DNA of 64,000 nucleotides from Gemmatimonadota bacterium (GTDB taxonomy: Bacteria > Gemmatimonadota > Gemmatimonadetes > Longimicrobiales > Gaopeijiaceae): positions 1 through 64,000 of the forward strand of contig JABDLS010000051.1 of NCBI GenBank assembly GCA_013002885.1, written 5' to 3'. The notes beneath the pieces are model-generated. The model worked only from the letters and a program-made list of their open reading frames with translations, had not been told where the DNA came from and made no database searches. The position numbers were made by a program, and so were the translations under genes. Positions 1-64,000 of this stretch are shown piece by piece. Within the stretch, counting starts at the first letter, position 1; each line of letters begins with the position of its first letter.

Positions 1-1145
1 GCCGCGCTGACGAAGACGAAGACCGCCGCTAGAGCGTCGGCGGAGTTGAAGTCCTCGTCCATAGCACTGCGGAAGTCGGACACCATCGTCTCTGCCAACG
101 CGGGGAGCCGTGAAGCGGTCGCCGCGTCGTCCGTCGTCAACCCTTCCAACCGGGCTTCGAAGTTCAGCAGACGCTGCACGGCCGCCTGAGACGCCTCGAG
201 GCCCGACCGGGTGAAGTTCAGATCGCCCCGGTAGTGGGAGGAGATGAGGAGGTGGCGGATGGCGGCGGGATCGTGGCCTTCCTCGAGGAGCTCCCGGACA
301 CGAATGAAGTTGCCCAGGGACTTGGACATCTTCTTGCCTTCCACGAAGAGGTGCTTCACGTGGAGCCAGTTTCGGACGAACGGCTTCCCCGTGGCGCCCT
401 CCGACTGGGCGATTTCGTTCTCGTGATGCGGGAAGACCAGGTCCTCGCCACCGAGGTGCATGTCGAGGGTCTCCCCGAGTTCGACGGTGCTCATGACAGA
501 GCACTCGAGGTGCCACCCAGGCCTCCCCCTCCCCCACGGCGAATCCCACGCGGCGCCGACCTCCTCGTCTTTCTCCGTCGCAGCCTTCCAGAGCGCGAAG
601 TCCCGAACGTCGTCCTTCTGGTACTCGTCCTGAGACACGCGTGCGCCCGACTTCAAAGTGGACGGATCGATGCCCTTGAGCTTGCCGTATTCCGGGAAGC
701 TCGAGATGGAGTAGTAGACGGCGCCGTCGGCGGCGGCGTAGGCATGGCCGCGCTCGACGAGTCGGCCGATGAAGGCGACCATCTGGTCGATGTAGTCCGT
801 CGCTCGGGGATAGATGTCCGCCGGCCGGATCCCCAGGGTGGCGCAGTCTGCGAGGAAAACCTCGCCGAAGGGCGCGGTGTGTTCACCGATGGAACTCCCG
901 GCTTCGTAGGCCGCATCAATGACCTTGTCGTCGACGTCGGTGAGGTTCATGACGAAGTCGACGTCGTAGCCGCTCCACTCGAGATGACGGTGGACGAGGT
1001 CGAAGAAGACGAAGGCCCTGAAGTTCCCGATGTGGGCGTGGCTGTAGATCGTCGGACCGCAGGCGTAGACCTTCGCTTTTCCGTCTTCGAGCGGAACGAA
1101 CGGCTCGACGGCTCGCGTGGCGGTGTTTCGGACCTTCAATGACAT
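1..1145 (-). CDS. cysS: cysteinyl-tRNA synthetase, 3' end cut by window
   Basis: Charges tRNA-Cys with cysteine in the cytoplasm. I read this frame from the minus strand because it runs off the left edge and is absent from the ORF track. It starts with ATG at 1145 as MSLKVRNTATRAVEP. The class I HIGH motif appears as HAHIGN at residues 36-41, preceded by CGPTIYS with a zinc-ligand cysteine. WHLECS near residue 210 carries another zinc ligand, and KKMSKSLGN is near residue 272. About 381 codons are present of the usual 460-490, so part of the C-terminal anticodon-binding region is missing only because the window ends. It follows pyrF by 19 bp and is probably the last gene of a long minus-strand operon. 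Confidence 0.97.
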   Translation of the reverse strand, partial: MSLKVRNTATRAVEPFVPLEDGKAKVYACGPTIYSHAHIGNFRAFVFFDLVHRHLEWSGYDVDFVMNLTDVDDKVIDAAYEAGSSIGEHTAPFGEVFLADCATLGIRPADIYPRATDYIDQMVAFIGRLVERGHAYAAADGAVYYSISSFPEYGKLKGIDPSTLKSGARVSQDEYQKDDVRDFALWKAATEKDEEVGAAWDSPWGRGRPGWHLECSVMSTVELGETLDMHLGGEDLVFPHHENEIAQSEGATGKPFVRNWLHVKHLFVEGKKMSKSLGNFIRVRELLEEGHDPAAIRHLLISSHYRGDLNFTRSGLEASQAAVQRLLNFEARLEGLTTDDAATASRLPALAETMVSDFRSAMDEDFNSADALAAVFVFVSA

Positions 1146-1164
1146 GGACTCGCGGTGTGCAGGT

Positions 1165-1878
1165 TCACGTGCGGGCGGCATCTGCCGACCGGATCTCTTC
1201 CATGACCGACGCCAGGGCGGCTGCTGGATCGGGGGCCTGGGTGATGGGCCGTCCGATGACCAGGTAGTCCGAGCCGGCCCGCACGGCGTCGGCCGGTGTG
1301 CTGACACGGTCCTGGTCGTCTGCGCTCGAGCCCGCAGGCCGGATCCCCGGCGTGACGATGAGGAAGTCGTCTCCGAAGTGGCTGCGGAGCCAGGAAGCCT
1401 CCAGAGCCGACGCGACGACTCCGTTCACGCCGGCACCGTGCGCGATGCGAGCCAGGCGGCCCACCTCCTCTCGAACGGAGCGGATCTCCCGATCCCAGAC
1501 CGTTCCCATTTCGTCGGGACTCAGCGACGTGAGCACGGTGACGGCGAGGAGGGCCAAGTCGCCTGAGCGTGCCCTTGCCGCGGCCTCCAGCATGGTGGGG
1601 CCTCCGGCTGCGTGGACTGTGAGGAGCTCCACCCCGAGGTCCGAAGCCACCGACACCGCTCGCGCCACCGTGGTGGGGATGTCGTGGAGCTTGAGATCGA
1701 GAAAGACGCGCTTGTCGCGTCGGACGAGCTCCTCCACGACGGCCGGACCGGACCGGGTGTAGAGCTCGAGGCCCACCTTGTAGAAGGTCGCCTGTGTGCC
1801 GAGGCGATCCACCAGCGTGAGGGCCTCCGTCGTCGTAGGCACGTCCAGAGGAATGATGACGCGGCTGACTCGGCTCAT
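1165..1878 (-). CDS. pyrF: orotidine 5'-phosphate decarboxylase
   Basis: Converts OMP to UMP in the last step of de novo pyrimidine synthesis. The 237-aa product begins MSRVSRVIIPLDVP, and the catalytic DxKxxD segment is present as LDLKLHDIPTT. VTPGIRP and YLVIGRPIT provide the conserved phosphate-binding end of the barrel. The ORF track gives a longer frame from 2562, but that extension is antisense-like filler inside pyrD. The ATG at 1878 overlaps the pyrD stop by 4 bp (ATGA), which suggests translational coupling. Length is normal for the bacterial family. Confidence 0.97.
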   Translation of the reverse strand: MSRVSRVIIPLDVPTTTEALTLVDRLGTQATFYKVGLELYTRSGPAVVEELVRRDKRVFLDLKLHDIPTTVARAVSVASDLGVELLTVHAAGGPTMLEAAARARSGDLALLAVTVLTSLSPDEMGTVWDREIRSVREEVGRLARIAHGAGVNGVVASALEASWLRSHFGDDFLIVTPGIRPAGSSADDQDRVSTPADAVRAGSDYLVIGRPITQAPDPAAALASVMEEIRSADAART

Positions 1879-2819
1879 GCGTGAACGCCCGAGCTCGGGT
1901 TCGCCGTCTCGTTCGCGCCGACGAGCCCCTCCCAACTCGGCACTCCGTGGCGCCGACCCCAACGTTGAAGACCGCGTACCAGATCCGTGGCCGCACGAGG
2001 CGCCGCGAAGGTGGCGGTACCGAGTTGCACCAACTGGGCCCCGGCCCGCGCGTACGCCACCGCGTCCGCCGGCCCGAACACACCTCCGACGCCCAGAATG
2101 GGCACGTCTGTCACCGCCCGGGCCTGCCCCACGGCCCGGAGGCCAGACGGCCTGAGCGAAGGCCCACTCATGCCGCCGGCACCCGCGCCGAGTTCGGCTT
2201 CTCCGGAAGCGGCATCGAGCAACACTCCAGGAAGCGTGTTCGTGAGCGTGAGCGCGTCTGCACCGGCGTCGACCGCCCGACGGACGGTCCCCGGGAGATC
2301 GGGGTCGTTGGGAGCCAGCTTCGCGGCGAGCAGTCGAGACGTTCGCCGCCGGCACCCGTCGACGATCTCTGCCACCGCGTCCGGGTCCAGCGCGAAGGGT
2401 GCCCCGTCCCGGCGCGCATCGTTGGGACACGAGAGGTTGAGCTCGAACCCGATGAAGCCGTCGCAGTCGTCGAGCCGTTCGATGAGCGCGTGGAACTCGG
2501 CGACGGTGTGCCCCGCGACGCTGACCAGAACCTTGGCCCGCCTGATATTTCGGGCGATCCACGGGAGCTTGTCACGGATGGCGCCTTCGACGCCGGGGTT
2601 GGCGAGGCCGATGGAGTTGAGCATTCCTCCCGAGAATTCGGTGACTCTGGGAGCCGGATTGCCCAGGCGCTCTTCGAGGGTGATCGACTTGGTCACGAAG
2701 CCGCCCAAAGCGTCGAGATCGAGAACGTCCTCCAGCTCCTTACCGAAGCCGCACGTGCCGGCGGCGAGGAGAACTGGATTCTGGAAGTCCTCCCCGAGAA
2801 GTCGCATGGAGAGCTTCAC
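1875..2819 (-). CDS. pyrD: dihydroorotate dehydrogenase, class 1B type catalytic subunit
   Basis: Oxidises dihydroorotate to orotate. The 314-aa FMN barrel protein starts MKLSMRLLGEDFQNPV and has GMLNSIGLANPG plus the catalytic-cysteine segment LNLSCPN, as in class 1B (PyrDB) enzymes. Class 1B enzymes normally pair with a PyrK electron-transfer subunit to use NAD. No pyrK is visible here, so it must be elsewhere or another acceptor is used. It overlaps the upstream lipoprotein gene and the downstream pyrF by 4 bp each. Confidence 0.94.
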   Translation of the reverse strand: MKLSMRLLGEDFQNPVLLAAGTCGFGKELEDVLDLDALGGFVTKSITLEERLGNPAPRVTEFSGGMLNSIGLANPGVEGAIRDKLPWIARNIRRAKVLVSVAGHTVAEFHALIERLDDCDGFIGFELNLSCPNDARRDGAPFALDPDAVAEIVDGCRRRTSRLLAAKLAPNDPDLPGTVRRAVDAGADALTLTNTLPGVLLDAASGEAELGAGAGGMSGPSLRPSGLRAVGQARAVTDVPILGVGGVFGPADAVAYARAGAQLVQLGTATFAAPRAATDLVRGLQRWGRRHGVPSWEGLVGANETANPSSGVHA

Positions 2820-4147
2820 TCTCGAGCCAACTCGTCCAACCGCACCTCCAACTCCTCTTCCAGGGCCTCGAACCCCGCGGCCGCGTCACCGAGGGCGGCC
2901 AGAACGTAAGGGTTGTCGCGGAAGGCCTCCAGTCGCCCGAGAAGCCATGCCCGATCCCCGGCCAATTCGGTCAGCTCCAACGCGGCGAGCAGGGCCTTCG
3001 CCTTCCAGGGCTCGTCGTGGGGTCCGTCGGCGTATGCCAGCATGAGCCCTCGCGCCACGTGATTCGCACCGAGGCGGTCGCGGGCTACCTCCCCTGCAGC
3101 GAAGAGACCTATGGGGTCGTCGAGACCGGCGTTGGCGTAGTCATCGACCTGGGCGAGGTCGGCGAGGAGAGCGGCGACCCGGTCGTCTGCGCCCGCGGGC
3201 AGGAGGACGGCCCGGACCTGAGCCAGCTGCTGGAGGTCGAAGGCCCGTGCGAAGCGCCAACTCGCCAGCAGGATTCGGGCGTCGGCCGCCGTGAGGCCAA
3301 GCCCCGACGCCACCCTCTCGGCCTGCTGCCGCGCCGACGCCGTGTCACCTGCCTCGTGGAGGAGCGCTGCGCGGCGGAGGGACACCCGTCCACGCGCGGC
3401 ACGGTCCCAGGCAGCGTCTTCGACGTCATCGAGCAGCTCGGCGGCTTCGGCCGCGCTCCACGCGTGACGAGCCTCGGCCGTGAGGGCGACGATCGAATCA
3501 GTCCGAGTACCCGCCTCCCGATGGGAAAAGAGCCGTTGCATGGCTCGCCGGCCGCCTTCCCTGTCGCCTTGGACGACACTCCACCGCAGGGCCGTCAGGC
3601 CCGCGACCGTGCGAAGCCCGGGCGCGATATCGGCGGCACGGTCCAGGTCCCACCACCCGTGCTCGACCAAGGACCGCTCCAGGAAGATCCCCCCTCTCAG
3701 GAGATGAGCCTCCGCGGCCGCTCGATCCGACAGGTCACCGTCGAGCGCGGCGTTGAGGCGTTCCAGGGCCCGACCCCTATCGCCCATCTCCAGGGCGACT
3801 GCGGCGAAGTACACCTCCAGATCGCGCCTTGCCTCGCAGGATCCCTCGGTACGACCGGCACGTTCGAACGCCGCTCGGGCAGCCCGGAGATCGCCGAGGC
3901 GAAGCTGGGACCGACCGAGGAGAACGAGCGCATCGCACGCCCACTCGCTCTCCGGTCGGGCGCGGTAGGCTTCACCGGTCTTCCGAACCACCTCCGTGAA
4001 CTGGGCACGGGAAAGTGAGTCGCGCCCGCCTTGCCGGTACTCCTCGCCCACATCGAACAGGCGCTGGGCGTTGTGAATGACGTTGTGGTAGGCGCACGCA
4101 GTGACCAGGGGCAGGCACACCAGCGCCACCAGTCGGGTTCGCCTCAA
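2816..4147 (-). CDS. TPR-type lipoprotein, unknown function
   Basis: A 443-aa protein with a probable lipoprotein signal: RRTRLVALVCLPLVTAC, with cysteine following a lipobox-like VTA. I place the start at a TTG (4147) that overlaps the amidase stop codon. A GGGAGGAG ribosome site lies just upstream, and the longer track ORF from 4426 runs through the amidase gene. The rest is Ala/Leu/Arg-rich helix-turn-helix repeats typical of TPR proteins (for example LGRSQLRLGDLRAARAAFERA). It is probably anchored facing the periplasm. Its coupling to an amidase suggests a scaffold or regulator role in the cell wall, but that is inference from position only. Confidence 0.82.
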   Translation of the reverse strand: MRRTRLVALVCLPLVTACAYHNVIHNAQRLFDVGEEYRQGGRDSLSRAQFTEVVRKTGEAYRARPESEWACDALVLLGRSQLRLGDLRAARAAFERAGRTEGSCEARRDLEVYFAAVALEMGDRGRALERLNAALDGDLSDRAAAEAHLLRGGIFLERSLVEHGWWDLDRAADIAPGLRTVAGLTALRWSVVQGDREGGRRAMQRLFSHREAGTRTDSIVALTAEARHAWSAAEAAELLDDVEDAAWDRAARGRVSLRRAALLHEAGDTASARQQAERVASGLGLTAADARILLASWRFARAFDLQQLAQVRAVLLPAGADDRVAALLADLAQVDDYANAGLDDPIGLFAAGEVARDRLGANHVARGLMLAYADGPHDEPWKAKALLAALELTELAGDRAWLLGRLEAFRDNPYVLAALGDAAAGFEALEEELEVRLDELARE

Positions 4148-5481
4148 CGCTCCTCCCGGTCGCTCCCGAGACCATTCCCCGGGGGATACCGCTCGAAAAA
4201 GCGTTCCACCGCGTCGGCGATGGCAGCGGCGGCATCTCGGTGAAAACCCCCCGTCCCCATCAGTCGGCCTTCGGTGGAGTTGGAGAGATACCCGAGCTCG
4301 ACGAGGACGGAGGGCATGAGAGCATTGGTAAGCACGGCCAGCACGCCTTGCTTCACGCCTCGGTTCGGGCCTGGGTGGACGTCGTCCAACTCGTCCTGAA
4401 CCAACGACGCCAGATCCTCGGACCAATGAGCGTGTTCGTAGTTCTTGAGGTCCCGCAGAATGAAATCGATGTCTGCCACCGACTCCTCGTCGACGTTCTG
4501 CGGATTCATGGTTATGGACGCGTTCTCGATGGCCGAGACCCTTCGCTCATGCTCCGTGCGCGCATCGGAGAGGAAGTAGGTCTCGAAGCCGCGAGCCTCC
4601 CGACGAGCCGGGAAGGAGTTGGCGTGAATCGAGACGAAGATGCCGGGGCGCTCCCCCTTGATGTCCGTCGCGATGAGCCCCCGCTCCCAGACATCCACGA
4701 ACGTGTCGTCGTCACGGATGAGGTGGACCTCCAGGTCCGGGTTCCTCCGCAGCACCTCGGCGACGCGCAGTCCGACCTCGAGGGCGACATTCTTCTCACG
4801 AATGCCGTCAGGTCCGAGGGCACCCGGGTCCACACCGCCGTGCCCGGGGTCGATGACGACGACCCGAACTCCATCATAAGGCGACGGTCCCGCCTCTCGG
4901 ACCTCGTCGGCCGACATCGGTCCGTCCTCCATACCCCCTCCGGAGGATACCGGTGAGAGAGGCTCTGATCCGCCGGCCGTTGGCCTCAGTTCGTCGAGGC
5001 GGTCCAGTTCCTCGCCGATGAGGCTGATGTCCCCCGCCCGGAGGAGAGAACGATCGCCCGAGTAGTCGTAGAGCCCGGGAAGCCGTCGAGGAAGGAAGTC
5101 GGTGAGGAGTTGGAGGGGGACGAAGAGGTTCGAGCCCGCCCTGTATGGGGCGTCCGTAAACTGGAGAACGAGACCGTCCCATCGGAAGAAGGGCGAGCCG
5201 ACCTGTAGGCTCACCGCCATCTCACCCGCGGCGGAAATCGTCACCCCCGAGCCCTCGGCAATCACGGTCCATCCGAGATCGGACAGGACCGAGATGGGGA
5301 CGGCCGCGTATCCGCGATCAATGAGAACGGAGACCCGGGACGTCGAACCGTCCTCCCGCTGGATGTCCAGGCGAGGCTGAGACTGGGCGGCTCCGACGCG
5401 AGGGGTCGCGGCGGTGAGCACCACGGCGACCAGGGCGAGCCTCGAGAGGTGGCGCCCAGGCCGGGGGCTCGGTTCGGTCAC
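4144..5481 (-). CDS. N-acetylmuramoyl-L-alanine amidase (Amidase_3) with N-terminal copper-amine-oxidase-like domain
   Basis: Periplasmic zinc amidase that removes stem peptides from peptidoglycan. The 445-aa protein has a signal peptide (LSRLALVAVVLTAATPRVGAAQ). A region at about residues 35-140 resembles the copper amine oxidase N-terminal domain often found on cell-wall enzymes. The Amidase_3 domain runs from about 205 to 430. The expected zinc ligands and catalytic glutamates are visible: DPGHGG (211-216), Glu in REKN (about 229), SIHAN (284-288) and VELGYLS (394-400). Its start overlaps smpB by 4 bp and its end overlaps the TPR lipoprotein, so the three are likely co-translated. Confidence 0.93.
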   Translation of the reverse strand: MTEPSPRPGRHLSRLALVAVVLTAATPRVGAAQSQPRLDIQREDGSTSRVSVLIDRGYAAVPISVLSDLGWTVIAEGSGVTISAAGEMAVSLQVGSPFFRWDGLVLQFTDAPYRAGSNLFVPLQLLTDFLPRRLPGLYDYSGDRSLLRAGDISLIGEELDRLDELRPTAGGSEPLSPVSSGGGMEDGPMSADEVREAGPSPYDGVRVVVIDPGHGGVDPGALGPDGIREKNVALEVGLRVAEVLRRNPDLEVHLIRDDDTFVDVWERGLIATDIKGERPGIFVSIHANSFPARREARGFETYFLSDARTEHERRVSAIENASITMNPQNVDEESVADIDFILRDLKNYEHAHWSEDLASLVQDELDDVHPGPNRGVKQGVLAVLTNALMPSVLVELGYLSNSTEGRLMGTGGFHRDAAAAIADAVERFFERYPPGNGLGSDREER

Positions 5482-5939
5482 GAGTACTCCCCCATAGCCC
5501 GCTCGGCCTCCCGTTCCTGCTGTTTCCGCTTCAGGGACTCCCTCTTGTCATGGAGCTTCTTGCCGCGCCCGACGGCGAGGAGGACCTTGGCGTACCCACC
5601 TCGGAAGTAGATCTCGAGAGGAACGAGGGTCAGCCCCTTCTCCTCTGTCTGGACGGCGAGCTCGCGGATCTGGTTGCGATGAAGAAGAAGGCGTCGCGGC
5701 CGCACCGGATCTTCGTTGAACCGGTTGGCCTGCTCGTAGGGACTGATGTGGAGGCTGTGGAGCCACACCTCCCGTCCGTCTACCCTCGCGAAGGAATCCT
5801 GGAAAGCCATGGCGCCATCCCGGAGCGATTTGACCTCCGGACCCCTGAGCTCCATCCCGGCCTCGACCGTCTCGAGGATCTCGTACTCGTGGCGCGCTTT
5901 CCGATTCCGGGCAACGACTTTCCGCGCATCCTCGCTCAC
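5478..5939 (-). CDS. smpB: SsrA-binding protein SmpB
   Basis: Binds tmRNA and brings it to stalled ribosomes for trans-translation. The 153-aa protein contains the typical blocks NRKARHEYEILET, GPEVKSLRDG and RRLLLHRNQI, with a Lys/Arg-rich tail (KKLHDKRESLKRKQQ). I choose the GTG at 5939, which overlaps the stop of the upstream membrane-protein gene as GTGA. The track ORF from 6113 lies in antisense-like extension. No tmRNA gene is seen in the window. Confidence 0.96.
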   Translation of the reverse strand: MSEDARKVVARNRKARHEYEILETVEAGMELRGPEVKSLRDGAMAFQDSFARVDGREVWLHSLHISPYEQANRFNEDPVRPRRLLLHRNQIRELAVQTEEKGLTLVPLEIYFRGGYAKVLLAVGRGKKLHDKRESLKRKQQEREAERAMGEYS

Positions 5940-6772
5940 CCTTCGAATGTCTCCACGCCGACCCGACTCGCCTTTCTCATGTTCGCCACCTGAGCGACTT
6001 CTCCGCCCAGGATAAACACTAGCGATTCGTAATAGATCCAGAAGAAGAAGACGCCCACAGTGGCCAGATTCCCCAGCGTGGTGCGGAAATTCGCGATGTC
6101 GGTCACGTACCACGAGAAGGCGAATTTCAGCGACTCGTGCGCCACCGCCGCGAAGGTCGCCGCGACGACTGCCGTGCGGAACGGAATGGGTCGGTAGGGC
6201 ACGTACCGATAAAGGAGGAAGAGGAGCGTCCAGATCGACAGGAACGAGATGCTGTAGCCCAGGAAGCGGTCCATGATGGAGAGGGCCGAGCCCTGAATGC
6301 CGAGGAAGGAAACCCCGTAATCGACCGTCGAGGTGATGAGGACCGTGGCCGTGAGGTTCAGGGTCAGGAGAACGATCCCGATCATCACCGCCGCGACATC
6401 GAAGAGCTTGCCGTGCAGCGGGTTTCGCTTGGCCCCGATGTCGAAGGTCTCCCGGAGTCCGACCCGTAGAGAGGCAGCCAGACGCGTAGCGATCCAGAGG
6501 AGGAAGATCGAGCCGGCGATGGTGAAGCCGGTACGCCCGTCCAGTAGTGACTGGACGAGGGACTCCACCAGCAACGTGATCTCGCCCTCTGCTCCCTGGG
6601 GAAGGTTGTCCGTCAGGAGGCCGACCACGAAACGGGTAGGATCTCCGAAGCTGGGTAGCACGAAGCCGGCGATCCCGATCCCCAGGAGCACCAGGGGGAA
6701 GATGGCCAGGATGAGGTTGAAGGCGACGGCGCCGGCGAGGAAGAAGACCTCGTCGTCATCGCACTTCTCCAC
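5936..6772 (-). CDS. YihY/UPF0761-type inner-membrane protein
   Basis: A 278-aa protein with about six hydrophobic segments. It has the features of the YihY family (once misnamed RNase BN): VAFNLILAIFPLVLLGIG near the N-terminus, LRVGLRETFDIG in the middle and SWYVTDIANFRTTLGNLATVGVFFFWIYY near the C-terminus. Its function is not established. The assigned start is a GTG at 6772, but the same frame is open upstream without ATG or GTG. The true N-terminus could therefore be a few residues longer from a rare codon. It lies 59 bp after the YtxH-like gene and overlaps smpB by 4 bp. Confidence 0.85.
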   Translation of the reverse strand: MEKCDDDEVFFLAGAVAFNLILAIFPLVLLGIGIAGFVLPSFGDPTRFVVGLLTDNLPQGAEGEITLLVESLVQSLLDGRTGFTIAGSIFLLWIATRLAASLRVGLRETFDIGAKRNPLHGKLFDVAAVMIGIVLLTLNLTATVLITSTVDYGVSFLGIQGSALSIMDRFLGYSISFLSIWTLLFLLYRYVPYRPIPFRTAVVAATFAAVAHESLKFAFSWYVTDIANFRTTLGNLATVGVFFFWIYYESLVFILGGEVAQVANMRKASRVGVETFEG

Positions 6773-6831
6773 CAGTCGCCGGCCGAACTCCCGCAGTCGG
6801 TGCCCGAGCCGATGGTGCCTGGGCTTCGAGG

Positions 6832-7248
6832 TCAGTCTTCGGGCTCTTCGGCTCCCGCGGCGACCGTCTCACGCGCGGCGGAGACACCCGCGCGGTACGC
6901 CGCCTTGGACCGCTCCAGCTTCTGCTCCAGATCGGTGCGAGCTTCCGTCGCCGCCTCACGACCAGCGGTCACGGCGTCGCGCACCTCGTCGTAACGACTC
7001 TGTACACCCTCGCGGGCCTCATCGAGCCGCTCTTCGAGCTGCTTTTGAGCCTCCCTGACTCGCTCCTCGGCCGCGATCCGCAGCTTACGAGCCTGTTCCT
7101 TCAACTCTTCCTGCGTCTCTTCCCCGCTCTTCGGGGCAAGGAGCAGCGCTACTCCGGCGCCCACCAGGGCACCGAGGACGAACGATCCGACGCCGCCCGA
7201 ACGGTCTCGTTCGATGACGATGTATGGCACTTCGTCGTGGTCTCTCAT
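6832..7248 (-). CDS. YtxH-domain membrane-anchored coiled-coil protein
   Basis: A 138-aa protein. I use the ATG at 7248 (MRDHDEVPYIVIERD) because a GGGAGAGACAG stretch sits just upstream; the ORF track starts 15 codons earlier. It has one glycine-rich transmembrane segment, SFVLGALVGAGVALLLAPKSG, the hallmark of YtxH proteins. A long charged alpha-helical tail follows, with coiled-coil character (ELKEQARKLRIAAEERVRE). Family members are often stress-related, but their mechanism is unknown. It is probably the first gene of the operon leading to smpB. Confidence 0.85.
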   Translation of the reverse strand: MRDHDEVPYIVIERDRSGGVGSFVLGALVGAGVALLLAPKSGEETQEELKEQARKLRIAAEERVREAQKQLEERLDEAREGVQSRYDEVRDAVTAGREAATEARTDLEQKLERSKAAYRAGVSAARETVAAGAEEPED

Positions 7249-7372
7249 CTGTCTCTCCCGTGAAGAAGGTTCGAAGCACGGGTCCGCCCACAAAGATAAC
7301 CAGTCGCCTGAACTCCAGCACGGCCGGTCTGCGGGCGACCCGACATGGCGCTCGAAACCCTGGTCGCGGCGC

Positions 7373-8761
7373 CTAGAGCACCCACCGCGGGTCGACCTCC
7401 GCCAGTTCCGGCCGCTCGAAGCCTTCGCGCCCCATGAGGCCGTACGTCAGGCGCTTGCCCAACTCCACTCCAGGCTGGTCGAGAGGATTCACGTCGTACA
7501 ACGCCCCCGCGTACACCGTGGCGATCTGAAATAGCATGAAGAGCTGGCCGAGGGCTTCTTCGTCCACCCGCGGTAGGTGGAGGGTGGCGTTGGGCCGCCC
7601 CCGCAGCCGCAGCGCTTCGGCGCTGGCTGCCCGCTCGGCGTCGAGAAGCTCCTCCAGTGTGTGACCTCCCAGGTAGGCGATAGAGACGATGCCGGGATGG
7701 CGATCGGGAATCTCCATGCTGGTCCCTACGTCGTCGACGCCGACGAAGACCACCACCTTGTCCCTCGGACCTTCCATGAAGAGCTGCATGAGGGAGTGCT
7801 GGTCCGTGGCGCCGATGGAGGCCAGCGGAGTGGGACCGGTTTCTGCCTTCTCGCCGGAGCGCGTCGCGGCCTTCCCGAGGCTCTCCGCCCAGAGTTGTTG
7901 GAACCACAGGGCTACGGGCCGCAGACGGTCCGAGTAGGGCATGAGGACGTGGATGCCCTGCCCCATCGCCGTGTCGGCATGGTGGAGTAGGGTCCCGAGC
8001 ATGCCTGCCGGATTGTCGGTGAGCTCGTCGGTAGCGCAGCGCTCGACCATGTCGGCAGCTCCGGCAAGGAGCGCGCGTGGATCAACACCACAGACCGCTG
8101 CAGGCAGGAGACCCACCGGAGACAGGACGGAAAAGCGCCCGCCGACATTCTCCGGAACGGGGAGCATCGGGATGTCCTCGGCGTCGCCGATCTGGCGAAG
8201 GGCACCTGCGGCCGGATCCGTCGTGAACAGAAAATGCCCACGGGCTTTGTCCGCTCCCACCGCCGCTTCGATCCAACCACGGGCCACCAGATACTGGGCC
8301 ATGGTCTCCGCAGTCGCCCCCGACTTGGAGACGACGTTGAACATGGTCTGCCTCGGCTCGAGGCGATCCAGAAGAGCGGCCAACGTCACCGGATCGGGAT
8401 TGTCGACGACGTGGAGCCGTGGAAAGTGGTCCCGGCTCTCTTCGGAGCGATCGTTCCATCCAGGGCCCAGGAGTGCCTCCTTCAAGGAGACGGCCCCGAG
8501 GCCGGACCCCCCGATGCCAAGCACCACGACGTCCTGGAACCACTGACCAAACCCGTCGGCGAGTTCGACGACACGGTCCACGTTCTCCGCGGAGAACGGC
8601 AGGTCGTAGAAGCCGAGGACACCCGTCCCTCGCAACTCCTCGACCTCGGCATGAGCCGTCCGGAATCGGTCGGCAAGAACACCTTCGAGGAGGGCCTCAT
8701 CGACGCCCCCTTCCAGTCGGGACGCCAGGAGGTTTCCAAAGTCGAATCGAATGCGTTTCAT
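7373..8761 (-). CDS. pgi: glucose-6-phosphate isomerase
   Basis: Interconverts glucose 6-phosphate and fructose 6-phosphate. The 462-aa protein belongs to the shorter bacterial form. Visible motifs are the sugar-phosphate loop VVLGIGGSGLGA, NVVSKSGATAET, the signature GGRFSVLSPVGLLP, ATDQHSLMQLF and the C-terminal NPLDQPGVELGK. It overlaps the MBL-hydrolase gene by 4 bp and is the third gene of a pyk-MBL-pgi operon, placing two glycolytic enzymes together. Confidence 0.96.
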   Translation of the reverse strand: MKRIRFDFGNLLASRLEGGVDEALLEGVLADRFRTAHAEVEELRGTGVLGFYDLPFSAENVDRVVELADGFGQWFQDVVVLGIGGSGLGAVSLKEALLGPGWNDRSEESRDHFPRLHVVDNPDPVTLAALLDRLEPRQTMFNVVSKSGATAETMAQYLVARGWIEAAVGADKARGHFLFTTDPAAGALRQIGDAEDIPMLPVPENVGGRFSVLSPVGLLPAAVCGVDPRALLAGAADMVERCATDELTDNPAGMLGTLLHHADTAMGQGIHVLMPYSDRLRPVALWFQQLWAESLGKAATRSGEKAETGPTPLASIGATDQHSLMQLFMEGPRDKVVVFVGVDDVGTSMEIPDRHPGIVSIAYLGGHTLEELLDAERAASAEALRLRGRPNATLHLPRVDEEALGQLFMLFQIATVYAGALYDVNPLDQPGVELGKRLTYGLMGREGFERPELAEVDPRWVL

Positions 8762-9540
8762 GAAGCTACCTCGACAACGAGTCCGTCGTACGCTGGGAAT
8801 ACGCCTTCAGGGAGGCGCTGAATCAGTTCACGGTGCGTCACGCGGTGGGTTAGGTGAGTGAGATATGTCGCCCTGGCGCCCACGTCCCGGGCCGCCGCCA
8901 CCGCTTCTTCGATGTTGAAGTGGGACCCATGGGGCTTTTCGAACCAAAGGGCGTTGAGGACCAACACGTCCACCCCGCGGAGTCGTTCCACCGCCTCGGG
9001 GGGGAGTGACTTGGCGTCGGTGACGTAGCCGAGCCCCCCCACGCGGAAACCGTACGCGTTGACGCGGCCGTGAGGAACCTGGACGGGTCGAAAGGAGCGC
9101 CCCACGATGGGCACTTCGTCGTCGGCACCGAACCCCTGGAGCCGAACCTTCGGCTTCGAGCTACCGGCTGGCGGCTCGATGGCATCGTCGAAGATGTATT
9201 CGAAGTGCCGCTGCATGACGGGTCGGTACTCGTGGGCAACGTAGGCGGGCATGCTGCCTCGCCCTCGGACATTGAAGACGCGCACGTCGTCGATACCGTG
9301 AATATGGTCGGCATGGACGTGGGTGAACCACACCGCGTCGACCGACCCGATGCCGGCCCGCAGAAGCTGGAGTCGAAGCTCGGGCGGAGTATCCACGAGA
9401 AGGCGCCCGTCGGCCGTCTCCACGACGGCCCCGTGGCGGGTCCGATGGTCCCGGGGATCGTCCGAGGTGCACGTCCGGCAGTCGCATCCCACGACGGGGA
9501 CACCGAAGGAGGTTCCGGTTCCGAGAAAAGTGAGCCTCAC
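8758..9540 (-). CDS. PhnP-like MBL-fold phosphodiesterase
   Basis: A 260-aa metallo-beta-lactamase-fold hydrolase. I choose the GTG at 9540 (VRLTFLGTGTSFGVP), which has GAGGAGGGG upstream; the track start at 9684 is inside the pyk 3' end. THVHADHIHGID supplies the dinuclear metal site, with later HLTHRVTH. An early CDCRTC resembles the structural zinc site of PhnP, which opens phosphoribosyl cyclic phosphate. The substrate here is unknown. Placement between pyk and pgi suggests a metabolite-repair or cyclic-phosphate role tied to central carbon flux. No phosphonate (phn) genes are nearby. Confidence 0.9.
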   Translation of the reverse strand: MRLTFLGTGTSFGVPVVGCDCRTCTSDDPRDHRTRHGAVVETADGRLLVDTPPELRLQLLRAGIGSVDAVWFTHVHADHIHGIDDVRVFNVRGRGSMPAYVAHEYRPVMQRHFEYIFDDAIEPPAGSSKPKVRLQGFGADDEVPIVGRSFRPVQVPHGRVNAYGFRVGGLGYVTDAKSLPPEAVERLRGVDVLVLNALWFEKPHGSHFNIEEAVAAARDVGARATYLTHLTHRVTHRELIQRLPEGVFPAYDGLVVEVAS

Positions 9541-9560
9541 GGTCGTCCCCTCCTCACCGC

Positions 9561-10979
9561 TTAGAGTCGGTCGAGACGCATGTTGTTCGTCGACCCCGAC
9601 TCGTGGAAGGGGAAGCCCGCGGTGATGGCCACCGCGGCTCCAGATTCGCCCATGCCCGAATCGATGACGGCCTGCTTTCCGCATTCGGAGAGGCTCTCAT
9701 AGTTCACGTCTTCGACCTGCGCGAGCACCGGACAGACACCCCACACGGCGGCGAGCTGTCGGTAGGTCTCCGGCTCGGTGGTCACGGCGAACACGGGCAC
9801 CGGCGGCCGGTACGACGACACGAGGCGGGCCGAGAATCCGGACCGGGTGATGACGACGATGGCAGGGGCCCCGACCTGCCGGCCCGAGTCGACCGTGGCC
9901 GCGGCGATGGCATGCTCCCGGGGGGATGCGCCACCACGGGTCCTGAGGCCCGGACGCGTGAGGTACCGCGGGCCCCGCTCCAGAAAGCCGCTCCGCTCGA
10001 TCTCAGTCGCGATGCGCGTGATCGCCTCGAGCGCCCTGAGAGGGTACTTCCCCACGGCCGTCTCTCCCGAGAGCATGACGGCGTCGGACCCGTCGAGGAT
10101 CGCGTTGGCAACGTCCGACGCCTCGGCACGAGTGGGGCGTGCGTTGTCGATCATCGACTCCAGCATCTGCGTCGCGGTGATGACGGGTCGTCCATAGTAG
10201 TTGGCCAACTGGATGATCCGTTTCTGAGCGAGAGGGACGCGCTCGAAGGGGAGTTCGACCCCGAGGTCGCCACGCGCCACCATCACGGCATCGGTTTCGG
10301 TGAGGATCTCCTCGATGGCCCTGAGAGCCTGGACCTTCTCGATCTTGGCCACCACCAATGCTCGTTTTCCGACACGACGCTGGAGATCCACGACGTCGCT
10401 GGCGCGCCGGACGAACGACAAGCCGACGTACTCCACACCCTCCTCGAGGGCGAACTCCAGATCGTCCAGATCCTTTTCGGTGAGGGAGGGGGCCTTGACG
10501 TCCACGGTTGGAAGGTTGATGCCCTTACGGCTCTTCAATGTGCCCCCGCGCACGACCTCCAAGTGGGTCCTGACATCTTCCGTACCCAAGCACCGGAGCT
10601 CGAGTAGTCCATCGTCGAGGAGAACGGCGTCGTTCGTGCGGATCTCCTCGGCCAGGGCAGCATACGTCGTCGGGATCTCTCCCTCGCTGGCCTCTCCCTC
10701 CGGCGCCATGACGACGGTGCTTCCGGCCTCCAACTCCACGGGCTCCTTCAGATCGCCGACCCGGATCTTGGGACCGGCGAGGTCCACCAGCACAGCCACA
10801 GGGTGATTTACCGCCTCGGCTGCGGCGCGAACCGCCCCGATGGCACTTCGATGATCCTCCCGGGATCCGTGCGACATGTTCACCCGGGCCAGATTCATCC
10901 CTCCACGGACCATGGTGGCCACCGTCTCCGGGTCGGAGCTGGCAGGGCCCAGCGTGCAGACGACCTTGGTTCGAAGCAT
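9561..10979 (-). CDS. pyk: pyruvate kinase
   Basis: Transfers phosphate from PEP to ADP, giving pyruvate and ATP. The 472-aa protein starts at the ATG at 10979 (MLRTKVVCTLGPASSDPETV). The longer track ORF from 11168 extends into the intergenic region. All core motifs are present: RVNMSHGS, DLAGPKIRVG, KIEKVQALRAIEEIL, MVARGDLGVELP, ATQMLESM and SDAVMLSGETAVGKYP. The C-terminal domain (about 360-472) is complete. It heads the pyk-MBL-pgi operon and is divergent from rnd across a 199-bp gap holding a candidate promoter. Confidence 0.97.
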   Translation of the reverse strand: MLRTKVVCTLGPASSDPETVATMVRGGMNLARVNMSHGSREDHRSAIGAVRAAAEAVNHPVAVLVDLAGPKIRVGDLKEPVELEAGSTVVMAPEGEASEGEIPTTYAALAEEIRTNDAVLLDDGLLELRCLGTEDVRTHLEVVRGGTLKSRKGINLPTVDVKAPSLTEKDLDDLEFALEEGVEYVGLSFVRRASDVVDLQRRVGKRALVVAKIEKVQALRAIEEILTETDAVMVARGDLGVELPFERVPLAQKRIIQLANYYGRPVITATQMLESMIDNARPTRAEASDVANAILDGSDAVMLSGETAVGKYPLRALEAITRIATEIERSGFLERGPRYLTRPGLRTRGGASPREHAIAAATVDSGRQVGAPAIVVITRSGFSARLVSSYRPPVPVFAVTTEPETYRQLAAVWGVCPVLAQVEDVNYESLSECGKQAVIDSGMGESGAAVAITAGFPFHESGSTNNMRLDRL

Positions 10980-11017
10980 GCGAGACCGGGCGGTAAGAGG
11001 TGGGAGTCCGAGTCGGA

Positions 11018-11046
11018 ATTGTCGCGGCGTGCGCGGGGGTGGGCAA
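11018..11046 (-). promoter_or_regulatory. candidate sigma70-type promoter of pyk operon
   Basis: On the minus strand TTGCCC (11046-11041) and GACAAT (11023-11018) are separated by exactly 17 bp, each matching four of six consensus bases. The predicted start would give a leader of about 30 nt before the pyk ATG. This is pattern matching only. Confidence 0.35.
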
Positions 11047-11178
11047 CTCCCGACCGCAGCCGCGTTGGAGCACTCCACCCCGGCCCCGGTGGAGTCCTGC
11101 GGGGTGGCGGTGACGGCGGCTTGTAGATTGATTTGCGCGGCCACTCCGTGCCCACGACGCCCCAGCACCGCACACCGA

Positions 11179-12321
11179 ATGAGTCACATCTACATCGAAT
11201 CCCGCGACTTCGCCGACGCCCTCTTCGACGACCTGGACGGCGCGAAGCGTATCGCCCTGGATTGCGAGGCGGCGGGCTTCCACCGCTACAGTGACCGGCT
11301 CTGTCTCATTCAACTCACCGTGGCGGACCAGACCTACATCCTGGACCCCCTCAGCTTCGATCCCAGCGAGATTCTTCGCCGGCCCCTGGAAGATCCCGCC
11401 GTCGAGGTCCTCATGCATGGGGCCGACTTCGATCTTCGTCTGTTGAGCCGTGACCTGGGCATCAAGCTCAGAGGGCTTTCCGACACCCAGATCTACGCGG
11501 CCCTCATCGGCGAAGAGGGGCTGGGGTTGCAGTCACTCCTCGAATCACGACTGGGCGTCAAGCTCTCGAAGAAATACCAACGTGCCGACTGGGCTCAGCG
11601 CCCTCTCACCGAATCGATGCTCGAATACGCCGCAGAAGACACCCGACACCTGGGGCGACTTGCGGGCCTTCTGCTGGACGACCTGGAGCGGCTCGGCCGC
11701 ATGGAGTGGGCGGCCGAGGAATGTCGGGCTCTGGAATCGGTTGCCGAGGACTCGGGGGAAGAAGACGAAGGCGATCCGGTCACGCGGGTAAAGGGAGCGC
11801 GCGACCTTTCTCCCCGGCAGGTGACGGCCCTCCGCGAGGCACTGGCTTGGCGCGACGAAATCGCACGACAAAAGGACCGCGCGCCCTTCAGAGTGATCGG
11901 CGAACCCCCGCTTGTGGAAGCAGTTGCTCGGAAACCGCGACGTGCAGAGGAGCTGCTCGACATCCGCGGCTTTCCCAAGCGCCTGGCGCACAGCGACGGA
12001 AAGGAGCTCATTCGCCGACTCCACGCCGTCACGGAGCTACCGGACGAGGCCCTTGTGCCCTATCCGAAGCACGACAATCGCGGACCGGCACGACCGCCGC
12101 CGGAAGTGGAAGCTCGCTTCCGCCGGCTAAAGGACATCCGCAACCGCGTCGCAGACGAACTCGAGCTTCCCAGAGGTACGCTCCTGGCCAATGCGGTGTT
12201 GACCGAGATCGCCCGTGAAGAGCCCCGGACCCGCGACGAACTCCTCGCCGTGGACGGGATGCGGCAGTGGAAAGCCGACGCGCTCGGTGACCGTCTCCTC
12301 GAAGAGGTCGCTCGAGGCTGA
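11179..12321 (+). CDS. rnd: ribonuclease D with HRDC domain
   Basis: A 3'-5' exoribonuclease used in tRNA and structured-RNA maturation. The 380-aa protein starts at the ATG at 11179 (MSHIYIESRDF); the track ORF from 10876 is an upstream extension. The DEDDy exonuclease residues are visible in ALDCEAAGFH, MHGADFDLRLL and YAAEDTRHL. HRDC-like helical regions follow, with LSPRQVTALREALAWRDE at about 215-290 and LPRGTLLANAVLTEIA near the C-terminus. It is convergent with the zinc-finger gene, 24 bp away. Confidence 0.93.
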   Translation: MSHIYIESRDFADALFDDLDGAKRIALDCEAAGFHRYSDRLCLIQLTVADQTYILDPLSFDPSEILRRPLEDPAVEVLMHGADFDLRLLSRDLGIKLRGLSDTQIYAALIGEEGLGLQSLLESRLGVKLSKKYQRADWAQRPLTESMLEYAAEDTRHLGRLAGLLLDDLERLGRMEWAAEECRALESVAEDSGEEDEGDPVTRVKGARDLSPRQVTALREALAWRDEIARQKDRAPFRVIGEPPLVEAVARKPRRAEELLDIRGFPKRLAHSDGKELIRRLHAVTELPDEALVPYPKHDNRGPARPPPEVEARFRRLKDIRNRVADELELPRGTLLANAVLTEIAREEPRTRDELLAVDGMRQWKADALGDRLLEEVARG

Positions 12322-12345
12322 AAAGCCGGAGGGCCCAGCGGCAGA

Positions 12346-12729
12346 TCAGGCCGCGGACTCCTCTTTCCGCTTGCAGTCGATGCAGTAGCGGGCGTGCGGC
12401 AGCGCGTCGAGGCGCTCAAAACCGACCTCGGCCCCGCACGTGTGGCACGTCCCGAAATTCTTGGGGTCGGCGTACATGCGTCGCAGCGCTTCCTCCAGGC
12501 GGTACAGATACCGCCCTTCCTTCGTCGCGAACGCGGCGGCCTTCTCACGCTCCTGCGCCTCCGTGCCCTGATCCGCCATATGGTCCGTGTACGCCGACAG
12601 GTCCGAGTCGCTCGAGTCCCGATCGGCTTGCGTCAGCTTGTCGAATAGACCCAACGCCTTCAGGGCTCGCGCCCGCTCATCGAGGAGCCGTTTCTCCAGG
12701 TGGGCCAGTTGCTTCTTGGTCAGCGCCAT
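12346..12729 (-). CDS. DksA/TraR-family zinc-finger protein
   Basis: A 127-aa protein with an N-terminal helical hairpin (KKQLAHLEKRLLDERARAL) and a C-terminal four-cysteine zinc finger, CHTC near residue 95 and CIDC near 117. This is the DksA/TraR arrangement. Such proteins enter the secondary channel of RNA polymerase and tune transcription under stress. Whether this one has the acidic tip needed for DksA activity is uncertain (the tip region reads DSSDSDLSAYTDHMADQ). It is divergent from the YggX-like gene; no convincing shared promoter was found in the 174-bp gap. Confidence 0.88.
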   Translation of the reverse strand: MALTKKQLAHLEKRLLDERARALKALGLFDKLTQADRDSSDSDLSAYTDHMADQGTEAQEREKAAAFATKEGRYLYRLEEALRRMYADPKNFGTCHTCGAEVGFERLDALPHARYCIDCKRKEESAA

Positions 12730-12903
12730 CGTTCCTGCCTTGGAAAGCCTGTTTGCCTACAGCCACGAAAATTAATCACAGCTCCCGAGTGGGACCAAAT
12801 ATGACGTGAAAGCAGGAGGCGTGCCCGTGCGCGCTCCCCGGGATCCCCCGGGTGTAATGTGGGTAGTGCGAGACCCCGATTCTGAGGATCAGACGAGAGC
12901 CAA

Positions 12904-13188
12904 ATGAGCAACGAGACCATCCAGTGCCGACGGTGCGGCGACGACGCCCCTCGTCTCACCAAGCCCCCGTTCCGATCGGAGTTGGGGGGCAGGATCGAGG
13001 CGGAGATCTGCGCTGACTGCTGGAAGGACTGGCTTCAGCACCAGACGCTGCTCATCAACCACTACGGCCTCGATCCTCGGGAGCCCAAGTCGCGGGAGTT
13101 CCTCTACGAGCAGATCGAGCAGGTTCTCCTCCAGGGCGGCGACGGCAAGGGCATCGATACGTCGAAGAAGGGGGAGATCGAGTGGTGA
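12904..13188 (+). CDS. YggX-like Fe(II)-trafficking protein with extra CxxC pairs
   Basis: A 94-aa protein. The segment ELGGRIEAEICADCWKDW and the following HQTLLINHYGL match the core of the YggX/Iron_traffic family, small cytosolic proteins that protect Fe-S clusters from oxidative damage. E. coli YggX has one conserved N-terminal cysteine. Here there is CRRC at about residues 8-11 and CADC near 38-41, replacing the usual SKEAW region. The four cysteines could form a zinc or Fe-S site. The C-terminus (GKGIDTSKKGEIEW) is diverged. It is divergent from the DksA-like gene. Confidence 0.8.
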   Translation: MSNETIQCRRCGDDAPRLTKPPFRSELGGRIEAEICADCWKDWLQHQTLLINHYGLDPREPKSREFLYEQIEQVLLQGGDGKGIDTSKKGEIEW

Positions 13189-13280
13189 CCGCGGTGGTCG
13201 CTGTGCAAGTGGGGTTGTTGTGTGATGGGCCTTCTGTGGGAGACCGCTCGCCAGTCTGCACGCCTAGGTAAGACGGCTTG

Positions 13281-13323
13281 GTAGCGGCTCGCTACGACGG
13301 GGGGCCGACCGGGTCCCCCCGTC
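13281..13323. terminator. two adjacent hairpins between convergent genes
   Basis: GTAGCG-GCT-CGCTAC (13281-13295) is followed by a 9-bp stem, GACGGGGGG pairing with CCCCCCGTC, around a 10-nt loop (13296-13323). They lie in the 265-bp gap between the plus-strand YggX-like gene and the minus-strand nitrilase gene, where both transcripts must end. Neither side has a T-tract, so this would be a non-canonical bidirectional terminator. Nothing else recognisable is in the gap. Confidence 0.5.
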
Positions 13324-13453
13324 GAGTCTCCCTCCAAAGGCCCCACGCACGACTCTTGAACCTGCACGCTTTCGCGGGGCGTTGGCTGATCGTAGAGGGC
13401 TGATCACACTGTCCAGCAAGACGGCTCGGGATCTCCTCGGCGGCTCGCCGGCG

Positions 13454-14410
13454 TCAGCCCACGCTCGGGTGCTCGGTCTCGTCGACGATGAGGCGGAAGA
13501 CGTCGGGTCGGGCATAGTGGCCGGTGACGTCGAAGTCGAATCGACTCCTGGGGATGGCGGTGAGGTCGATGTCGACCACGAGGGTTCCGGCCTCGCCTTC
13601 GAGGGGACCGGCCAGGAGTTCGCCGAGAGGGCCGTAAACGGCCGAGCCGCCGACGCAGAGGGTCTCGGGCCAGGCCTCGAGTTCGTCGCGGGTCTCGATC
13701 CCCTCGGGGACCATGTCCCGGTGCACGTACTGGTTGCACCCAAGCACGAAGCATCGACCCTCGAGAGCGATGTGTTGGAGGGTGGACTGCCATCGGCCCC
13801 GGGCGTCAGCGGTTGGAGCCAGGTAGAGATCCACCCCCTTCCCGTACATGGCCATGCGCGCCAGGGGCATGTAGTTCTCCCAGCAGATGAGGCCGCCAAC
13901 CGTGCCGAAGGGCGTCTCCACGGCGGTGAGCGTACTTCCGTCGCCTTCGCCCCAGATGAGACGCTCGGCCGCCGTCGGTTTGAGCTTCCGGTGCTTGCCG
14001 AGGAGCGTCCCGTCGGGTCCGATGTACAGGATGGTGCAGAACAGTGTACCACCACCGTACGTCGTGTCCCGCTCGACGATGCCGACACAGAGATACACGC
14101 CGGCTGCCTTCGCGGCCTCGGCCATGCGGTCGACCTCCGGTCCAGGCACCTCAACGGCCGAGGCCCAATACCGCTCCCATGTCCGGCGCCCGGCCTCGGA
14201 CCGGCCACCCACAGCCGTCCCGAACGCGAGACCCCACGGATACCCGCCAACGTACGCCTCGGGGAAGAGCACGAGCTTGGCCCCTTCGGCCGCTGCCGAC
14301 GCGGTCTCCTCGACCACGATGTCCACGGCGGCGTCTCGCTGAAAGGGCCGCCCCGGCGCCTGAACGACGGCAATACGGACGGAGGTGGGTGGAGTTCGCT
14401 GGTTCGTCAC
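13454..14410 (-). CDS. nitrilase-family carbon-nitrogen hydrolase
   Basis: A 318-aa cytosolic hydrolase of the nitrilase superfamily. The Glu-Lys-Cys triad is visible: glutamate in LFPEAYVGGYPWG (about 50), lysine in KHRKLKPT (about 140) and cysteine in GLICWENYMPLAR (about 172). The motifs FPEAYVGGYPWG and CWENYMPLAR match branch 1 (true nitrilases), which turn nitriles into acids plus ammonia. Some family members act on other substrates, so the exact reaction is uncertain. It stands alone on the minus strand, 150 bp after the M28 peptidase gene; the short ORF in that gap looks spurious. Confidence 0.9.
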   Translation of the reverse strand: MTNQRTPPTSVRIAVVQAPGRPFQRDAAVDIVVEETASAAAEGAKLVLFPEAYVGGYPWGLAFGTAVGGRSEAGRRTWERYWASAVEVPGPEVDRMAEAAKAAGVYLCVGIVERDTTYGGGTLFCTILYIGPDGTLLGKHRKLKPTAAERLIWGEGDGSTLTAVETPFGTVGGLICWENYMPLARMAMYGKGVDLYLAPTADARGRWQSTLQHIALEGRCFVLGCNQYVHRDMVPEGIETRDELEAWPETLCVGGSAVYGPLGELLAGPLEGEAGTLVVDIDLTAIPRSRFDFDVTGHYARPDVFRLIVDETEHPSVG

Positions 14411-14560
14411 GGCAACTCGCCTGATTGGAAGGGGGCGGTAACGGGCCGACGTTGACGCTCGTCGCGCCGGCGGTCAACCTCCGCCGCTTCCTCCGCGCAA
14501 GCGGAACAGCCTCCGTAATCGGGCAAGAGCCCTCGCCCGCCCACCTCTGCTCTCCCGACG

Positions 14561-15592
14561 TCAGCCACCGGAATACACGAGCTCGGTGACGACCTCACCC
14601 ACCATGCGAAGCGTCTCGGCGCTCACGTTCTCAGGCACGTCCCTCGGGGTGTGCCAGTACGCGTTGCCCGGACCATAGGTGAAGTCGATGACGTTGGCCG
14701 TGGGAAGCCCCGCTTCGATGAGGGGAACGTGGTCGTCCGTGAGGTTCTGGCCTACGCCGGTGGGAAAGGTGTCGTCGTATCCGAGACGCTCAGCGGCCCG
14801 CCACACCTTACGGACCACCGCATTGGCGAACTGTGCGGAGATGCCCTCGACCGGGAATCGGGGGTCCACGTCGCCGACCATGTCCAACAGGACCCCGTAG
14901 ACGGGGCGTGGACCGCCATACACATCCTCCGCGTCGGACTCGAAGATCTCGCCATATCGTCGGGCTCCGAGAAGCATGTCTTCGACGCCCGGGCCGTAGT
15001 CCTCACCATCGACGAAGAGGAGGTCGACGCCCACGGGAGGCGCATCCCGGGCCAACAGCTCGGCGAGGGCGAGCAACACTGCAGTGCCGGACGCACCGTC
15101 GTTGGCGCCAGGCACAGGAACGGCTCGCTCAGCCGAGTCGGCTGCCTGATCGGAGGTCGGACGGGTATCCCAGTGCGCCAACAGCAGGATGCGTCGTCCC
15201 TCGTCCGGTGCGAACCGCCCGAGGACGTTGGTGAGGGTCAACGAATCGCCGGACTGAGTCACATGGAAGAAGGTGTCGACGACAACCCTCGAGTCGAGGG
15301 AGTCCAGGCGAGACACCATCCATTCGAGTTGTCGCTGGTGACCGTCGGTGCCGGGGACCCGTGGCCCGAAGCCGACCTGCTTGCGAACCAGATCCATGGC
15401 GATCTCACCATCGAAGGCGGGGCGACCAGGGGTGGGCCCGGCAGGCGGCTCGTCACATCCCACGGCTCCCGTCGCCAGGAAGGCAAGGAGGACCGCCCTG
15501 CCTGAACGATTACGGATGTCGAGACAACGCCGTCTCGAAACCGCTACCGGCCTGAGGGCACCCATCGTGGCCAGTATGGTACCTTTGCTCAT
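14561..15592 (-). CDS. M28-family aminopeptidase/glutaminyl-cyclase-like lipoprotein
   Basis: A zinc peptidase of the M28 family, exported and probably lipidated. Metal ligands appear in LLAHWDTRPT, GANDGASGTAVLLA, VDGEDYG and, near the C-terminus, NAYWHTPRD. The hydrophobic signal AVLLAFLATGAVGC ends in a cysteine. I prefer the ATG at 15592 (MSKGTILATMG) because GAGGG lies 5 nt upstream. The next ATG (15565) has no such site. This leaves an unusually long n-region of about 31 residues. M28 members include aminopeptidases and glutaminyl cyclases, which cannot be separated here. It is divergent from the PhoX-like gene. Confidence 0.86.
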   Translation of the reverse strand: MSKGTILATMGALRPVAVSRRRCLDIRNRSGRAVLLAFLATGAVGCDEPPAGPTPGRPAFDGEIAMDLVRKQVGFGPRVPGTDGHQRQLEWMVSRLDSLDSRVVVDTFFHVTQSGDSLTLTNVLGRFAPDEGRRILLLAHWDTRPTSDQAADSAERAVPVPGANDGASGTAVLLALAELLARDAPPVGVDLLFVDGEDYGPGVEDMLLGARRYGEIFESDAEDVYGGPRPVYGVLLDMVGDVDPRFPVEGISAQFANAVVRKVWRAAERLGYDDTFPTGVGQNLTDDHVPLIEAGLPTANVIDFTYGPGNAYWHTPRDVPENVSAETLRMVGEVVTELVYSGG

Positions 15593-15659
15593 CTTCACCC
15601 TCACAATCGGCCGAGGCAGGACGCCCCGCGTAGGGCTTTGGCCCCGTAAACTTGTCGCC

Positions 15660-17057
15660 ATGACCATTTCTCGCCGTCGCTTTCTCGGCTCCGCCGCGGC
15701 CATCTCCTTCGGCTTCACGGGACTGGGCTGTGCACGCACCGGTATCAGCGCGCCCCAGGTAGCCGACCGCAGTTTCGGACCACTCGTCGACGATCCGGAA
15801 GGTATCATCGCTCTGCCGGAGGGATTCAGCTACCGGGTCATCTCCCGAAAGGGAGAAGAGATGTCGGACGGCTTCTTCGTGCCTCACCGCCACGATGGTA
15901 TGGCGACCTTCCCGGGGCCCGATGGCCTTACGATCCTGGTTCGCAACCACGAGGCAAATCCGGGGGACGACCCGACAGACGGCGCATTCGGCCCCGACCT
16001 GGCCCTGCTGGACCGCCTCGACCCCTCGCGGCTCTACGACTCCGGAGCCGGGGGAGCGCCGCCCCCTTTCGGTGGCACCACCACCCTCGTCTACGACACG
16101 GTGAACCAGCGGCTGGTCTCGCACCATCTGAGCCTCGCGGGGACGTTGGTCAACTGCGCAGGGGGGGCCACCCCCTGGGGATCATGGATCAGCTGTGAGG
16201 AGATCGTCGCTTCGGCAGGGGGACCGCTGGCCGAAGCTCACGGCTACAACTTCGAGGTACCGGCCCGGACGTCGGGCCCGCCAGTGAACCCGGTCCCCTT
16301 GAGAGCCATGGGTCGTTTCATGCACGAGGCGGTGGCGGTCCACCCCAGCACCGGCATCGTCTACCAGACCGAAGACCTGACCGATGGCCTCTTGTACCGG
16401 TTCCTCCCGGACGTGCCGGGCGAACTCCACCGCGGTGGACGCCTCCAGGCACTGGCGGTGCGCGGTGAGCCCGGCTTCGACACGCGGAACTTCGACGGCC
16501 GTGAGTTGGAACCAGGCGTTCAGGTTGAAGTCGAGTGGGTCGACATGGACGGAGTCGATTCCCCGGACGACGATCTACGGTATCGGGGTCGAGACACGGG
16601 CGCGGCAGTCTTCGCTCGCGGCGAGGGCATATTCTACGGCGAGCGGGACAGGGTCCCCGAGTTCTACATCGCATGCACGAACGGAGGTGAGGCGCGGAAG
16701 GGTCAGATCTGGCGTTACCGTCCGAGCCCCGACGAGGCCCAGCCCGAAGAGAGGGACCGGCCGGGCGAGCTCGAGCTCTTCATCGAGCCGAACGACGGCA
16801 CGATCATCGAGAATGCGGACAACCTGTGCGTCGCCCCGTGGGGCGACATCATCGTGTGCGAGGACGGTACCGGCGACGACTACCTCCTCGGCATCACGCC
16901 CGAAGGCGAGATCTACAAGCTCGCCCACAACCTCAACGGCAATGGAGAGTTCGCTGGGGCATGCTTCTCCCCGGACGGCTCCACGTTCTTCGTGAACATG
17001 CAGGCCGATGGTTGGACGTTGGCCATCACCGGTCCCTGGGGGCCGAGCGCCGGGTAG
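15660..17057 (+). CDS. PhoX/DUF839-family Tat-exported protein (putative phosphatase)
   Basis: A 465-aa protein with a clear twin-arginine signal, ISRRRFLGSAAAISFGFTG, so it is folded before export. The body matches the DUF839/PhoX family: PEGFSYRVISRKG, VRNHE, NCAGGATPWGSWISCEE, GRFMHEAVAV, DNLCVAPWGDIIVCED and GACFSPDGSTFFVN. Characterised PhoX enzymes are calcium/iron phosphatases, but many DUF839 proteins are untested. The ATG at 15660 is chosen for the Tat signal; the track ORF begins far upstream in the opposite gene. It is convergent with the TPR protein gene 10 bp away. Confidence 0.88.
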   Translation: MTISRRRFLGSAAAISFGFTGLGCARTGISAPQVADRSFGPLVDDPEGIIALPEGFSYRVISRKGEEMSDGFFVPHRHDGMATFPGPDGLTILVRNHEANPGDDPTDGAFGPDLALLDRLDPSRLYDSGAGGAPPPFGGTTTLVYDTVNQRLVSHHLSLAGTLVNCAGGATPWGSWISCEEIVASAGGPLAEAHGYNFEVPARTSGPPVNPVPLRAMGRFMHEAVAVHPSTGIVYQTEDLTDGLLYRFLPDVPGELHRGGRLQALAVRGEPGFDTRNFDGRELEPGVQVEVEWVDMDGVDSPDDDLRYRGRDTGAAVFARGEGIFYGERDRVPEFYIACTNGGEARKGQIWRYRPSPDEAQPEERDRPGELELFIEPNDGTIIENADNLCVAPWGDIIVCEDGTGDDYLLGITPEGEIYKLAHNLNGNGEFAGACFSPDGSTFFVNMQADGWTLAITGPWGPSAG

Positions 17058-17067
17058 CCGAGAAGGG

Positions 17068-17916
17068 TCACCCCTCCGGTGGCGGCGGTGCAGGGTCGTG
17101 GTCCGACAAATCGGTACCTGGGGTCGATGGTTCCACGTCCCAATCTCTCAGCAACTCCCGCGCCTGCTCCTGCAGTCCGACATCGGTCGGATGCACCGCC
17201 GGAAGAGACAGCGCGTGTAGCATCTCCCGGATCGCGAGTTCACGCCGATCCCGCTTCTCGTACAGCTGTCCCAGATCGAAATGGAAGAGCACGAAGTCGG
17301 GCCAGACCTCCGCGGCCCGATGCAGATAGTATTCGGCGTTCTCCCATGAGGTGTCGTTCAGCGCGTCGTTGCCCATGAACGTGCGCGCAAGGAGGCGCTT
17401 CACCCGGGACAAGCTCATGATCTCGTAGTTGAGCTTGCCGAGCATGTTGTGGGCGCCCCCATGAAGCGAGTCGACCGTGAGGATGGCGTGGGCGTCCTCG
17501 TACACGACCTCCGCTAGCTCGACGGCGTACCCTGGTCCTGCGTTCATCGCCCGCCTCCCTGCCGCCACGCCCCGCCAATAGGTGCCGTCGACGCCTCCCG
17601 GCCGAAGAGAGACCGCCCGTTCGGCATAGAGAATTGCGGGGTCGAGCCAAGCGTTCTGGTCGCGGTGGTCCTCCTCTTCGATCCCCAACACGACGGCCGA
17701 CCGGGCTGCCCTCCACAGCGCGCCGTAGTCCGCCGAATCTGTCGAGAGGTGAGTCTCGAGCCGCTCGAAAGCCAGCCTCGGCTCCCCAGCCGTGTACAGC
17801 ATGTCTGCCTCGGCCAGGGGGCCGCCAAAACCGGCGAACTGTCCCTCGACGGGAGCCCACCCGAGGGCGAGGGCCAAAAGAGCGGTGGACAGGACAGCGA
17901 GTGACAGTCGGGGCAT
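17068..17916 (-). CDS. exported TPR-like protein, unknown function
   Basis: A 282-aa protein with a signal peptide (LSLAVLSTALLALALGWAPVEGQ). The mature part is helical, and the blocks ILYAERAVSLRPGGVDGTYWRGVAAGRRA and AEYYLHRAAEVWPDFVLFHFDLGQLYEKR look like TPR units. The layout resembles bacterial relatives of the RMD/FIS1-type TPR fold, but this is only a resemblance. It ends in a Pro/Asp-rich tail. It lies 105 bp after nrdJ on the same strand with a hairpin between, so it may have its own promoter. Confidence 0.72.
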   Translation of the reverse strand: MPRLSLAVLSTALLALALGWAPVEGQFAGFGGPLAEADMLYTAGEPRLAFERLETHLSTDSADYGALWRAARSAVVLGIEEEDHRDQNAWLDPAILYAERAVSLRPGGVDGTYWRGVAAGRRAMNAGPGYAVELAEVVYEDAHAILTVDSLHGGAHNMLGKLNYEIMSLSRVKRLLARTFMGNDALNDTSWENAEYYLHRAAEVWPDFVLFHFDLGQLYEKRDRRELAIREMLHALSLPAVHPTDVGLQEQARELLRDWDVEPSTPGTDLSDHDPAPPPPEG

Positions 17917-17942
17917 GTAGGGTAAGATGGGTAGACGACAAT

Positions 17943-17968
17943 GCGGGGCGGCTCGAAAGCCACCCCGC
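17943..17968 (-). terminator. hairpin after nrdJ
   Basis: GCGGGG-c-GGCT-CGAA-AGCC-a-CCCCGC forms a 10-bp stem with one mismatch and a tetraloop. It lies between the nrdJ stop and the next minus-strand gene. There is no T-tract, so termination is plausible but unproven. Confidence 0.4.
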
Positions 17969-18021
17969 TAGTACCGTCGGCGAATCCAAAAGTTTGGCGT
18001 CAGACCTTCGCCGTCAGAGGA

Positions 18022-20556
18022 TCAGCCGCATTCAGAGTACCCGCATACGTGGCACTTCTTGCACCCTTCCTCGAAGGCCAGGTGCCCGGTACCGCAGTCC
18101 GGGCAGGTGCCCATGTCGAAGAGATCGGGCCCGGAGGGCGCAGCCGACATCTGCGTGCTGGTGCCGTCGTCCCCCGTACCCATGGTGAGCGGCAGGGCCT
18201 CCTGGACGCCCTCCTTTTCCTGGAGGTACCGCTCGATGGCCTGACCGATGGCGTCGGGCACGGAAAGGACCTTGTTGGGTCCGAGGCCCACGGCCCGGTC
18301 GCACGAGATACCCCGGAGCTGCTCTTTGACCTGGGTGATGGAGATCCCGGACCGTAAGGCCAGCGACATGAGGCGCCCGATGGCCTCGGCGTCGGCCATG
18401 GCAGCTCCACCCGCCTTGCCCAGCGTGCAGAAGACCTCGAAGGGGCGCCCGTTGATGTCTTCGTTGATGGTCACGTAGAGGTCGCCGAGGGGCGACATCA
18501 TCTTCATCGTGTAACCCCGAAGAGCATCCGGACGCTGGCGCTTGTGCCGGGCAGCTCCCGCCGTCTCGTCCCGATCCTCGAGTTCGGCCTTGATGGCGTC
18601 AACCTCGATCCGGAGGTTATGTGCCTCTTCCCGGGCGTCGGCGAGCTGATGATGCAACTCCGACACCTCGCTGGAGACGTCGGCTCCGACGTCTTTCTTC
18701 GCGGTGGCTCCGGTAGAGAGGACCTGGCCCTCCCTCGAGCCGTCGCGATACACGGTCACGCCCTTACACCCGAGCTGGAAGGCCAGCTCGTAGATCTCGC
18801 GCACATCTTCCTCGGACGCTTCACGAGGGAAGTTGGTCGTCTTGGATATGGCCGAATCGGTGTGCTCCTGGAAGGCCGCCTGCATGCGCACGTGCCACTC
18901 CGGCGTGATGTCGTGGGCCGTTCGGAAGATCCGTTGGACGTCTTCCGGCACCTCGTCGAAGTGGATGTGACCCTCCTGGGCGATGCGCTCCATGAGGTCG
19001 TCGGAATACCATCCACCCTCTTCCGCCATGCGCACGAAATCGGGGTTCACGTCGGGCATCATCACGCCCGCCTGGTTCCTCATGAACGCCACCGCGAAGA
19101 GGGGCTCGATGCCGCCGGAGCAGCCGGCGAAGATGGAGATGGTGCCGGTGGGAGCCACGGTGGTGAGATTGCAGTTGCGCAGCGTCCTTTCGGGGCGGAT
19201 CCGCGTTCCGTCTTCTCGCGCTGCCGCCATACCGTCGGGTCCCCAGATCGACTCTTCCCACGCCGGAAAGACCCCGCGGGTCTCGGCCAGGCGCTCGGAC
19301 GCGTTGCGCGATTCCTCGTTGACGAACTCCATGACTCGCTGGCCGAGCTTCACACCCTCGGGGGAGTCGTACGGAATGCCCAGGCGAACGAGCATGTCGG
19401 CCCACCCCATCACACCCAGCCCGATTCGGCGGATGTTCTGGGCCAGGTCGTGGATCTCCGGGAGCGGGTAGCGGTTGGCGTCGATGACGTTGTCGAGGAA
19501 GTGCGTCGCCAGGTGGACGACCGTGCGGAGTGCATCCCAGTCGACGCCTTCGTCGGGGTCGACCCCGGGGCGGGCGTCGTCCTTCACGAACTTGCCGAGG
19601 TTGATGCTGCCCAGGTTGCACACGTCGTAGGGGAGGAGGGGCTGCTCCCCGCACGGGTTCGTGGCCTCGTAGCTCCCGAGGGCCGGGACCGGGTTGTACT
19701 CGTTGGCCCGATCGACGAAGAAGGTACCGGGCTCTCCGGTCAGCCAGGCGCCGTGGATGATCATGTCGAAGATCTCCTGGGCACTCTCCTGCCCCACCAC
19801 CTCGCTGGTCTTGGGATCTACGAGGTCGTACGTATCGCCCTTCGACACGGCCTCCATGAAGGCGTCGGTGATGGCGACGGAGATGTTGAAGTTCGTCACC
19901 TGCGTCGTGTCGTTCTTGCACATGATGAAACGACGGATGTCCGGATGGTCCACCCGCAGGATGCCCATATTGGCACCCCGGCGCGTCCCACCCTGCTTCA
20001 CCACGTCCGTGCTGGCGTCGTAGAGCTTCATGAACGATACCGGTCCCGACGCCACACCCATGGTGGAGCGGACGGTGTAGCCCTCGGGGCGCAAACGCGA
20101 GAAAGAGAAGCCCGTCCCCCCACCCGACTGGTGGACCAACGCCATGGACTTGAGCGTGTCGTAGATACCGCTCTGTCCGTTGGACAAAGCGTCGTCTACG
20201 GGAAGGACGAAGCACGCCGAAAGCTGCCCCAGGGGACGGCCGGCGTTCATCAAGGTCGGCGAGTTGGGCTCGAACTTCCCGTTGATCATGAGATCGAAGA
20301 ACTGACGTGCGACCTCATCGACCGCCGAGTCCGACGCACCGTACTCCGAGTCCACGTCGGCGATGGTCCGAGCAACCCGCCAGAACATGACCTCCGGCTC
20401 CTCCGTCGGGTTCCCCTCTCCGTCCTTCTTCAGGTACCTGCGCCCGAGGACGATTCTGGCGTTCTCGGTGAGCTCCGCCTCCGGCAGGTCGTCGGGCAGG
20501 ACGTCGTCGAAGATCACGGATTCTCTCTGGGGACGGGGCTCATGAACGCGGATCAT
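18022..20556 (-). CDS. nrdJ: class II (adenosylcobalamin-dependent) ribonucleotide reductase
   Basis: Reduces ribonucleotides to deoxyribonucleotides using a B12-derived radical and no oxygen. The 844-aa protein has the catalytic blocks NPCGEQPLLPYDVCNLGS, GLGVMGWADMLVRLGI and VAPTGTISIFAGCSGGIEP. A predicted coiled coil (about 625-665, SELHHQLADAREEAHNL) separates the barrel from a TSCPD domain (about 690-750). The C-terminus is a cysteine-rich zinc ribbon, CPDCG...CKKCHVCGYSECG, likely the redox tail. No NrdA/NrdB genes are present. Upstream is an elaborate regulatory region listed separately. Confidence 0.95.
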   Translation of the reverse strand: MIRVHEPRPQRESVIFDDVLPDDLPEAELTENARIVLGRRYLKKDGEGNPTEEPEVMFWRVARTIADVDSEYGASDSAVDEVARQFFDLMINGKFEPNSPTLMNAGRPLGQLSACFVLPVDDALSNGQSGIYDTLKSMALVHQSGGGTGFSFSRLRPEGYTVRSTMGVASGPVSFMKLYDASTDVVKQGGTRRGANMGILRVDHPDIRRFIMCKNDTTQVTNFNISVAITDAFMEAVSKGDTYDLVDPKTSEVVGQESAQEIFDMIIHGAWLTGEPGTFFVDRANEYNPVPALGSYEATNPCGEQPLLPYDVCNLGSINLGKFVKDDARPGVDPDEGVDWDALRTVVHLATHFLDNVIDANRYPLPEIHDLAQNIRRIGLGVMGWADMLVRLGIPYDSPEGVKLGQRVMEFVNEESRNASERLAETRGVFPAWEESIWGPDGMAAAREDGTRIRPERTLRNCNLTTVAPTGTISIFAGCSGGIEPLFAVAFMRNQAGVMMPDVNPDFVRMAEEGGWYSDDLMERIAQEGHIHFDEVPEDVQRIFRTAHDITPEWHVRMQAAFQEHTDSAISKTTNFPREASEEDVREIYELAFQLGCKGVTVYRDGSREGQVLSTGATAKKDVGADVSSEVSELHHQLADAREEAHNLRIEVDAIKAELEDRDETAGAARHKRQRPDALRGYTMKMMSPLGDLYVTINEDINGRPFEVFCTLGKAGGAAMADAEAIGRLMSLALRSGISITQVKEQLRGISCDRAVGLGPNKVLSVPDAIGQAIERYLQEKEGVQEALPLTMGTGDDGTSTQMSAAPSGPDLFDMGTCPDCGTGHLAFEEGCKKCHVCGYSECG

Positions 20557-20576
20557 CAGACGGCCAACTCCTGCGG

Positions 20577-20585
20577 TGTGGATAA
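20577..20585 (-). promoter_or_regulatory. perfect DnaA box in nrdJ leader
   Basis: TTATCCACA on the minus strand, an exact match to the strong DnaA consensus, 20 bp before the nrdJ ATG. DnaA controls nrd genes in E. coli and B. subtilis, so a regulatory role is plausible. Confidence 0.6.
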
Positions 20586-20588
20586 GAC

Positions 20589-20597
20589 GGTGGAAAA
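20589..20597 (-). promoter_or_regulatory. DnaA-like box
   Basis: TTTTCCACC on the minus strand, one mismatch from the TTTTCCACA variant, 12 bp from the perfect box and in the same orientation. The neighbouring TACTCCACCG repeats the pattern 10 bp away. Confidence 0.4.
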
Positions 20598-20615
20598 CGG
20601 TGGAGTATGAAGTCG

Positions 20616-20642
20616 AAAAACGGCGGGAAGCCCTCCCCGCCG
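20616..20642 (-). terminator. intrinsic terminator inside nrdJ leader
   Basis: On the minus strand CGGCGGG and CCCGCCG form a 7-bp GC stem around an 8-nt loop, directly followed by TTTTT. It lies between the predicted nrdJ promoter and the start codon, about 60 nt before the ATG. It could therefore cause premature termination (attenuation) of nrdJ. Confidence 0.6.
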
Positions 20643-20652
20643 GTCATCTTGC

Positions 20653-20661
20653 TGTGGAAAA
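20653..20661 (-). promoter_or_regulatory. DnaA-like box TTTTCCACA
   Basis: TTTTCCACA on the minus strand matches the relaxed DnaA consensus. It lies between the predicted transcription start and the leader terminator, in the same orientation as the other two boxes. Confidence 0.45.
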
Positions 20662-20672
20662 CCCGTCGACCC

Positions 20673-20688
20673 CTACCAGATCTAGGGT
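20673..20688 (-). promoter_or_regulatory. NrdR box 1
   Basis: CTACCAGATCTAGGGT (plus strand) matches the NrdR consensus acaCwAtATaTwGtgt at about ten positions. It sits at the predicted transcription start, 32 bp from box 2, close to three helical turns. That spacing is typical of paired NrdR operators. Confidence 0.6.
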
Positions 20689-20695
20689 GAGGCCC

Positions 20696-20724
20696 AGTCT
20701 AGGCACCCCATATCTAGTGGTCAA
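20696..20724 (-). promoter_or_regulatory. nrdJ promoter
   Basis: On the minus strand TTGACC (20724-20719) and TAGACT (20701-20696) are separated by exactly 17 bp. The predicted start is near 20689, giving a leader of about 130 nt. NrdR box 2 fills the spacer. Confidence 0.65.
20705..20720 (-). promoter_or_regulatory. NrdR box 2
   Basis: ACCCCATATCTAGTGG (plus strand) matches about 12 of 16 positions of the NrdR consensus. It lies between the -35 and -10 elements of the nrdJ promoter, where bound NrdR would block RNA polymerase. No nrdR gene is in this window. Confidence 0.7.
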
Positions 20725-20900
20725 GCCTGTTACACGACGCACCAGATGTTTGTCGTCACATCGTCACGGAGCATGGGGCATTTCGGTGTATATTCGGTAT
20801 TCGCGCCGTCGACGGCAAGGCCCGAGGGACATCTGCAGGTCGGGGGAAGAACGCTGTCCGGCCCTCGACTTCCACAGTCGCAGGAACCCGGTGACCGCGG
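20725..20900. other. rest of the nrdJ upstream gap
   Basis: This is the remainder of the only gene-free stretch above 300 bp (20557-20900). It holds a direct repeat TCGTCACA/TCGTCACG (20753-20768), two TTCGGT copies 11 bp apart (20782-20798) and a small inverted repeat CGACT-TCCAC-AGTCG (20866-20880). The last may end the transcript of the next gene. I found no convincing open frame or riboswitch core here. Confidence 0.4.
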
Positions 20901-23900
20901 TCAGAAGGGCAGCCCGACCCTCAGGTAGAACCGCGGCTCGCCGGCGGGCACCGTGGCGGTCACCAGGGGAAACGCCACCCCGCCGCGCACCCTCAGTTGG
21001 ATGTCGTAGAACGTCAGCATCTCCGCGGTCACTTCGGCGCCGCTCGATGCGATGGCAGTCCTGAGCGGATTCTGGAAGCCGGTGACCCATACATCGGGGC
21101 CCCACGCGTTACCGACGTCGAAGAACACGGACGCCATCATCCGGTCCAGGTGGATGGGCCATGCCCGGAATCCGGCGTGGATCATCCAAAGGGGAAGTCG
21201 GTACTCGGCGGAGGCGCTCCAGGCGTACCGCCCGAATCGGCTGGAGGGCTCGTAGCCACGCACGGGAAAGAAGAAGGACGTTCCCCCAAAGAGTTCGAGC
21301 CCGGTCACTGGCTCGGGCCGGCCGGTCGCTCCACCCACCCTGAAGTTCCCCGGGTCTGCGCCGGGCCCACCGGACACACCTCCGGATGCTCGGAAGGCGA
21401 GGACCTGGCGTGCGTGGCCAGCTCGCCAGAGGGGAACCGCGCCGCGCACGGAGCCCAACGCCTGGACGGTGGAGCGATCCGATCCCGCCACCGATCGCAG
21501 CGAGTCGGGGATTGTGACCTCCTGACGGACTCTACCCTGCACGAAGAGCCCCAGTCCCCGCGACGTCCCCATCTGGAAGGAATGGCTGCGTGTCGAGTTG
21601 AGCCTGAGAGAGATGGTCCCGTCCAGGAGCCGCGCCGAGGGCCGGAGCAGCTGGAACTCGTTGGTGGGCTCGAGGTTTCCCCCGAGAAGCCCGCGGTCCT
21701 CCCACACCATACCTCCTGAGAACGTCACCGAGCGATCCCACCTCCACGTCGGCGCCCGGAGGGTCACACCACCCTGCAGGAAGCGCTCCTGTCGGAGCAC
21801 GTAGAGCGTGTCGAGAGTAGCATCGCTCTGGCGGGTCGCGACCAGCTGCCCACCATCCTCGAACCTCTGTGTGGCGGAGAGGGTGAGAATCGGATTCCCA
21901 AGTCCGGCGTACGCATAGGACAACCCGCCGCTCAACTTGGTGGGTCCCTGTGTGGCGACCCGGGCGAAGAGCGTGTAGGCGTGGCGGCCCACGAGGTCGC
22001 GCCCCTCTGTCTGTATCCCTACGGACGGACCCAGGAGCTGTCGACCGGGAAGAGCCACGTCGGTGCCTCCGACGTTGACGACCGCCGCCGGGGTCCGGAT
22101 CTCGTCGTCGTACGAAATCTCCCAATACCAAGGGCGAAGCGTCGAGCCCGCCGAGTAGTCTCGCACCTCCCCCTCTTCGGGCGCCCGGACCGTCCCCGGT
22201 CCATCCGCGAGGAAGCGAGACGCCAACGGCGGTCGGACAGCTCCCTCCTCCGGCCGGAAGGGCACCCTTTCGATCTCCCAACCGTCGACGTGGTAGCCGC
22301 TCAGGTAGAGCCACTCGCCGGCGGGGTCCACCACAGGGTAAGCGACACCCGTTCGGACGTTGGTCACCAGCACCGCGTCCCCGACGGCTCCGTCCGAATC
22401 CACCGGAGCCGCGTAGGCGTTGAACACGCCTGTCCGGTCCGAGGCCCACACCAGCCACTGCCCATCTGCACTCCATCGGGGGCCGAGGTCCAGCGCTCGA
22501 TCGTCGGTTACACGTTGGACGATGGCTCCGGTGGACGCGTCCAGGACGACGACGTCGTGGCGGGCATCCGGCTCGAACCGGGAGGCGGAGATCCACCTTC
22601 CATCGGGCGAAATGCGCGGAAACGCCCAATGAACGTCCGGCCGGGCCCCGACCAGGACCCGGGTTTCTCCTGTGGCGAGACCATAGGTGACGAGCTCATT
22701 GGTCCCGTTCCCCTCTCGGACAGCCACCGCGAATGAGCCATCGGCGGATACCGCCGGCTGGTTCAGGCGAGCGCCCTCGGTAAGTCTTCGCTGTTCTCCG
22801 GAGAGGTCGAAGACGTACAGGTCTTTGTACAGGCGGTAGGGGTCGTCGAGCTCCAGTTGGCTCACCAGGAGCGACTCGGAGTCGATCCACGCCAGGGTCG
22901 CGAGCTGATTGGTCCTGCCGAGTGACCTCGCCTCTCCCGACTCCAGGTCGATGACCTGGACCTCCACGTCGGATATGCCGTCGGCCCGTGCATAGGCGAG
23001 CCATCGGCCGTCTGGAGAAACCTCTGGATAGAGTGCCCAGCGGGCGCCTTCGGTGAGAGCCTCGGGCTCGGTGATGGGCCCCAGGCGGCGGAGGGCCCGT
23101 TCGAAATCGGCGAGGCCCGCTTCAACCTCGGCTTCCCACACCTTCCACTCCTCCGTGAGCGAGGCGCCGAAGGCGCTGCGGCCGGCGGCGTCCAGGCGAT
23201 AGGGAATCCACTGACCACCGACGGCATCGACGAAAGCGCTCATCCTGTCCTCCCCGTGCTTGTCGAGGAGGTAGTCGAAGAACATGGTCCCGTAGAGGTA
23301 GGGACGGTTGCCGCTAGGCCATACCGGGGACTCGCCGGCCGCCTGCCCGATGCTTTCGAACCGTCCTTCCAGCGCCGCCGTCCGCAGCTGCATCTCGAGG
23401 AAGCTGCCCCGCGCACGCCCCGCCTGGGTGAGGCGTGACTCGTACCAGGTGGCGATTCCCTCGATGACCCACCGCGGGGTCCCGAGTTCGGGGAAGAATG
23501 GCCACTCGGCGGGAACTCGCCCGAAGAAGGCGCGCCCCAATCGGCCGATGGGATTGACCACATGATCCAGGTGGATGATGTGGGCCAACTCGTGGGTGAT
23601 GACCAGCTCCAACCACTCGTCCGCGAAGCCCAGGGAGAGGGCTTCGGTGGGAGGTCGGGCGAAGATGGTGATGCGGTTGGAGGGCGTGACGGCGGCGAAG
23701 CCGTTGGAGACGTCGGCGTGGTCGGTCAGCAGCAGGTCGATTCGGTCGTCTGGTGGCTCGATGAAGTGCTGTTCCAACTCGTCGTACGCGCGCTCTGCGC
23801 GGTCCGCGGCCTCCCGACCGAGGGCCTCGAGCTCCGCCGGGAAGGTGACCCGGAAATGCGCCGTTTCCAGGGTGCGCCAATCCTCGTCCGGCGCCTGGGC

Positions 23901-24026
23901 AACGGCCGAGCCCGGATGCACCCCTACCAGCGCGGCGACGGCGACGGCCAGTCCGGACAGGCGCAGTCCCTTCTTGATCCACGTCGGGCCGACTCCCCAT
24001 CTTCTGCGTCCGCTTCTCGAACTCAT
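20901..24026 (-). CDS. gluzincin-like protease / TolB-like beta-propeller / outer-membrane barrel fusion
   Basis: A 1041-aa exported protein with three parts. After a signal peptide (LSGLAVAVAALVGVHPGSAVAQA) comes a gluzincin-type peptidase domain with HELAHIIHLDH (HExxH at about 145-149) and a downstream glutamate in EGIATWYES (about 189), as in peptidase-MA-like proteins. Residues about 325-640 contain WD40/TolB-like propeller blades (PEVSPDGRWLAYARADG, PRISPDGRWISASRF, PRWSADGQWLVWASDR). The rest (about 650-1041) resembles a BamA-type outer-membrane barrel and ends in Phe (VGLPF). The ATG at 24026 is the only reasonable start, 5 bp from that of a divergent gene. Confidence 0.85.
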   Translation of the reverse strand: MSSRSGRRRWGVGPTWIKKGLRLSGLAVAVAALVGVHPGSAVAQAPDEDWRTLETAHFRVTFPAELEALGREAADRAERAYDELEQHFIEPPDDRIDLLLTDHADVSNGFAAVTPSNRITIFARPPTEALSLGFADEWLELVITHELAHIIHLDHVVNPIGRLGRAFFGRVPAEWPFFPELGTPRWVIEGIATWYESRLTQAGRARGSFLEMQLRTAALEGRFESIGQAAGESPVWPSGNRPYLYGTMFFDYLLDKHGEDRMSAFVDAVGGQWIPYRLDAAGRSAFGASLTEEWKVWEAEVEAGLADFERALRRLGPITEPEALTEGARWALYPEVSPDGRWLAYARADGISDVEVQVIDLESGEARSLGRTNQLATLAWIDSESLLVSQLELDDPYRLYKDLYVFDLSGEQRRLTEGARLNQPAVSADGSFAVAVREGNGTNELVTYGLATGETRVLVGARPDVHWAFPRISPDGRWISASRFEPDARHDVVVLDASTGAIVQRVTDDRALDLGPRWSADGQWLVWASDRTGVFNAYAAPVDSDGAVGDAVLVTNVRTGVAYPVVDPAGEWLYLSGYHVDGWEIERVPFRPEEGAVRPPLASRFLADGPGTVRAPEEGEVRDYSAGSTLRPWYWEISYDDEIRTPAAVVNVGGTDVALPGRQLLGPSVGIQTEGRDLVGRHAYTLFARVATQGPTKLSGGLSYAYAGLGNPILTLSATQRFEDGGQLVATRQSDATLDTLYVLRQERFLQGGVTLRAPTWRWDRSVTFSGGMVWEDRGLLGGNLEPTNEFQLLRPSARLLDGTISLRLNSTRSHSFQMGTSRGLGLFVQGRVRQEVTIPDSLRSVAGSDRSTVQALGSVRGAVPLWRAGHARQVLAFRASGGVSGGPGADPGNFRVGGATGRPEPVTGLELFGGTSFFFPVRGYEPSSRFGRYAWSASAEYRLPLWMIHAGFRAWPIHLDRMMASVFFDVGNAWGPDVWVTGFQNPLRTAIASSGAEVTAEMLTFYDIQLRVRGGVAFPLVTATVPAGEPRFYLRVGLPF

Positions 24027-24031
24027 CGGCC

Positions 24032-24697
24032 ATGGCCTCCGACACGAGCATCTGGTACCAACTGGGTCACGCCCTCGAGCGTGCCCGCCACACGGCTCCC
24101 ACTCCCCGAGCTGTCGTCACCGGCGACGACGAAGACAATGGCGAGGGCTCGGACAGCTTGACGATCCCGAGGCCCGAGATCCCGTCCAGCGATGAACTGA
24201 TGACCGCGGGCATCGCCCTCGTGGTGGACAAAGCACTCGAGGGGTGGACTGGCCGGCGCCAGCCGGGACTGATGCTCCTCCTGCGAGCCGCGGCGGCCGG
24301 GGCCGCGGCAGCGCTTCTCACGGACCTCATCCGACCTCTCCTCCGGGGCGATGCCGAGCTGCCCACGATGGACCCGGACACCGCGGGACGGATACTGGCC
24401 GGTCTGGGACAAGGCCTCGTCTACGGTGGCGTCGTCGAGCCGCGCCTGCCCGGGCCCGCCCTTCTCAAGGGGGCCGTATTCGGCTCCCTCGAGTACGCGG
24501 TGCGCCCCATGGGCGGTCTCACCGGCATCCTCGGATCGCACACGCCACAGCGGAAGATCCCCTTCGTCGGCGACGTCCTCGACGGTCTCGATGGGGACGA
24601 CCGGGCTTATCTGGAGCATCTGGTCTTCGGCATCGCGCTGGCCTTGATCTACGAGTCGGGTCCTTCGAGTAACGGGATGAGCCCCGACGAAGAGTAG
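24032..24697 (+). CDS. predicted membrane protein, unknown
   Basis: A 221-aa product I do not recognise. It has a hydrophilic N-terminus of about 55 residues, then small-residue-rich hydrophobic stretches (LMLLLRAAAAGAAAALLTDLI, ILAGLGQGLVYGGVV and LVFGIALALIYESG) that suggest three or more membrane segments. The start is uncertain: an internal MTAGIALVVDK could also begin the protein. Its 3' end overlaps the convergent GT39-like gene by 49 bp, and its start lies 5 bp from the divergent protease gene, so both ends are tightly packed. Confidence 0.6.
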   Translation: MASDTSIWYQLGHALERARHTAPTPRAVVTGDDEDNGEGSDSLTIPRPEIPSSDELMTAGIALVVDKALEGWTGRRQPGLMLLLRAAAAGAAAALLTDLIRPLLRGDAELPTMDPDTAGRILAGLGQGLVYGGVVEPRLPGPALLKGAVFGSLEYAVRPMGGLTGILGSHTPQRKIPFVGDVLDGLDGDDRAYLEHLVFGIALALIYESGPSSNGMSPDEE

Positions 24698-26379
24698 TCA
24701 TCCGCCGGTGCCATCGGTTCCGCCATGTACTCGCCGGGACAACTCTCCAGTCGGACGTCGCCCCCGACGGCATCTGTGGTCTCCCTCACAGTCGGAGGCA
24801 ACACACCCAGGAGTTGGCTGCCCCCGTTGGCGGCACTTCCGAATCCCCGGACGAAGCAGAAGGCACCGGGCCGTCGGGTCACTGCCGAGGCGACGTACCG
24901 TCGAGCGAAGCCATCCCATTGATCCAGGAGGATGTACCGGGCTGCCAGGGCATCCGCCAACTCCAGATGGGCGGCGGGCTCCTCGAAGAACGCGAACGCT
25001 CGGCTGGGGACACCGCTCTGGAGGTAGTAGTGGCGTGGCTTCCGGCTGAGGACCCGCTCGCCGTCGGGCAGGCCGTCGCCACTCCATGCGGCTGCGGCCA
25101 TGAAGCTCTGGACCCCGGGCCCGTAGCAACCCCACACGTCCCGAGCGCGGACGTCTGCGGGGCAAGCCGAAGACGTCTCCGTCGCTCTCCGCCAGGCGTC
25201 GGCTGCCGGCAGGAGCAAAGCGAGCACGAGTACCGTTCCGACCACGGGTACCGCCGCCTCTGGCACCCGCCGGGTTGCAGTGCGAAAGGCCACGGCGCCG
25301 TAGGCGAAGGCCAGGGGCAGAAGCGGAAGGGCGAACCGGTCTCCGCTCCAGACCGTGGGCCATAGGAGGACGACGCCCCAGTACAGTGGGAAGAAGAGCT
25401 CAGCTGGGCCCAACTCTTCTCGTACACGGATGAACCATCCGGCGCAGGCCGCGCCTACGAGCGCCACCCCCACTGCCGTGGCAGCGGGAGCATCGCCGCC
25501 CACGACGCCCACCGGCAGATGAGCGGTCGTATAGCCGACGGCATTCTCGGCGACCCGCCCCACCAGACCTCCGATTCCTACCGTGCCCAGGGACGGATCG
25601 TACGGGTTCACCATCCAGAACTCGGAAGCGTATTGGGCGACGCCCTGAACTGATCGAGCCCGGACCCACCACGCCGCCAGGGGGAGTCCGAGGGCGATCG
25701 ACGCTGCACCCAGCGGCCGCCAGGCTCGTCGGACGGCGAGCCAAGCAAAGAGCGCAAGGACCAGCGGCAACCCGGCCGATCGGGTGAAGTAGGCCAACCC
25801 CGTCGCAACGATCCCGAAAGCGAGCCATCGGGGGTCGAGGACGCGACCCTCGGCACCCACCCCGACCTTCGACCCCTCGTCCACCCCGCCCTCGGTCCGC
25901 CCGGAGCGGTCCGCCCGCGCCAGGGCGTAGAGCGCCATCATGGTGAAGGCCAGGAACACGGGGTCGGAAAGAACCCATTGGCTGTAATAGACGACACCCG
26001 CCGATACAGCCACGAGCAGGGCGACGGCAAAGGCTCCGAGAGGCTTCAGTACGCTCTCCGCCCACAGGTACGCGAAGGCCACCGAGACCACCGTGGCGAC
26101 GGCGGCTACGCTCTTGAGTGCGACCCACGTCCGGGCTCCGAGCGCGATGAGAAGCGCCAGAAGGGCCGGAAAGACCGGCGGGTATTTGGTGTGGGGCAGC
26201 GCTTCCGGATCGAAGATGTCGGTGTACGTCCCGTTGGTCAGCAGGCCGTGGGCCAATGCGATGTAGCCGGCGTTGTCCCCTCCAGGGTGCGGAAGGGGGT
26301 TCGCAGCGGTCCACACCACGGTTGTGGAGACGAGGGAGACGCCTCCCAGTAGGAGCAAGCGAAGGTGGCCCCGCTTCAA
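24649..26379 (-). CDS. GT39/ArnT-like multi-pass membrane glycosyltransferase
   Basis: A 576-aa protein with about ten or more hydrophobic segments. The N-terminal loop GGDNAGYIALAHGLL and the following TKYPPVFPALLALLIALG resemble the PMT/GT39 and ArnT group, which move sugars from a lipid carrier in the outer leaflet of the inner membrane. A large extracytoplasmic C-terminal region follows, including RKPRHYYLQSGVPS. The acceptor is unknown. It overlaps murQ by 4 bp, so the two are likely co-transcribed, and it overlaps the convergent gene at its 3' end. Confidence 0.8.
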   Translation of the reverse strand: MKRGHLRLLLLGGVSLVSTTVVWTAANPLPHPGGDNAGYIALAHGLLTNGTYTDIFDPEALPHTKYPPVFPALLALLIALGARTWVALKSVAAVATVVSVAFAYLWAESVLKPLGAFAVALLVAVSAGVVYYSQWVLSDPVFLAFTMMALYALARADRSGRTEGGVDEGSKVGVGAEGRVLDPRWLAFGIVATGLAYFTRSAGLPLVLALFAWLAVRRAWRPLGAASIALGLPLAAWWVRARSVQGVAQYASEFWMVNPYDPSLGTVGIGGLVGRVAENAVGYTTAHLPVGVVGGDAPAATAVGVALVGAACAGWFIRVREELGPAELFFPLYWGVVLLWPTVWSGDRFALPLLPLAFAYGAVAFRTATRRVPEAAVPVVGTVLVLALLLPAADAWRRATETSSACPADVRARDVWGCYGPGVQSFMAAAAWSGDGLPDGERVLSRKPRHYYLQSGVPSRAFAFFEEPAAHLELADALAARYILLDQWDGFARRYVASAVTRRPGAFCFVRGFGSAANGGSQLLGVLPPTVRETTDAVGGDVRLESCPGEYMAEPMAPADDYSSSGLIPLLEGPDS

Positions 26380-27278
26380 GGCCCGAAGCCCCCGACCACA
26401 CGGGAAATTACGCCGTCCGCATTCCCGAGCCGACGGCGGGCCTCGGCGGCATCCACACCCAGCCGTCCCATGACCAGCGCCGTCTTCACGTGCCCACCCG
26501 CCCGCTCGAGGAGGTCGGCGGCCTCCTCTCGCTCGATATCCAGCATTCCTTCAAGGATCCGCTCCCCCCGGTCCTTCAGCTTCGCACACGTGACCTGGAG
26601 GTCCACCATGAGGTTCCCGTAGACCTTCCCCAGCCTGACCATCGCGCCGGTGGTGATTGTGTTGAGCACGAGCTTGGTCGCCGTACCGGCTTTCATCCGG
26701 GTGGATCCCGTGATGACCTCGGGCCCCACCAACGGCGCGATGACCACGTCGAGGCGCTCCACCAACTCCCGAGGCGGCTCGGTGCACATGAGGAAGCCGG
26801 TCCGAGCACCCAACTCGGAGGCTCGATCCACCGCCCCGTGTACGTAGGGTGTCGTGCCCGAGGTGGCGATGCCGAGGACGAAGTCCTGCGGGCCCACAGC
26901 CAAGCGGTCCATCTCCACCGCCCCGTCTGCCGGGTGGTCTTCAGCACCCTCCTGGGCCCGGACCAGTGCATCGTATCCACCGGCGATCACGCCGCGGACC
27001 ATCATGGGGTCGGTCCCGTACGTGGGGGGCATCTCGGCAGCGTCGAGGACACCGAGCCTTCCCGACGTACCCGCGCCGACATAGATGAGACGGCCACCGG
27101 TACGAAACGCCTCCTCGGCCAGCTCCACGGCCCGGGCGATGGCCACGCGCTCTTCCCCCACGGCCTCGGCTACCCGCCGATCCTCGGCGTTGATGAGGTC
27201 GACGATCCCCTGGGCGTCGAGTTCGTCGATGCCTTGGGAAGCAGGATTTCGCTGTTCGGTGAGGCGAGGATCGCGCAT
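26376..27278 (-). CDS. murQ: N-acetylmuramic acid 6-phosphate etherase
   Basis: Cleaves the lactyl ether of MurNAc-6-phosphate to give GlcNAc-6-phosphate during cell-wall recycling. The 300-aa SIS-fold protein starts MRDPRLTEQRNPAS at the ATG at 27278. The track ORF from 28178 is an antisense-like extension through the next gene. It shows LIYVGAGTSGRLGVLDAAEMPPTYG (active-site glutamate), GIATSGTTPYVHGA and the signature GSTRMKAGTATKLVLN. No nagZ or MurNAc kinase gene is nearby. It is divergent from the gamma-glutamyltransferase gene. Confidence 0.95.
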   Translation of the reverse strand: MRDPRLTEQRNPASQGIDELDAQGIVDLINAEDRRVAEAVGEERVAIARAVELAEEAFRTGGRLIYVGAGTSGRLGVLDAAEMPPTYGTDPMMVRGVIAGGYDALVRAQEGAEDHPADGAVEMDRLAVGPQDFVLGIATSGTTPYVHGAVDRASELGARTGFLMCTEPPRELVERLDVVIAPLVGPEVITGSTRMKAGTATKLVLNTITTGAMVRLGKVYGNLMVDLQVTCAKLKDRGERILEGMLDIEREEAADLLERAGGHVKTALVMGRLGVDAAEARRRLGNADGVISRVVGGFGP

Positions 27279-27383
27279 GGGCGGTTGTGAGCGGGAGCGG
27301 CGCGTCAGATCTTCAGCGGCGCCCGAAGCTATGAGAAGCGACGCGGCACCGGCAACGAACCCTACCCCCGAACCCGACCCTCG

Positions 27384-29135
27384 ATGCGATCCGATGGCTC
27401 TCTGGCCCTCACGGGCCTCGCTCTGTCCGTGCTCCTGGCGGCCTGCACCCCGTCTGACGGCGGTCCCGCCGAGCTGACCTTCCCCGAAACGTGGCGTTAC
27501 TCCGTCGACGCGGCCCCGGTGGTCGCCGACAGCGGGATGGTCGTGACCACCGACGAGTACGCGAGCCAGGTGGGAACCGACATCCTCAGGGAAGGCGGCA
27601 ATGCCGTCGACGCCGCCATCGCCGTTCAGTTCGCCCTCGCGGTGGTGAATCCGGAAGCCGGCAACATCGGGGGCGGTGGCTTCATGGTGCTCCGGACGCC
27701 CGACGACGAAACGGCCGCCCTGGACTACCGTGAAAAGGCGCCGCTGGCCGCGACTCGGGACATGTTCCTGGACGAAGAAGGCAACCTCACCGACAAGTCG
27801 GTGGTAGGGCACCTGGCTGTTGGGGTGCCGGGCACCGTCGCGGGCATGTGGCAAGCGTGGGAGCGATACGGTTCCCTCGACTGGGAGGCGCTGGTGGCGC
27901 CCGCTGTCGAGCTCGCCGAGGGCTTCGAGGTGAAGGAGCGCTTCCTGGGTTCTCTGGGCTCGACCATGGTGGCGTCGCTGACGGCTTTCGAAGCCTCCGC
28001 GGTCCAGTTCCTCCCTCGGGAGGGCCAGCCACCCCTGGTGGGTGACACCCTGCGCCAGCCCGACCTGGCGGCGACGCTGAGGCGGATTATCGAGGATGGG
28101 CCCGACGGCTTCTACGCCGGGGAGACCGCCGACCTCATCGTCGCCGAGATGGAACGGGGCGGTGGCATCATCACCCACGAGGACCTGGCCACATACCAGG
28201 CGGCATGGCGGGCGCCGGTGTCATTCGAGTATCGGGGTCATCGGGTCATCTCCATGCCGCCCTCTTCGTCGGGTGGCCCCACCATGGCGGAGATGGGCAA
28301 CATCCTGGAGCTGTACGATCTGACGGCGATGGACTGGCACGGGCCCGAGATGATCCATCTCTACGCCGAGGCGTGGAAGCGCTCCTTCGCCGACCGCAAC
28401 TACTACCTGGCGGATCCCGACTTCGTCGAGATGCCCCTGGAGCGGATGACCTCCGACGCGTACGCCGCCGAACGAGCATCGACCATCGGGATGGACCGGG
28501 CCACGCCCTCCACGGAGATCGAACCTGGCCTGGGCCCGGCCTTCTCCGAAGGCGAGAACACGACCCACTACTCCATCGTCGATGCCCAAGGGATGGCGGT
28601 GTCGGTGACGACGACCATCAACTCATGGTACGGCAGCAAGGTCACGGTCACCGGCGCAGGCTTCGTGCTCAACAACGAGATGGATGACTTCGCGGCCAAG
28701 CCAGGCACACCCAACCAGTTCGGCCTCGTCCAGGGCGAGAACAACGCCGTAGCACCGGGCAAGCGTATGCTGTCGGCCATGACTCCCTCCATCGTGTTGG
28801 ATCCGTCGGGCGAACTCCTCATGGTCACGGGCACGCCCGGCGGCTCCACGATTATCACGACCGTCTTCCAGACCATCTCCAACGTCATCGATTACGGGAT
28901 GAACGTCGTACAGGCGGTCAACGCTCCGCGGGTCCACCACCAGCACCTCCCGGACCAGATCTTCTACGAAGCCGGAGGGCTGCCAGCCGAGACCGTGGCC
29001 GCCCTGGAGGCCCTGGGGCACACCATGGTCGAGAGGAACGACGTCTCGGGGGACGTGCAGGCCATCCTCGTGGTCGACGGACAGCTGACGGCGTGGTCGG
29101 ATCCTCGTCGTGGCGGGCGGGCGGTGGGATACTGA
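27384..29135 (+). CDS. ggt: gamma-glutamyltransferase, lipoprotein
   Basis: Cleaves or transfers gamma-glutamyl groups, as from glutathione. The 583-aa precursor has a lipoprotein signal (LALTGLALSVLLAAC). The family landmarks are DILREGGNAVDAAIA, NIGGGGFMVL, DYREKAP, the self-processing site ENTTHYSIVD (nucleophilic threonine near residue 393) and MTPSIVLDPSG. The enzyme is normally split into large and small subunits before that threonine. The lipobox suggests it is held at the membrane facing the periplasm. The nearby M19 dipeptidase could complete Cys-Gly breakdown, which is inference. Confidence 0.95.
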   Translation: MRSDGSLALTGLALSVLLAACTPSDGGPAELTFPETWRYSVDAAPVVADSGMVVTTDEYASQVGTDILREGGNAVDAAIAVQFALAVVNPEAGNIGGGGFMVLRTPDDETAALDYREKAPLAATRDMFLDEEGNLTDKSVVGHLAVGVPGTVAGMWQAWERYGSLDWEALVAPAVELAEGFEVKERFLGSLGSTMVASLTAFEASAVQFLPREGQPPLVGDTLRQPDLAATLRRIIEDGPDGFYAGETADLIVAEMERGGGIITHEDLATYQAAWRAPVSFEYRGHRVISMPPSSSGGPTMAEMGNILELYDLTAMDWHGPEMIHLYAEAWKRSFADRNYYLADPDFVEMPLERMTSDAYAAERASTIGMDRATPSTEIEPGLGPAFSEGENTTHYSIVDAQGMAVSVTTTINSWYGSKVTVTGAGFVLNNEMDDFAAKPGTPNQFGLVQGENNAVAPGKRMLSAMTPSIVLDPSGELLMVTGTPGGSTIITTVFQTISNVIDYGMNVVQAVNAPRVHHQHLPDQIFYEAGGLPAETVAALEALGHTMVERNDVSGDVQAILVVDGQLTAWSDPRRGGRAVGY

Positions 29136-29210
29136 GGTAGAGCGAAGCCCGCGATGAGGCTCAGGCGACCGGCGAGGACCACGTCCCGCCCAGGCGGGTA
29201 AGTCGGGGCC

Positions 29211-31022
29211 ATGCACGAACTCCGCGCGATCCTCCCCTATTTCCGCCCCTACACGGAAGCGCTCATCGGGGGCCTCGTGTGCGTGGTCTTCGCGAATGTG
29301 TTCCAGATCCTCGGCCCCTGGTTCATGAAGCTCGCCATCGACGGGATGGGCGACCCCGACGTGACCATGGGCCCGATCACGCTCTATGCCGCAATGATCG
29401 TCGTGGTGGCCTTCGTCGGTGGCGTGTTCCGTTTCGGCATGCGCCAGCTCCTCAACGGCGTCAGTCGGCGCATCGAGACCGACCTGAGGGACGACTTCTT
29501 TCGTCACCTCCTCCGACTCGACGCTCGCTTCTACGGCTCGACCCGTACCGGCGACCTCATGAGCCGCGCCACCAACGACACCCTCGCCGTCCGCATGGCC
29601 GCGGGACCGGCCATCATGTACACCGTCAACACGGTAGCCAGCTTCGTCTTCGCTCTCGGCTTCATGCTCTGGATCAGTCCGCGACTGACCCTTTTCGCCC
29701 TGGTTCCCCTCGTGGTGCTGCCCCCCATCGTACTGGGCTTCGGCCGCATCATCCACCAGCGATTCGAAGAGATCCAGGAGCAGTTCTCGTCACTTTCGAC
29801 CTTCGTACAGGAGAGCCTCACCGGCGTGCGCCTCGTCCGCGCGTACACTCAGGAGTCCGAGCAGGCGCGTCAGTTCGACGGCTATAATGCCGACTACCGG
29901 AGCCGGAACATGGGCCTCGTGCTCCGGGCCGGCGCATTCCATCCGGTCCTTTCCATCGTGTCGGGTACTGCGATGGTCCTCGTGACCTGGTTGGGCGCGG
30001 TGGAGGTGATGGAGAACCGGATGTCTCTAGGGGACTTCGTCGCGTTCGGCTTCTACCTGACCCTCCTCATCTGGCCCATGATCGCCCTGGGCTGGGTGGT
30101 GAATTTGTATCAACGCGGCGCCGCCTCCATGGGGCGCCTCAACCGCATCTTCGAGACGGAACCGGACATCGATCTTCCCGACGAGCCGGCGCCTATCGCA
30201 GGTGCCCGCGGTGCCATCACCTTCGAGAACGTCTCTTTCCGCTATCCAGACACCGAGCGGCTGGTCCTCGAATCCATCGATTTCACCGTAGAGGCCGGTC
30301 AGACCGTCGCCATCGTGGGTCCCACGGGAGCCGGGAAGAGCACGCTTCTGGCGCTCCTCACGCGGCTGTACGATCCCTCGGAGGGTCGAATCCTCCTCGA
30401 CGGCACCTCCCTGGACCTCTTCGATCCTGCGGAGCTGCGTCGTCGGATCGGTATGGTCCCTCAGGACTCGTTCCTCTTCTCGAACACCATCGCCGGCAAC
30501 ATCGGTCTCGGGTTGGATGAAGAGGACCTGGATGCCGGTGCGGGACTCAACCCCGAGGGTGGCCGCGACATCGCCACCGCCGTTCGTCGGTCCGCAGAGA
30601 TCGCCCAGCTCCACGAGCAGATCGAGGACTTCCCCAAGGGCTACGACACCATCCTCGGAGAGCGGGGAATCAACCTCTCCGGTGGCCAGAAGCAGCGGGC
30701 CACTCTCGCCCGCGCGCTGGCCCGGAACCCTCTCATCCTCATCCTCGACGACGCCCTCAGCGCCGTGGATACCCACACCGAGTCGGCCATTCTCGAAGAC
30801 CTTCGCGAAGTCGCCGTCAGGCGGACGGTCTTCATCGTGAGCCACCGGGTCAGCGCCGTGATGAACGCCGACAAGGTTCTGGTTCTGGAGAACGGACGAA
30901 TCGTCCAGGAAGGAGCCCACGACGAGCTCATTGCCCAGGAGGGCACGTACGAGCGGCTGCTCCGCCGGCAGCTTCTGGAGGAAGATCTCGAAGCCACGCC
31001 CGCCGGGGCGGTGGGCGACTGA
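29211..31022 (+). CDS. exporter-type ABC transporter, fused permease and ATPase
   Basis: A 603-aa half-transporter. The transmembrane domain (about 1-310) has the MsbA/Sav1866 style, including RIETDLRDDFFRHLLRLD and RTGDLMSRATND. The ATPase domain (about 335-590) has Walker A GPTGAGKST (about 370), the Q-loop VPQDSFLFSNTIAGN, signature LSGGQKQR (about 489), Walker B LILILDDALSAVD and the switch histidine in IVSHR. An acidic insertion (LDEEDLDAGAGL) lies between Q-loop and signature. It probably works as a dimer exporting lipid or a small molecule; the substrate is not evident. Confidence 0.92.
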   Translation: MHELRAILPYFRPYTEALIGGLVCVVFANVFQILGPWFMKLAIDGMGDPDVTMGPITLYAAMIVVVAFVGGVFRFGMRQLLNGVSRRIETDLRDDFFRHLLRLDARFYGSTRTGDLMSRATNDTLAVRMAAGPAIMYTVNTVASFVFALGFMLWISPRLTLFALVPLVVLPPIVLGFGRIIHQRFEEIQEQFSSLSTFVQESLTGVRLVRAYTQESEQARQFDGYNADYRSRNMGLVLRAGAFHPVLSIVSGTAMVLVTWLGAVEVMENRMSLGDFVAFGFYLTLLIWPMIALGWVVNLYQRGAASMGRLNRIFETEPDIDLPDEPAPIAGARGAITFENVSFRYPDTERLVLESIDFTVEAGQTVAIVGPTGAGKSTLLALLTRLYDPSEGRILLDGTSLDLFDPAELRRRIGMVPQDSFLFSNTIAGNIGLGLDEEDLDAGAGLNPEGGRDIATAVRRSAEIAQLHEQIEDFPKGYDTILGERGINLSGGQKQRATLARALARNPLILILDDALSAVDTHTESAILEDLREVAVRRTVFIVSHRVSAVMNADKVLVLENGRIVQEGAHDELIAQEGTYERLLRRQLLEEDLEATPAGAVGD

Positions 31023-31029
31023 CCCCCCT

Positions 31030-31761
31030 CTAGATTCGCTCGAGGATGAACGCCGGGGTGAAGCGCGTCAGGTAGGAGGCCAGCACCGTGAACTGGCCGG
31101 TGAGGAGCAAGACCCCGAGAAGGATCAGGAGCACTCCCGACGCCTTTTCGACCACCGGGATCCACCGACGGAACCGCTTGAAGGTTTGCAGGAACCAGTC
31201 CAGGGCCAGGGACGCGATGAGGAACGGGACGGCCAGGCCGAGAGAGTAGACGCTGAGGAGACCCACCCCCGCCCACATCGTCTCCTGGGTCATCCCGTAG
31301 GTAAGGATCGCCCCGAGAATGGGACCGATGCACGGCGTCCAACCGGCGCCGAACGCCATGCCCACGCCCAAGGTCCCCAGGTACCCAGCGGGCTTGTCCG
31401 CCAGGTGTATGCGCTTCTCGCGCATGAGCGGTGTCAGTCTGAAGACACCGGAGAGGTGGAGCCCGAGGATGATGATGATGACCCCGCCGATCCGCGCGAT
31501 GAGGAGTTCGTATTGGCGGAGGAACTGGCCGAGGAAAGACGCCGACGCACCGAGGAGGATGAAGATGGTGGAGAAGCCCACCACGAAGAGCATGGAGTGC
31601 ATGAACGTGGCTTTCCTGTTCACGCCCTCCTGGAGGTCCTCCAGGCTCATCCCCGTGACGAACGCCAGATAGCTGGGCACGAGGGGCAGGACACACGGCG
31701 AGAGGAATGAGAAGACTCCCGCCGTGAAGGCGATGAAGATCCCCACTTCGGCTTCGTTCAC
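31030..31761 (-). CDS. ccdA: CcdA/DsbD-type thiol-disulfide membrane protein
   Basis: Carries reducing power across the inner membrane to periplasmic proteins such as those maturing cytochrome c. The 243-aa protein has six hydrophobic segments and the two expected redox cysteines, SFLSPCVLPLVPSYLAF and GAGWTPCIGPILG. I choose the GTG at 31761 (VNEAEVGIF), with AGAGGAACC upstream. The track start at 31869 lies in the phospholipase D gene. It overlaps that gene by 4 bp. Confidence 0.92.
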   Translation of the reverse strand: MNEAEVGIFIAFTAGVFSFLSPCVLPLVPSYLAFVTGMSLEDLQEGVNRKATFMHSMLFVVGFSTIFILLGASASFLGQFLRQYELLIARIGGVIIIILGLHLSGVFRLTPLMREKRIHLADKPAGYLGTLGVGMAFGAGWTPCIGPILGAILTYGMTQETMWAGVGLLSVYSLGLAVPFLIASLALDWFLQTFKRFRRWIPVVEKASGVLLILLGVLLLTGQFTVLASYLTRFTPAFILERI

Positions 31762-33329
31762 GGTTCCTCTTTCCCGGATTCGATTGTATTGCGCAGCGCG
31801 GCACGCTCCTGAGTCCTCGCCCGGTGCGACTGAACATACGCCCGGACGCCCGTCGTCACACCGATCCATCCCGCCAAGGCGGCCAGAACGTATCCCACAG
31901 CCGTGGGTGCCAGAGCCGCCAAGAGCGCCAATACGAGGACGGCGATGGACAGCGTGCCCAGTACCGTCCGGTCTTCGCGGCCCAACATGCGATCCCCTGC
32001 CAGGGCATCCCCGAGAATCTCGCTGGCTCGCACGACGGATGCCATCGTCAGTCGCCCGGGAGACGAACCGATGCGCCGGATGTTTCGTTCCAGGCGGACC
32101 GGCAGCGGGTCTTCAGGGTCCAGGGGCTCGGTGGACATGCCGAGGGCCGTCGAGACGGTTCGACCACCGATGACCGGCCCCCCCGGAAGTACGATCTCCA
32201 CCGAACTCGCCAGGTCGGCGAGGAACAAGCCCTCCAACTGGCGCCCCATTCCCTCGTCGAGCACGCCCACGTCGAGCTCCCAGTTCCCGAGGAGGCTCGC
32301 GGAGTTGAGGTTGCTCGACCCGATCCGGGACCATACGCCGTCCACTACCGAAGTTTTGGCGTGCATCATGGGGCCCTGCCACTCGAAGATCCTCACACCC
32401 GACTCGAGGAGGTACCGGTACCCGCCGCGTGACATCGATCCGACGATGGGCCAGTTGTTGTGCGCAGGCACCAGAATCCGGACGTCGACGCCATGCTGGG
32501 CTGCCGAGGCCAGAGCCTCGGAAATGGACTTCGGAGCCACGAAGTAGGCGTCGGTTATCCAGATGGACCGCCGTGCCTTCGATGCTACGAGGTGGAGGGT
32601 CCGGTAGACGCGTGTCCGTCCGGGCTCGCCTTCGATGAGCCACACAGGCGTGCCGTCCGCTTCCACGGGGGGCTCGAGGTGCGCGGCGAGAGAGACGGGT
32701 TCCGACACGTGGGCCCACACCGCTTCGAACGCCACCGCCGCCGCGTGGGCCGCCGGGCCCCGGATCTCGACGCCCGTGTCGCGCCAGGGCGCCTCCGACT
32801 CGGTTCCCGCCCACTCATGGCCGACGCAAAGTCCACCGAGATGAGCCACCTTCCCATCGACGACCACGAGCTTGCGGTGATCCCTCTGCAGGGCTCCGAA
32901 GGGGTTGCCGAGGGCGACCCGGGGTGGGTTGAACGCCGTCACCTGGACGCCGGCTTCCCGGAGAGGCTTCCAGAAGTTCCTGGGCGTGGCCCAGCACCCC
33001 ATCCAGTCGTACAGAACGTAGACGGGCACGCCTTCCCGAGCCTTCTCGATGAGAGCCGACCGGAACTCCCGCCCGACGGGATCGTCGCGGACGAGGTAAT
33101 TCTCGAAATAGACGAAGCGTTCTGCAGACCGAATCGAGTCCAGCCAGGCGGAGAAGGTGACAGGCCCCTCGAACTGGAGCCGGATCTCGTTGCCGCAGAT
33201 GGTCTCACTTCCGGTGGCTCGCGCCAATTCCATCCACGGGAATCGATGCTTGGCTTCGTCCCCTTCCGGGTGACGGAACTGCATGGGATGGACGGCGGGG
33301 TCGCGTGACCCGCTCACGGGAGATGGCAT
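31758..33329 (-). CDS. phospholipase D family protein (cardiolipin-synthase-like)
   Basis: A protein of about 523 aa with two HKD motifs, HRKLVVVDG and HAKTSVVDG, the latter followed by GSSNLNSASLL. This is typical of cardiolipin synthases and related phosphatidyl-transferases. The usual N-terminal membrane helices are absent. Two C-terminal hydrophobic stretches (VLGTLSIAVLVLALLAALAPTAV and VLAALAGWIGVTTGV) suggest a C-terminal anchor instead. I use the ATG at 33329; the track start is a GTG at 33371, and neither has a strong ribosome site. It is coupled to ccdA by a 4-bp overlap. Confidence 0.88.
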   Translation of the reverse strand: MPSPVSGSRDPAVHPMQFRHPEGDEAKHRFPWMELARATGSETICGNEIRLQFEGPVTFSAWLDSIRSAERFVYFENYLVRDDPVGREFRSALIEKAREGVPVYVLYDWMGCWATPRNFWKPLREAGVQVTAFNPPRVALGNPFGALQRDHRKLVVVDGKVAHLGGLCVGHEWAGTESEAPWRDTGVEIRGPAAHAAAVAFEAVWAHVSEPVSLAAHLEPPVEADGTPVWLIEGEPGRTRVYRTLHLVASKARRSIWITDAYFVAPKSISEALASAAQHGVDVRILVPAHNNWPIVGSMSRGGYRYLLESGVRIFEWQGPMMHAKTSVVDGVWSRIGSSNLNSASLLGNWELDVGVLDEGMGRQLEGLFLADLASSVEIVLPGGPVIGGRTVSTALGMSTEPLDPEDPLPVRLERNIRRIGSSPGRLTMASVVRASEILGDALAGDRMLGREDRTVLGTLSIAVLVLALLAALAPTAVGYVLAALAGWIGVTTGVRAYVQSHRARTQERAALRNTIESGKEEP

Positions 33330-33395
33330 GGCCTGAACTTCGAGGTGCGGCGGGGCGCGATCAAGCGCCACGCCGCGCCCGAGTCCCGGCCTCTC

Positions 33396-35837
33396 CTATT
33401 CCGAACGGAGCGCCTGCATCGGGTCCACCCGTGTGGCGCGACGGGCCGGGACGTACGACGCCGCCAACGCCACCAACGCCAGAACCGCCCCGACCGCCGC
33501 ATACGTGGTCGGATCCGTGGCGCTGACCTCGAAAAGGAGCTCCACCAGGAAGCGAGACAGCCCGATAGCGGCAAGTACGCCCACCACCAGAGCCCCGACG
33601 GCCAGGAGAGCTCCCTCGCGCAGGACCATCCCCAGGACCTGACGCTCTTCGGCGCCGAGGGCCATGCGAACGCCGAACTCCCGAGTCCGCTGACTCACGG
33701 CGAAGGCCAGCACGCCCAGGACACCGATGGCGGCAATGAAGAGGGCGAGGATCGCGAAAGCGGTGAAGAGAGCCGCGTTGAGGCGGTCTGCAGCGATATC
33801 CTCACGTCGCAGTTCGTTTAGGGTCGTGACGTTGTCCAGCGGTCGATCGGCCTGCATGCCGCGAACGATCTCCGTCACCCTCCGGGCGATGGGGCCCGCC
33901 TCTCCCGTCGTAGCGACGATGATGGCCGGCCCGGCACCCTGTTGGGCCGCCGGCAGGTAGAGGGTGTGAGCTCCGGAGAGCGAAAGGCCGTACTCCCGGG
34001 TGTTCGCGGCGACGCCGACGATGCGCGACCACGGGCCCCAATCGCCATTGAATTGCTGCTGGGCTATGCGCCCCCCGATGGGGTTCTCGTTGCCGAAGAT
34101 GTCCTGGGCCATTCGCTCGTTGATGATGACGACGCGCTCGCTGTCGGCGTCGTCGGTAGCTCGGAACGACCGGCCCTGGACCATGGGCACGCCCACCGTC
34201 TCGAAGTAGCTCTCGGACACCAGATTCACCTGCCCCATGGGCGATGCGACGCCGTCCTCGGCAACGCCCTCCACCCGGAAGGTCCTCTGGGTGAGGATCA
34301 CCGGCTGGAAGGGCGCCCTGCTGGCGTGGGCCACCGAACGGACCTCGGGGAAGCTCTCGATCTCCTCGATGACGCGGTCCATCAGCCTGAGGTTCTCGTC
34401 GCCCGGCATCCCCGTGGTGTTGGGAGACTGCATGGCGACGACGCTCTCGTACGCGATCCCCGTGTCCACCTCGGTGAGGTTGATGAGGCTACGGACCATG
34501 AGGCCGGCGCCGATGAGGAGGGTGAAGGACAGTGCGAGCTGGCTCACGACCAGCCCATGCTGCACGTGCTTTCTCGACAGCCCCACGGCGCCCCGGGCAC
34601 CCGCCGCCGCTCCTGCAGCGTTGCCCAGCCCCTGGAGCCCCGGGAGGGTCGGCGTCCACGCGAGCAGAACGGCAACGCCCACGGCGACCCCGATGGTGAA
34701 CAGCAGGACCGGGACATCGATGCCGATCTCGCCGGTGCGGACCGTGAAGCGATCGGCATACTGGACGAGGAGTTCGAGGCCGAAGACCGCGAGGCCAAGA
34801 CCCAGCGCCGCGCCCCCCAGCGAAAGGAGAAGGTTTTCGGTGAGGAGGTCCTGGCGTAGCCGGCGCTTCCCGGCACCGAGGGCGGCGCGAACGGTGAGCT
34901 CACGCTCCCTCCTCACGATTCGTGTGAGCGTCAGGTTGGCGACGTTGGCACACGCCAGGAGCAGAACGAGCCCCACGGTACCCATGAGTACAAGCAAGGT
35001 CGGTCGCGCCTCCCGGGTGAGTTCCTCCTGCCAGGGTGTCGCCCGGACGGTCATCTGGAGGTGGTCGGGATAGGCGGCCGGATACGATTCGTGCAGTGCT
35101 CGATTGAGCGACTCGAGCTCGGACTGGGCCGCTTGCACCGTCTGCCCCGGCCCGAGACGCGCGAAGACGTCCGTCATCCGGTGCGTCCGGTCGTCTTCCA
35201 TCGTGGCGCTCTGGTAGTGGGCGTTCGTCGCATAGTTGACGAAGAAGTCCTGCGTCCTGGTGCCGGTGTAATGCGTACCCGGCTCCAGGACCCCGATGAT
35301 GCGGGTCACCGTCGGCGACGAGAAAGCGTAGAGTCGGACGGTCGTTCCGATGACGTCCGGATCTGCGCCGAAGACCCGAGTCCAGTAGTTGTGGGTCAGG
35401 ACCATGACGGGCTCGGCCCCACGTCCGTCGTCGGCGGCGTTCATTGTCCGGCCGTATTGGGGCGTGAGGTCGAGGACGTCGAAGTAGTTCGCCGTGACCA
35501 AGCCACCGATGGCCCGGTGAGGCTCGTCGTCTCCCACGACGGTGAAGGTCCAGTCGCCGTACTCGACGAATTCGTCCATGGTCCTGGACTGCTCGCGATA
35601 GTCCTGGACCTCCTCGAACGAGAAGGAGACGTTGTCGAGGCCCGCCGCCAACGCCGGCTGCTGCACGTAGAGAATCCGATCTGCGTCCGGGTACGGCAGC
35701 GGTGCCAGCAGCACCCCGTGTATGACGCTGAAGATCGCGGTGTTGAGGCCGATACCGAGCCCCAGAGTGAGCACGAACGCGGCGGTGTAGCCCGGTGTGC
35801 GCAGAAGGCTGCGCAGCGTGATACGAAGGTTCTTCAT
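33396..35837 (-). CDS. ADOP/MacB-like permease without its own ATPase
   Basis: An 813-aa permease with duplicated MacB periplasmic and FtsX domains, as in the ADOP family described in Acidobacteria and related phyla. The N-terminus [36 protein letters not shown] is highly typical. FtsX-like helices recur at about 270-400 and at the end ([15 protein letters not shown]). No ABC ATPase lies next to it, so it would have to use one from elsewhere or act without one. The substrate is unknown. Confidence 0.9.
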
Positions 35838-35902
35838 CGTCGTCCCCTCCCTCAGAGTTCAGGCCGGAGCCCCTGCCCCGAGCCGCCGGCCGTGCCGGCC
35901 CC

Positions 35903-36883
35903 TCAACCTGCCTTGGTGAGGTACCGGTAGGATATCAGCTTGTACGCCAACTTCGCCACCACGAAGTCCGGCGCGGGCAACCCCGGCGTCGGAGCCAGCT
36001 CCACGATGTCGGCGGCGACCACGTCGCGTTCCTCGAAGACCCTTCGAAGGAAGCGCAGGGTCCTGTACCAGTCTCCGCCCCCCGGCTCCGGCGTCCCGGT
36101 GGACGGCACGATGGACGGGTCGAAGTAGTCGACGTCGAAGGTGAGGTAGACCTTGGGGCCCAGGGCCTCGAGGGCCTCCTCCATCCAACGGTCGTCTTCC
36201 CACATGTCGTCGGCCCAGATGAGCGTCGACGCCTTCGACGCCCGGGAAAGGTCGATCTCTTCCCGACTCACGCCACGGAGGCCCACACCGACGACGTCGG
36301 CCCGGTCGAGGACGCGGGCCATGGCCGAAGCGTGCGAGGCGGGCGTGCCCTCGTATTGGAGGCGAAGGTCGGCGTGAGCATCCATCTGAAGGACGCTCAA
36401 GCGCTCCCTTCCAAAGCGTTGGGCCTGGGCGAGGATGGCAGGGGACGAAACCGAGTGCTCTCCTCCGAGCATGAGGAGGAAGCCGTCTCCCAGAGCCTCC
36501 GCCACCCTGCCATAGGCCGCCTGGAGTTCGTCCATGGCCGGCGCCGCCCCCGCCCTCGTGAGTTCGAGGGCCGGAAGAGTGCGGATGTCGAGGGTGGCGC
36601 CCGGCTCGCAGTCGAGCTCCTGGTCGTAGAGTTCCACATACCGTGACGCCTGGATGATGGCGTCGGGACCCAGGCGAGTGCCTGCCCCCCATGAAGTGGT
36701 CGACTCATAGGGTACGGGCAGGACCGCGACGTCGGCCTCGTTCAGGGGGCCGTCGGTGCGATCGAGGCCAAGGAAGGCTCGGGGTAACTCCCAGGGCAGA
36801 TCCGCCAGGTCGTTGGGAACGCCTACCGGTGGCGCCGAGTCCCGGCCACGGCCAGGCGCGTCCGGATCCGGTCGGTTGGGCAT
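35903..36883 (-). CDS. agmatinase/arginase-family ureohydrolase
   Basis: A 326-aa binuclear manganese hydrolase. Metal-binding motifs are visible: GGEHSVS, MDAHADLR and FDVDYFDPS. Such enzymes cut guanidino groups from agmatine, arginine, formiminoglutamate or guanidinobutyrate, releasing urea in most cases. Substrate choice cannot be read from the sequence, though agmatinase is the commonest assignment for this form. It follows the Fur-family gene by 1 bp and likely belongs to the nrnA operon. Confidence 0.88.
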   Translation of the reverse strand: MPNRPDPDAPGRGRDSAPPVGVPNDLADLPWELPRAFLGLDRTDGPLNEADVAVLPVPYESTTSWGAGTRLGPDAIIQASRYVELYDQELDCEPGATLDIRTLPALELTRAGAAPAMDELQAAYGRVAEALGDGFLLMLGGEHSVSSPAILAQAQRFGRERLSVLQMDAHADLRLQYEGTPASHASAMARVLDRADVVGVGLRGVSREEIDLSRASKASTLIWADDMWEDDRWMEEALEALGPKVYLTFDVDYFDPSIVPSTGTPEPGGGDWYRTLRFLRRVFEERDVVAADIVELAPTPGLPAPDFVVAKLAYKLISYRYLTKAG

Positions 36884-36884
36884 G

Positions 36885-37406
36885 TCAGCGGACCGTCTCG
36901 ATAGGACAGATCAGCCCCTCGGTCGTGAGCTCCACCCCGGCCTCCTGACACGCCTTGCACAGGCCGTAGATCTCCAGGTTTCGTCTCACGGGCAGGAAGC
37001 CGTGTTCGTTCTTCACGCGGTTCTCGATCCGGTAGAGCTCGTTGCTCTCGAATTCGGTGACGGTCCCGCACTCCACGCAGATCATGTGCTCGTGGACAGG
37101 CCGCGCCGACAGGCGATGCTCGTAGCGTTTGAAGCCCTCACCGAAGTCGTGCTCGGCCACCAAGCGGCTCCGGACCAGGAGATCGAGAGTCCGGTAGATC
37201 GTCGCCTTCCCAATGCGCTCGCCACGGCCACGAAGGGCCCGCTCGATGTCGTCGACGGAGAGGTGTTCGTCCGAGGCGAAGAGGACCTCGGCAACCGCCT
37301 CGCGCTGCTGCGTAACCGGCAGACCCTGGTCGCGAAGGTAGCGGGCAAAGAGCCGCAGAAAGGGCGGTGTGCCCTGGTCCGCCGTCACATCTCGTGTCTG
37401 GCTCAC
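36885..37406 (-). CDS. Fur-family metal-responsive regulator
   Basis: A 173-aa DNA-binding regulator. The winged-helix domain has the recognition-helix motif GKATIYRTLDLLV. Metal-binding segments include RPVHEHMICVECGTVTEFE and CKAC, where two CxxC pairs probably bind structural zinc. Fur, Zur and PerR cannot be told apart with confidence. It overlaps the upstream unknown gene by 4 bp. Being embedded in an operon with a manganese-dependent ureohydrolase is suggestive but not proof of the sensed metal. Confidence 0.92.
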   Translation of the reverse strand: MSQTRDVTADQGTPPFLRLFARYLRDQGLPVTQQREAVAEVLFASDEHLSVDDIERALRGRGERIGKATIYRTLDLLVRSRLVAEHDFGEGFKRYEHRLSARPVHEHMICVECGTVTEFESNELYRIENRVKNEHGFLPVRRNLEIYGLCKACQEAGVELTTEGLICPIETVR

Positions 37407-37840
37407 GATTCGGGCGCTTCGATGAACACGTCGTCGAATTCCTCCATCAACTCCTCGAACTTCTGCGCCGAGGCCGAAATGTCCACCTCCCGCGCCTCCC
37501 CACCCTCTTCCGCCGCGCGCTGAACCACCCCCCGCATCACGGGTGGGAAACGATCCGGTGGCGCCTCGCCCTGGTCGGTCAGCGTCGGTTCGACGGTGAC
37601 ACCCTTCCCGGTATGCTCGGCCCGGTACGACACCGTGAGCATTCCGCGTCGATCTTCGTCGCCTTGAAACGTGCTCACGGCGACGAGGCCCTGCTCACGC
37701 CGACCGCGGCGAAAGGGCGGAAAGACCCATAGGCGGTCGATGTACTCCACGCCCACCTCTTCTCGGAGTCGGATGAGGATTCGAGGCAGCGCCTCCGGCA
37801 CGCCCGGATCCGAGTCCTTCCTCGTCGTCTGTCTCGTCAT
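37403..37840 (-). CDS. hypothetical protein between nrnA and fur-like gene
   Basis: A 145-aa soluble, acidic protein I do not recognise. It has a mixed alpha/beta look (YIDRLWVFPPFRRGRREQGLVAVSTFQGD) and an acidic helical C-terminus (KFEELMEEFDDVFIEAPES). It is very likely real because its ends overlap nrnA and the fur-like gene by 4 bp each. Confidence 0.75.
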   Translation of the reverse strand: MTRQTTRKDSDPGVPEALPRILIRLREEVGVEYIDRLWVFPPFRRGRREQGLVAVSTFQGDEDRRGMLTVSYRAEHTGKGVTVEPTLTDQGEAPPDRFPPVMRGVVQRAAEEGGEAREVDISASAQKFEELMEEFDDVFIEAPES

Positions 37841-38865
37841 GCCCCCTCCTCACGCGCCTTCGCAACCGCCGCACGTGCCTTCCCCAGCACAGTCTCCACC
37901 GCGCGGTCCATGGGGCCCGCGAGAACAGCGCCCGAGGCCTTCATGTGGCCACCGCCCTCGAAGTTGCGGGCCAGCTGGTTGACGTCCACCGGCCCGTTGG
38001 AACGGAAAGACACCTTGACGTCACCCGTGCTGGTGTCGCGGAAGAGCAGTCCCACCTCCGTCCCTTCGATGGAGCGGGGGATGTCCACGATGCCTTCCAG
38101 GTCCTCGGCGATAATGCCCAGCGCCTCGTACGGCTCCTTCGGAATGACCATCCAGGAGATCCCCGATTTCGGGTCGTGCTCGAGGGTCTCGAGAGCATGC
38201 TTGAGCAGCTCGTACTTTCGCAGTGGTGCACGGCCATAGATCCGGTCGTGCATCTCTTCCGGGTTGACCCCCAGGGTGATGACCTCCGAAGCCACCTGGT
38301 GACACTCCGCTGTCGAGTTGTCGAAACGAAAGCTCCCGGTATCGGTCATGATGGCCACGTAGATCCCATTGGCGATCCACTGTGACCAGGGGCCCTTCGC
38401 CGTGTGGACGACGTCGTATACCAACTCCCCCGTGGCGCAGGCGTCCGGATCGCGGAGCGAGATCCCACCGATGGCTTGGTCCCCCGGCTGGTGGTGGTCG
38501 ATGATCACCGTGGTCAGGTCACGGATCATGTCCTGGACTCGACCGATCCTGGGTACCTCGCCGGTATCGAGGACGATGGCCAGGTCGGCGCTGTCGCAGA
38601 GGTCTCGAGCCTTCCGCGACCCGGCATTGACGATCCAGTCCTCGTTCTCGACGAGGAAGCGCAGGTTCTTCGGGAAGGTGGTCGGGTTGACGATCCACGC
38701 TTCGGCGCCGTTGGACCGCATCCACGAGGCGATGGCCGCCTGGGAGCCGGCGCCGTCGCCGTCAGCATTGAGGTGCGTGGTGAGAACCGCCCGGCGGGAG
38801 GCGAGGAGGGCGTTCTTCACTTCGTTGACCGCCGCCGCACGGTGAGCAGGCGTCCGGTAGCTCAA
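37837..38865 (-). CDS. nrnA: NrnA-type DHH oligoribonuclease / pAp phosphatase
   Basis: A 342-aa DHH/DHHA1 enzyme that degrades very short RNAs and may remove phosphate from pAp. Motifs seen are TTHLNADGDGAGSQ (metal-binding aspartates), VLDTGE, IIDHHQPGD (DHH), MTDTGSFRFDNS and the DHHA1 glycine loop GGGHMKASG. It is the first gene of a tight operon with the unknown protein, the Fur-like regulator and the ureohydrolase. Confidence 0.94.
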   Translation of the reverse strand: MSYRTPAHRAAAVNEVKNALLASRRAVLTTHLNADGDGAGSQAAIASWMRSNGAEAWIVNPTTFPKNLRFLVENEDWIVNAGSRKARDLCDSADLAIVLDTGEVPRIGRVQDMIRDLTTVIIDHHQPGDQAIGGISLRDPDACATGELVYDVVHTAKGPWSQWIANGIYVAIMTDTGSFRFDNSTAECHQVASEVITLGVNPEEMHDRIYGRAPLRKYELLKHALETLEHDPKSGISWMVIPKEPYEALGIIAEDLEGIVDIPRSIEGTEVGLLFRDTSTGDVKVSFRSNGPVDVNQLARNFEGGGHMKASGAVLAGPMDRAVETVLGKARAAVAKAREEGA

Positions 38866-38959
38866 AGAGGATCCTGACCCTGGAGATGGTGGAAGGGGGT
38901 CGCGCAGCGGCGACCTCGGCCAAAGCTACCAAAGGCCATGGGGGGGACGCCACCGCCCC

Positions 38960-40213
38960 TCACGGGAGCTTCTTTCGAACCTTCGCCCACGTGGAAGCGA
39001 GGTGCACGAGCCGGGACGATTCCCGACCGCCGGTACGTCCCTGGGCCAGCGCCGCCCGAAGGGCGTCGGGCCGATTGGGGTGAGCCGGCAGCGTGACGAA
39101 GGCGTTGCCGATCTCCCCCACGGTGTGGGCATCGGATCCAGCGCCCCGGAGTTTGTCGTGGCGCAGAGCCAGGTCCAGGGCGTCATCGTTCATCCTTCTT
39201 GCGTGAAGCCGGGCGTTGAAGACCTCGACCACGTCACAAAGGGGTGCGAGACGGTCTGCGTAGGCACCGCCCCCGCCTTTGCCGGCGGCATACGGATGCG
39301 GCAGGTACGGGATTCCACCCTGCTCGCGGATCCTCTCGATGGTCTCCTCGGCCGGCGTTCCCCTGGGAATCTCCTCGGACAGGTACAGGCCGATGACGTC
39401 GATGCCCTCGGCCGTCTTCACCTCCTCACCCGGGATGATGTGCTCCGGGTGCGCTTCGGCCATGCGCAGGGCCACATGCACCCGATCATGATCCGTGATG
39501 GCGATGCGGCCGTAGCCCAGTTCCAGTGCCCGCGCCAAGACGGCCTCCGGGTCCGAGAGGCAGTCCCTCGACCCTTCGGTGTGGAGGTGCATGTCGAGGG
39601 TGAGGCTCGACTCCCCCGCCTTCGCCCTGAGCTCGGCGAGTACCCGGTCGGCAAGCAGCTCGAGATCGGGGAGGGTCGTCACATTGTCGATGACGTGGTC
39701 GCTCCGCCCTCGCTTCTCTGAAGGGTCCATTTGGGCGTCGGCGATCCGCCGAGCCTCGTCCGGAGCCAATCCCCTGTCACGCACCATTCGCCCGACACGG
39801 ACCTCCGTGGGGGCGTCGACGAGGACCACGACGTCGAAGTCGCCTTCGCGGCCGGTCTCGAAGAGGAGTGGAATCTCGGAAACCGCCAGCGAGGCACCAG
39901 CCGCCCGTTGCTCATGGAGCCAGGCCTCCCGGAGCCGCCAGACGGCAGGATGGACGATCTCCTCCAGGCGCCGGCGGGCCTCGGGGTCGTCGAAGACCCG
40001 CTCGCGCATCCGAGCCCGGTCCAGCGATCCGTCCGACGCGAGAACGTCCGGCCCGAAGACCTCCACGACCCGCTCCAGACCGGGTGAGCCCGGGGCCACC
40101 GCGTCCCGAGCCAGCTGGTCGGCAGAGACCACCGGCACGCCCAGCGTGCGCCAACGGTCCGCGACGGCGGATTTGCCCGATGCGACGTTCCCCGTGAGGG
40201 CCACATTGAGCAT
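38960..40213 (-). CDS. coaE: dephospho-CoA kinase fused to PHP-domain phosphoesterase
   Basis: A 417-aa protein. Residues 1 to about 200 are dephospho-CoA kinase, which makes CoA: the P-loop is ALTGNVASGKSAVADRW, followed by SADQLARDAV and SEIPLLFETG. In the same uninterrupted frame, residues about 208-417 form a PHP domain with LDMHLHTEGSRD, ITDHDRVHVALRMA, PGEEVKTAEGIDVIGLYL, HPYAAG and GSDAHTVGE. No stop codon separates the two. The ATG at 40213 overlaps the DedA stop by one base; the track start at 40750 is an extension through DedA. The PHP substrate is unknown. Confidence 0.88.
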   Translation of the reverse strand: MLNVALTGNVASGKSAVADRWRTLGVPVVSADQLARDAVAPGSPGLERVVEVFGPDVLASDGSLDRARMRERVFDDPEARRRLEEIVHPAVWRLREAWLHEQRAAGASLAVSEIPLLFETGREGDFDVVVLVDAPTEVRVGRMVRDRGLAPDEARRIADAQMDPSEKRGRSDHVIDNVTTLPDLELLADRVLAELRAKAGESSLTLDMHLHTEGSRDCLSDPEAVLARALELGYGRIAITDHDRVHVALRMAEAHPEHIIPGEEVKTAEGIDVIGLYLSEEIPRGTPAEETIERIREQGGIPYLPHPYAAGKGGGGAYADRLAPLCDVVEVFNARLHARRMNDDALDLALRHDKLRGAGSDAHTVGEIGNAFVTLPAHPNRPDALRAALAQGRTGGRESSRLVHLASTWAKVRKKLP

Positions 40214-40830
40214 CAGCTCGTCTCCTCGACCGCTTGGCGACTCCGTCGTCGTACCACCCATAGGGCAACGGCCGCTACCGCGACGAAGGCGACGGCTCCA
40301 CCCACGCCGAAGATCTGGGACGCCACCTCCCACCCCTCCCGACCGGCGAATCCGATGGACACGTAGATGGCCGTCCAGCCGAGGACTCCGATGATCTCGT
40401 AGGTGAGGTAGCGGTGGTAGCTGATGCCGCTCATTCCTGCGGCCATGGGCATCACCGTCCTCACGAACGAAATGAGTCGGGCCACGGTCACCGAGTAGAA
40501 CGGATGGCGACCGAAGAGGTCCTGCACCGCGTACCCGCGATCCCCGAGTAGGCGGCGCCACCGCCCACCGTCCCTCAGCACGTGCTCGCCCGAGCGACGC
40601 CCGATCCAGTAGCCGACGCTGTCCCCAACGAATCCACCGCAGGCGGCGGCAACGATGAACGGTGCGAGCGGCGTTCCGGCCTCGAGAGCCAGGATCGTCG
40701 ATACCGAGGTGGCCACGCCGGACGGCACCACCAGCCCGGTGACGAAGCACGTCTCGAGGACCGCCATGGCGAAGAGGAGCCAGGGGCCGTGGACCGCGAG
40801 CTGGTCGAAGAGGAGGGAGACCATGTCCAC
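40213..40830 (-). CDS. DedA-family membrane protein
   Basis: A 205-aa multi-pass protein of the DedA/SNARE-associated family, linked to lipid scrambling and envelope homeostasis. Characteristic segments are LETCFVTGLVVPSG, GGFVGDSVGYWIGRRSGEH, VARLISFVRTVMPMAAGMSG and ISYHRYLTYEIIGVLGW. It ends in basic residues (VRRRSRQAVEETS). It sits 3 bp after the small pseudopilin-like gene. Confidence 0.92.
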   Translation of the reverse strand: MDMVSLLFDQLAVHGPWLLFAMAVLETCFVTGLVVPSGVATSVSTILALEAGTPLAPFIVAAACGGFVGDSVGYWIGRRSGEHVLRDGGRWRRLLGDRGYAVQDLFGRHPFYSVTVARLISFVRTVMPMAAGMSGISYHRYLTYEIIGVLGWTAIYVSIGFAGREGWEVASQIFGVGGAVAFVAVAAVALWVVRRRSRQAVEETS

Positions 40831-40833
40831 GAC

Positions 40834-41205
40834 TCAGCCCCGGGGTGCCGCAATACGGAAGTCGTCCGGCGTCGCCCTGATCTTGTCCTGGCCCAACGAG
40901 ACCACCCAGACCGAATCCCTGGATGTCTCCAGTTGATACACACTGCCCCAGGGGTCTCGCTTGATCTCATCACCGGAGTACCGGTAGTCCAGCCAGTCCA
41001 GCCACCGGGCCCCCGACGGCATCTCTCCGGTCAGCCGTTCGTGCTCCACGACGTTTCGGGCCACCTGCCGCATCTCTTCTTCGGTACTCCACCTCTTCAC
41101 CGGAACTACCACGGGTTCGGCAAGATCGAGGAGTATGGCCCGCGTCTCCGGGAAGTAGTACCAGACCGCGACGCAGAGAACGAAGAGCAGGAATAGCCTA
41201 CGCAT
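40834..41205 (-). CDS. small membrane-anchored protein with type II pseudopilin G-like C-terminal region
   Basis: A 123-aa protein with one N-terminal transmembrane helix (LFLLFVLCVAVWYYF) and no prepilin cleavage motif. The C-terminal stretch DPWGSVYQLETSRDSVWVVSLGQDKI resembles the calcium-loop end of T2SS major pseudopilins (DPWGxxY...SxGxDG). It looks like a free-standing relative of that domain. No other secretion genes are nearby. It overlaps the upstream small gene by 8 bp. Confidence 0.65.
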   Translation of the reverse strand: MRRLFLLFVLCVAVWYYFPETRAILLDLAEPVVVPVKRWSTEEEMRQVARNVVEHERLTGEMPSGARWLDWLDYRYSGDEIKRDPWGSVYQLETSRDSVWVVSLGQDKIRATPDDFRIAAPRG

Positions 41206-41485
41206 GTCGGCGGTCGGTCATCTCGCGCCGCATCCTGGCGGACCAGACGATGTACCGTTCGAACTCGTCGATGGAGGGCTGCCCATCAGGGTCTCCGTAC
41301 GCCGTCTCCAGCCGCCAACGGAGGTACGAACGGGGAGGCAGGGGGAGGAAGGGCGCTCGCCGGTACCAGTGCCGAGCCCGGAATGCCCAGGCGGCACGTA
41401 AGAGGTAAGGAATCATCCGCGGTCGGCGGACAGCCATTCCGGCGATCTTCGCGTACAGCTTTACCCACTCCTTCGGACCGAACAA
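41198..41485 (-). CDS. hypothetical small basic protein
   Basis: A 95-aa protein, rich in Arg, Trp and Tyr, that I do not recognise (for example [25 protein letters not shown]). The start is a TTG at 41485 with a perfect AAGGAGGT ribosome site 13 nt upstream, a longer spacing than usual. Coupling to the next gene by overlap supports that it is translated. Confidence 0.6.
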
Positions 41486-41587
41486 CCCCGCGGGGAGTAC
41501 CTCCTTCCCCTATCGCTTAACCCGCGGAAACATAACGATTCCAAGGGTTTCCGACGCGTTTTTCCACGGCCCCCTCCTCGCGAAAGC

Positions 41588-43717
41588 ATGCCGAACCGAC
41601 TGGCACGGGAAACGAGTCCCTACCTCCGACAACACGCGGACAACCCCGTGGAATGGTATCCGTGGGGCGACGAGGCCCTCCACCGAGCCAGTGAAGAGGA
41701 CCGCCCGATCCTCCTTTCCGTGGGGTACTCGTCTTGTCACTGGTGCCACGTCATGGAGCACGAGTCCTTCGAGGACGACGAGACCGCGGCGCTCATGAAT
41801 CGCCACTTCGTCAACATCAAGGTCGACCGCGAGGAGCGCCCCGACATCGACCAGATCTACATGAAGGCCGTGCAGGCCATGACCGGGCGCGGCGGCTGGC
41901 CGATGACCGTGTTCCTCCGGCCCGACGGTGCCCCGTTCTTCGGCGGCACCTACTATCCCCCGGAGCCCCGCCCGGGAATGCCGTCATTCCGCCAGATACT
42001 GACGGCCGTAGCGGAGGCCTGGCGGGAGCGACGGGAGCAGGTGGACGAGGGGACGGCGCGTCTCGTAGAGGCACTTGTAAGGTCGGCGACTGCGGGCAGC
42101 CCGAGAAGGGTGGGGCACGCCCTGGTGGAGCGGGCCTGCCGCGTCCTCGCCGACCAGTACGACCCGGTTTACGGCGGCTTCGGCGCTGCGCCCAAGTTCC
42201 CTCAGCCGGTGACCCTCGAGCTCCTCCTGCGCCAGCACCTCCGCACGGGTGAGCCAGCGCCCCTGGAGATGGCCGTCCACACCCTTCGGCAGATGGCGGC
42301 CGGCGGGTTGAGGGATCACCTGGGTGGCGGCTTTCATCGCTACTCCGTCGACCGCCGATGGCTGGTACCCCACTTCGAGAAGATGCTCTACGACAACGCC
42401 CTTCTCGCGACCGCTTACCTCGATGCTCATCGGGTCACAGGAGACGACGACCTCCGGGACGTGGCGGTGGAAACGCTGGAATACCTCGCGGCGGACATGC
42501 TCGACGAGGCCGGTGGCTTCTACTCTGCGCGAGACGCGGACTCGGAAGGCGAAGAAGGCATCTTCTACGTGTGGACGCCCGACGAGGTGAGGAGGATCCT
42601 CGGAGCCGCGGACGCAGATCTGTTCATGCAGGCTTACGGTGTCTCCGAAGACGGCAACTTCGAAGGGAGGAACATACTCTACCTTCCGAGACCGCTGGAG
42701 ACGGTGGCTGTCGCCGCAGGAGTCGAGCCCGCTGAGCTGGCCCGGCGTATGACCGCTGCCCGAAGGCTGATGCTGGATGAGCGTTCCAATCGGGAAGAGC
42801 CTTTTCGAGACGAGAAGATCCTCGTCTCGTGGAACGGGCTGGCCCTGCGGGCTTTCGCCGAGGCTGGAGCCACCCTCGGTCGCGACGACTTCGTGGCCCT
42901 GGCGGTGCGGGGGGGTGACTTCCTCTGGGATGAGCTCCGCGACGGCGACCGACTCCTCCATGTGTGGACTGCAGGCGAAGCGAAGATCCCTGCATTCCTC
43001 GACGATCATGGAGCTCTGGGCAACGCCTTCCTCGGCATCCATGCCGCGACGCTGGATGGCCGTTGGCTCGATCGCGCCCGCCGGCTCGCCGACGAAATCC
43101 TCAACCGCTTCTACGACCCCGAGACAGGTCTCCTGTACGACACCCCCGAGGACGGGGAGCGACTGATCGTCCGGCCGCGGGACCCCACCGACTCCGCCAC
43201 GCCTTCAGGCGTGTCATTGGCTGCGGAGCTCTTCGCACGCCTGGGCCGCCTCCTGGACGTCGACCGCTACTCGGAGGCAGCACGCGCGGCCGTCGACGCC
43301 GAAGCCGACCTTCTCGAACGAGCGGGCCCAGCCTTCGGGCGCCTCCTCTCCGTAGCCGACCGTCTCGATGCCCAGCCCTTCGAGGTCGCCATCGTAGGGC
43401 GTGTGGCCGAACCGGCCGAATCCGCTGACCCGGCCCTGGTCCACGGCCCGGCATCACCATTCCGAGGTCCCGGGCTGGACGAAAAGACCAGGCAGCTGGT
43501 ACGGACTGCACATGCGGAGCCCCTGCGAAATGTCGTCATTGCCGGCGCGGTGGCATCGCAGGCGTCCCCGTCGACCCCTCTCCTCGAAGGGCGGAGCCTC
43601 GTCGACGGGGCACCGGCCGCCTACGTCTGCAGGGATTACAGTTGCAGTCTTCCCGCGACCACTCCCCAGGGCTTGGCGGAGCAGCTCTCGTCGCTGCGCG
43701 ACGAGCCCCGGGAGTAG
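41588..43717 (+). CDS. thioredoxin-domain YyaL/SPATA20-family protein
   Basis: A 709-aa protein. The N-terminal thioredoxin-like domain contains [17 protein letters not shown] and [25 protein letters not shown], the family signature. The rest is an (alpha/alpha)6 barrel like N-acylglucosamine epimerases, with [27 protein letters not shown]. The family is widespread, and its biochemical role is unsettled. It is the first gene on the plus strand after a divergent gap and is followed by the E1 gene. Confidence 0.92.
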
Positions 43718-43757
43718 ACACGACTCTTCGTCCTGATGGGGAGTTGGGTATCTTTAA

Positions 43758-43786
43758 GGGCTGTCCCACAGCCCCGGTAGGCTGTG
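43758..43786 (+). promoter_or_regulatory. overlapping alternative hairpins before the E1 gene
   Basis: GGGCTGT-CCC-ACAGCCC (43758-43774) and CACAGCC-CCGGTA-GGCTGTG (43767-43786) share the central ACAGCC arm, so only one can form at a time. This could be attenuation or a repeated operator. It lies 24 bp before the E1 start. Confidence 0.4.
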
Positions 43787-43810
43787 CGAACCACCCCCGA
43801 ACGCGAACCC

Positions 43811-45949
43811 ATGGCGACAAGCGAACAGGACGTAATACAGGTCTCGGATCTGGCCGGTCTCACCCACGATCAGCTCCTCCGTTTCTATCGGACGATGGTC
43901 GCATCCCGTCGGGTCGACGACCGGGAACAGAGCTTGAAGCGCCAGAACAAGGCCTATTTCCAGATCTCCGGAGCAGGACACGAGGCAGTGGGTGTCGCCC
44001 TCGCCGCCCACTGCGACCCGGATCGCGACTGGTTCTTCCCGTATTACCGGGACCGCGCCCTCATGCTGGCCCTCGGGCAGAGCCCGCTCGACCACCTCCT
44101 GCAGGCAGTGGGTGCCGAAGAAGACCCGGCTTCAGGTGGACGCCAGATGCCTGGCCACTTCGGGGACGTCCGGTTCAACACACCGACGTCCTCGTCCCCC
44201 ACTGGAACGCAGTTCCTGCAAGCGGTGGGTGCCGCCGAGGCCGGAACGAAGATCGCGGCGGTGGATGGGCTGCTGGAGCGTATCGAGTCGTCGTTCGCCG
44301 AGGACGAAGTCGTCATCGTATGTACGGGTGACGGCGCAACGTCCGAGGGCGAGTTCTGGGAGTCGCTGAACACCGCGTGCAATCTCAGTCTTCCCGTGGT
44401 GTACGTGGTCCAGGACAATGGCTATGCCATCAGCGTGCCCGTTGAAGTTCAGACAGCGGGCGGCAGCATCTCGCGGCTGGCATCCGGCTTCCCCGGCCTC
44501 CACGTCGTCGAATGTGACGGAACAGATGTCATCGACAGTTATCGGGCGGCAGGCGAGGCTATCGCATACGCCCGTGAGCGAAGGGGGCCCTCCATGCTCC
44601 ACGCCCACACGACCCGGCCCTACTCCCATTCCATGTCCGACGACGAGCGGGCGTACCGGACTCCGGAAGAGCGTGAGGAGCAGGACATAAAGGACCCCCT
44701 GCGCCGCCTCAGGGAGCTCCTCATCGACTCCGGCGCCACGACAGCCGACGAGCTCGATGTCCTCGAGAAGGACATCCACGACGCGGTGGCCGAGGCCGCC
44801 GATGTGGCCCTCGACAAGCCTCAGCCGGACCCGTCGACGGCGATGAAGCACCTGTTCTCGGAGGATGTCGATCCTACGTCCGCCGACTTCGACACCGAGG
44901 ACCACCCCCGATACGAGAGCGACAAGCTCTTGACCATGGTCGACCTCCTCAACGCGTGCATGCGCTCGGAGATGGAGCGGGACCCACGTATGGTCATCTT
45001 CGGCGAGGACGTAGCTGACGTCTCCCGGGCCGAGATCATCGACGAGGTGAAGGGCAAGGGCGGAGTGTTCAAGGTGACGCACGGCCTGCAGAAGCGGTTC
45101 GGGTCCGAGCGGGTCTACAACTCCCCACTCGCCGAAGCCAACATCGTCGGGCGCGCCATCGGCATGGCGCTACGAGGCTTGAAGCCCGTGGTCGAGATCC
45201 AGTTCTTCGACTACATCTGGCCCGCGATGATGCAGATCCGGAACGAGTTGGCCACCATGCGTTACCGCTCCAACGGGGAGTTCTCCGCTCCGGTGGTGAT
45301 CAGAACCACCTATGGCGGTTATCTGAAGGGTGGTGCGATCTATCACTCCCAGACGGGTGAGACGCTGTTCACCCACTGCCCGGGGCTCCACGTGTGCATG
45401 CCGGCCACCGCCGAGGACGCTGCGGGCCTCCTACGCACGGCGATCCGGTGCGACGACCCCGTTCTGTTCCTGGAGCACAAACACCTCTATCGACAGGTCT
45501 ACAACAAGGGGCGGAATCCGGGCCCCGAGTACATGATCCCCTTCGGGAAGGCCAAGGTGGTGCGAGAGGGCACCGACATTACGCTCGTCACCTGTGGCGC
45601 TTTGGTTAAGCGGAGCATGGATGCGGCGAAGATCGCCGCGGACCAGCACGGCATCGACACCGAGATCATCGACCTGAGAACGGTTCAGCCTTTCGACATG
45701 GAGCGGATCGCCGACTCCGTGAAGAAGACGAACAAGGTCGTGGTCGTCCACGAAGACAGCCTGTCGTGGGGCATCGGTTCCGAGATCGCCGCCCGCATCG
45801 CAGACGAACTCTTCGAGTACCTCGACGGTCCCGTGAGGCGTGTGGCCTCGTTGGACACCTGGGTAGCATATGCGCCGCCGGTGGAGAACGAGATCCTGCC
45901 TCAGGCCGCGGACGTGGCGGAGGCCATCAGGGAGTTGGCGGCGTACTAG
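43811..45949 (+). CDS. fused alpha-beta 2-oxoacid dehydrogenase E1 (branched-chain/pyruvate type)
   Basis: A 712-aa protein joining the usually separate E1 alpha and beta subunits. The alpha half (about 1-360) has the thiamine-diphosphate motif [15 protein letters not shown], ending near QDNGYAIS. The beta half (about 375-712) has [33 protein letters not shown] and [20 protein letters not shown]. It decarboxylates a 2-oxoacid and passes the acyl group to an E2 lipoyl enzyme, not seen here. The 2-oxoisovalerate type is likeliest from the alpha half. I choose the ATG at 43811 over the track start at 43784. Confidence 0.9.
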
Positions 45950-45987
45950 AACCTCCGGAGCCGCCGACAAGTCCTCTAAGCGAGGGC

Positions 45988-46001
45988 CACCGCGGGCGGT
46001 G
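45988..46001. terminator. perfect inverted repeat between convergent genes
   Basis: CACCGC-GG-GCGGTG in the 52-bp gap between the E1 gene and the convergent barrel-protein gene. There is no T-tract, so it is a weak candidate for a shared terminator. Confidence 0.3.
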
Positions 46002-46520
46002 CTAGAGCCGCAGTCCGAACGTCAGAGGTATGAGCGTCGAGTCGGAATCGCCGCCGATCTTGATGTACCGGATCTCCGCGAAGGCACCGACCCCGGTGCC
46101 AGCCCCTCCGATGTTGACGCCGAACCCGCCGTGGTACCCATTGTCGTTGGCCTTCACGGTCGCACCCACGGGGCCCGCCTCGATCTGATAGGCCCCCAGC
46201 CCGGCAAGGAAATAGGGGACGAGTCCGATGCCCGGGAGATTGTACACCACGCTCAAGGTGCCGCCGAGCACCTGGGTGTCCTCCAGGCCCGTCTGCGAAG
46301 ATCCGAGGCGATGGAAGAACCCGTCGCCTCGAAGTCCCAGAGGGATCGTGGGGATGGAGACGAACAGCCCCACCTGCCCGTGGTAGCCGGCATCCGCCGC
46401 GTCGGACAGCGTACCCGTCGGCGCCGTAAAGCCACCGGCCACCATGAAGCGCGGCTGAGCCTCCGCCGCCGCGGGGACCAGCGCAGCGAGAAGGAAGACG
46501 ATGGCGATGGTTCGGCGCAT
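46002..46520 (-). CDS. small outer-membrane beta-barrel protein
   Basis: A 172-aa precursor with a signal peptide (MRRTIAIVFLLAALVPAAAEAQ). I use the ATG at 46520 for that reason; the track start at 46616 lacks a signal. The mature part has alternating, glycine-rich strands (GQVGLFVSIPTIPLGLRGDGFF, YFLAGLGAYQIE, GGFGVNIGGAGTGVG) of an OmpW/OmpX-type small barrel and ends with LTFGLRL. Function is unknown. It is divergent from the lipoprotein gene. Confidence 0.78.
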   Translation of the reverse strand: MRRTIAIVFLLAALVPAAAEAQPRFMVAGGFTAPTGTLSDAADAGYHGQVGLFVSIPTIPLGLRGDGFFHRLGSSQTGLEDTQVLGGTLSVVYNLPGIGLVPYFLAGLGAYQIEAGPVGATVKANDNGYHGGFGVNIGGAGTGVGAFAEIRYIKIGGDSDSTLIPLTFGLRL

Positions 46521-46764
46521 TTTTCGAGGTTCCCCGGATGTGGCACGAATCTTGGACTCTGAAGCTCGCGCAACACCTCGACGCGAGGCAAGGATGAACC
46601 GCGACAGCCGTATCACGGCCTTTCTGGCGGGGGTTTACGCCCCGGACGGGCCGTGGTGGCCGTCACTTCTTTCCATCGCGGGGGAAAAAGGTTCCGTCCG
46701 TCGAGGGCGGCCGACTACATTTGTTTCCATCTGCTGGGGGGTGGGTGGGCTGAGGAATATTCAA

Positions 46765-48045
46765 GTGGACACATTGACCATGATTCACAAGCTCGCACTC
46801 TCCAGTCTCGCAATCGTCGCGCTCACCGGCTGCTATGAGCAGGTGCTCGTGCCCGACGACGAGTCCGACGGACGGATCGAGATCACCAACGACGAGTTCG
46901 AACTCGATCAGAGGGTGAGCTACCCCGAATCCGACGTGCCCATCAACGCACCACCTGCTGCGGAAGCGAATGGACCGGCCGCGGCGGGTCCAGCCCGTGC
47001 ACCGGCCTCGATCTCCTTGACCCTTCTGGCCGAGGCCGTCCCGCCCATCGTGGCCGGTCAGCCCGTTCAGGCGACCTCGGTCTGGCTGAACTCGGAATCC
47101 AAAGCGGTCGTCAGCTACAATCTTCGAGGGTCGGCGGCCCTGGGCGCCCTGGACTACTTCATCCAATTGACGAAGAAGACGCCCAAGCTGCTATCCACGG
47201 CCGTCTTCCTGGACACGGACATCAACGCGGTGTCCATGGACGGCACCTTCGCCTATGCCGCCCAGGCTTCGTCCGACGTGGCGCTCGCCTCCCCGGCCGT
47301 ACTGGAGCGCCTTCGCTTCCTCGGCAACAAGTTCACCCTGGACGGCAACCTCCAGGCGCAGCTACCGAGCTTCGCGGCGACGAGCACCGTGAGCACCGGC
47401 TCCATCATCTACGCCACGTCCGGCAACGCGGGTAGTGTCGTCGCCCTCGACGCCAACGACCTCAGCGTGCTCGGGGAGTACGCCCTCGAAGACGCCCGTT
47501 GGGTGGCCTGGGACCAAGCCGGTGGAAGGATCGTCGTTGCTCAGGGCACGCCGGGTAGGCTCTCCGTCTTTGAAGAAGGGGTATTTCCCGGTGGTTCCAT
47601 GAATCTCATCGCCACGCACTCCTTTCCTGGCGCCGATGTCGCCGAGTCCAAGTCCACGGTGGAGATCCATGGAGGCAAAGCCTTCGTCGCGGCTGGACCC
47701 GAAGGCGTTCAGATCGTCTGCCTCGACAACGGGCAGATCGTAGGATCGGTCCCACGGCCCGATCCGGCTTCGGTGGGGCTCGACCCGTCCGTAGTCGTGA
47801 CCAACTCCGTGACGGTTCAGGACGACCTGATGTTCATATCCAATGGTGAGGCGGGGGTCTACGCAGCCGCGGCCGAGGACTCGTTCGAGACGAGCGCCTG
47901 CGACGATCCCCAGGACGTCACCGTTCTGGGCAGCCTCCAGTTCGGCCTCCTCCAGTCGGTGAACCATGTGGTGTACCGGAACGAGTACCTCTACGTGGCC
48001 GCCGGACTCGGCGGCATCAAGATCGTCGAGGTGGAGCTGAACTGA
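46765..48045 (+). CDS. lipoprotein with beta-propeller-like repeats
   Basis: A 426-aa precursor ending its signal in LAIVALTGC, a good lipobox. The start is probably the GTG at 46765, which has GAGGA 8 nt upstream; an in-frame ATG at 46780 has no such site. The mature part begins acidic, then has beta-rich repeats (INAVSMDGTFAYAAQ, GSVVALDANDLSVLGEYAL, GVQIVCLDNGQIVGSV and YLYVAAGLGGIKIVEV). The last resembles LVIVD-type propeller repeats. It is likely an envelope surface or periplasmic protein. Confidence 0.78.
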   Translation: MDTLTMIHKLALSSLAIVALTGCYEQVLVPDDESDGRIEITNDEFELDQRVSYPESDVPINAPPAAEANGPAAAGPARAPASISLTLLAEAVPPIVAGQPVQATSVWLNSESKAVVSYNLRGSAALGALDYFIQLTKKTPKLLSTAVFLDTDINAVSMDGTFAYAAQASSDVALASPAVLERLRFLGNKFTLDGNLQAQLPSFAATSTVSTGSIIYATSGNAGSVVALDANDLSVLGEYALEDARWVAWDQAGGRIVVAQGTPGRLSVFEEGVFPGGSMNLIATHSFPGADVAESKSTVEIHGGKAFVAAGPEGVQIVCLDNGQIVGSVPRPDPASVGLDPSVVVTNSVTVQDDLMFISNGEAGVYAAAAEDSFETSACDDPQDVTVLGSLQFGLLQSVNHVVYRNEYLYVAAGLGGIKIVEVELN

Positions 48046-48049
48046 GGGC

Positions 48050-50272
48050 TCAGAACATCCAGCTGACGCCGAATACCACAGCCAGGTAGTCGTACCCGTC
48101 GCCGCCGGCTGAGAACGAGGTCAAACTGGCCGTCGAATACGACACTGCCAACGAGACCTCGCTGACGGCAGCCAGGCGGCGCCCCACCCTCCCATTGCCT
48201 CTCATGGCAAAGGTAGGATCACCATCGGTGGTGACCTGCTCGACTCCCGGGGCCAGCTCCACCAGGAACGTCCAAGGCGCCGGTTGGTGCAGCCAGGTCC
48301 CGGCCACCTCGGCAATGCCATAGAAGTCCGGGTCGAAGTAGCCGTCGAAGAGGTTCTTCTCGAAGGAGAACCCCCTGAAGCTGGCCCCGAGGGAGAAGGC
48401 CTGGCCCACGCCCCGGGTAGCGCTGACGAGAAAACTCCTCCGCCCGTTGGACTCGGTGCCCGAGTAGGACCCGATTCCCACCTGGCCGTCCACCCGCCAG
48501 TCCAGGTTCGGCCTCCATCGCCCGGTGACGAGGAACTGCGTGGCGCGGACTCCTCGGTCGGTGAGGGCGGCGGTGTCGTCCAACCCCCTGGATGACAGCT
48601 CGGCCGTGACGTCCAGCCGGTGCCGTTGAGGCGAGCGCGCCGAGGCCCGGTAGGCCAGGAACGCGGGATCACCGAATCCGTCTGACACGCTGCCCCCGAC
48701 GCCGGCGGTGAGCATCCAACCCGGGTCCAGCTCGTACGTACCGGTGGCCAGGACTCCGCGAGCTGTGCGGTCCAGCGTTCCCAGGGTCAGGTCCTGGCGG
48801 AGATCCCGTTGGTACGCTTCGGCGTGGACCTCCAGCCGCGGCATGGGATGGAAGCGGCCCACCAACGAGGTCGTCACCATACGGTTTCCGTCGGAGTCGT
48901 CCTCACCTCGGACCGAGGGCCTCACCCGGGGCGCCGCGGCGAGCTCCGCCGTCCGGAGCTGATCGCGTATGGACGCGTCGTTCGGTGCGAGCGACGAGGC
49001 GCGCCGGAACGCCTCGATGGCTGCCCCACCCCTACCCTGCCATCGGTAGACCTCTCCCAGGACGCCCCAGGCCACGCCACTGTCGGCATTCGCCTCCACC
49101 GCTCGGCGCGCCGATCTCTCGGCTTCGACGAACCGTCCGGCCCATCCTAGGGTCCGGGCCCGACCGCTAAGGGCCCGCACGTCGCCCGGGCCCAGCTCGA
49201 GGGCTCGCGCGTACTCCTCCACGGCACCATCGAAGTCGCCTGAAAAGCCCCGTGCCCGGGCAAGGCCGAGGCGAGCCTCGACATCGTCGGGGCTTTGACG
49301 TACGAGTTCGAGGTAGACGTCGATGGACTGCTCGTAGCGCTGCGCCCAGGCCAGCGCCCGCGCCCGATCCCGCCTCGCCGTCGAGTGCTCCGGCGCGATC
49401 GCCAGCAGCTCGTCGTAGCTGGCGAGAGCCTCATCCGACCGACCGGCCCAGGAGTAGAATACGGCCAAGGTCGCGAGGGCGTCGGCGTGTCCGGGTTCGA
49501 TGCTGAGCACCCCCTCGACGGCCGTGGTCGCCTCTCGCAGCCGACCGGACCACGCCAATACCCGAGCGCGTGCCAGGCGGGCCTCCAGGTTTCCCGCGTC
49601 CAGGGCGACGAGCCGATCGAGAAGCTCGAGCGCACGCCCGTATTCCGCGTCCCATCCGTGCATCAGCCCGCGGCGAAGAAGAGCCATACGGTCGTCAGGG
49701 TCGTTGCCCAACCGTTCGTCGTAGAGGCTGCGGGCCTCATCGGTGTCTCCCGCGAGCCACGCCTGCTCGGCCTCGTCCTGGTCGCCGACCTCGGCCCCGG
49801 GTAGACGACCAAGGTACTCCAGTGCCGTGGGATGGTCGGGTGCGTACTGTAGCACCTCGTTGAACCGACTGCGCACCGCAGCCAGATCCCCGTTCCGCCA
49901 GGAGACGAGCCCGAGGCCCACGAGGGCGTCGACATTGTTCGGCTCGGCTCGCACCACCACGTCGAAAAGGCGCATGCCCCCTGGTGTGTCGCCCTGCCGA
50001 AGGGCCACATACCCCAACCCGGTCCTCGCGTACTGGTCGTTTTCGCAGCGATCGAGGGCAGCCTCGAAACGTGTGCGAGCCTCTGTCAGGTCGCCCTGGG
50101 AGTAGGCGACCCACCCGGCTTCCGCATCGGCGGACGACGCGCTCGGACAAGGGTCCTGAGCCAGGAGCGTGACCGGATGGCCGGTACCGGCGACGACCAT
50201 CCCGATGAACGCGACCGCGCCCACGCGAGACAGGAGGCGGATGAGGACACCGAGACGGGGGTCGAGCTTCAT
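48050..50272 (-). CDS. TPR protein with C-terminal outer-membrane barrel (YaiO-like)
   Basis: A protein of about 740 aa with a signal region near AFIGMVVAGTGHPVTLLAQ. TPR units span about 45-430 (for example ARTGLGYVALRQGDTPGGMRLFDVVVRAEPNN). About 300 residues of beta-strand-rich barrel follow, ending FGVSWMF with a terminal aromatic residue. This layout resembles YaiO-type proteins, in which a periplasmic TPR part leads to a barrel. I prefer the ATG at 50272 over the TTG at 50281. It is last in a minus-strand run starting with ridA-like. Confidence 0.82.
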   Translation of the reverse strand: MKLDPRLGVLIRLLSRVGAVAFIGMVVAGTGHPVTLLAQDPCPSASSADAEAGWVAYSQGDLTEARTRFEAALDRCENDQYARTGLGYVALRQGDTPGGMRLFDVVVRAEPNNVDALVGLGLVSWRNGDLAAVRSRFNEVLQYAPDHPTALEYLGRLPGAEVGDQDEAEQAWLAGDTDEARSLYDERLGNDPDDRMALLRRGLMHGWDAEYGRALELLDRLVALDAGNLEARLARARVLAWSGRLREATTAVEGVLSIEPGHADALATLAVFYSWAGRSDEALASYDELLAIAPEHSTARRDRARALAWAQRYEQSIDVYLELVRQSPDDVEARLGLARARGFSGDFDGAVEEYARALELGPGDVRALSGRARTLGWAGRFVEAERSARRAVEANADSGVAWGVLGEVYRWQGRGGAAIEAFRRASSLAPNDASIRDQLRTAELAAAPRVRPSVRGEDDSDGNRMVTTSLVGRFHPMPRLEVHAEAYQRDLRQDLTLGTLDRTARGVLATGTYELDPGWMLTAGVGGSVSDGFGDPAFLAYRASARSPQRHRLDVTAELSSRGLDDTAALTDRGVRATQFLVTGRWRPNLDWRVDGQVGIGSYSGTESNGRRSFLVSATRGVGQAFSLGASFRGFSFEKNLFDGYFDPDFYGIAEVAGTWLHQPAPWTFLVELAPGVEQVTTDGDPTFAMRGNGRVGRRLAAVSEVSLAVSYSTASLTSFSAGGDGYDYLAVVFGVSWMF

Positions 50273-50322
50273 GACGGGCAATTCAGCCCTTTCGACCGCC
50301 AGGGGTCAAGGGTCATGCCGCG

Positions 50323-51495
50323 TCACACCACGCGCACGTCTTCTCCGGTCTCGTCCACCCATGCCCTGAGTCCGCCGCTGAGGTTGCTCACCCCCTCGCG
50401 CCCCGCATCCAGAAGTCGTCGGGCAGCCGTCAGACTTCGCTGGCCGGTCCTGCAGTACGCTACGACGGGTCGGTCCGTCGGGATCTCCTCGAGCCGCTTG
50501 CCGAGCTCGCTCAATGGAACCAGGCGTGCGCCGTACTCCGACAGATTCCCGACGGCCCACTCCCATGGCTCACGGACGTCCACGAGATAGGGTGGCGCGT
50601 CGGATTCGAGCTGATCCCGAAGCTGAGCCGGCTGGATCTCGAGTACATCGGCTACGGCGCCGGACCCGGTAGGCTCCTCGGCATCCGACTTCACCCCGCA
50701 GAAGACTTCGTAGTCTATGAGCTCCGTCACGGTGGGCTCGTCTCCACACGCCGGGCAGGCTGGATTTCGGCGCAGAGCCACCTCCCGCCAGGTCATTTCG
50801 AGGGCGTCGAAGATCTGGAGTCTCCCCGCCAGCGTCCGGCCGACGCCGAGGAGGAGCTTGATCGTCTCCATGGCCTGGGCCGCTCCGATGATGCCCGGCA
50901 ACGCGCCCAGGACGCCCCCTTCGGCGCAGTTGGGGACCAGCCCTGGGGGTGGCGGCTCGCGGAATAGGCATCGATAGCACGGGCCGTCTTCCGTGGAGAA
51001 GACGGAAACCTGCCCCTCCCACCGGAAGACCGATCCGTAGACGTTGGGCTTGCCCAGTATCACACAGGCATCGTTGACCAGATAGCGGGTCGGGAAGTTG
51101 TCCGTGCCATCCACGACGACGTCGTAGTCCGCGAGGATCTCCAGCGCGTTCTCGGACGAGAGACGTGCCGAGTGGAGGACGAGTTTGACGTGGGGGTTCA
51201 CGTCCCGAAGTCGATCCGCGGCCGAATCCAACTTGCTTCGTCCGACGTCGGAGGTACCGTGAAGCAGCTGACGCTGGAGGTTGCTCTCGTCGACGGTGTC
51301 GAAGTCGACGATCCCGAGGGTGCCCACTCCGGCAGCTGCGAGGTAGAGCGTCAGCGGTGACCCCAACCCTCCCGCCCCTACACACAACACGCGGCCAGCC
51401 TTCAGACGTCGCTGGCCGTCGACGCCCACGTTGGGCAGCGCCAGGTGGCGGGCGTAGCGGTAGAGTTCGTCGCGTTCGAGTTCGGGAAGGGTCAT
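50323..51495 (-). CDS. moeB: MoeB/ThiF-type adenylyltransferase fused to rhodanese
   Basis: A 390-aa protein. The E1-like adenylyltransferase domain (about 1-245) has RYARHLALPNVG, CVGAGGLGSPLTLYLAAAGVG and zinc CxxC pairs (CYRC, CPAC). The rhodanese domain (about 285-390) has the active-site cysteine in VVAYCRTGQRS. Such MoeZ/MoeBR proteins activate a sulfur-carrier protein and pass it sulfur for molybdopterin, thiamine or thiolated cofactors. No carrier gene is visible. The ATG at 51495 is used; the track start at 51699 lies in the upstream gene. Confidence 0.93.
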   Translation of the reverse strand: MTLPELERDELYRYARHLALPNVGVDGQRRLKAGRVLCVGAGGLGSPLTLYLAAAGVGTLGIVDFDTVDESNLQRQLLHGTSDVGRSKLDSAADRLRDVNPHVKLVLHSARLSSENALEILADYDVVVDGTDNFPTRYLVNDACVILGKPNVYGSVFRWEGQVSVFSTEDGPCYRCLFREPPPPGLVPNCAEGGVLGALPGIIGAAQAMETIKLLLGVGRTLAGRLQIFDALEMTWREVALRRNPACPACGDEPTVTELIDYEVFCGVKSDAEEPTGSGAVADVLEIQPAQLRDQLESDAPPYLVDVREPWEWAVGNLSEYGARLVPLSELGKRLEEIPTDRPVVAYCRTGQRSLTAARRLLDAGREGVSNLSGGLRAWVDETGEDVRVV

Positions 51496-51512
51496 GAGGA
51501 GGTCATACCCCC

Positions 51513-53747
51513 CTACGGCGCCATCCGGTGGGGCGAGCCGCGAAGCCCGCCCTCGGAAACGATCTGGAACGCCAGAGCATCCTCCTCGAGAGCTCGCACC
51601 ACTTCGGGGTCCCCGCCGGAGAGCTCGACGACGTTCGACAGCTGAAGAGCCAGCACGTAGTACTGGAAGGGGATCATGAGGGTCGACCGGTCCGCCCATA
51701 TGTCACGGTCACGAAGACCTCGGAAGAGGTAGACCTCGTCGTACAGCCTTAGGCTCTGCTCCAGGTCGTACCAGTCGGCGCCGTACTCAGGCGCCCCCTG
51801 CACCAGCCCCAGATGCTCGTCGGTCTCGAGGTTTCTGAGATCCAGCTTGGTCGTGAGGCCGTGGCGGACACCCCATCGCTCCAACCCGAGCTGGGTCATG
51901 AGGCCGGCCGACGACGAGAAGAAGATGGGACGCTCTCCGACGGAATCGTTGATGATCCGGAGCGCCAGTTGCTGGGCCCGGTCCAGGACCATTCCCTGGG
52001 GATAGGTGACCGCCAGCTTCGGAAAGGGGATGGTCATGTCTTCCGGCAATCGCATGGCCGAGACCGAATCCATCACATCCTGGCTCAGCACCGTGACGGA
52101 TTGGCTCGGCACGGGGCGCTCGTCGTGGAGGTCCGGAAACGTCCCAGGGTCGTAGGTGCGCTGCCTGGCCGGAGACGTCAGATCCTGGAGCTGCTTCGGA
52201 TACCAGTCGGTGTAGAGGTACTGGCCGACGACGACGGTCACGTCTTTCCGGATGCCCTCGACCTCCTGGAGATACCAGAGGGGAAAGGTGTCATTGTCGC
52301 CATTGGTGAAGAGCACGCCGTAAGGTTCGACACTCATGAGGAGGTCGAACGCCCAATCCCTGGCTGCGTAGTCAGCGCTCCGGGTGGCCCAGCTCCAGTT
52401 GAGCATGAGAGGGATGAACGCGATGACCAGGACAGGCGATGCGGCGCCGAAGTTCCTTCGTGTGCCGCCCATGGCCGAGGCCAAGGTGTGCCAGGTCCAC
52501 GCGACACCCATTCCCGCCAGTGTCCCCCAGAAGAGGAAGCCGGCGACGAAGAAGTAGTCGCGCTCGCGAACCTCCCGCAGAGACTGGTCCAGACCGGCGT
52601 GGAGGGAGTACCCATGCCGGAAGTTGAGGTAGACGACCAAGCCGACCGTGAGGGTGCCCGCGAGTACGGCGAGGTAGGCGAAAAGGGGTCGGTCCACCCT
52701 CCACACCGACGCCAGCCCCACCGCACCGAGGACCAGGAAGAGAAGGGTGAACGGGAGACGCGCCGTCTGAGGAAGCTCGGATGGGTGCAGGCCGCGGGCC
52801 CATTGCCACTCGAAGTACTGCAGGTACGTGGCCATCTGGGCGCCGAACGTCGCCTTCCGCTGGGTGACAGGCGGCGTCTGGTACTGCTCTCGCGTCAGGT
52901 TCGCAGACAGGCCAGGACATCCCGCCCTACCCATGGTGAACACAGACACCGCCGCGCCGGTGGCCGACTCGCAGGTCGGGTCCCCTTCGTTGATGACCGG
53001 GTCGAGTGAGGCACGGATGGGGAGGACGAAGTTGAATGAAATTCCAACCGCCACCAGGATGGCGGCACGCACCACGAAGTCCGCCCGAAGGAGTCGAGGA
53101 GCCCCCGCCATGAGCACCAGAACCCCGAGGGCCGGCGCGGGAAGCACCGACATGAGATGGCTGGTCGAACCGATGGCCATGAGGAAGACCGCCGTGAGGA
53201 GCAAGCGCTCACTCCCCGCTTCGCCCCGTCGATCATACCAACGAACCGCGAGCCACGAGACCGCGGCGATGATCATCACCGAGAGCGTGTACACCTTCTC
53301 GTTTACGTTCGACTGATTCCAGACCGTGAACGCGGTGGCGCCGATGATCGCCGATGCGCCCGCCCCATACCTGGCGAGGGTGGGTTGGGCGAAATACCCC
53401 ACGAGTACACGGTGGGCGACCAGGAAGAAGAACCCCGTCGCTACGGCGCTGGTCGCCGCCGCGAAGAGGTTGATCCGAACGGCCACCGAGAGGCCTGTGG
53501 GCGCCAGGAGGAGGCTCCACACCTTGGCCACGACGACGAAGAACGGATTTCCCGGCGGATGGGGAATCCCGAGGATGTGCGCTGTGGCGATGTACTCGCT
53601 GGTGTCCCAAAACGCCGTCGTCGGCGCCAGCGTCGCCACGTACAGAAGGAAAGCCCCCAACCCCGCCACGACCGCACCCAGCCAAGGCGTTCCGTCCGCC
53701 CGTTCCCCGGCCCCGATGGACGGGTTCTTCGAATCGTCGTCAGCCAT
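51513..53747 (-). CDS. DUF2723-family multi-pass membrane protein
   Basis: A 744-aa protein with many transmembrane segments. The N-terminal block LAPTTAFWDTSEYIATAHILGIPHPPGNPFF is the signature of DUF2723/TMEM260-related proteins, distantly related to protein O-mannosyltransferases. The aspartate in FWDTSEY could be the catalytic base. The soluble C-terminal part includes NGDNDTFPLWYLQEVEGIRKDV. It may glycosylate exported proteins, by analogy only. It sits 9 bp after the PLP-enzyme gene in one operon. Confidence 0.9.
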   Translation of the reverse strand: MADDDSKNPSIGAGERADGTPWLGAVVAGLGAFLLYVATLAPTTAFWDTSEYIATAHILGIPHPPGNPFFVVVAKVWSLLLAPTGLSVAVRINLFAAATSAVATGFFFLVAHRVLVGYFAQPTLARYGAGASAIIGATAFTVWNQSNVNEKVYTLSVMIIAAVSWLAVRWYDRRGEAGSERLLLTAVFLMAIGSTSHLMSVLPAPALGVLVLMAGAPRLLRADFVVRAAILVAVGISFNFVLPIRASLDPVINEGDPTCESATGAAVSVFTMGRAGCPGLSANLTREQYQTPPVTQRKATFGAQMATYLQYFEWQWARGLHPSELPQTARLPFTLLFLVLGAVGLASVWRVDRPLFAYLAVLAGTLTVGLVVYLNFRHGYSLHAGLDQSLREVRERDYFFVAGFLFWGTLAGMGVAWTWHTLASAMGGTRRNFGAASPVLVIAFIPLMLNWSWATRSADYAARDWAFDLLMSVEPYGVLFTNGDNDTFPLWYLQEVEGIRKDVTVVVGQYLYTDWYPKQLQDLTSPARQRTYDPGTFPDLHDERPVPSQSVTVLSQDVMDSVSAMRLPEDMTIPFPKLAVTYPQGMVLDRAQQLALRIINDSVGERPIFFSSSAGLMTQLGLERWGVRHGLTTKLDLRNLETDEHLGLVQGAPEYGADWYDLEQSLRLYDEVYLFRGLRDRDIWADRSTLMIPFQYYVLALQLSNVVELSGGDPEVVRALEEDALAFQIVSEGGLRGSPHRMAP

Positions 53748-53756
53748 GGTTCTCCC

Positions 53757-55010
53757 CTACCCCGCGATCCCCGTTCGGGCGACTTCGTCGACGAGCTCCA
53801 GCACACGGTCGATCTCGTCCGGTCGATTGTAGACGTGGGTCGAAAGTCGCATCCAGCCGTAATCGTACTCGCCGATCACACGTGTCCGGACCGACGCTGC
53901 ACGGGAAAGGTGGCGCTGCAGATCGGGGGACTCCACCCCGTCGACGGAAAAAGACACCATGCCTCCCTTGAGGGCTTCTGCAGCCGGCGTCACCACATGA
54001 ACGCCTTCGATCGCCGCCAGGCCGTCCTCCAGTCGGCCGCGGAGGTACCGCACCCGCGCCTCCACCCGATCCGGGCCGAGTGCCAAGAGGTACTCGGACG
54101 CGGCAAAGAGCCCCGCCATTCTGGACTCGTCGATGGTGCCCATGTGGTTGAAGCGATGTGCGCTCAAAGCGTGATCGTCCCAACCCCCCGACGCGAGTGT
54201 AGGCCAGAGCTTCGACCGCCACTCGGGAGCGAGGTAGAGGAGGCCACACCCTTGGGGCGCCATCACCCACTTGTGGGGCGAGCTGGCATAGAAGTCTCCG
54301 CCGAGGCCTCCGACATCGACGGAGAGCATGCCCGGGGGGTGGGCCCCGTCGACGCAGAACACGATCCCTTGATCGCGGCAGCGCCGAGCGAGTTCGACGA
54401 CGGGCATCAGGGTTCCGGTGGTGAAGGTCATATGGGACACGCTCACCACCCGAGTGTCTGGCGACACGGCATCCCAGACCGCGTCGGCGAGTTCCTCTTC
54501 ACTTGCGGCAGGCACGGGGAGCGCCGCCACCGATAGGCGGACGCCCCGCCGGGCCTCGAGAACTCTCCATGGCTCGAGCCCGCCGATGTGCTCGTGGTCG
54601 GTGGTTACGACCTCCTCGCCCTCGAACAGCTCCAGGCCGTTGGCGACGAAGCTCATGGCTTCCGTGGTGTTCCTGGGAAAGACGAAGCCCTCAGCGTCGC
54701 CTCCCACGAGTCTGGCGACGGACGCCTTGAGGTCATCCCAGGCGATTCCAGGCGGGAACGTGGCCGCCACACGCCGGACATGCTCCGTAACCGCATCGAC
54801 GACGACCCGAGGAGACGGACCGAGTGTGCCGTTGTTCAGGTAGATCCGATCGTCGGGAATGAGGAACGTAGATCGGACCTGGTACCAGAACGCCTCGTCG
54901 TCAGGCGCCCCACCCGACGCGAGCTGGGTGCCGAAGGCCTCGACGGCCCTGGGCCACGCCAGCGTGGCACCGCCCAGGACCGAGAGGAAGTGCCGGCGGT
55001 CGAGATTCAC
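53757..55010 (-). CDS. Tat-exported class V aminotransferase-fold PLP enzyme
   Basis: A 417-aa PLP protein, similar to isopenicillin N epimerase-like and cysteine-desulfurase-like enzymes. The N-terminus LDRRHFLSVLGGATLAW is a twin-arginine signal, so it probably acts in the periplasm carrying PLP. Residues seen are NNGTLGPSP, PRNTTEAMSFVANGL, VDGAHPPGML and the PLP lysine in SSPHKWVMAPQG. The reaction is unknown. It is 10 bp after an exported RidA gene, and RidA proteins remove reactive imines made by PLP enzymes. Confidence 0.88.
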   Translation of the reverse strand: MNLDRRHFLSVLGGATLAWPRAVEAFGTQLASGGAPDDEAFWYQVRSTFLIPDDRIYLNNGTLGPSPRVVVDAVTEHVRRVAATFPPGIAWDDLKASVARLVGGDAEGFVFPRNTTEAMSFVANGLELFEGEEVVTTDHEHIGGLEPWRVLEARRGVRLSVAALPVPAASEEELADAVWDAVSPDTRVVSVSHMTFTTGTLMPVVELARRCRDQGIVFCVDGAHPPGMLSVDVGGLGGDFYASSPHKWVMAPQGCGLLYLAPEWRSKLWPTLASGGWDDHALSAHRFNHMGTIDESRMAGLFAASEYLLALGPDRVEARVRYLRGRLEDGLAAIEGVHVVTPAAEALKGGMVSFSVDGVESPDLQRHLSRAASVRTRVIGEYDYGWMRLSTHVYNRPDEIDRVLELVDEVARTGIAG

Positions 55011-55020
55011 TCGACCCTCG

Positions 55021-55467
55021 TCAGTCGTCGGTCTTCACCGCGATGAAGGAGATCTCGATGGACGCCCCTGCCACCAGGCCGGCTACGGCCACCGTCACCC
55101 TGGACGGTGCATCGCCCCCCTCGAAGTACTGAGCGTAGGCCTCGTTCATCTCGGAATAGCCGGCGACGTCGGTGAGGTAGACCGTGGCGCGAACGATGTC
55201 ATGGTAGTCCATGCCCAACTCGGTCAGCAGTTCCCCGAAGGCCCGCATGATGTTGTGGGTCTCGGCAGCAACTCGGCCCTCCGTCATGGCGCGGGTCTCT
55301 GCGGTGGCGCCGAGCTTGCCTGACAACCAGTAGGTGTTGTCGACCTGAATGGCCGCGCTGAATGGCGTCCGCGAGGATGGCTGGTGCGCGATGCGAGGCC
55401 CGTCCTGGGCCGCGACAGGCTGGACGATGAACGCGGCGGCGGCGAGCGCGAGGACGATACGCTTCAC
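55021..55467 (-). CDS. exported RidA/YjgF-family protein
   Basis: A 148-aa precursor with a signal peptide (RIVLALAAAAFIVQPVAAQ) followed by a complete RidA-type fold: VAAETHNIMRAFGELLTELGMDYHDIVRATVYLTD and GGDAPSRVTVAVAGL. The arginine in SRVTV corresponds to the residue needed for enamine/imine hydrolysis. Most RidA proteins are cytosolic. The start is a GTG at 55467 with AGGAGAG a few nt upstream. It heads a five-gene operon. Confidence 0.88.
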   Translation of the reverse strand: MKRIVLALAAAAFIVQPVAAQDGPRIAHQPSSRTPFSAAIQVDNTYWLSGKLGATAETRAMTEGRVAAETHNIMRAFGELLTELGMDYHDIVRATVYLTDVAGYSEMNEAYAQYFEGGDAPSRVTVAVAGLVAGASIEISFIAVKTDD

Positions 55468-55480
55468 GATGTCTCTCCTG

Positions 55481-55511
55481 ATGATCCGTTGAAGTCAGTG
55501 TGCCGGATCAT
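55481..55511. promoter_or_regulatory. inverted repeat, possible operator
   Basis: ATGATCCG and CGGATCAT form perfect 8-bp arms 15 bp apart in the 94-bp gap between the divergent ridA-like and alpha/beta hydrolase genes. A dimeric regulator site is plausible. Confidence 0.45.
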
Positions 55512-55561
55512 GTCCGCCCTCCGTGCCTCGGGCAAGGACGGAAAAGAGGTAGCTTCCTCAC

Positions 55562-56659
55562 ATGTCCGCAATCAGCAGCCGAGTCGTCCGATACGCACGG
55601 GCCTGGGCCATGGGGCCTGACGACGTGGTAGAGGACGAGATCATCATCGATCGTGATGGAACGTCCATCCCGGCGACGATCGCGCGCCCCCGAGGTATGT
55701 CGGGCCCTCTGCCGGCGTGGGTGGTGCTTCACGGCATCACGCGCCCGGGGCGTGCCCACGCTCAACTGGTTCGTTTTACCCGGTCGGTGGCGTCGGCGGG
55801 ACTGGTCACCATCGTACCGGAGGTGCCTGAGTGGCGGGAGCTTTCGCTGGCGCCCTCGCTGACCGTTCCTACGGTGGCCGCTGCCATCGAGGGTATTCGG
55901 GACGCGGGATTCGTTCGAGGCGAGCAGCTCGGCCTCGTCGGGTTCTCTTTCGGAGCGCCTCACGCCATCGCCGCCTCCTCGGACCGCCGGATCCGAAACG
56001 AGATTGCCGGAGTGTGTGGCTTCGGAGGGTACTGCGACATCGGTGAGACCATCCGATTCATGATGACCGGCCACCACGAGTGGGAGGGCCACCATCACCA
56101 CCTGCGACCGGACCCCTACGGCCGGTGGATCGTCGCAGCCAACTACCTGACCGCGGTACCCGAGTATGCCGAGGCCACCGACGTCGCGGACGCGCTGCGG
56201 ACGCTGGCGAAACACGCCGGGGACGTAGGGGCGCCGTCCTGGGATTCCGTGTACCACCCGAAGATCCGAACCCTACGGGCGTCGGTGGCTGACGAGCGCC
56301 AATGGCTCTTCGACGCCTTCGCCGTCGCGCCGGAGGGGTCGAGCTCCAAGCACTCGACACCCGAGGGGTTGGCCGAAGGGCTCGTGGCCGGCGCACTGCT
56401 CAGGGACCCGTCCATCGATCCCATGACAGCCTTCGCCGAGGTGAGAGGAGAAGTCCACCTCATCCACGGTAGGCGAGATCACCTGATCCCCTTCACCGAG
56501 GCCCACCGACTCGAGGCGGCCCTTTCCCGTGCCCGCCGACGTCTCACCGTCACCCGGCTGTTCGGGCATTCGGCCCAGGAGGGCTTGCCACTCTGGTCTT
56601 CGCTTGCCGAGGTCCCGCGTTTCGCTCGTGCCCTCAGCGAAGTCCTGACGACAGTGTGA
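55562..56659 (+). CDS. alpha/beta hydrolase (dienelactone-hydrolase-like)
   Basis: A 365-aa cytosolic serine hydrolase. The likely nucleophile elbow is GLVGFSFGAPHA, the acid may be in HGRRDHLIP and the histidine in FGHSAQEG. An oxyanion segment is WVVLHGITRPGRAH. A GHHEWEGHHHHL stretch is histidine-rich and could bind metal. The substrate is unknown. It is divergent from the ridA-like gene. Confidence 0.85.
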   Translation: MSAISSRVVRYARAWAMGPDDVVEDEIIIDRDGTSIPATIARPRGMSGPLPAWVVLHGITRPGRAHAQLVRFTRSVASAGLVTIVPEVPEWRELSLAPSLTVPTVAAAIEGIRDAGFVRGEQLGLVGFSFGAPHAIAASSDRRIRNEIAGVCGFGGYCDIGETIRFMMTGHHEWEGHHHHLRPDPYGRWIVAANYLTAVPEYAEATDVADALRTLAKHAGDVGAPSWDSVYHPKIRTLRASVADERQWLFDAFAVAPEGSSSKHSTPEGLAEGLVAGALLRDPSIDPMTAFAEVRGEVHLIHGRRDHLIPFTEAHRLEAALSRARRRLTVTRLFGHSAQEGLPLWSSLAEVPRFARALSEVLTTV

Positions 56660-56701
56660 CCGTCGAGCCATTGTGAGCCCTGCCGACGCGCGGTGGAATC
56701 C

Positions 56702-57940
56702 TCACCGCAAACCCAGCAGGTCCTTCACAGACGCCTTCACGTCGGCATCCTTGTCGTCCATCGCCTGGTTGAGAAGCCGTCGTGCGTGGGGTGTGCCGAT
56801 CTCGTTCAGGGCCCGGTAGGCAGCGATCCGTACATCGACTCGTGGCTTGTAAAAGAGCTTCGGCACGGCGTGCTTCTCGATGGACGTCACCGCGCCTGGA
56901 TCCCCCAGCTGCCCGAGAGCCCGGATGAGGGAAATGGCTTCGTCGGGATCGTTCGTCTCGTCCAGGAGCTTGATCAGCGATCGCAGGGAGCGTTCCACGT
57001 GCAGTTCCCCGGCCGCCACGGCCGCAGCGATCCTCACCTCCGGGTCGGGATCCTCGAGGAGTCGAAGGCTGACGATCAACTCGCCCGACTCCTCATCGCC
57101 CAGCTTGACCAGCGAGCGAAGCGCCTCACGTCGGACCTTGGCGTCAGGATTCGCAAGCGCGCCGGCGACGAGTTCGACCGCGTTGTCACCGCCCGTCTCC
57201 CCGAGAATCGCTACGGCGTTGCGGACGAGGAAGCGATTGTCGTCCACGACCATCTCTTCGATGATCTTCCGACCCGGCCTGCCCATGGCGACGAGGGCGT
57301 CACAGTGGACCCGCCTCGCCGACCGGTCTGTCGACTCGGCCAGGTCATCCCGGATCGCCATCGCCATGGGGTCACCGAGATTCCTGCAAGCGAGAAAATT
57401 GTCCTGTCGGCGCACCTCGTCTCGCTCGGCGGCCATCTGTCTTGCCAGACGACCGTAGACCACTGGCGTCGCGACGCCCCGTGCCACCTCCACCACCATG
57501 GGGTCCGGTGGATCTCCCGCACCCGCGGCGACACGTGCTACAGCCCGAGCCACACCGTCCAGCTCCCGCTTCTCGAGCATCTCGTTGGCGAGCCGCTCGA
57601 TCTCGGCGGCCTGGTCTGAGTCACCGGCGAGGTAGGCCTCGACGGCTTCGTCCAGGGTTTGGACAGGGGAGAGGTCATCGAAGGAGTAGAGTTCTTCGTA
57701 CGAAGCGTCGCCGGACTCAGAGGCTTCGAGCGGCGGCTCTCCCGCCGCCGCGTCCACCTCTCCCCCGAGGGCTACTTCACCGTGGGGGGGATCCTCGGTC
57801 GCGGCCGCGACCGGCTCGGCGTCTGCAGCCGGGGCCGTCCCGCGCGAAACCGGGACCGTCCCGGCCGAAGGGGAGGAGAAGAGCGCGTCGACGGAGCGCG
57901 CGATTCCGGAAAGCTCCTTCGTACCCTCGGAGTCGGACAT
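56702..57940 (-). CDS. HEAT-repeat protein
   Basis: A 412-aa cytosolic protein. The first 100 residues are low-complexity, rich in Ala, Pro and Glu. From about residue 170 onward come HEAT/PBS-lyase-type helical repeats (ALRSLVKLGDEESGELIVSL, SLRSLIKLLDETNDPDEAISLIRALGQLGDPGA). These usually make protein-binding scaffolds. Its partner is unknown. No signal peptide is present. It ends 42 bp from the convergent hydrolase gene. Confidence 0.85.
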   Translation of the reverse strand: MSDSEGTKELSGIARSVDALFSSPSAGTVPVSRGTAPAADAEPVAAATEDPPHGEVALGGEVDAAAGEPPLEASESGDASYEELYSFDDLSPVQTLDEAVEAYLAGDSDQAAEIERLANEMLEKRELDGVARAVARVAAGAGDPPDPMVVEVARGVATPVVYGRLARQMAAERDEVRRQDNFLACRNLGDPMAMAIRDDLAESTDRSARRVHCDALVAMGRPGRKIIEEMVVDDNRFLVRNAVAILGETGGDNAVELVAGALANPDAKVRREALRSLVKLGDEESGELIVSLRLLEDPDPEVRIAAAVAAGELHVERSLRSLIKLLDETNDPDEAISLIRALGQLGDPGAVTSIEKHAVPKLFYKPRVDVRIAAYRALNEIGTPHARRLLNQAMDDKDADVKASVKDLLGLR

Positions 57941-58098
57941 GGGCCTGCCGGGGAGGTGGAGGAAGAACCGTTCAGTCTCGCCCCAATGTAGGAACTGCGG
58001 GCCTTCGCCGGGAGGCGCGAGTATTCTTGCTTGGCCCCGAGCGCTCCGACATCTTCACCCTCGTCCCCCAGGGAGCCCCGAGCCATCGGAAATGTTCG

Positions 58099-58125
58099 GG
58101 CGGCGAGCGACGAAGTCGCGCCGCC
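58099..58125 (+). other. leader hairpin before SpoIIAA-like gene
   Basis: GGCGGCG and CGCCGCC pair, with an inner CGAC/GTCG stem and an AG bulge, about 25 bp before the ATG at 58151. It might affect translation or mark processing; no T-tract follows. Confidence 0.35.
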
Positions 58126-58150
58126 TTGCACGAAACTGAGGAGAAACGAG

Positions 58151-58519
58151 ATGCCGGTCTTCACCCGTTATCGCGACGGCGTGCTGGTCCTCACGGTTGA
58201 TGGTGACTTCACCGCAAACGAGCTGCACCGCGTGGCCCATGGGGCGTTCCAGGATGACGCGACGCCACAGGTCGTGCCCGTTCTCCTCGATATGAGCGGG
58301 GCAGCCGGGCTCTCGGCCAAGTCATCAGAGGAGTTGAAGGCGATGGGGTCGACCTTCGGGGCCCACCGTGAACGAATCGCCGGGCTGGCGGTGGTCGCGT
58401 CGAGCGCGGTCCACGACCTCTTCGCCGAGGAAGGCCACTTTGGCGGTGAGGCCGGCATGGACCTTATGGCCTGCACCGCCCACGCCGACGCTCGAGAATG
58501 GCTGTCGACCCAAGCGTAA
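58151..58519 (+). CDS. SpoIIAA-like (STAS-related) protein
   Basis: A 122-aa protein starting MPVFTRYRDGVLVLTVDGDF with GAGGAG upstream; the track ORF from 58031 is an upstream extension. The beta-alpha layout, VVPVLLDMSGAAGLS and AHADAREWLS at the C-terminus fit the SpoIIAA-like/STAS group that often binds partner proteins or nucleotides. Function is unknown. It is followed by the amidohydrolase gene 26 bp later on the same strand. Confidence 0.8.
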   Translation: MPVFTRYRDGVLVLTVDGDFTANELHRVAHGAFQDDATPQVVPVLLDMSGAAGLSAKSSEELKAMGSTFGAHRERIAGLAVVASSAVHDLFAEEGHFGGEAGMDLMACTAHADAREWLSTQA

Positions 58520-58545
58520 CTGACGACGAGGAAGGGAGGAGAGTG

Positions 58546-59988
58546 ATGACGAGTAGCGGAGGATCCTTCAGCGGCCAGACGGGCCGACGGCATGCCCGGC
58601 CCTCGGCAAGAGCGGCAATCGCGATGGTGGCTCTCACCTCGACGGTGGCATGCGAGGCGCCACCTCAGGCGGCGCCGGGCACCATCGCGTTCGTGGGTGT
58701 CCACGTCCTGCCCATGAGCACCCCGGGCGTTCAGCCCGGTCAGACCGTCGTCACCGTCGACGGCGTCATCACCGAGGTCGGTCCGGTCGATGAGGTCGTC
58801 GTCGGTGACGGTGCGACGATCATCGACGGTGAGGGACGCTATCTCATGCCGGGGCTGGCCGAGATGCACGCCCACGTTCCTCCGGGAGATGATCCGCCAC
58901 GTGAGGCGGTCGAGGACATCTTGTTCCTCTACATCGCCAACGGCGTCACGTCGATCAGGGGCATGCTCGGCTCGGCCTATCAGATTCCCCTGGCAGACGA
59001 GATCGAGCGCGGTGAAGTCCTCGGCCCGAACTTCTACGTGGGCGCACCCTCGATCAACGGGACTTCTGCCCCGACTCCCGAGGACGCCGAGCGACTCATC
59101 CGGGAACACGCCGCCGCGGGGTACGACCTCCAGAAGATCCACCCCGGCGTCTCACGGGAGTCGTGGGATCGGATGGTCGCCACGGCCGAAGAGGTCGGGC
59201 TGACATTCGGTGGGCACGTCCCCACGGACGTGGGGCTCCTACACGCCATCGAGACCGGGATGTCGACCGTCGATCACCTCGACGGATACGTTCAGGCGGT
59301 GGCTTCGGACGATGTGGTCGCCCAGGTCAACACGGGCCAGCCGATCAGTCTCGAGCGGCTGGTCGAAGGCGTGGACGAGGAGAGGATCGCAGAGATCGTG
59401 AACCTCACCATCGAGCACGACGTCTACGTGGTGCCGACAATGTACCTCTGGGAGAACCTGTACGGAGCCGAGGACCCCGAACCGTTCCTAAGCCAGCCGG
59501 AGATGGTCTACGTCTCGGCACAGCAAAGAGAAGCGTGGAGAAGACAGGCGGCCGGCAGCCCCCGGGGTTCGGCCGCTGGGGTCGCAGCCTTCCTCGAGGT
59601 GCGGGACCGCATTCTCGAGGCCCTCTCGGACGCCGGTGCCCCGATCATGATGGGCACCGACTCACCCCAGATGTTCAATGTCCCGGGCTTCGCCCTCCAT
59701 CGGGAGATCGACGAGATGGCCGACGCCGGCATGTCCAACCAGCAGATCCTGGAGAGCGGTACCGTCGCCGTTGGCCGCTACGTCCGCGAACACCTCCGCC
59801 TGGACGAAGACTTCGGGACCGTGGAGCCGGGCCAGCGAGCGGACCTCGTCCTTCTTGGATCGAATCCCCTCGATGACCTGGACAACCTCACCGATCGGGC
59901 GGGCGTCATGGTGCGCGGCCGGTGGGTGCCGGGGGAGGAGATCGATGCAGGGCTGGAGGCGTTGGCGGCGAAGCACGCCGGAGGTTAG
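58546..59988 (+). CDS. amidohydrolase-family lipoprotein (imidazolonepropionase-like)
   Basis: A 480-aa precursor with signal AAIAMVALTSTVAC, probably lipidated. The amidohydrolase metal site is visible: HAH in LAEMHAHVPPGDD, the bridging residue near LQKIHPG, HVPTDVGLLHAIETG, VDHLDGY and the aspartate in MMGTDSPQ. These resemble prolidase- or imidazolonepropionase-related secreted hydrolases. The ATG at 58546 is used with GGGAGGAG upstream; the track start at 58498 lies in the preceding gene. It is convergent with ndh 4 bp away. Confidence 0.88.
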   Translation: MTSSGGSFSGQTGRRHARPSARAAIAMVALTSTVACEAPPQAAPGTIAFVGVHVLPMSTPGVQPGQTVVTVDGVITEVGPVDEVVVGDGATIIDGEGRYLMPGLAEMHAHVPPGDDPPREAVEDILFLYIANGVTSIRGMLGSAYQIPLADEIERGEVLGPNFYVGAPSINGTSAPTPEDAERLIREHAAAGYDLQKIHPGVSRESWDRMVATAEEVGLTFGGHVPTDVGLLHAIETGMSTVDHLDGYVQAVASDDVVAQVNTGQPISLERLVEGVDEERIAEIVNLTIEHDVYVVPTMYLWENLYGAEDPEPFLSQPEMVYVSAQQREAWRRQAAGSPRGSAAGVAAFLEVRDRILEALSDAGAPIMMGTDSPQMFNVPGFALHREIDEMADAGMSNQQILESGTVAVGRYVREHLRLDEDFGTVEPGQRADLVLLGSNPLDDLDNLTDRAGVMVRGRWVPGEEIDAGLEALAAKHAGG

Positions 59989-59992
59989 AAGG

Positions 59993-61306
59993 CTAGTCGG
60001 CGGATCGCGCCGCTTCGTCGAGGTCTACGGGGTCGGCCACCCGAGGTGCGAACCCGCCGGTGATCAGCCGGGCTCCTCTCGACTGGACCAGCCACTGCCA
60101 GGCCCAGTGGACCATGACCAGGAGCTTGTTGCGGAACCCTACGAGGAACGCCACGTGGACGACGCTCCAGAGGAGCCAGGCGAGGACGCCGCCGAAGGTC
60201 CGGCCACCTACGTCCGCGACCGCCCTCGCCCGACCGATGGTGGCCATCTCGCCCTTGTTGCGGTAGCGGAACGCGGGACGCCGCGGCGGGGGCGATGCGT
60301 TCGACAGCTCCCGGGCAATGATCTCGCCGACGAACGCACCCATCTGAATGGCTCCCTGGGCCACACCAGGCACGGGCTCACCCGTGGCCGCGTCGACCTG
60401 GGCTGCGATATCGCCGACGGCGAAGGCACGAGAGTAGCCGGGAAGAGAGCAGTCCCCCTCCACCTCGATCCGCCCCTGCTTGTCGATGTCCACCCCGAGC
60501 GTACGGGTGAGATCAGAAGCCTCCACGCCGGCGGCCCAGATGATATTGGCTGCGGCGACGCTATCGTCGCCCACCCAGACGCATCCGTCGTCGACTTCGG
60601 TGACCATGGTGTCCAGGCGAACCTGGACGCCGAGGCCCTCCAGCTGTTCCAAGGCTCGTCTGGAGGCCTCTTCAGACATCGTCGGCAGGAGGCGGGGCCC
60701 ACCCTCGAGCAGATACACACGGGCGGTCTTCGTATCGACCCGGCGGAAATCCTCGGGTATGGACATGGCGGCGATCTCACGAAGCGCCCCTGCCATCTCC
60801 ACGCCCGTCGGTCCGCCTCCGATGACGACGAAGGTGAGCTTTGCCCGCCGCGCCTCCTCATCCTCCTCTAGTTCGGCCTCCTCGAAAGCCATGAGCACCC
60901 GGCGGCGGATCTCGATAGCGTCATCGATCGTCTTGAGGCCCGGCGCCAACCGGGCCCATTCGTCGTTGCCGAAGTAGGCGGTGCGGGCTCCGGCAGCGAG
61001 GACGAGCCAGTCGTAGGCGACTTCCTCGGCGCCGACGTGGATGGCCTGGCCGGCGAGGTCGACCGATGTCACCTCCCGGAGGAGCACCTGGACGTTCTTC
61101 TGCTTTCGGACGATGGCGCGGACGGGCTCGGCGATGTCGGCCGGCGACAGCGCGGCGGTGGCGACCTGGTAGAGAAGGGGCTGGAAGAGGTGGTGGTTGC
61201 GCGCGTCCAGAAGGAGGACCTCGCAATCGGTCTGTGCCAGCTTCCGGACGGCCTCGAGACCACCGAATCCCGCGCCCACGACCACCACTCGTGGGCGACG
61301 ACTCAT
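59993..61306 (-). CDS. ndh: type II NADH dehydrogenase (NDH-2)
   Basis: A 437-aa FAD enzyme that passes electrons from NADH to quinone without pumping protons. The FAD motif is VVVVGAGFGGLEAVRKL and the NADH motif is FVVIGGGPTGVEMAG. The segment NHHLFQPLLYQVATAAL is typical of NDH-2. AVGDIAAQVD marks the second FAD contact. A C-terminal hydrophobic stretch (VLAWLLWSVVHVAFLVGFRNKLLVM) probably anchors it to the membrane. It overlaps the next upstream gene by 4 bp. Confidence 0.95.
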   Translation of the reverse strand: MSRRPRVVVVGAGFGGLEAVRKLAQTDCEVLLLDARNHHLFQPLLYQVATAALSPADIAEPVRAIVRKQKNVQVLLREVTSVDLAGQAIHVGAEEVAYDWLVLAAGARTAYFGNDEWARLAPGLKTIDDAIEIRRRVLMAFEEAELEEDEEARRAKLTFVVIGGGPTGVEMAGALREIAAMSIPEDFRRVDTKTARVYLLEGGPRLLPTMSEEASRRALEQLEGLGVQVRLDTMVTEVDDGCVWVGDDSVAAANIIWAAGVEASDLTRTLGVDIDKQGRIEVEGDCSLPGYSRAFAVGDIAAQVDAATGEPVPGVAQGAIQMGAFVGEIIARELSNASPPPRRPAFRYRNKGEMATIGRARAVADVGGRTFGGVLAWLLWSVVHVAFLVGFRNKLLVMVHWAWQWLVQSRGARLITGGFAPRVADPVDLDEAARSAD

Positions 61307-61914
61307 GCGCCGGGGCCCGGGAAGGGGATGGGGAGTGGAGGGAGGTCGAAGGCTCCCGGAAAGTCCGCCTCGACTTCCTTCTGTTTGCCGCTCCAGGCCT
61401 CTATGTCCACCCGGTACACCGTGGTTCGGGCGAGTTCGTCGTCTGTCGAGGGGCGGTAGTCCCGCCCCGGCTCGAGATGAGGTGCATACTTGTCGAGAAG
61501 CATCTGGAGGGCGTCTTTGGCTTCGGCCTCATCTCCTACGATGCGCCCGGTACCGAAGGCCGTCACGCCGGCATACTCCACGCTGAACTCGAGGGCCTCC
61601 GGAGCGGGCAGCAGGCGCCCCATGCCGGCGACGCTGAAGGCCACTTTCTCGGGTGCGACGAGGTTGTCGCGAGTCCTGCCGGTACGGTGTGTGTGGAGGT
61701 AGATGCAGTGCCGGTCCCGATCGTACACGTAGAGGTTCGAGTTCAGGAAGGGCTGACCCTCGTCGTTCACCGTGGCCAGAAAGCCGTAGGGAGCCACCTC
61801 GAAGAATTCCCTGACCCACGCCTCGTCCTTCCCGCGATCACGTCGGCGAAGCTGGCTTCGTGGGTCGTCGATGCCCGCATTGTCAGCTCCGACCTTGGGG
61901 CCGTTCTCCGTCAT
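61303..61914 (-). CDS. pyridoxamine 5'-phosphate oxidase-fold flavin/heme-binding protein
   Basis: A 203-aa protein with the split-barrel PNPOx-like fold. Seen are EVAPYGFLATVNDEGQPFLNSNLYVYD, HCIYLHTHRTGRTRDNL and VEYAGVTAFGTGRIVGD. This subgroup includes nitroimidazole-resistance NimA-like proteins. Its cofactor and reaction are uncertain. It is coupled to ndh by a 4-bp overlap, hinting at a redox link. Confidence 0.85.
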   Translation of the reverse strand: MTENGPKVGADNAGIDDPRSQLRRRDRGKDEAWVREFFEVAPYGFLATVNDEGQPFLNSNLYVYDRDRHCIYLHTHRTGRTRDNLVAPEKVAFSVAGMGRLLPAPEALEFSVEYAGVTAFGTGRIVGDEAEAKDALQMLLDKYAPHLEPGRDYRPSTDDELARTTVYRVDIEAWSGKQKEVEADFPGAFDLPPLPIPFPGPGA

Positions 61915-61988
61915 CTTGGCTCCTCGGTCATGCCGCCACCTCTCCGTCGACTCCCCTCACCCTCGTCATCTTCCCTCCTCGAAAAAGC

Positions 61989-62504
61989 CTACAGGTACAA
62001 CCGCTCGATGAGCTGACGGTGCCAGAGCTCATGGCCGGCGATGATCCACGGAAAGCTGCGCACCGTGAAGTCGTATCCGCTCGCCCGTCCCCGGCGGGTC
62101 GCTGCCCTGTCCTCCATCGAGGCGAAAAGGTGGACAACGGATCGGCGAACCGCGATCCACTCCTTGGTCAGATCGGACATCGGACGGTCGTGGGCGTTGG
62201 AACGAGCGGCCCATTCGTCTTGATCCATCGACGGCAGATCGGCCCCATCGGACCGCGCCATGACCAGCCCCCGAAATGCGAACATCCGTTCGGTGTCGAT
62301 GAGGTGACCGACCACCTCTCGCAGGCTCCACTTCCCCTCTTCATACCTGTACACCTCCCGGTCGGCAGGGACCTCGAGCAGATCGAGTGTCCCCGGGAGC
62401 TGATCACGGAGGGTCTCGAGAATCGAGCCTTCGGGTACCTGAGCGATGTAGCGTGCATAGTACTCCGCATGCTCCTTCGGATCTGGCCTGTTCCAGGCGC
62501 TCAT
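61989..62504 (-). CDS. DinB-family putative metal-dependent enzyme
   Basis: A 171-aa four-helix-bundle protein of the DinB/YfiT group. Histidines for a metal site appear in LREVVGHLIDTERMF and IIAGHELWHRQLIERL. The start is the ATG at 62504 (MSAWNRPDPKEHAEYY); the track start at 62642 is an extension through the M19 dipeptidase gene. Members include thiol transferases; the substrate here is unknown. It overlaps the M19 dipeptidase gene by 4 bp. Confidence 0.88.
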   Translation of the reverse strand: MSAWNRPDPKEHAEYYARYIAQVPEGSILETLRDQLPGTLDLLEVPADREVYRYEEGKWSLREVVGHLIDTERMFAFRGLVMARSDGADLPSMDQDEWAARSNAHDRPMSDLTKEWIAVRRSVVHLFASMEDRAATRRGRASGYDFTVRSFPWIIAGHELWHRQLIERLYL

Positions 62505-63718
62505 CGAGCGGCGCCGGCCGTGCCGAGCTCCCCGGTCCCCCGGTCCTCCGGGCCGATGAGTCCATCCATGTCTTCGATGGTCCGTGTCGATGGAGGCCGC
62601 TGACGCTGGAGAATGCGAGCCACCTCTTCGGCCTCTCTCCACGCCCGAAGGACGTTCTCGCCTGCGAGCTTCGCGAGCTCATCTTCCGACCAACCGCGTC
62701 GAACGAGCTCCTCGAACAGGGCCGGGAACTTCGACACGTCTTCCAGCCCCACGGGTGTCGACTCGATCCCGTCGTAGTCGGAACCGATGCCGACATGGTC
62801 GATGCCCGCCAGGGCAGCGATGTGCTCGATATGATCGGCGACGTCGGCGATGGTGGCTTGGTCGTTGGACGTCAGGAAGCTCGGGACGAATGTCACCATG
62901 ACGACACCACCGTTCTCAGGGAGCCGCCGCAACACCTGATCTGGCACATTCCTCGGGTGGTCGTGGACACCACGGGCAGAAGCATGGGACCAGATCACCG
63001 GCGCCTCGGCCACATCGAGGACGTCATTCATGGTAGCGGGTGACGTGTGGGAGATGTCGACGAGCATCCCCATGCGGTTCATTTCCCGGACCACCTCTCG
63101 GCCGAAATCGGTGAGACCGCCGTGGCGCTCCTCGTCGCAGCACGCGTCGGCCCAGTCGAGCGTGCCGTTGTGAGTGAGCGTCATGTAGCGTACACCGAGG
63201 TCGTAAAAGGCGCGCAACGATCCCAGCGAGTTCTCTATGGCGTGCCCACCCTCCATCCCCAGCATGGAGGCGATCCGGCCCTCACCGTACACGGCTTCCA
63301 GATCCGAGGCGGTCAGCGCAAGACCGAAGGCCTCAGGGTACTTGTCGATGATCTGGCGACCGATGTCGATCTGTTCGAGCTGGACCTTCGCCGCTCCCTC
63401 CTCCACCGCGTCGTACGGGATATAGACCGACCAGAACTGGGCCCCCACGCTGCCGGCGTGTAGTCGTGCGATGTCGGTATGGAACGGGGTCGAACCCCGG
63501 AGATCATGGGCCGGCGCCTCGACGTCGTGGGGCCCCTCCACGCTGTTGCGGATGGCCCACGGAAGATCGTTGTGCCCGTCGATGAGGGGCGTTCGATCGA
63601 GAACGCGCCGGACGATGTCGGCTGGCGTCTCCTGGGCCTCGGTCGGAGCGGGAACGAGGGGCGCGACGACGAAGGCGAGCGTCGCGGCCGTGAGAAGCGG
63701 TCGGGTGATTCGAAGCAT
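62501..63718 (-). CDS. exported membrane dipeptidase (peptidase M19)
   Basis: A 405-aa precursor with a signal peptide (LLTAATLAFVVAPLVPAPTEAQ). Renal-dipeptidase-type zinc motifs are present: LIDGHNDLPWA, MLGMEGGHAIENSLGSLRAFYDLGVRYMTLTHN, VDISHTSPATM, IWSHASARGV and GIGSDYDG. It splits dipeptides, including Cys-Gly in characterised members, so it may follow the gamma-glutamyltransferase in glutathione breakdown (inference). It overlaps the DinB gene by 4 bp. Confidence 0.94.
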   Translation of the reverse strand: MLRITRPLLTAATLAFVVAPLVPAPTEAQETPADIVRRVLDRTPLIDGHNDLPWAIRNSVEGPHDVEAPAHDLRGSTPFHTDIARLHAGSVGAQFWSVYIPYDAVEEGAAKVQLEQIDIGRQIIDKYPEAFGLALTASDLEAVYGEGRIASMLGMEGGHAIENSLGSLRAFYDLGVRYMTLTHNGTLDWADACCDEERHGGLTDFGREVVREMNRMGMLVDISHTSPATMNDVLDVAEAPVIWSHASARGVHDHPRNVPDQVLRRLPENGGVVMVTFVPSFLTSNDQATIADVADHIEHIAALAGIDHVGIGSDYDGIESTPVGLEDVSKFPALFEELVRRGWSEDELAKLAGENVLRAWREAEEVARILQRQRPPSTRTIEDMDGLIGPEDRGTGELGTAGAAR

Positions 63719-63797
63719 GAGCCGATGGGGTTGGAGCCGACGAGGTTCGACGGACCCCTACGATCGCCAGGAGGCGGTGTGGCGGGCAAGGTGAGTG

Positions 63798-64000
63798 TCA
63801 GGCGCCCCGTGGCCACTCGTCAGCGGTGAGGGCGAACATGACGTGGTCCTCCCACCTGCCGGCGATGCGCAAATAGCGAAGCGCCTCACCCTCTCGCCTG
63901 AAGCCTACCTTCCGGGCTACGCCGAGAGACGCGGCATTGCTCGGCATGATGTTGGCTTGGACGCGATGAAGTCCGAGGCCGCGGGGAGGGGCAGCAAAGG
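63798..64000 (-). CDS. GNAT-family acetyltransferase, 5' end cut by window
   Basis: This is the last 66 full codons of a frame that runs off the right edge and is absent from the ORF track. LHRVQANIMPSNAASLGVARKVGFRREGEALRY is the C-terminal acetyl-CoA-binding half of RimJ/RimL-type N-acetyltransferases, followed by GRWEDHVMFALTADEWPRGA and TGA. The substrate cannot be told from this part. It lies 79 bp upstream of the M19 gene on the same strand. Confidence 0.88.
   Translation of the reverse strand, partial: FAAPPRGLGLHRVQANIMPSNAASLGVARKVGFRREGEALRYLRIAGRWEDHVMFALTADEWPRGA

Follow-up and report, generated by a model that had tools for sequence, protein, structure and literature searches.

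The minus strand of the window (the whole stretch of 64,000 nucleotides that was analysed) encodes, at positions 20901-24026, a single chain of 1041 residues in which a signal peptide, a predicted gluzincin peptidase, a six-bladed TolB-like propeller and a C-terminal Omp85-type barrel follow one another. That protease, propeller and outer-membrane barrel are joined here in one chain had been proposed in a sequence-only reading, and is borne out by the single ORF and by its AlphaFold2 model. By analogy, the protein is probably a protease anchored in the outer membrane and facing the periplasm. The propeller-barrel layout already has a name, WD40-Omp85, given in 2014, and for the attached gluzincin no description was found in the open-licence literature. 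The features, all on the minus strand, are the following.

20901..24026 (-): whole ORF, 1041 aa, with signal peptide, gluzincin peptidase, six-bladed propeller and Omp85 barrel
23892..24026 (-): predicted signal peptide, residues 1-45 (SAVAQA|PDE), with a long, arginine-rich n-region; read from the sequence, with conserved A43-Q44 and low pLDDT over residues 1-44
23073..23891 (-): predicted gluzincin (Peptidase_MA type) domain, residues 46-318; AlphaFold2, Foldseek, PF13485 in 21 of 51 members
23580..23594 (-): HELAH, residues 145-149, putative zinc ligands H145 and H149 and general base E146; all three invariant
23439..23462 (-): EGIATWYE, residues 189-196, putative third zinc ligand E189 and invariant E196; from conservation and alignment with EG...YVE of the M1 enzyme 3cia
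23289..23303 (-): PYLYG, residues 242-246, with invariant Y243 and G246, apparently corresponding to the M1 catalytic tyrosine motif (PYxKG)
22158..23066 (-): six-bladed TolB-like propeller, about residues 321-623; strand pattern of the model, PD40 and TolB profiles, TolB at the top of Foldseek
20904..22064 (-): predicted 16-strand Omp85-type barrel without POTRA, about residues 655-1041; model strands, 9hiv_A, PF01103 in 27 of 51, 9ccg
21252..21263 (-): VRGY, residues 922-925, Omp85 L6 motif (V/I-R-G-F/Y); R923 and G924 invariant
21204..21206 (-): E941, within SASAEYRLP, equivalent to the Glu that BamA conserves after L6; nearly invariant
21102..21125 (-): FFDVGNAW, residues 968-975, Omp85 FxDxG..W motif; aligned with BamA-type paralogues
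20904..20906 (-): C-terminal Phe, residue 1041

The ORF starts with an ATG and fills exactly these bounds; a GGAGG read by eye lies about 9 nt 5' of this codon, which is a normal spacing. The signal peptide noticed previously would run from residue 1 to about 45, and the A-Q pair near the expected cleavage site is conserved among the homologues. For the whole chain, AlphaFold2 with an alignment of 55 homologues gave a mean pLDDT of 91.2 and a pTM of 0.90. An Rfam search gave no match. A putative membrane protein of 221 residues is encoded divergently (plus strand, 24032-24697); its first ATG and the start of the fusion ORF are only 5 bp apart. It is kept in close relatives (cluster C6) and has no Pfam match.

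The peptidase domain modelled alone (pLDDT 92.6, pTM 0.91) is a mixed alpha/beta fold, and its Foldseek neighbours in the PDB are M1 aminopeptidases including 3cia, LTA4H, the M30 enzyme lugdulysin, M61 and M9 collagenase. Structure prediction and these top matches thus place the HExxH within a gluzincin fold. PF13485 (Peptidase_MA_2) matches 21 of the 51 aligned homologues. The matches of the fusion protein itself to peptidase profiles are weak, and the curated Pfam cut-off for family M48 is not reached (14-16 bits versus 20.3). The glutamate expected downstream of the HExxH corresponds to E189, within WVIEGIATWYE, and both HELAH and E189 are invariant in the 55 homologues. Indeed, H145, E146, H149, E189, Y243 and G246 are invariant peptidase columns over this set, in which identity falls to about 30%; conservation was scored by alignment columns, since a strict motif regex undercounts where the spacing varies. 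HExxH by itself arises in 1.4% of shuffles of the fusion protein, so that the joint invariance of HExxH, E189 and Y243 is not due to chance. In an alignment to the M1 enzyme 3cia, a weak match (E=0.34), the EG...YVE and PYxxG stretches line up, and Y243 is presumably the counterpart of the M1 catalytic tyrosine. The M1 exopeptidase motif GxMEN is absent from the fusion-protein sequence, and E189 is located 40 residues after H149 rather than at the 18-residue HExxH-Glu spacing of M1. The invariant H145, E146, H149, E189 and Y243 argue for retained catalysis.

The TolB-like blades seen in the sequence form a six-bladed propeller in the AlphaFold2 model, matched by Pfam PD40 (E=5e-14) and by NCBIfam TolB (E=3e-20; 72 bits, below the equivalog cut-off of 343). 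TolB ranked first when the whole model was compared with the PDB using Foldseek. In the model, the propeller directly precedes barrel strand 1. Fusions of propellers to enzymes are common in the host genome, e.g. L173 and L174, PD40 propeller proteins of about 1100 aa with amidohydrolase domains.

The barrel that had been suspected at the C-terminus is, in the model, a 16-strand barrel of Omp85 type that ends with F1041. Counted from the DSSP string, 11 strands are followed by a long L6 segment and then 5 strands, the identity of the short strand that comes first being uncertain. Foldseek against the PDB retrieved BamA of Bacteroides thetaiotaomicron (9hiv_A, E=4e-7), and the barrel profile matched the POTRA protein 9ccg (E=1.3e-4). 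The Pfam Omp85 match of the fusion protein itself is sub-threshold (PF01103, residues 846-1000, E=0.0013, 18.8 bits versus a cut-off of 24), and this family matches 27 of the 51 aligned barrels at E<=0.01, the best at 3.7e-9. Compared with the host's own BamA-type barrels, the barrel profile aligned across the FxDxG region with an hhalign probability of 93%, over a short stretch. R923, G924, F968, G996 and E998 are invariant barrel columns in the same 55 homologues; an FxDxG-type motif is present in all 109 long homologues, and the final residue is aromatic in every one of them (109/109). With its strand number, its L6 and FxDxG motifs and the PF01103 matches across homologues, the barrel is a member of the Omp85 superfamily. 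No Pfam match to a POTRA domain was found in the fusion protein; this is not a defining exclusion, because the 2014 survey includes Omp85 subfamilies devoid of POTRA (PMC4104836).

A search for the same domain order showed that the layout is widespread in Gemmatimonadota and shared by at least one further paralogous group. Matches at E<=1e-10, some of which are paralogues, occur in 228 of 298 genomes of this phylum, and a close member (E<=1e-78, peptidase profile) in 72 of 121 genomes, with one in each. Querying the genome contigs with a single sequence returned no relatives; the alignment-based query returned 291. Among the more distant peptidase-profile matches, at least two other groups can be told apart, with proteins of about 1000-1200 aa. 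In one of them (e.g. L182, L188, L194), PD40 and Omp85 are matched and the RG and FxDxG motifs are present, i.e. the same layout. In another (e.g. L178-L181), HEYAHLAHL-type sites are combined with a barrel-sized C-terminus that is not recognised by Pfam. These distant paralogues, together with L191, show few PD40 matches and a C-terminus without the Omp85 RG-motif loop or FxDxG, and possibly carry the same peptidase on a different barrel type. A peptidase-propeller pair without barrel is encoded on plasmid pSR116 of Salinibacter ruber (L177:3890-5788). The S. ruber protein WP_118831798.1, a "basic secretory protein-like protein", resembles the fusion protein in peptidase and propeller (26% identity over residues 43-620) and differs in that, with 633 aa, it stops after the propeller. 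Given the barrel-fused groups on the one hand and this barrel-less pair on the other, the peptidase-propeller pair is therefore a module that in Gemmatimonadota commonly comes with an outer-membrane barrel attached.

Heinz and Lithgow distinguished in 2014 ten Omp85/TpsB subfamilies, including WD40-Omp85 (a TolB-like propeller and no POTRA) and 'Metallo' (PF00149) (PMC4104836). WD40-Omp85 was catalogued there without a function, and a 2024 paper still describes those subfamilies as not well characterised (PMC11116518). The fusion protein shares with WD40-Omp85 the TolB-like propeller directly N-terminal to a POTRA-less barrel, and differs by its peptidase domain, of which the main text of the survey gives no description (PMC4104836). 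Judged by that main-text description, the fusion proteins may be WD40-Omp85 members whose protease went unremarked. PlpD, of the patatin-Omp85 type, likewise has an enzyme domain N-terminal to the barrel, and this domain is periplasmic; in contrast to the fusion protein, its enzyme is a patatin lipase and not a metallopeptidase, it has one POTRA instead of a propeller, and it is known as a homodimer (PMC11116518). The patatin domain that defines type Vd / patatin-Omp85 proteins gave no Pfam match in the fusion protein. Neither did PF00149, which we take to be a calcineurin-like phosphoesterase fold and not a gluzincin. 'Metallo' Omp85 proteins, which are defined by PF00149 (PMC4104836), thus resemble the fusion protein in having an N-terminal metal-enzyme domain on an Omp85 barrel and differ in the family of this domain. 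BepA (M48 and TPR) resembles the fusion protein, as proposed here, in being an HExxH gluzincin of the periplasm with a link to Omp85 barrels, but is a separate soluble protein with TPRs and belongs to family M48, matched by the fusion peptidase only below the cut-off. TolB, whose six-bladed PD40 propeller is the best Foldseek and profile match of the fusion propeller, is in contrast a free periplasmic protein, and the host has a TolB-like protein of its own (C75). The view that no function has been described for this layout agrees with our search of the open-licence literature, in which no paper on a gluzincin attached to a propeller-Omp85 protein was found. Omp85 proteins serve both to build outer membranes and to pierce them, and very few members with enzymatic domains have been studied (PlpD). 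An apparently intact zinc-protease site, joined to the barrel by a propeller in a family found across the phylum, would reveal a second enzyme class on Omp85 barrels, and the family would offer a single-chain system in which to study the coupling between proteolysis and the assembly of outer-membrane proteins.

To the reading as a periplasmic zinc protease anchored in the outer membrane, with propeller and barrel bringing clients and a role in envelope biogenesis and quality control, we would give an even chance. The chain would be exported by Sec and its C-terminal 16-strand Omp85-type barrel inserted in the outer membrane. The TolB-like propeller would sit where the barrel opens to the periplasm, in place of POTRA domains, and the N-terminal gluzincin, with H145, E146, H149, E189 and probably Y243, would hang in the periplasm and cleave polypeptides delivered by the propeller and/or the barrel. 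Its substrates would most likely be outer-membrane or secreted proteins. We infer in this way its periplasmic side, zinc binding, proteolytic activity and substrate class. Functionally, the chain could be likened to BepA (protease), BamB (propeller) and BamA (barrel) combined. The periplasmic orientation is favoured because N-terminal domains of Omp85 proteins are on the periplasmic side, the propeller sits at the POTRA position and PlpD keeps its lipase periplasmic. BepA is a metalloprotease of the periplasm that acts on BAM (PMC8423444, PMC13067283), and by this analogy the fusion protein would most likely serve in the quality control of outer-membrane proteins. A bolder version, possible but doubtful in our view, is a self-contained, non-BAM 'assembly-or-destroy' machine, in which the barrel would engage client barrels while propeller and gluzincin would inspect them and cut stalled ones; protease-coupled Omp85 proteins would then be a general class in Gemmatimonadota.

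Eight Omp85 matches were found in the host (draft genome of 4.0 Mb), and one of them is a canonical BamA with five POTRAs; the fusion protein is therefore an accessory Omp85. Besides this BamA and the TolB-like protein, the genome contains three M48 genes, one of which, in a 486-aa frame, could be BepA-like. The fusion thus adds to these functions and does not replace them, and a role in quality control would not be unique to it. Given these M48 genes and the separate TolB-like protein, we discarded the idea that it replaces BepA, BamB or TolB; a search of the host genome for BamB gave sub-threshold propeller matches only. Another Omp85 protein, of 1062 aa, is encoded in this genome (L169:3470-6655, contig C31), and its N-terminal part of about 800 residues is without Pfam family.

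The genetic context could point to another role. Work of the gluzincin in peptidoglycan turnover, either on stem peptides or muropeptides or in the processing of amidases, would fit with murQ, anmK or Amidase_3 being found at most four genes upstream on the same strand in 60 of 90 non-redundant loci, and with the link of TolB-type propellers to peptidoglycan reported in PMC4104836. However, the immediate upstream gene varies between lineages, profile scans of the fusion protein revealed no peptidoglycan-binding domain, and genomes devoid of the fusion gene retain the block (anmK-GT39-nrdJ in L199, murQ-anmK-nrdJ in L203). Since the block persists where the fusion gene is missing, this peptidoglycan-recycling/nrdJ context is best read as ancestral, and the conserved neighbourhood looks like ancestral gene order. 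The peptidoglycan operon was for the same reason set aside as a functional link; the cell-wall role itself, kept as a rival, we consider unlikely. As some related genomes with this neighbourhood lack the fusion gene, it is not essential in the phylum. No envelope-biogenesis genes were found linked to it, the neighbours being nrdJ and peptidoglycan-recycling genes.

Quite unlikely, in our estimation, is a factor for barrel assembly or translocation in which the work is done by the Omp85 barrel, with the peptidase serving mainly to hold substrates. The Omp85 proteins studied before PlpD act in assembly or translocation of outer-membrane proteins (PMC11116518), and BepA has a chaperone-like role too (PMC8423444), but invariant H145, E146, H149, E189 and Y243 in 55 of 55 aligned homologues speak against a mainly non-catalytic domain. 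Export of peptidase and propeller through their own barrel (type Vd-like) to act outside the cell was the first kind of proposal for PlpD and FplA (discussed in PMC11116518), and the barrel-less relative on the S. ruber plasmid means that the pair can work detached, but we regard it as improbable: the enzyme domain of PlpD, once believed to export its lipase, proved periplasmic in experiments (PMC11116518), a large folded propeller occupies the site of the periplasmic POTRAs right before strand 1, and no processing site or long translocation linker was seen in the fusion protein. Of the earlier interpretation, gluzincin, propeller and outer-membrane barrel in one chain are supported, and surface display or barrel delivery is not.

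Across the phylum, the block murQ / anmK / Amidase_3 ... nrdJ, here at window positions 18022-27290 on the minus strand, is kept even without the protease-Omp85 gene. The downstream neighbour encodes a ribonucleotide reductase large chain with a TSCPD domain and is read as class II nrdJ. Of 95 non-redundant loci, 43 have it as the next gene downstream on the same strand, and 61 have it within the fetched flank. An nrdJ operon was considered as a functional link and rejected, because a terminator-like hairpin precedes nrdJ, which moreover keeps its neighbourhood without the fusion gene. This strong hairpin with its T-run (CGGCGGGGAGGGCTTCCCGCCG TTTTT; 20621-20642, minus strand) lies between the two genes, some 65 nt ahead of the nrdJ start; a promoter-like site accompanies it at 20696-20724. 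The hairpin could be a terminator or an nrdJ attenuator.
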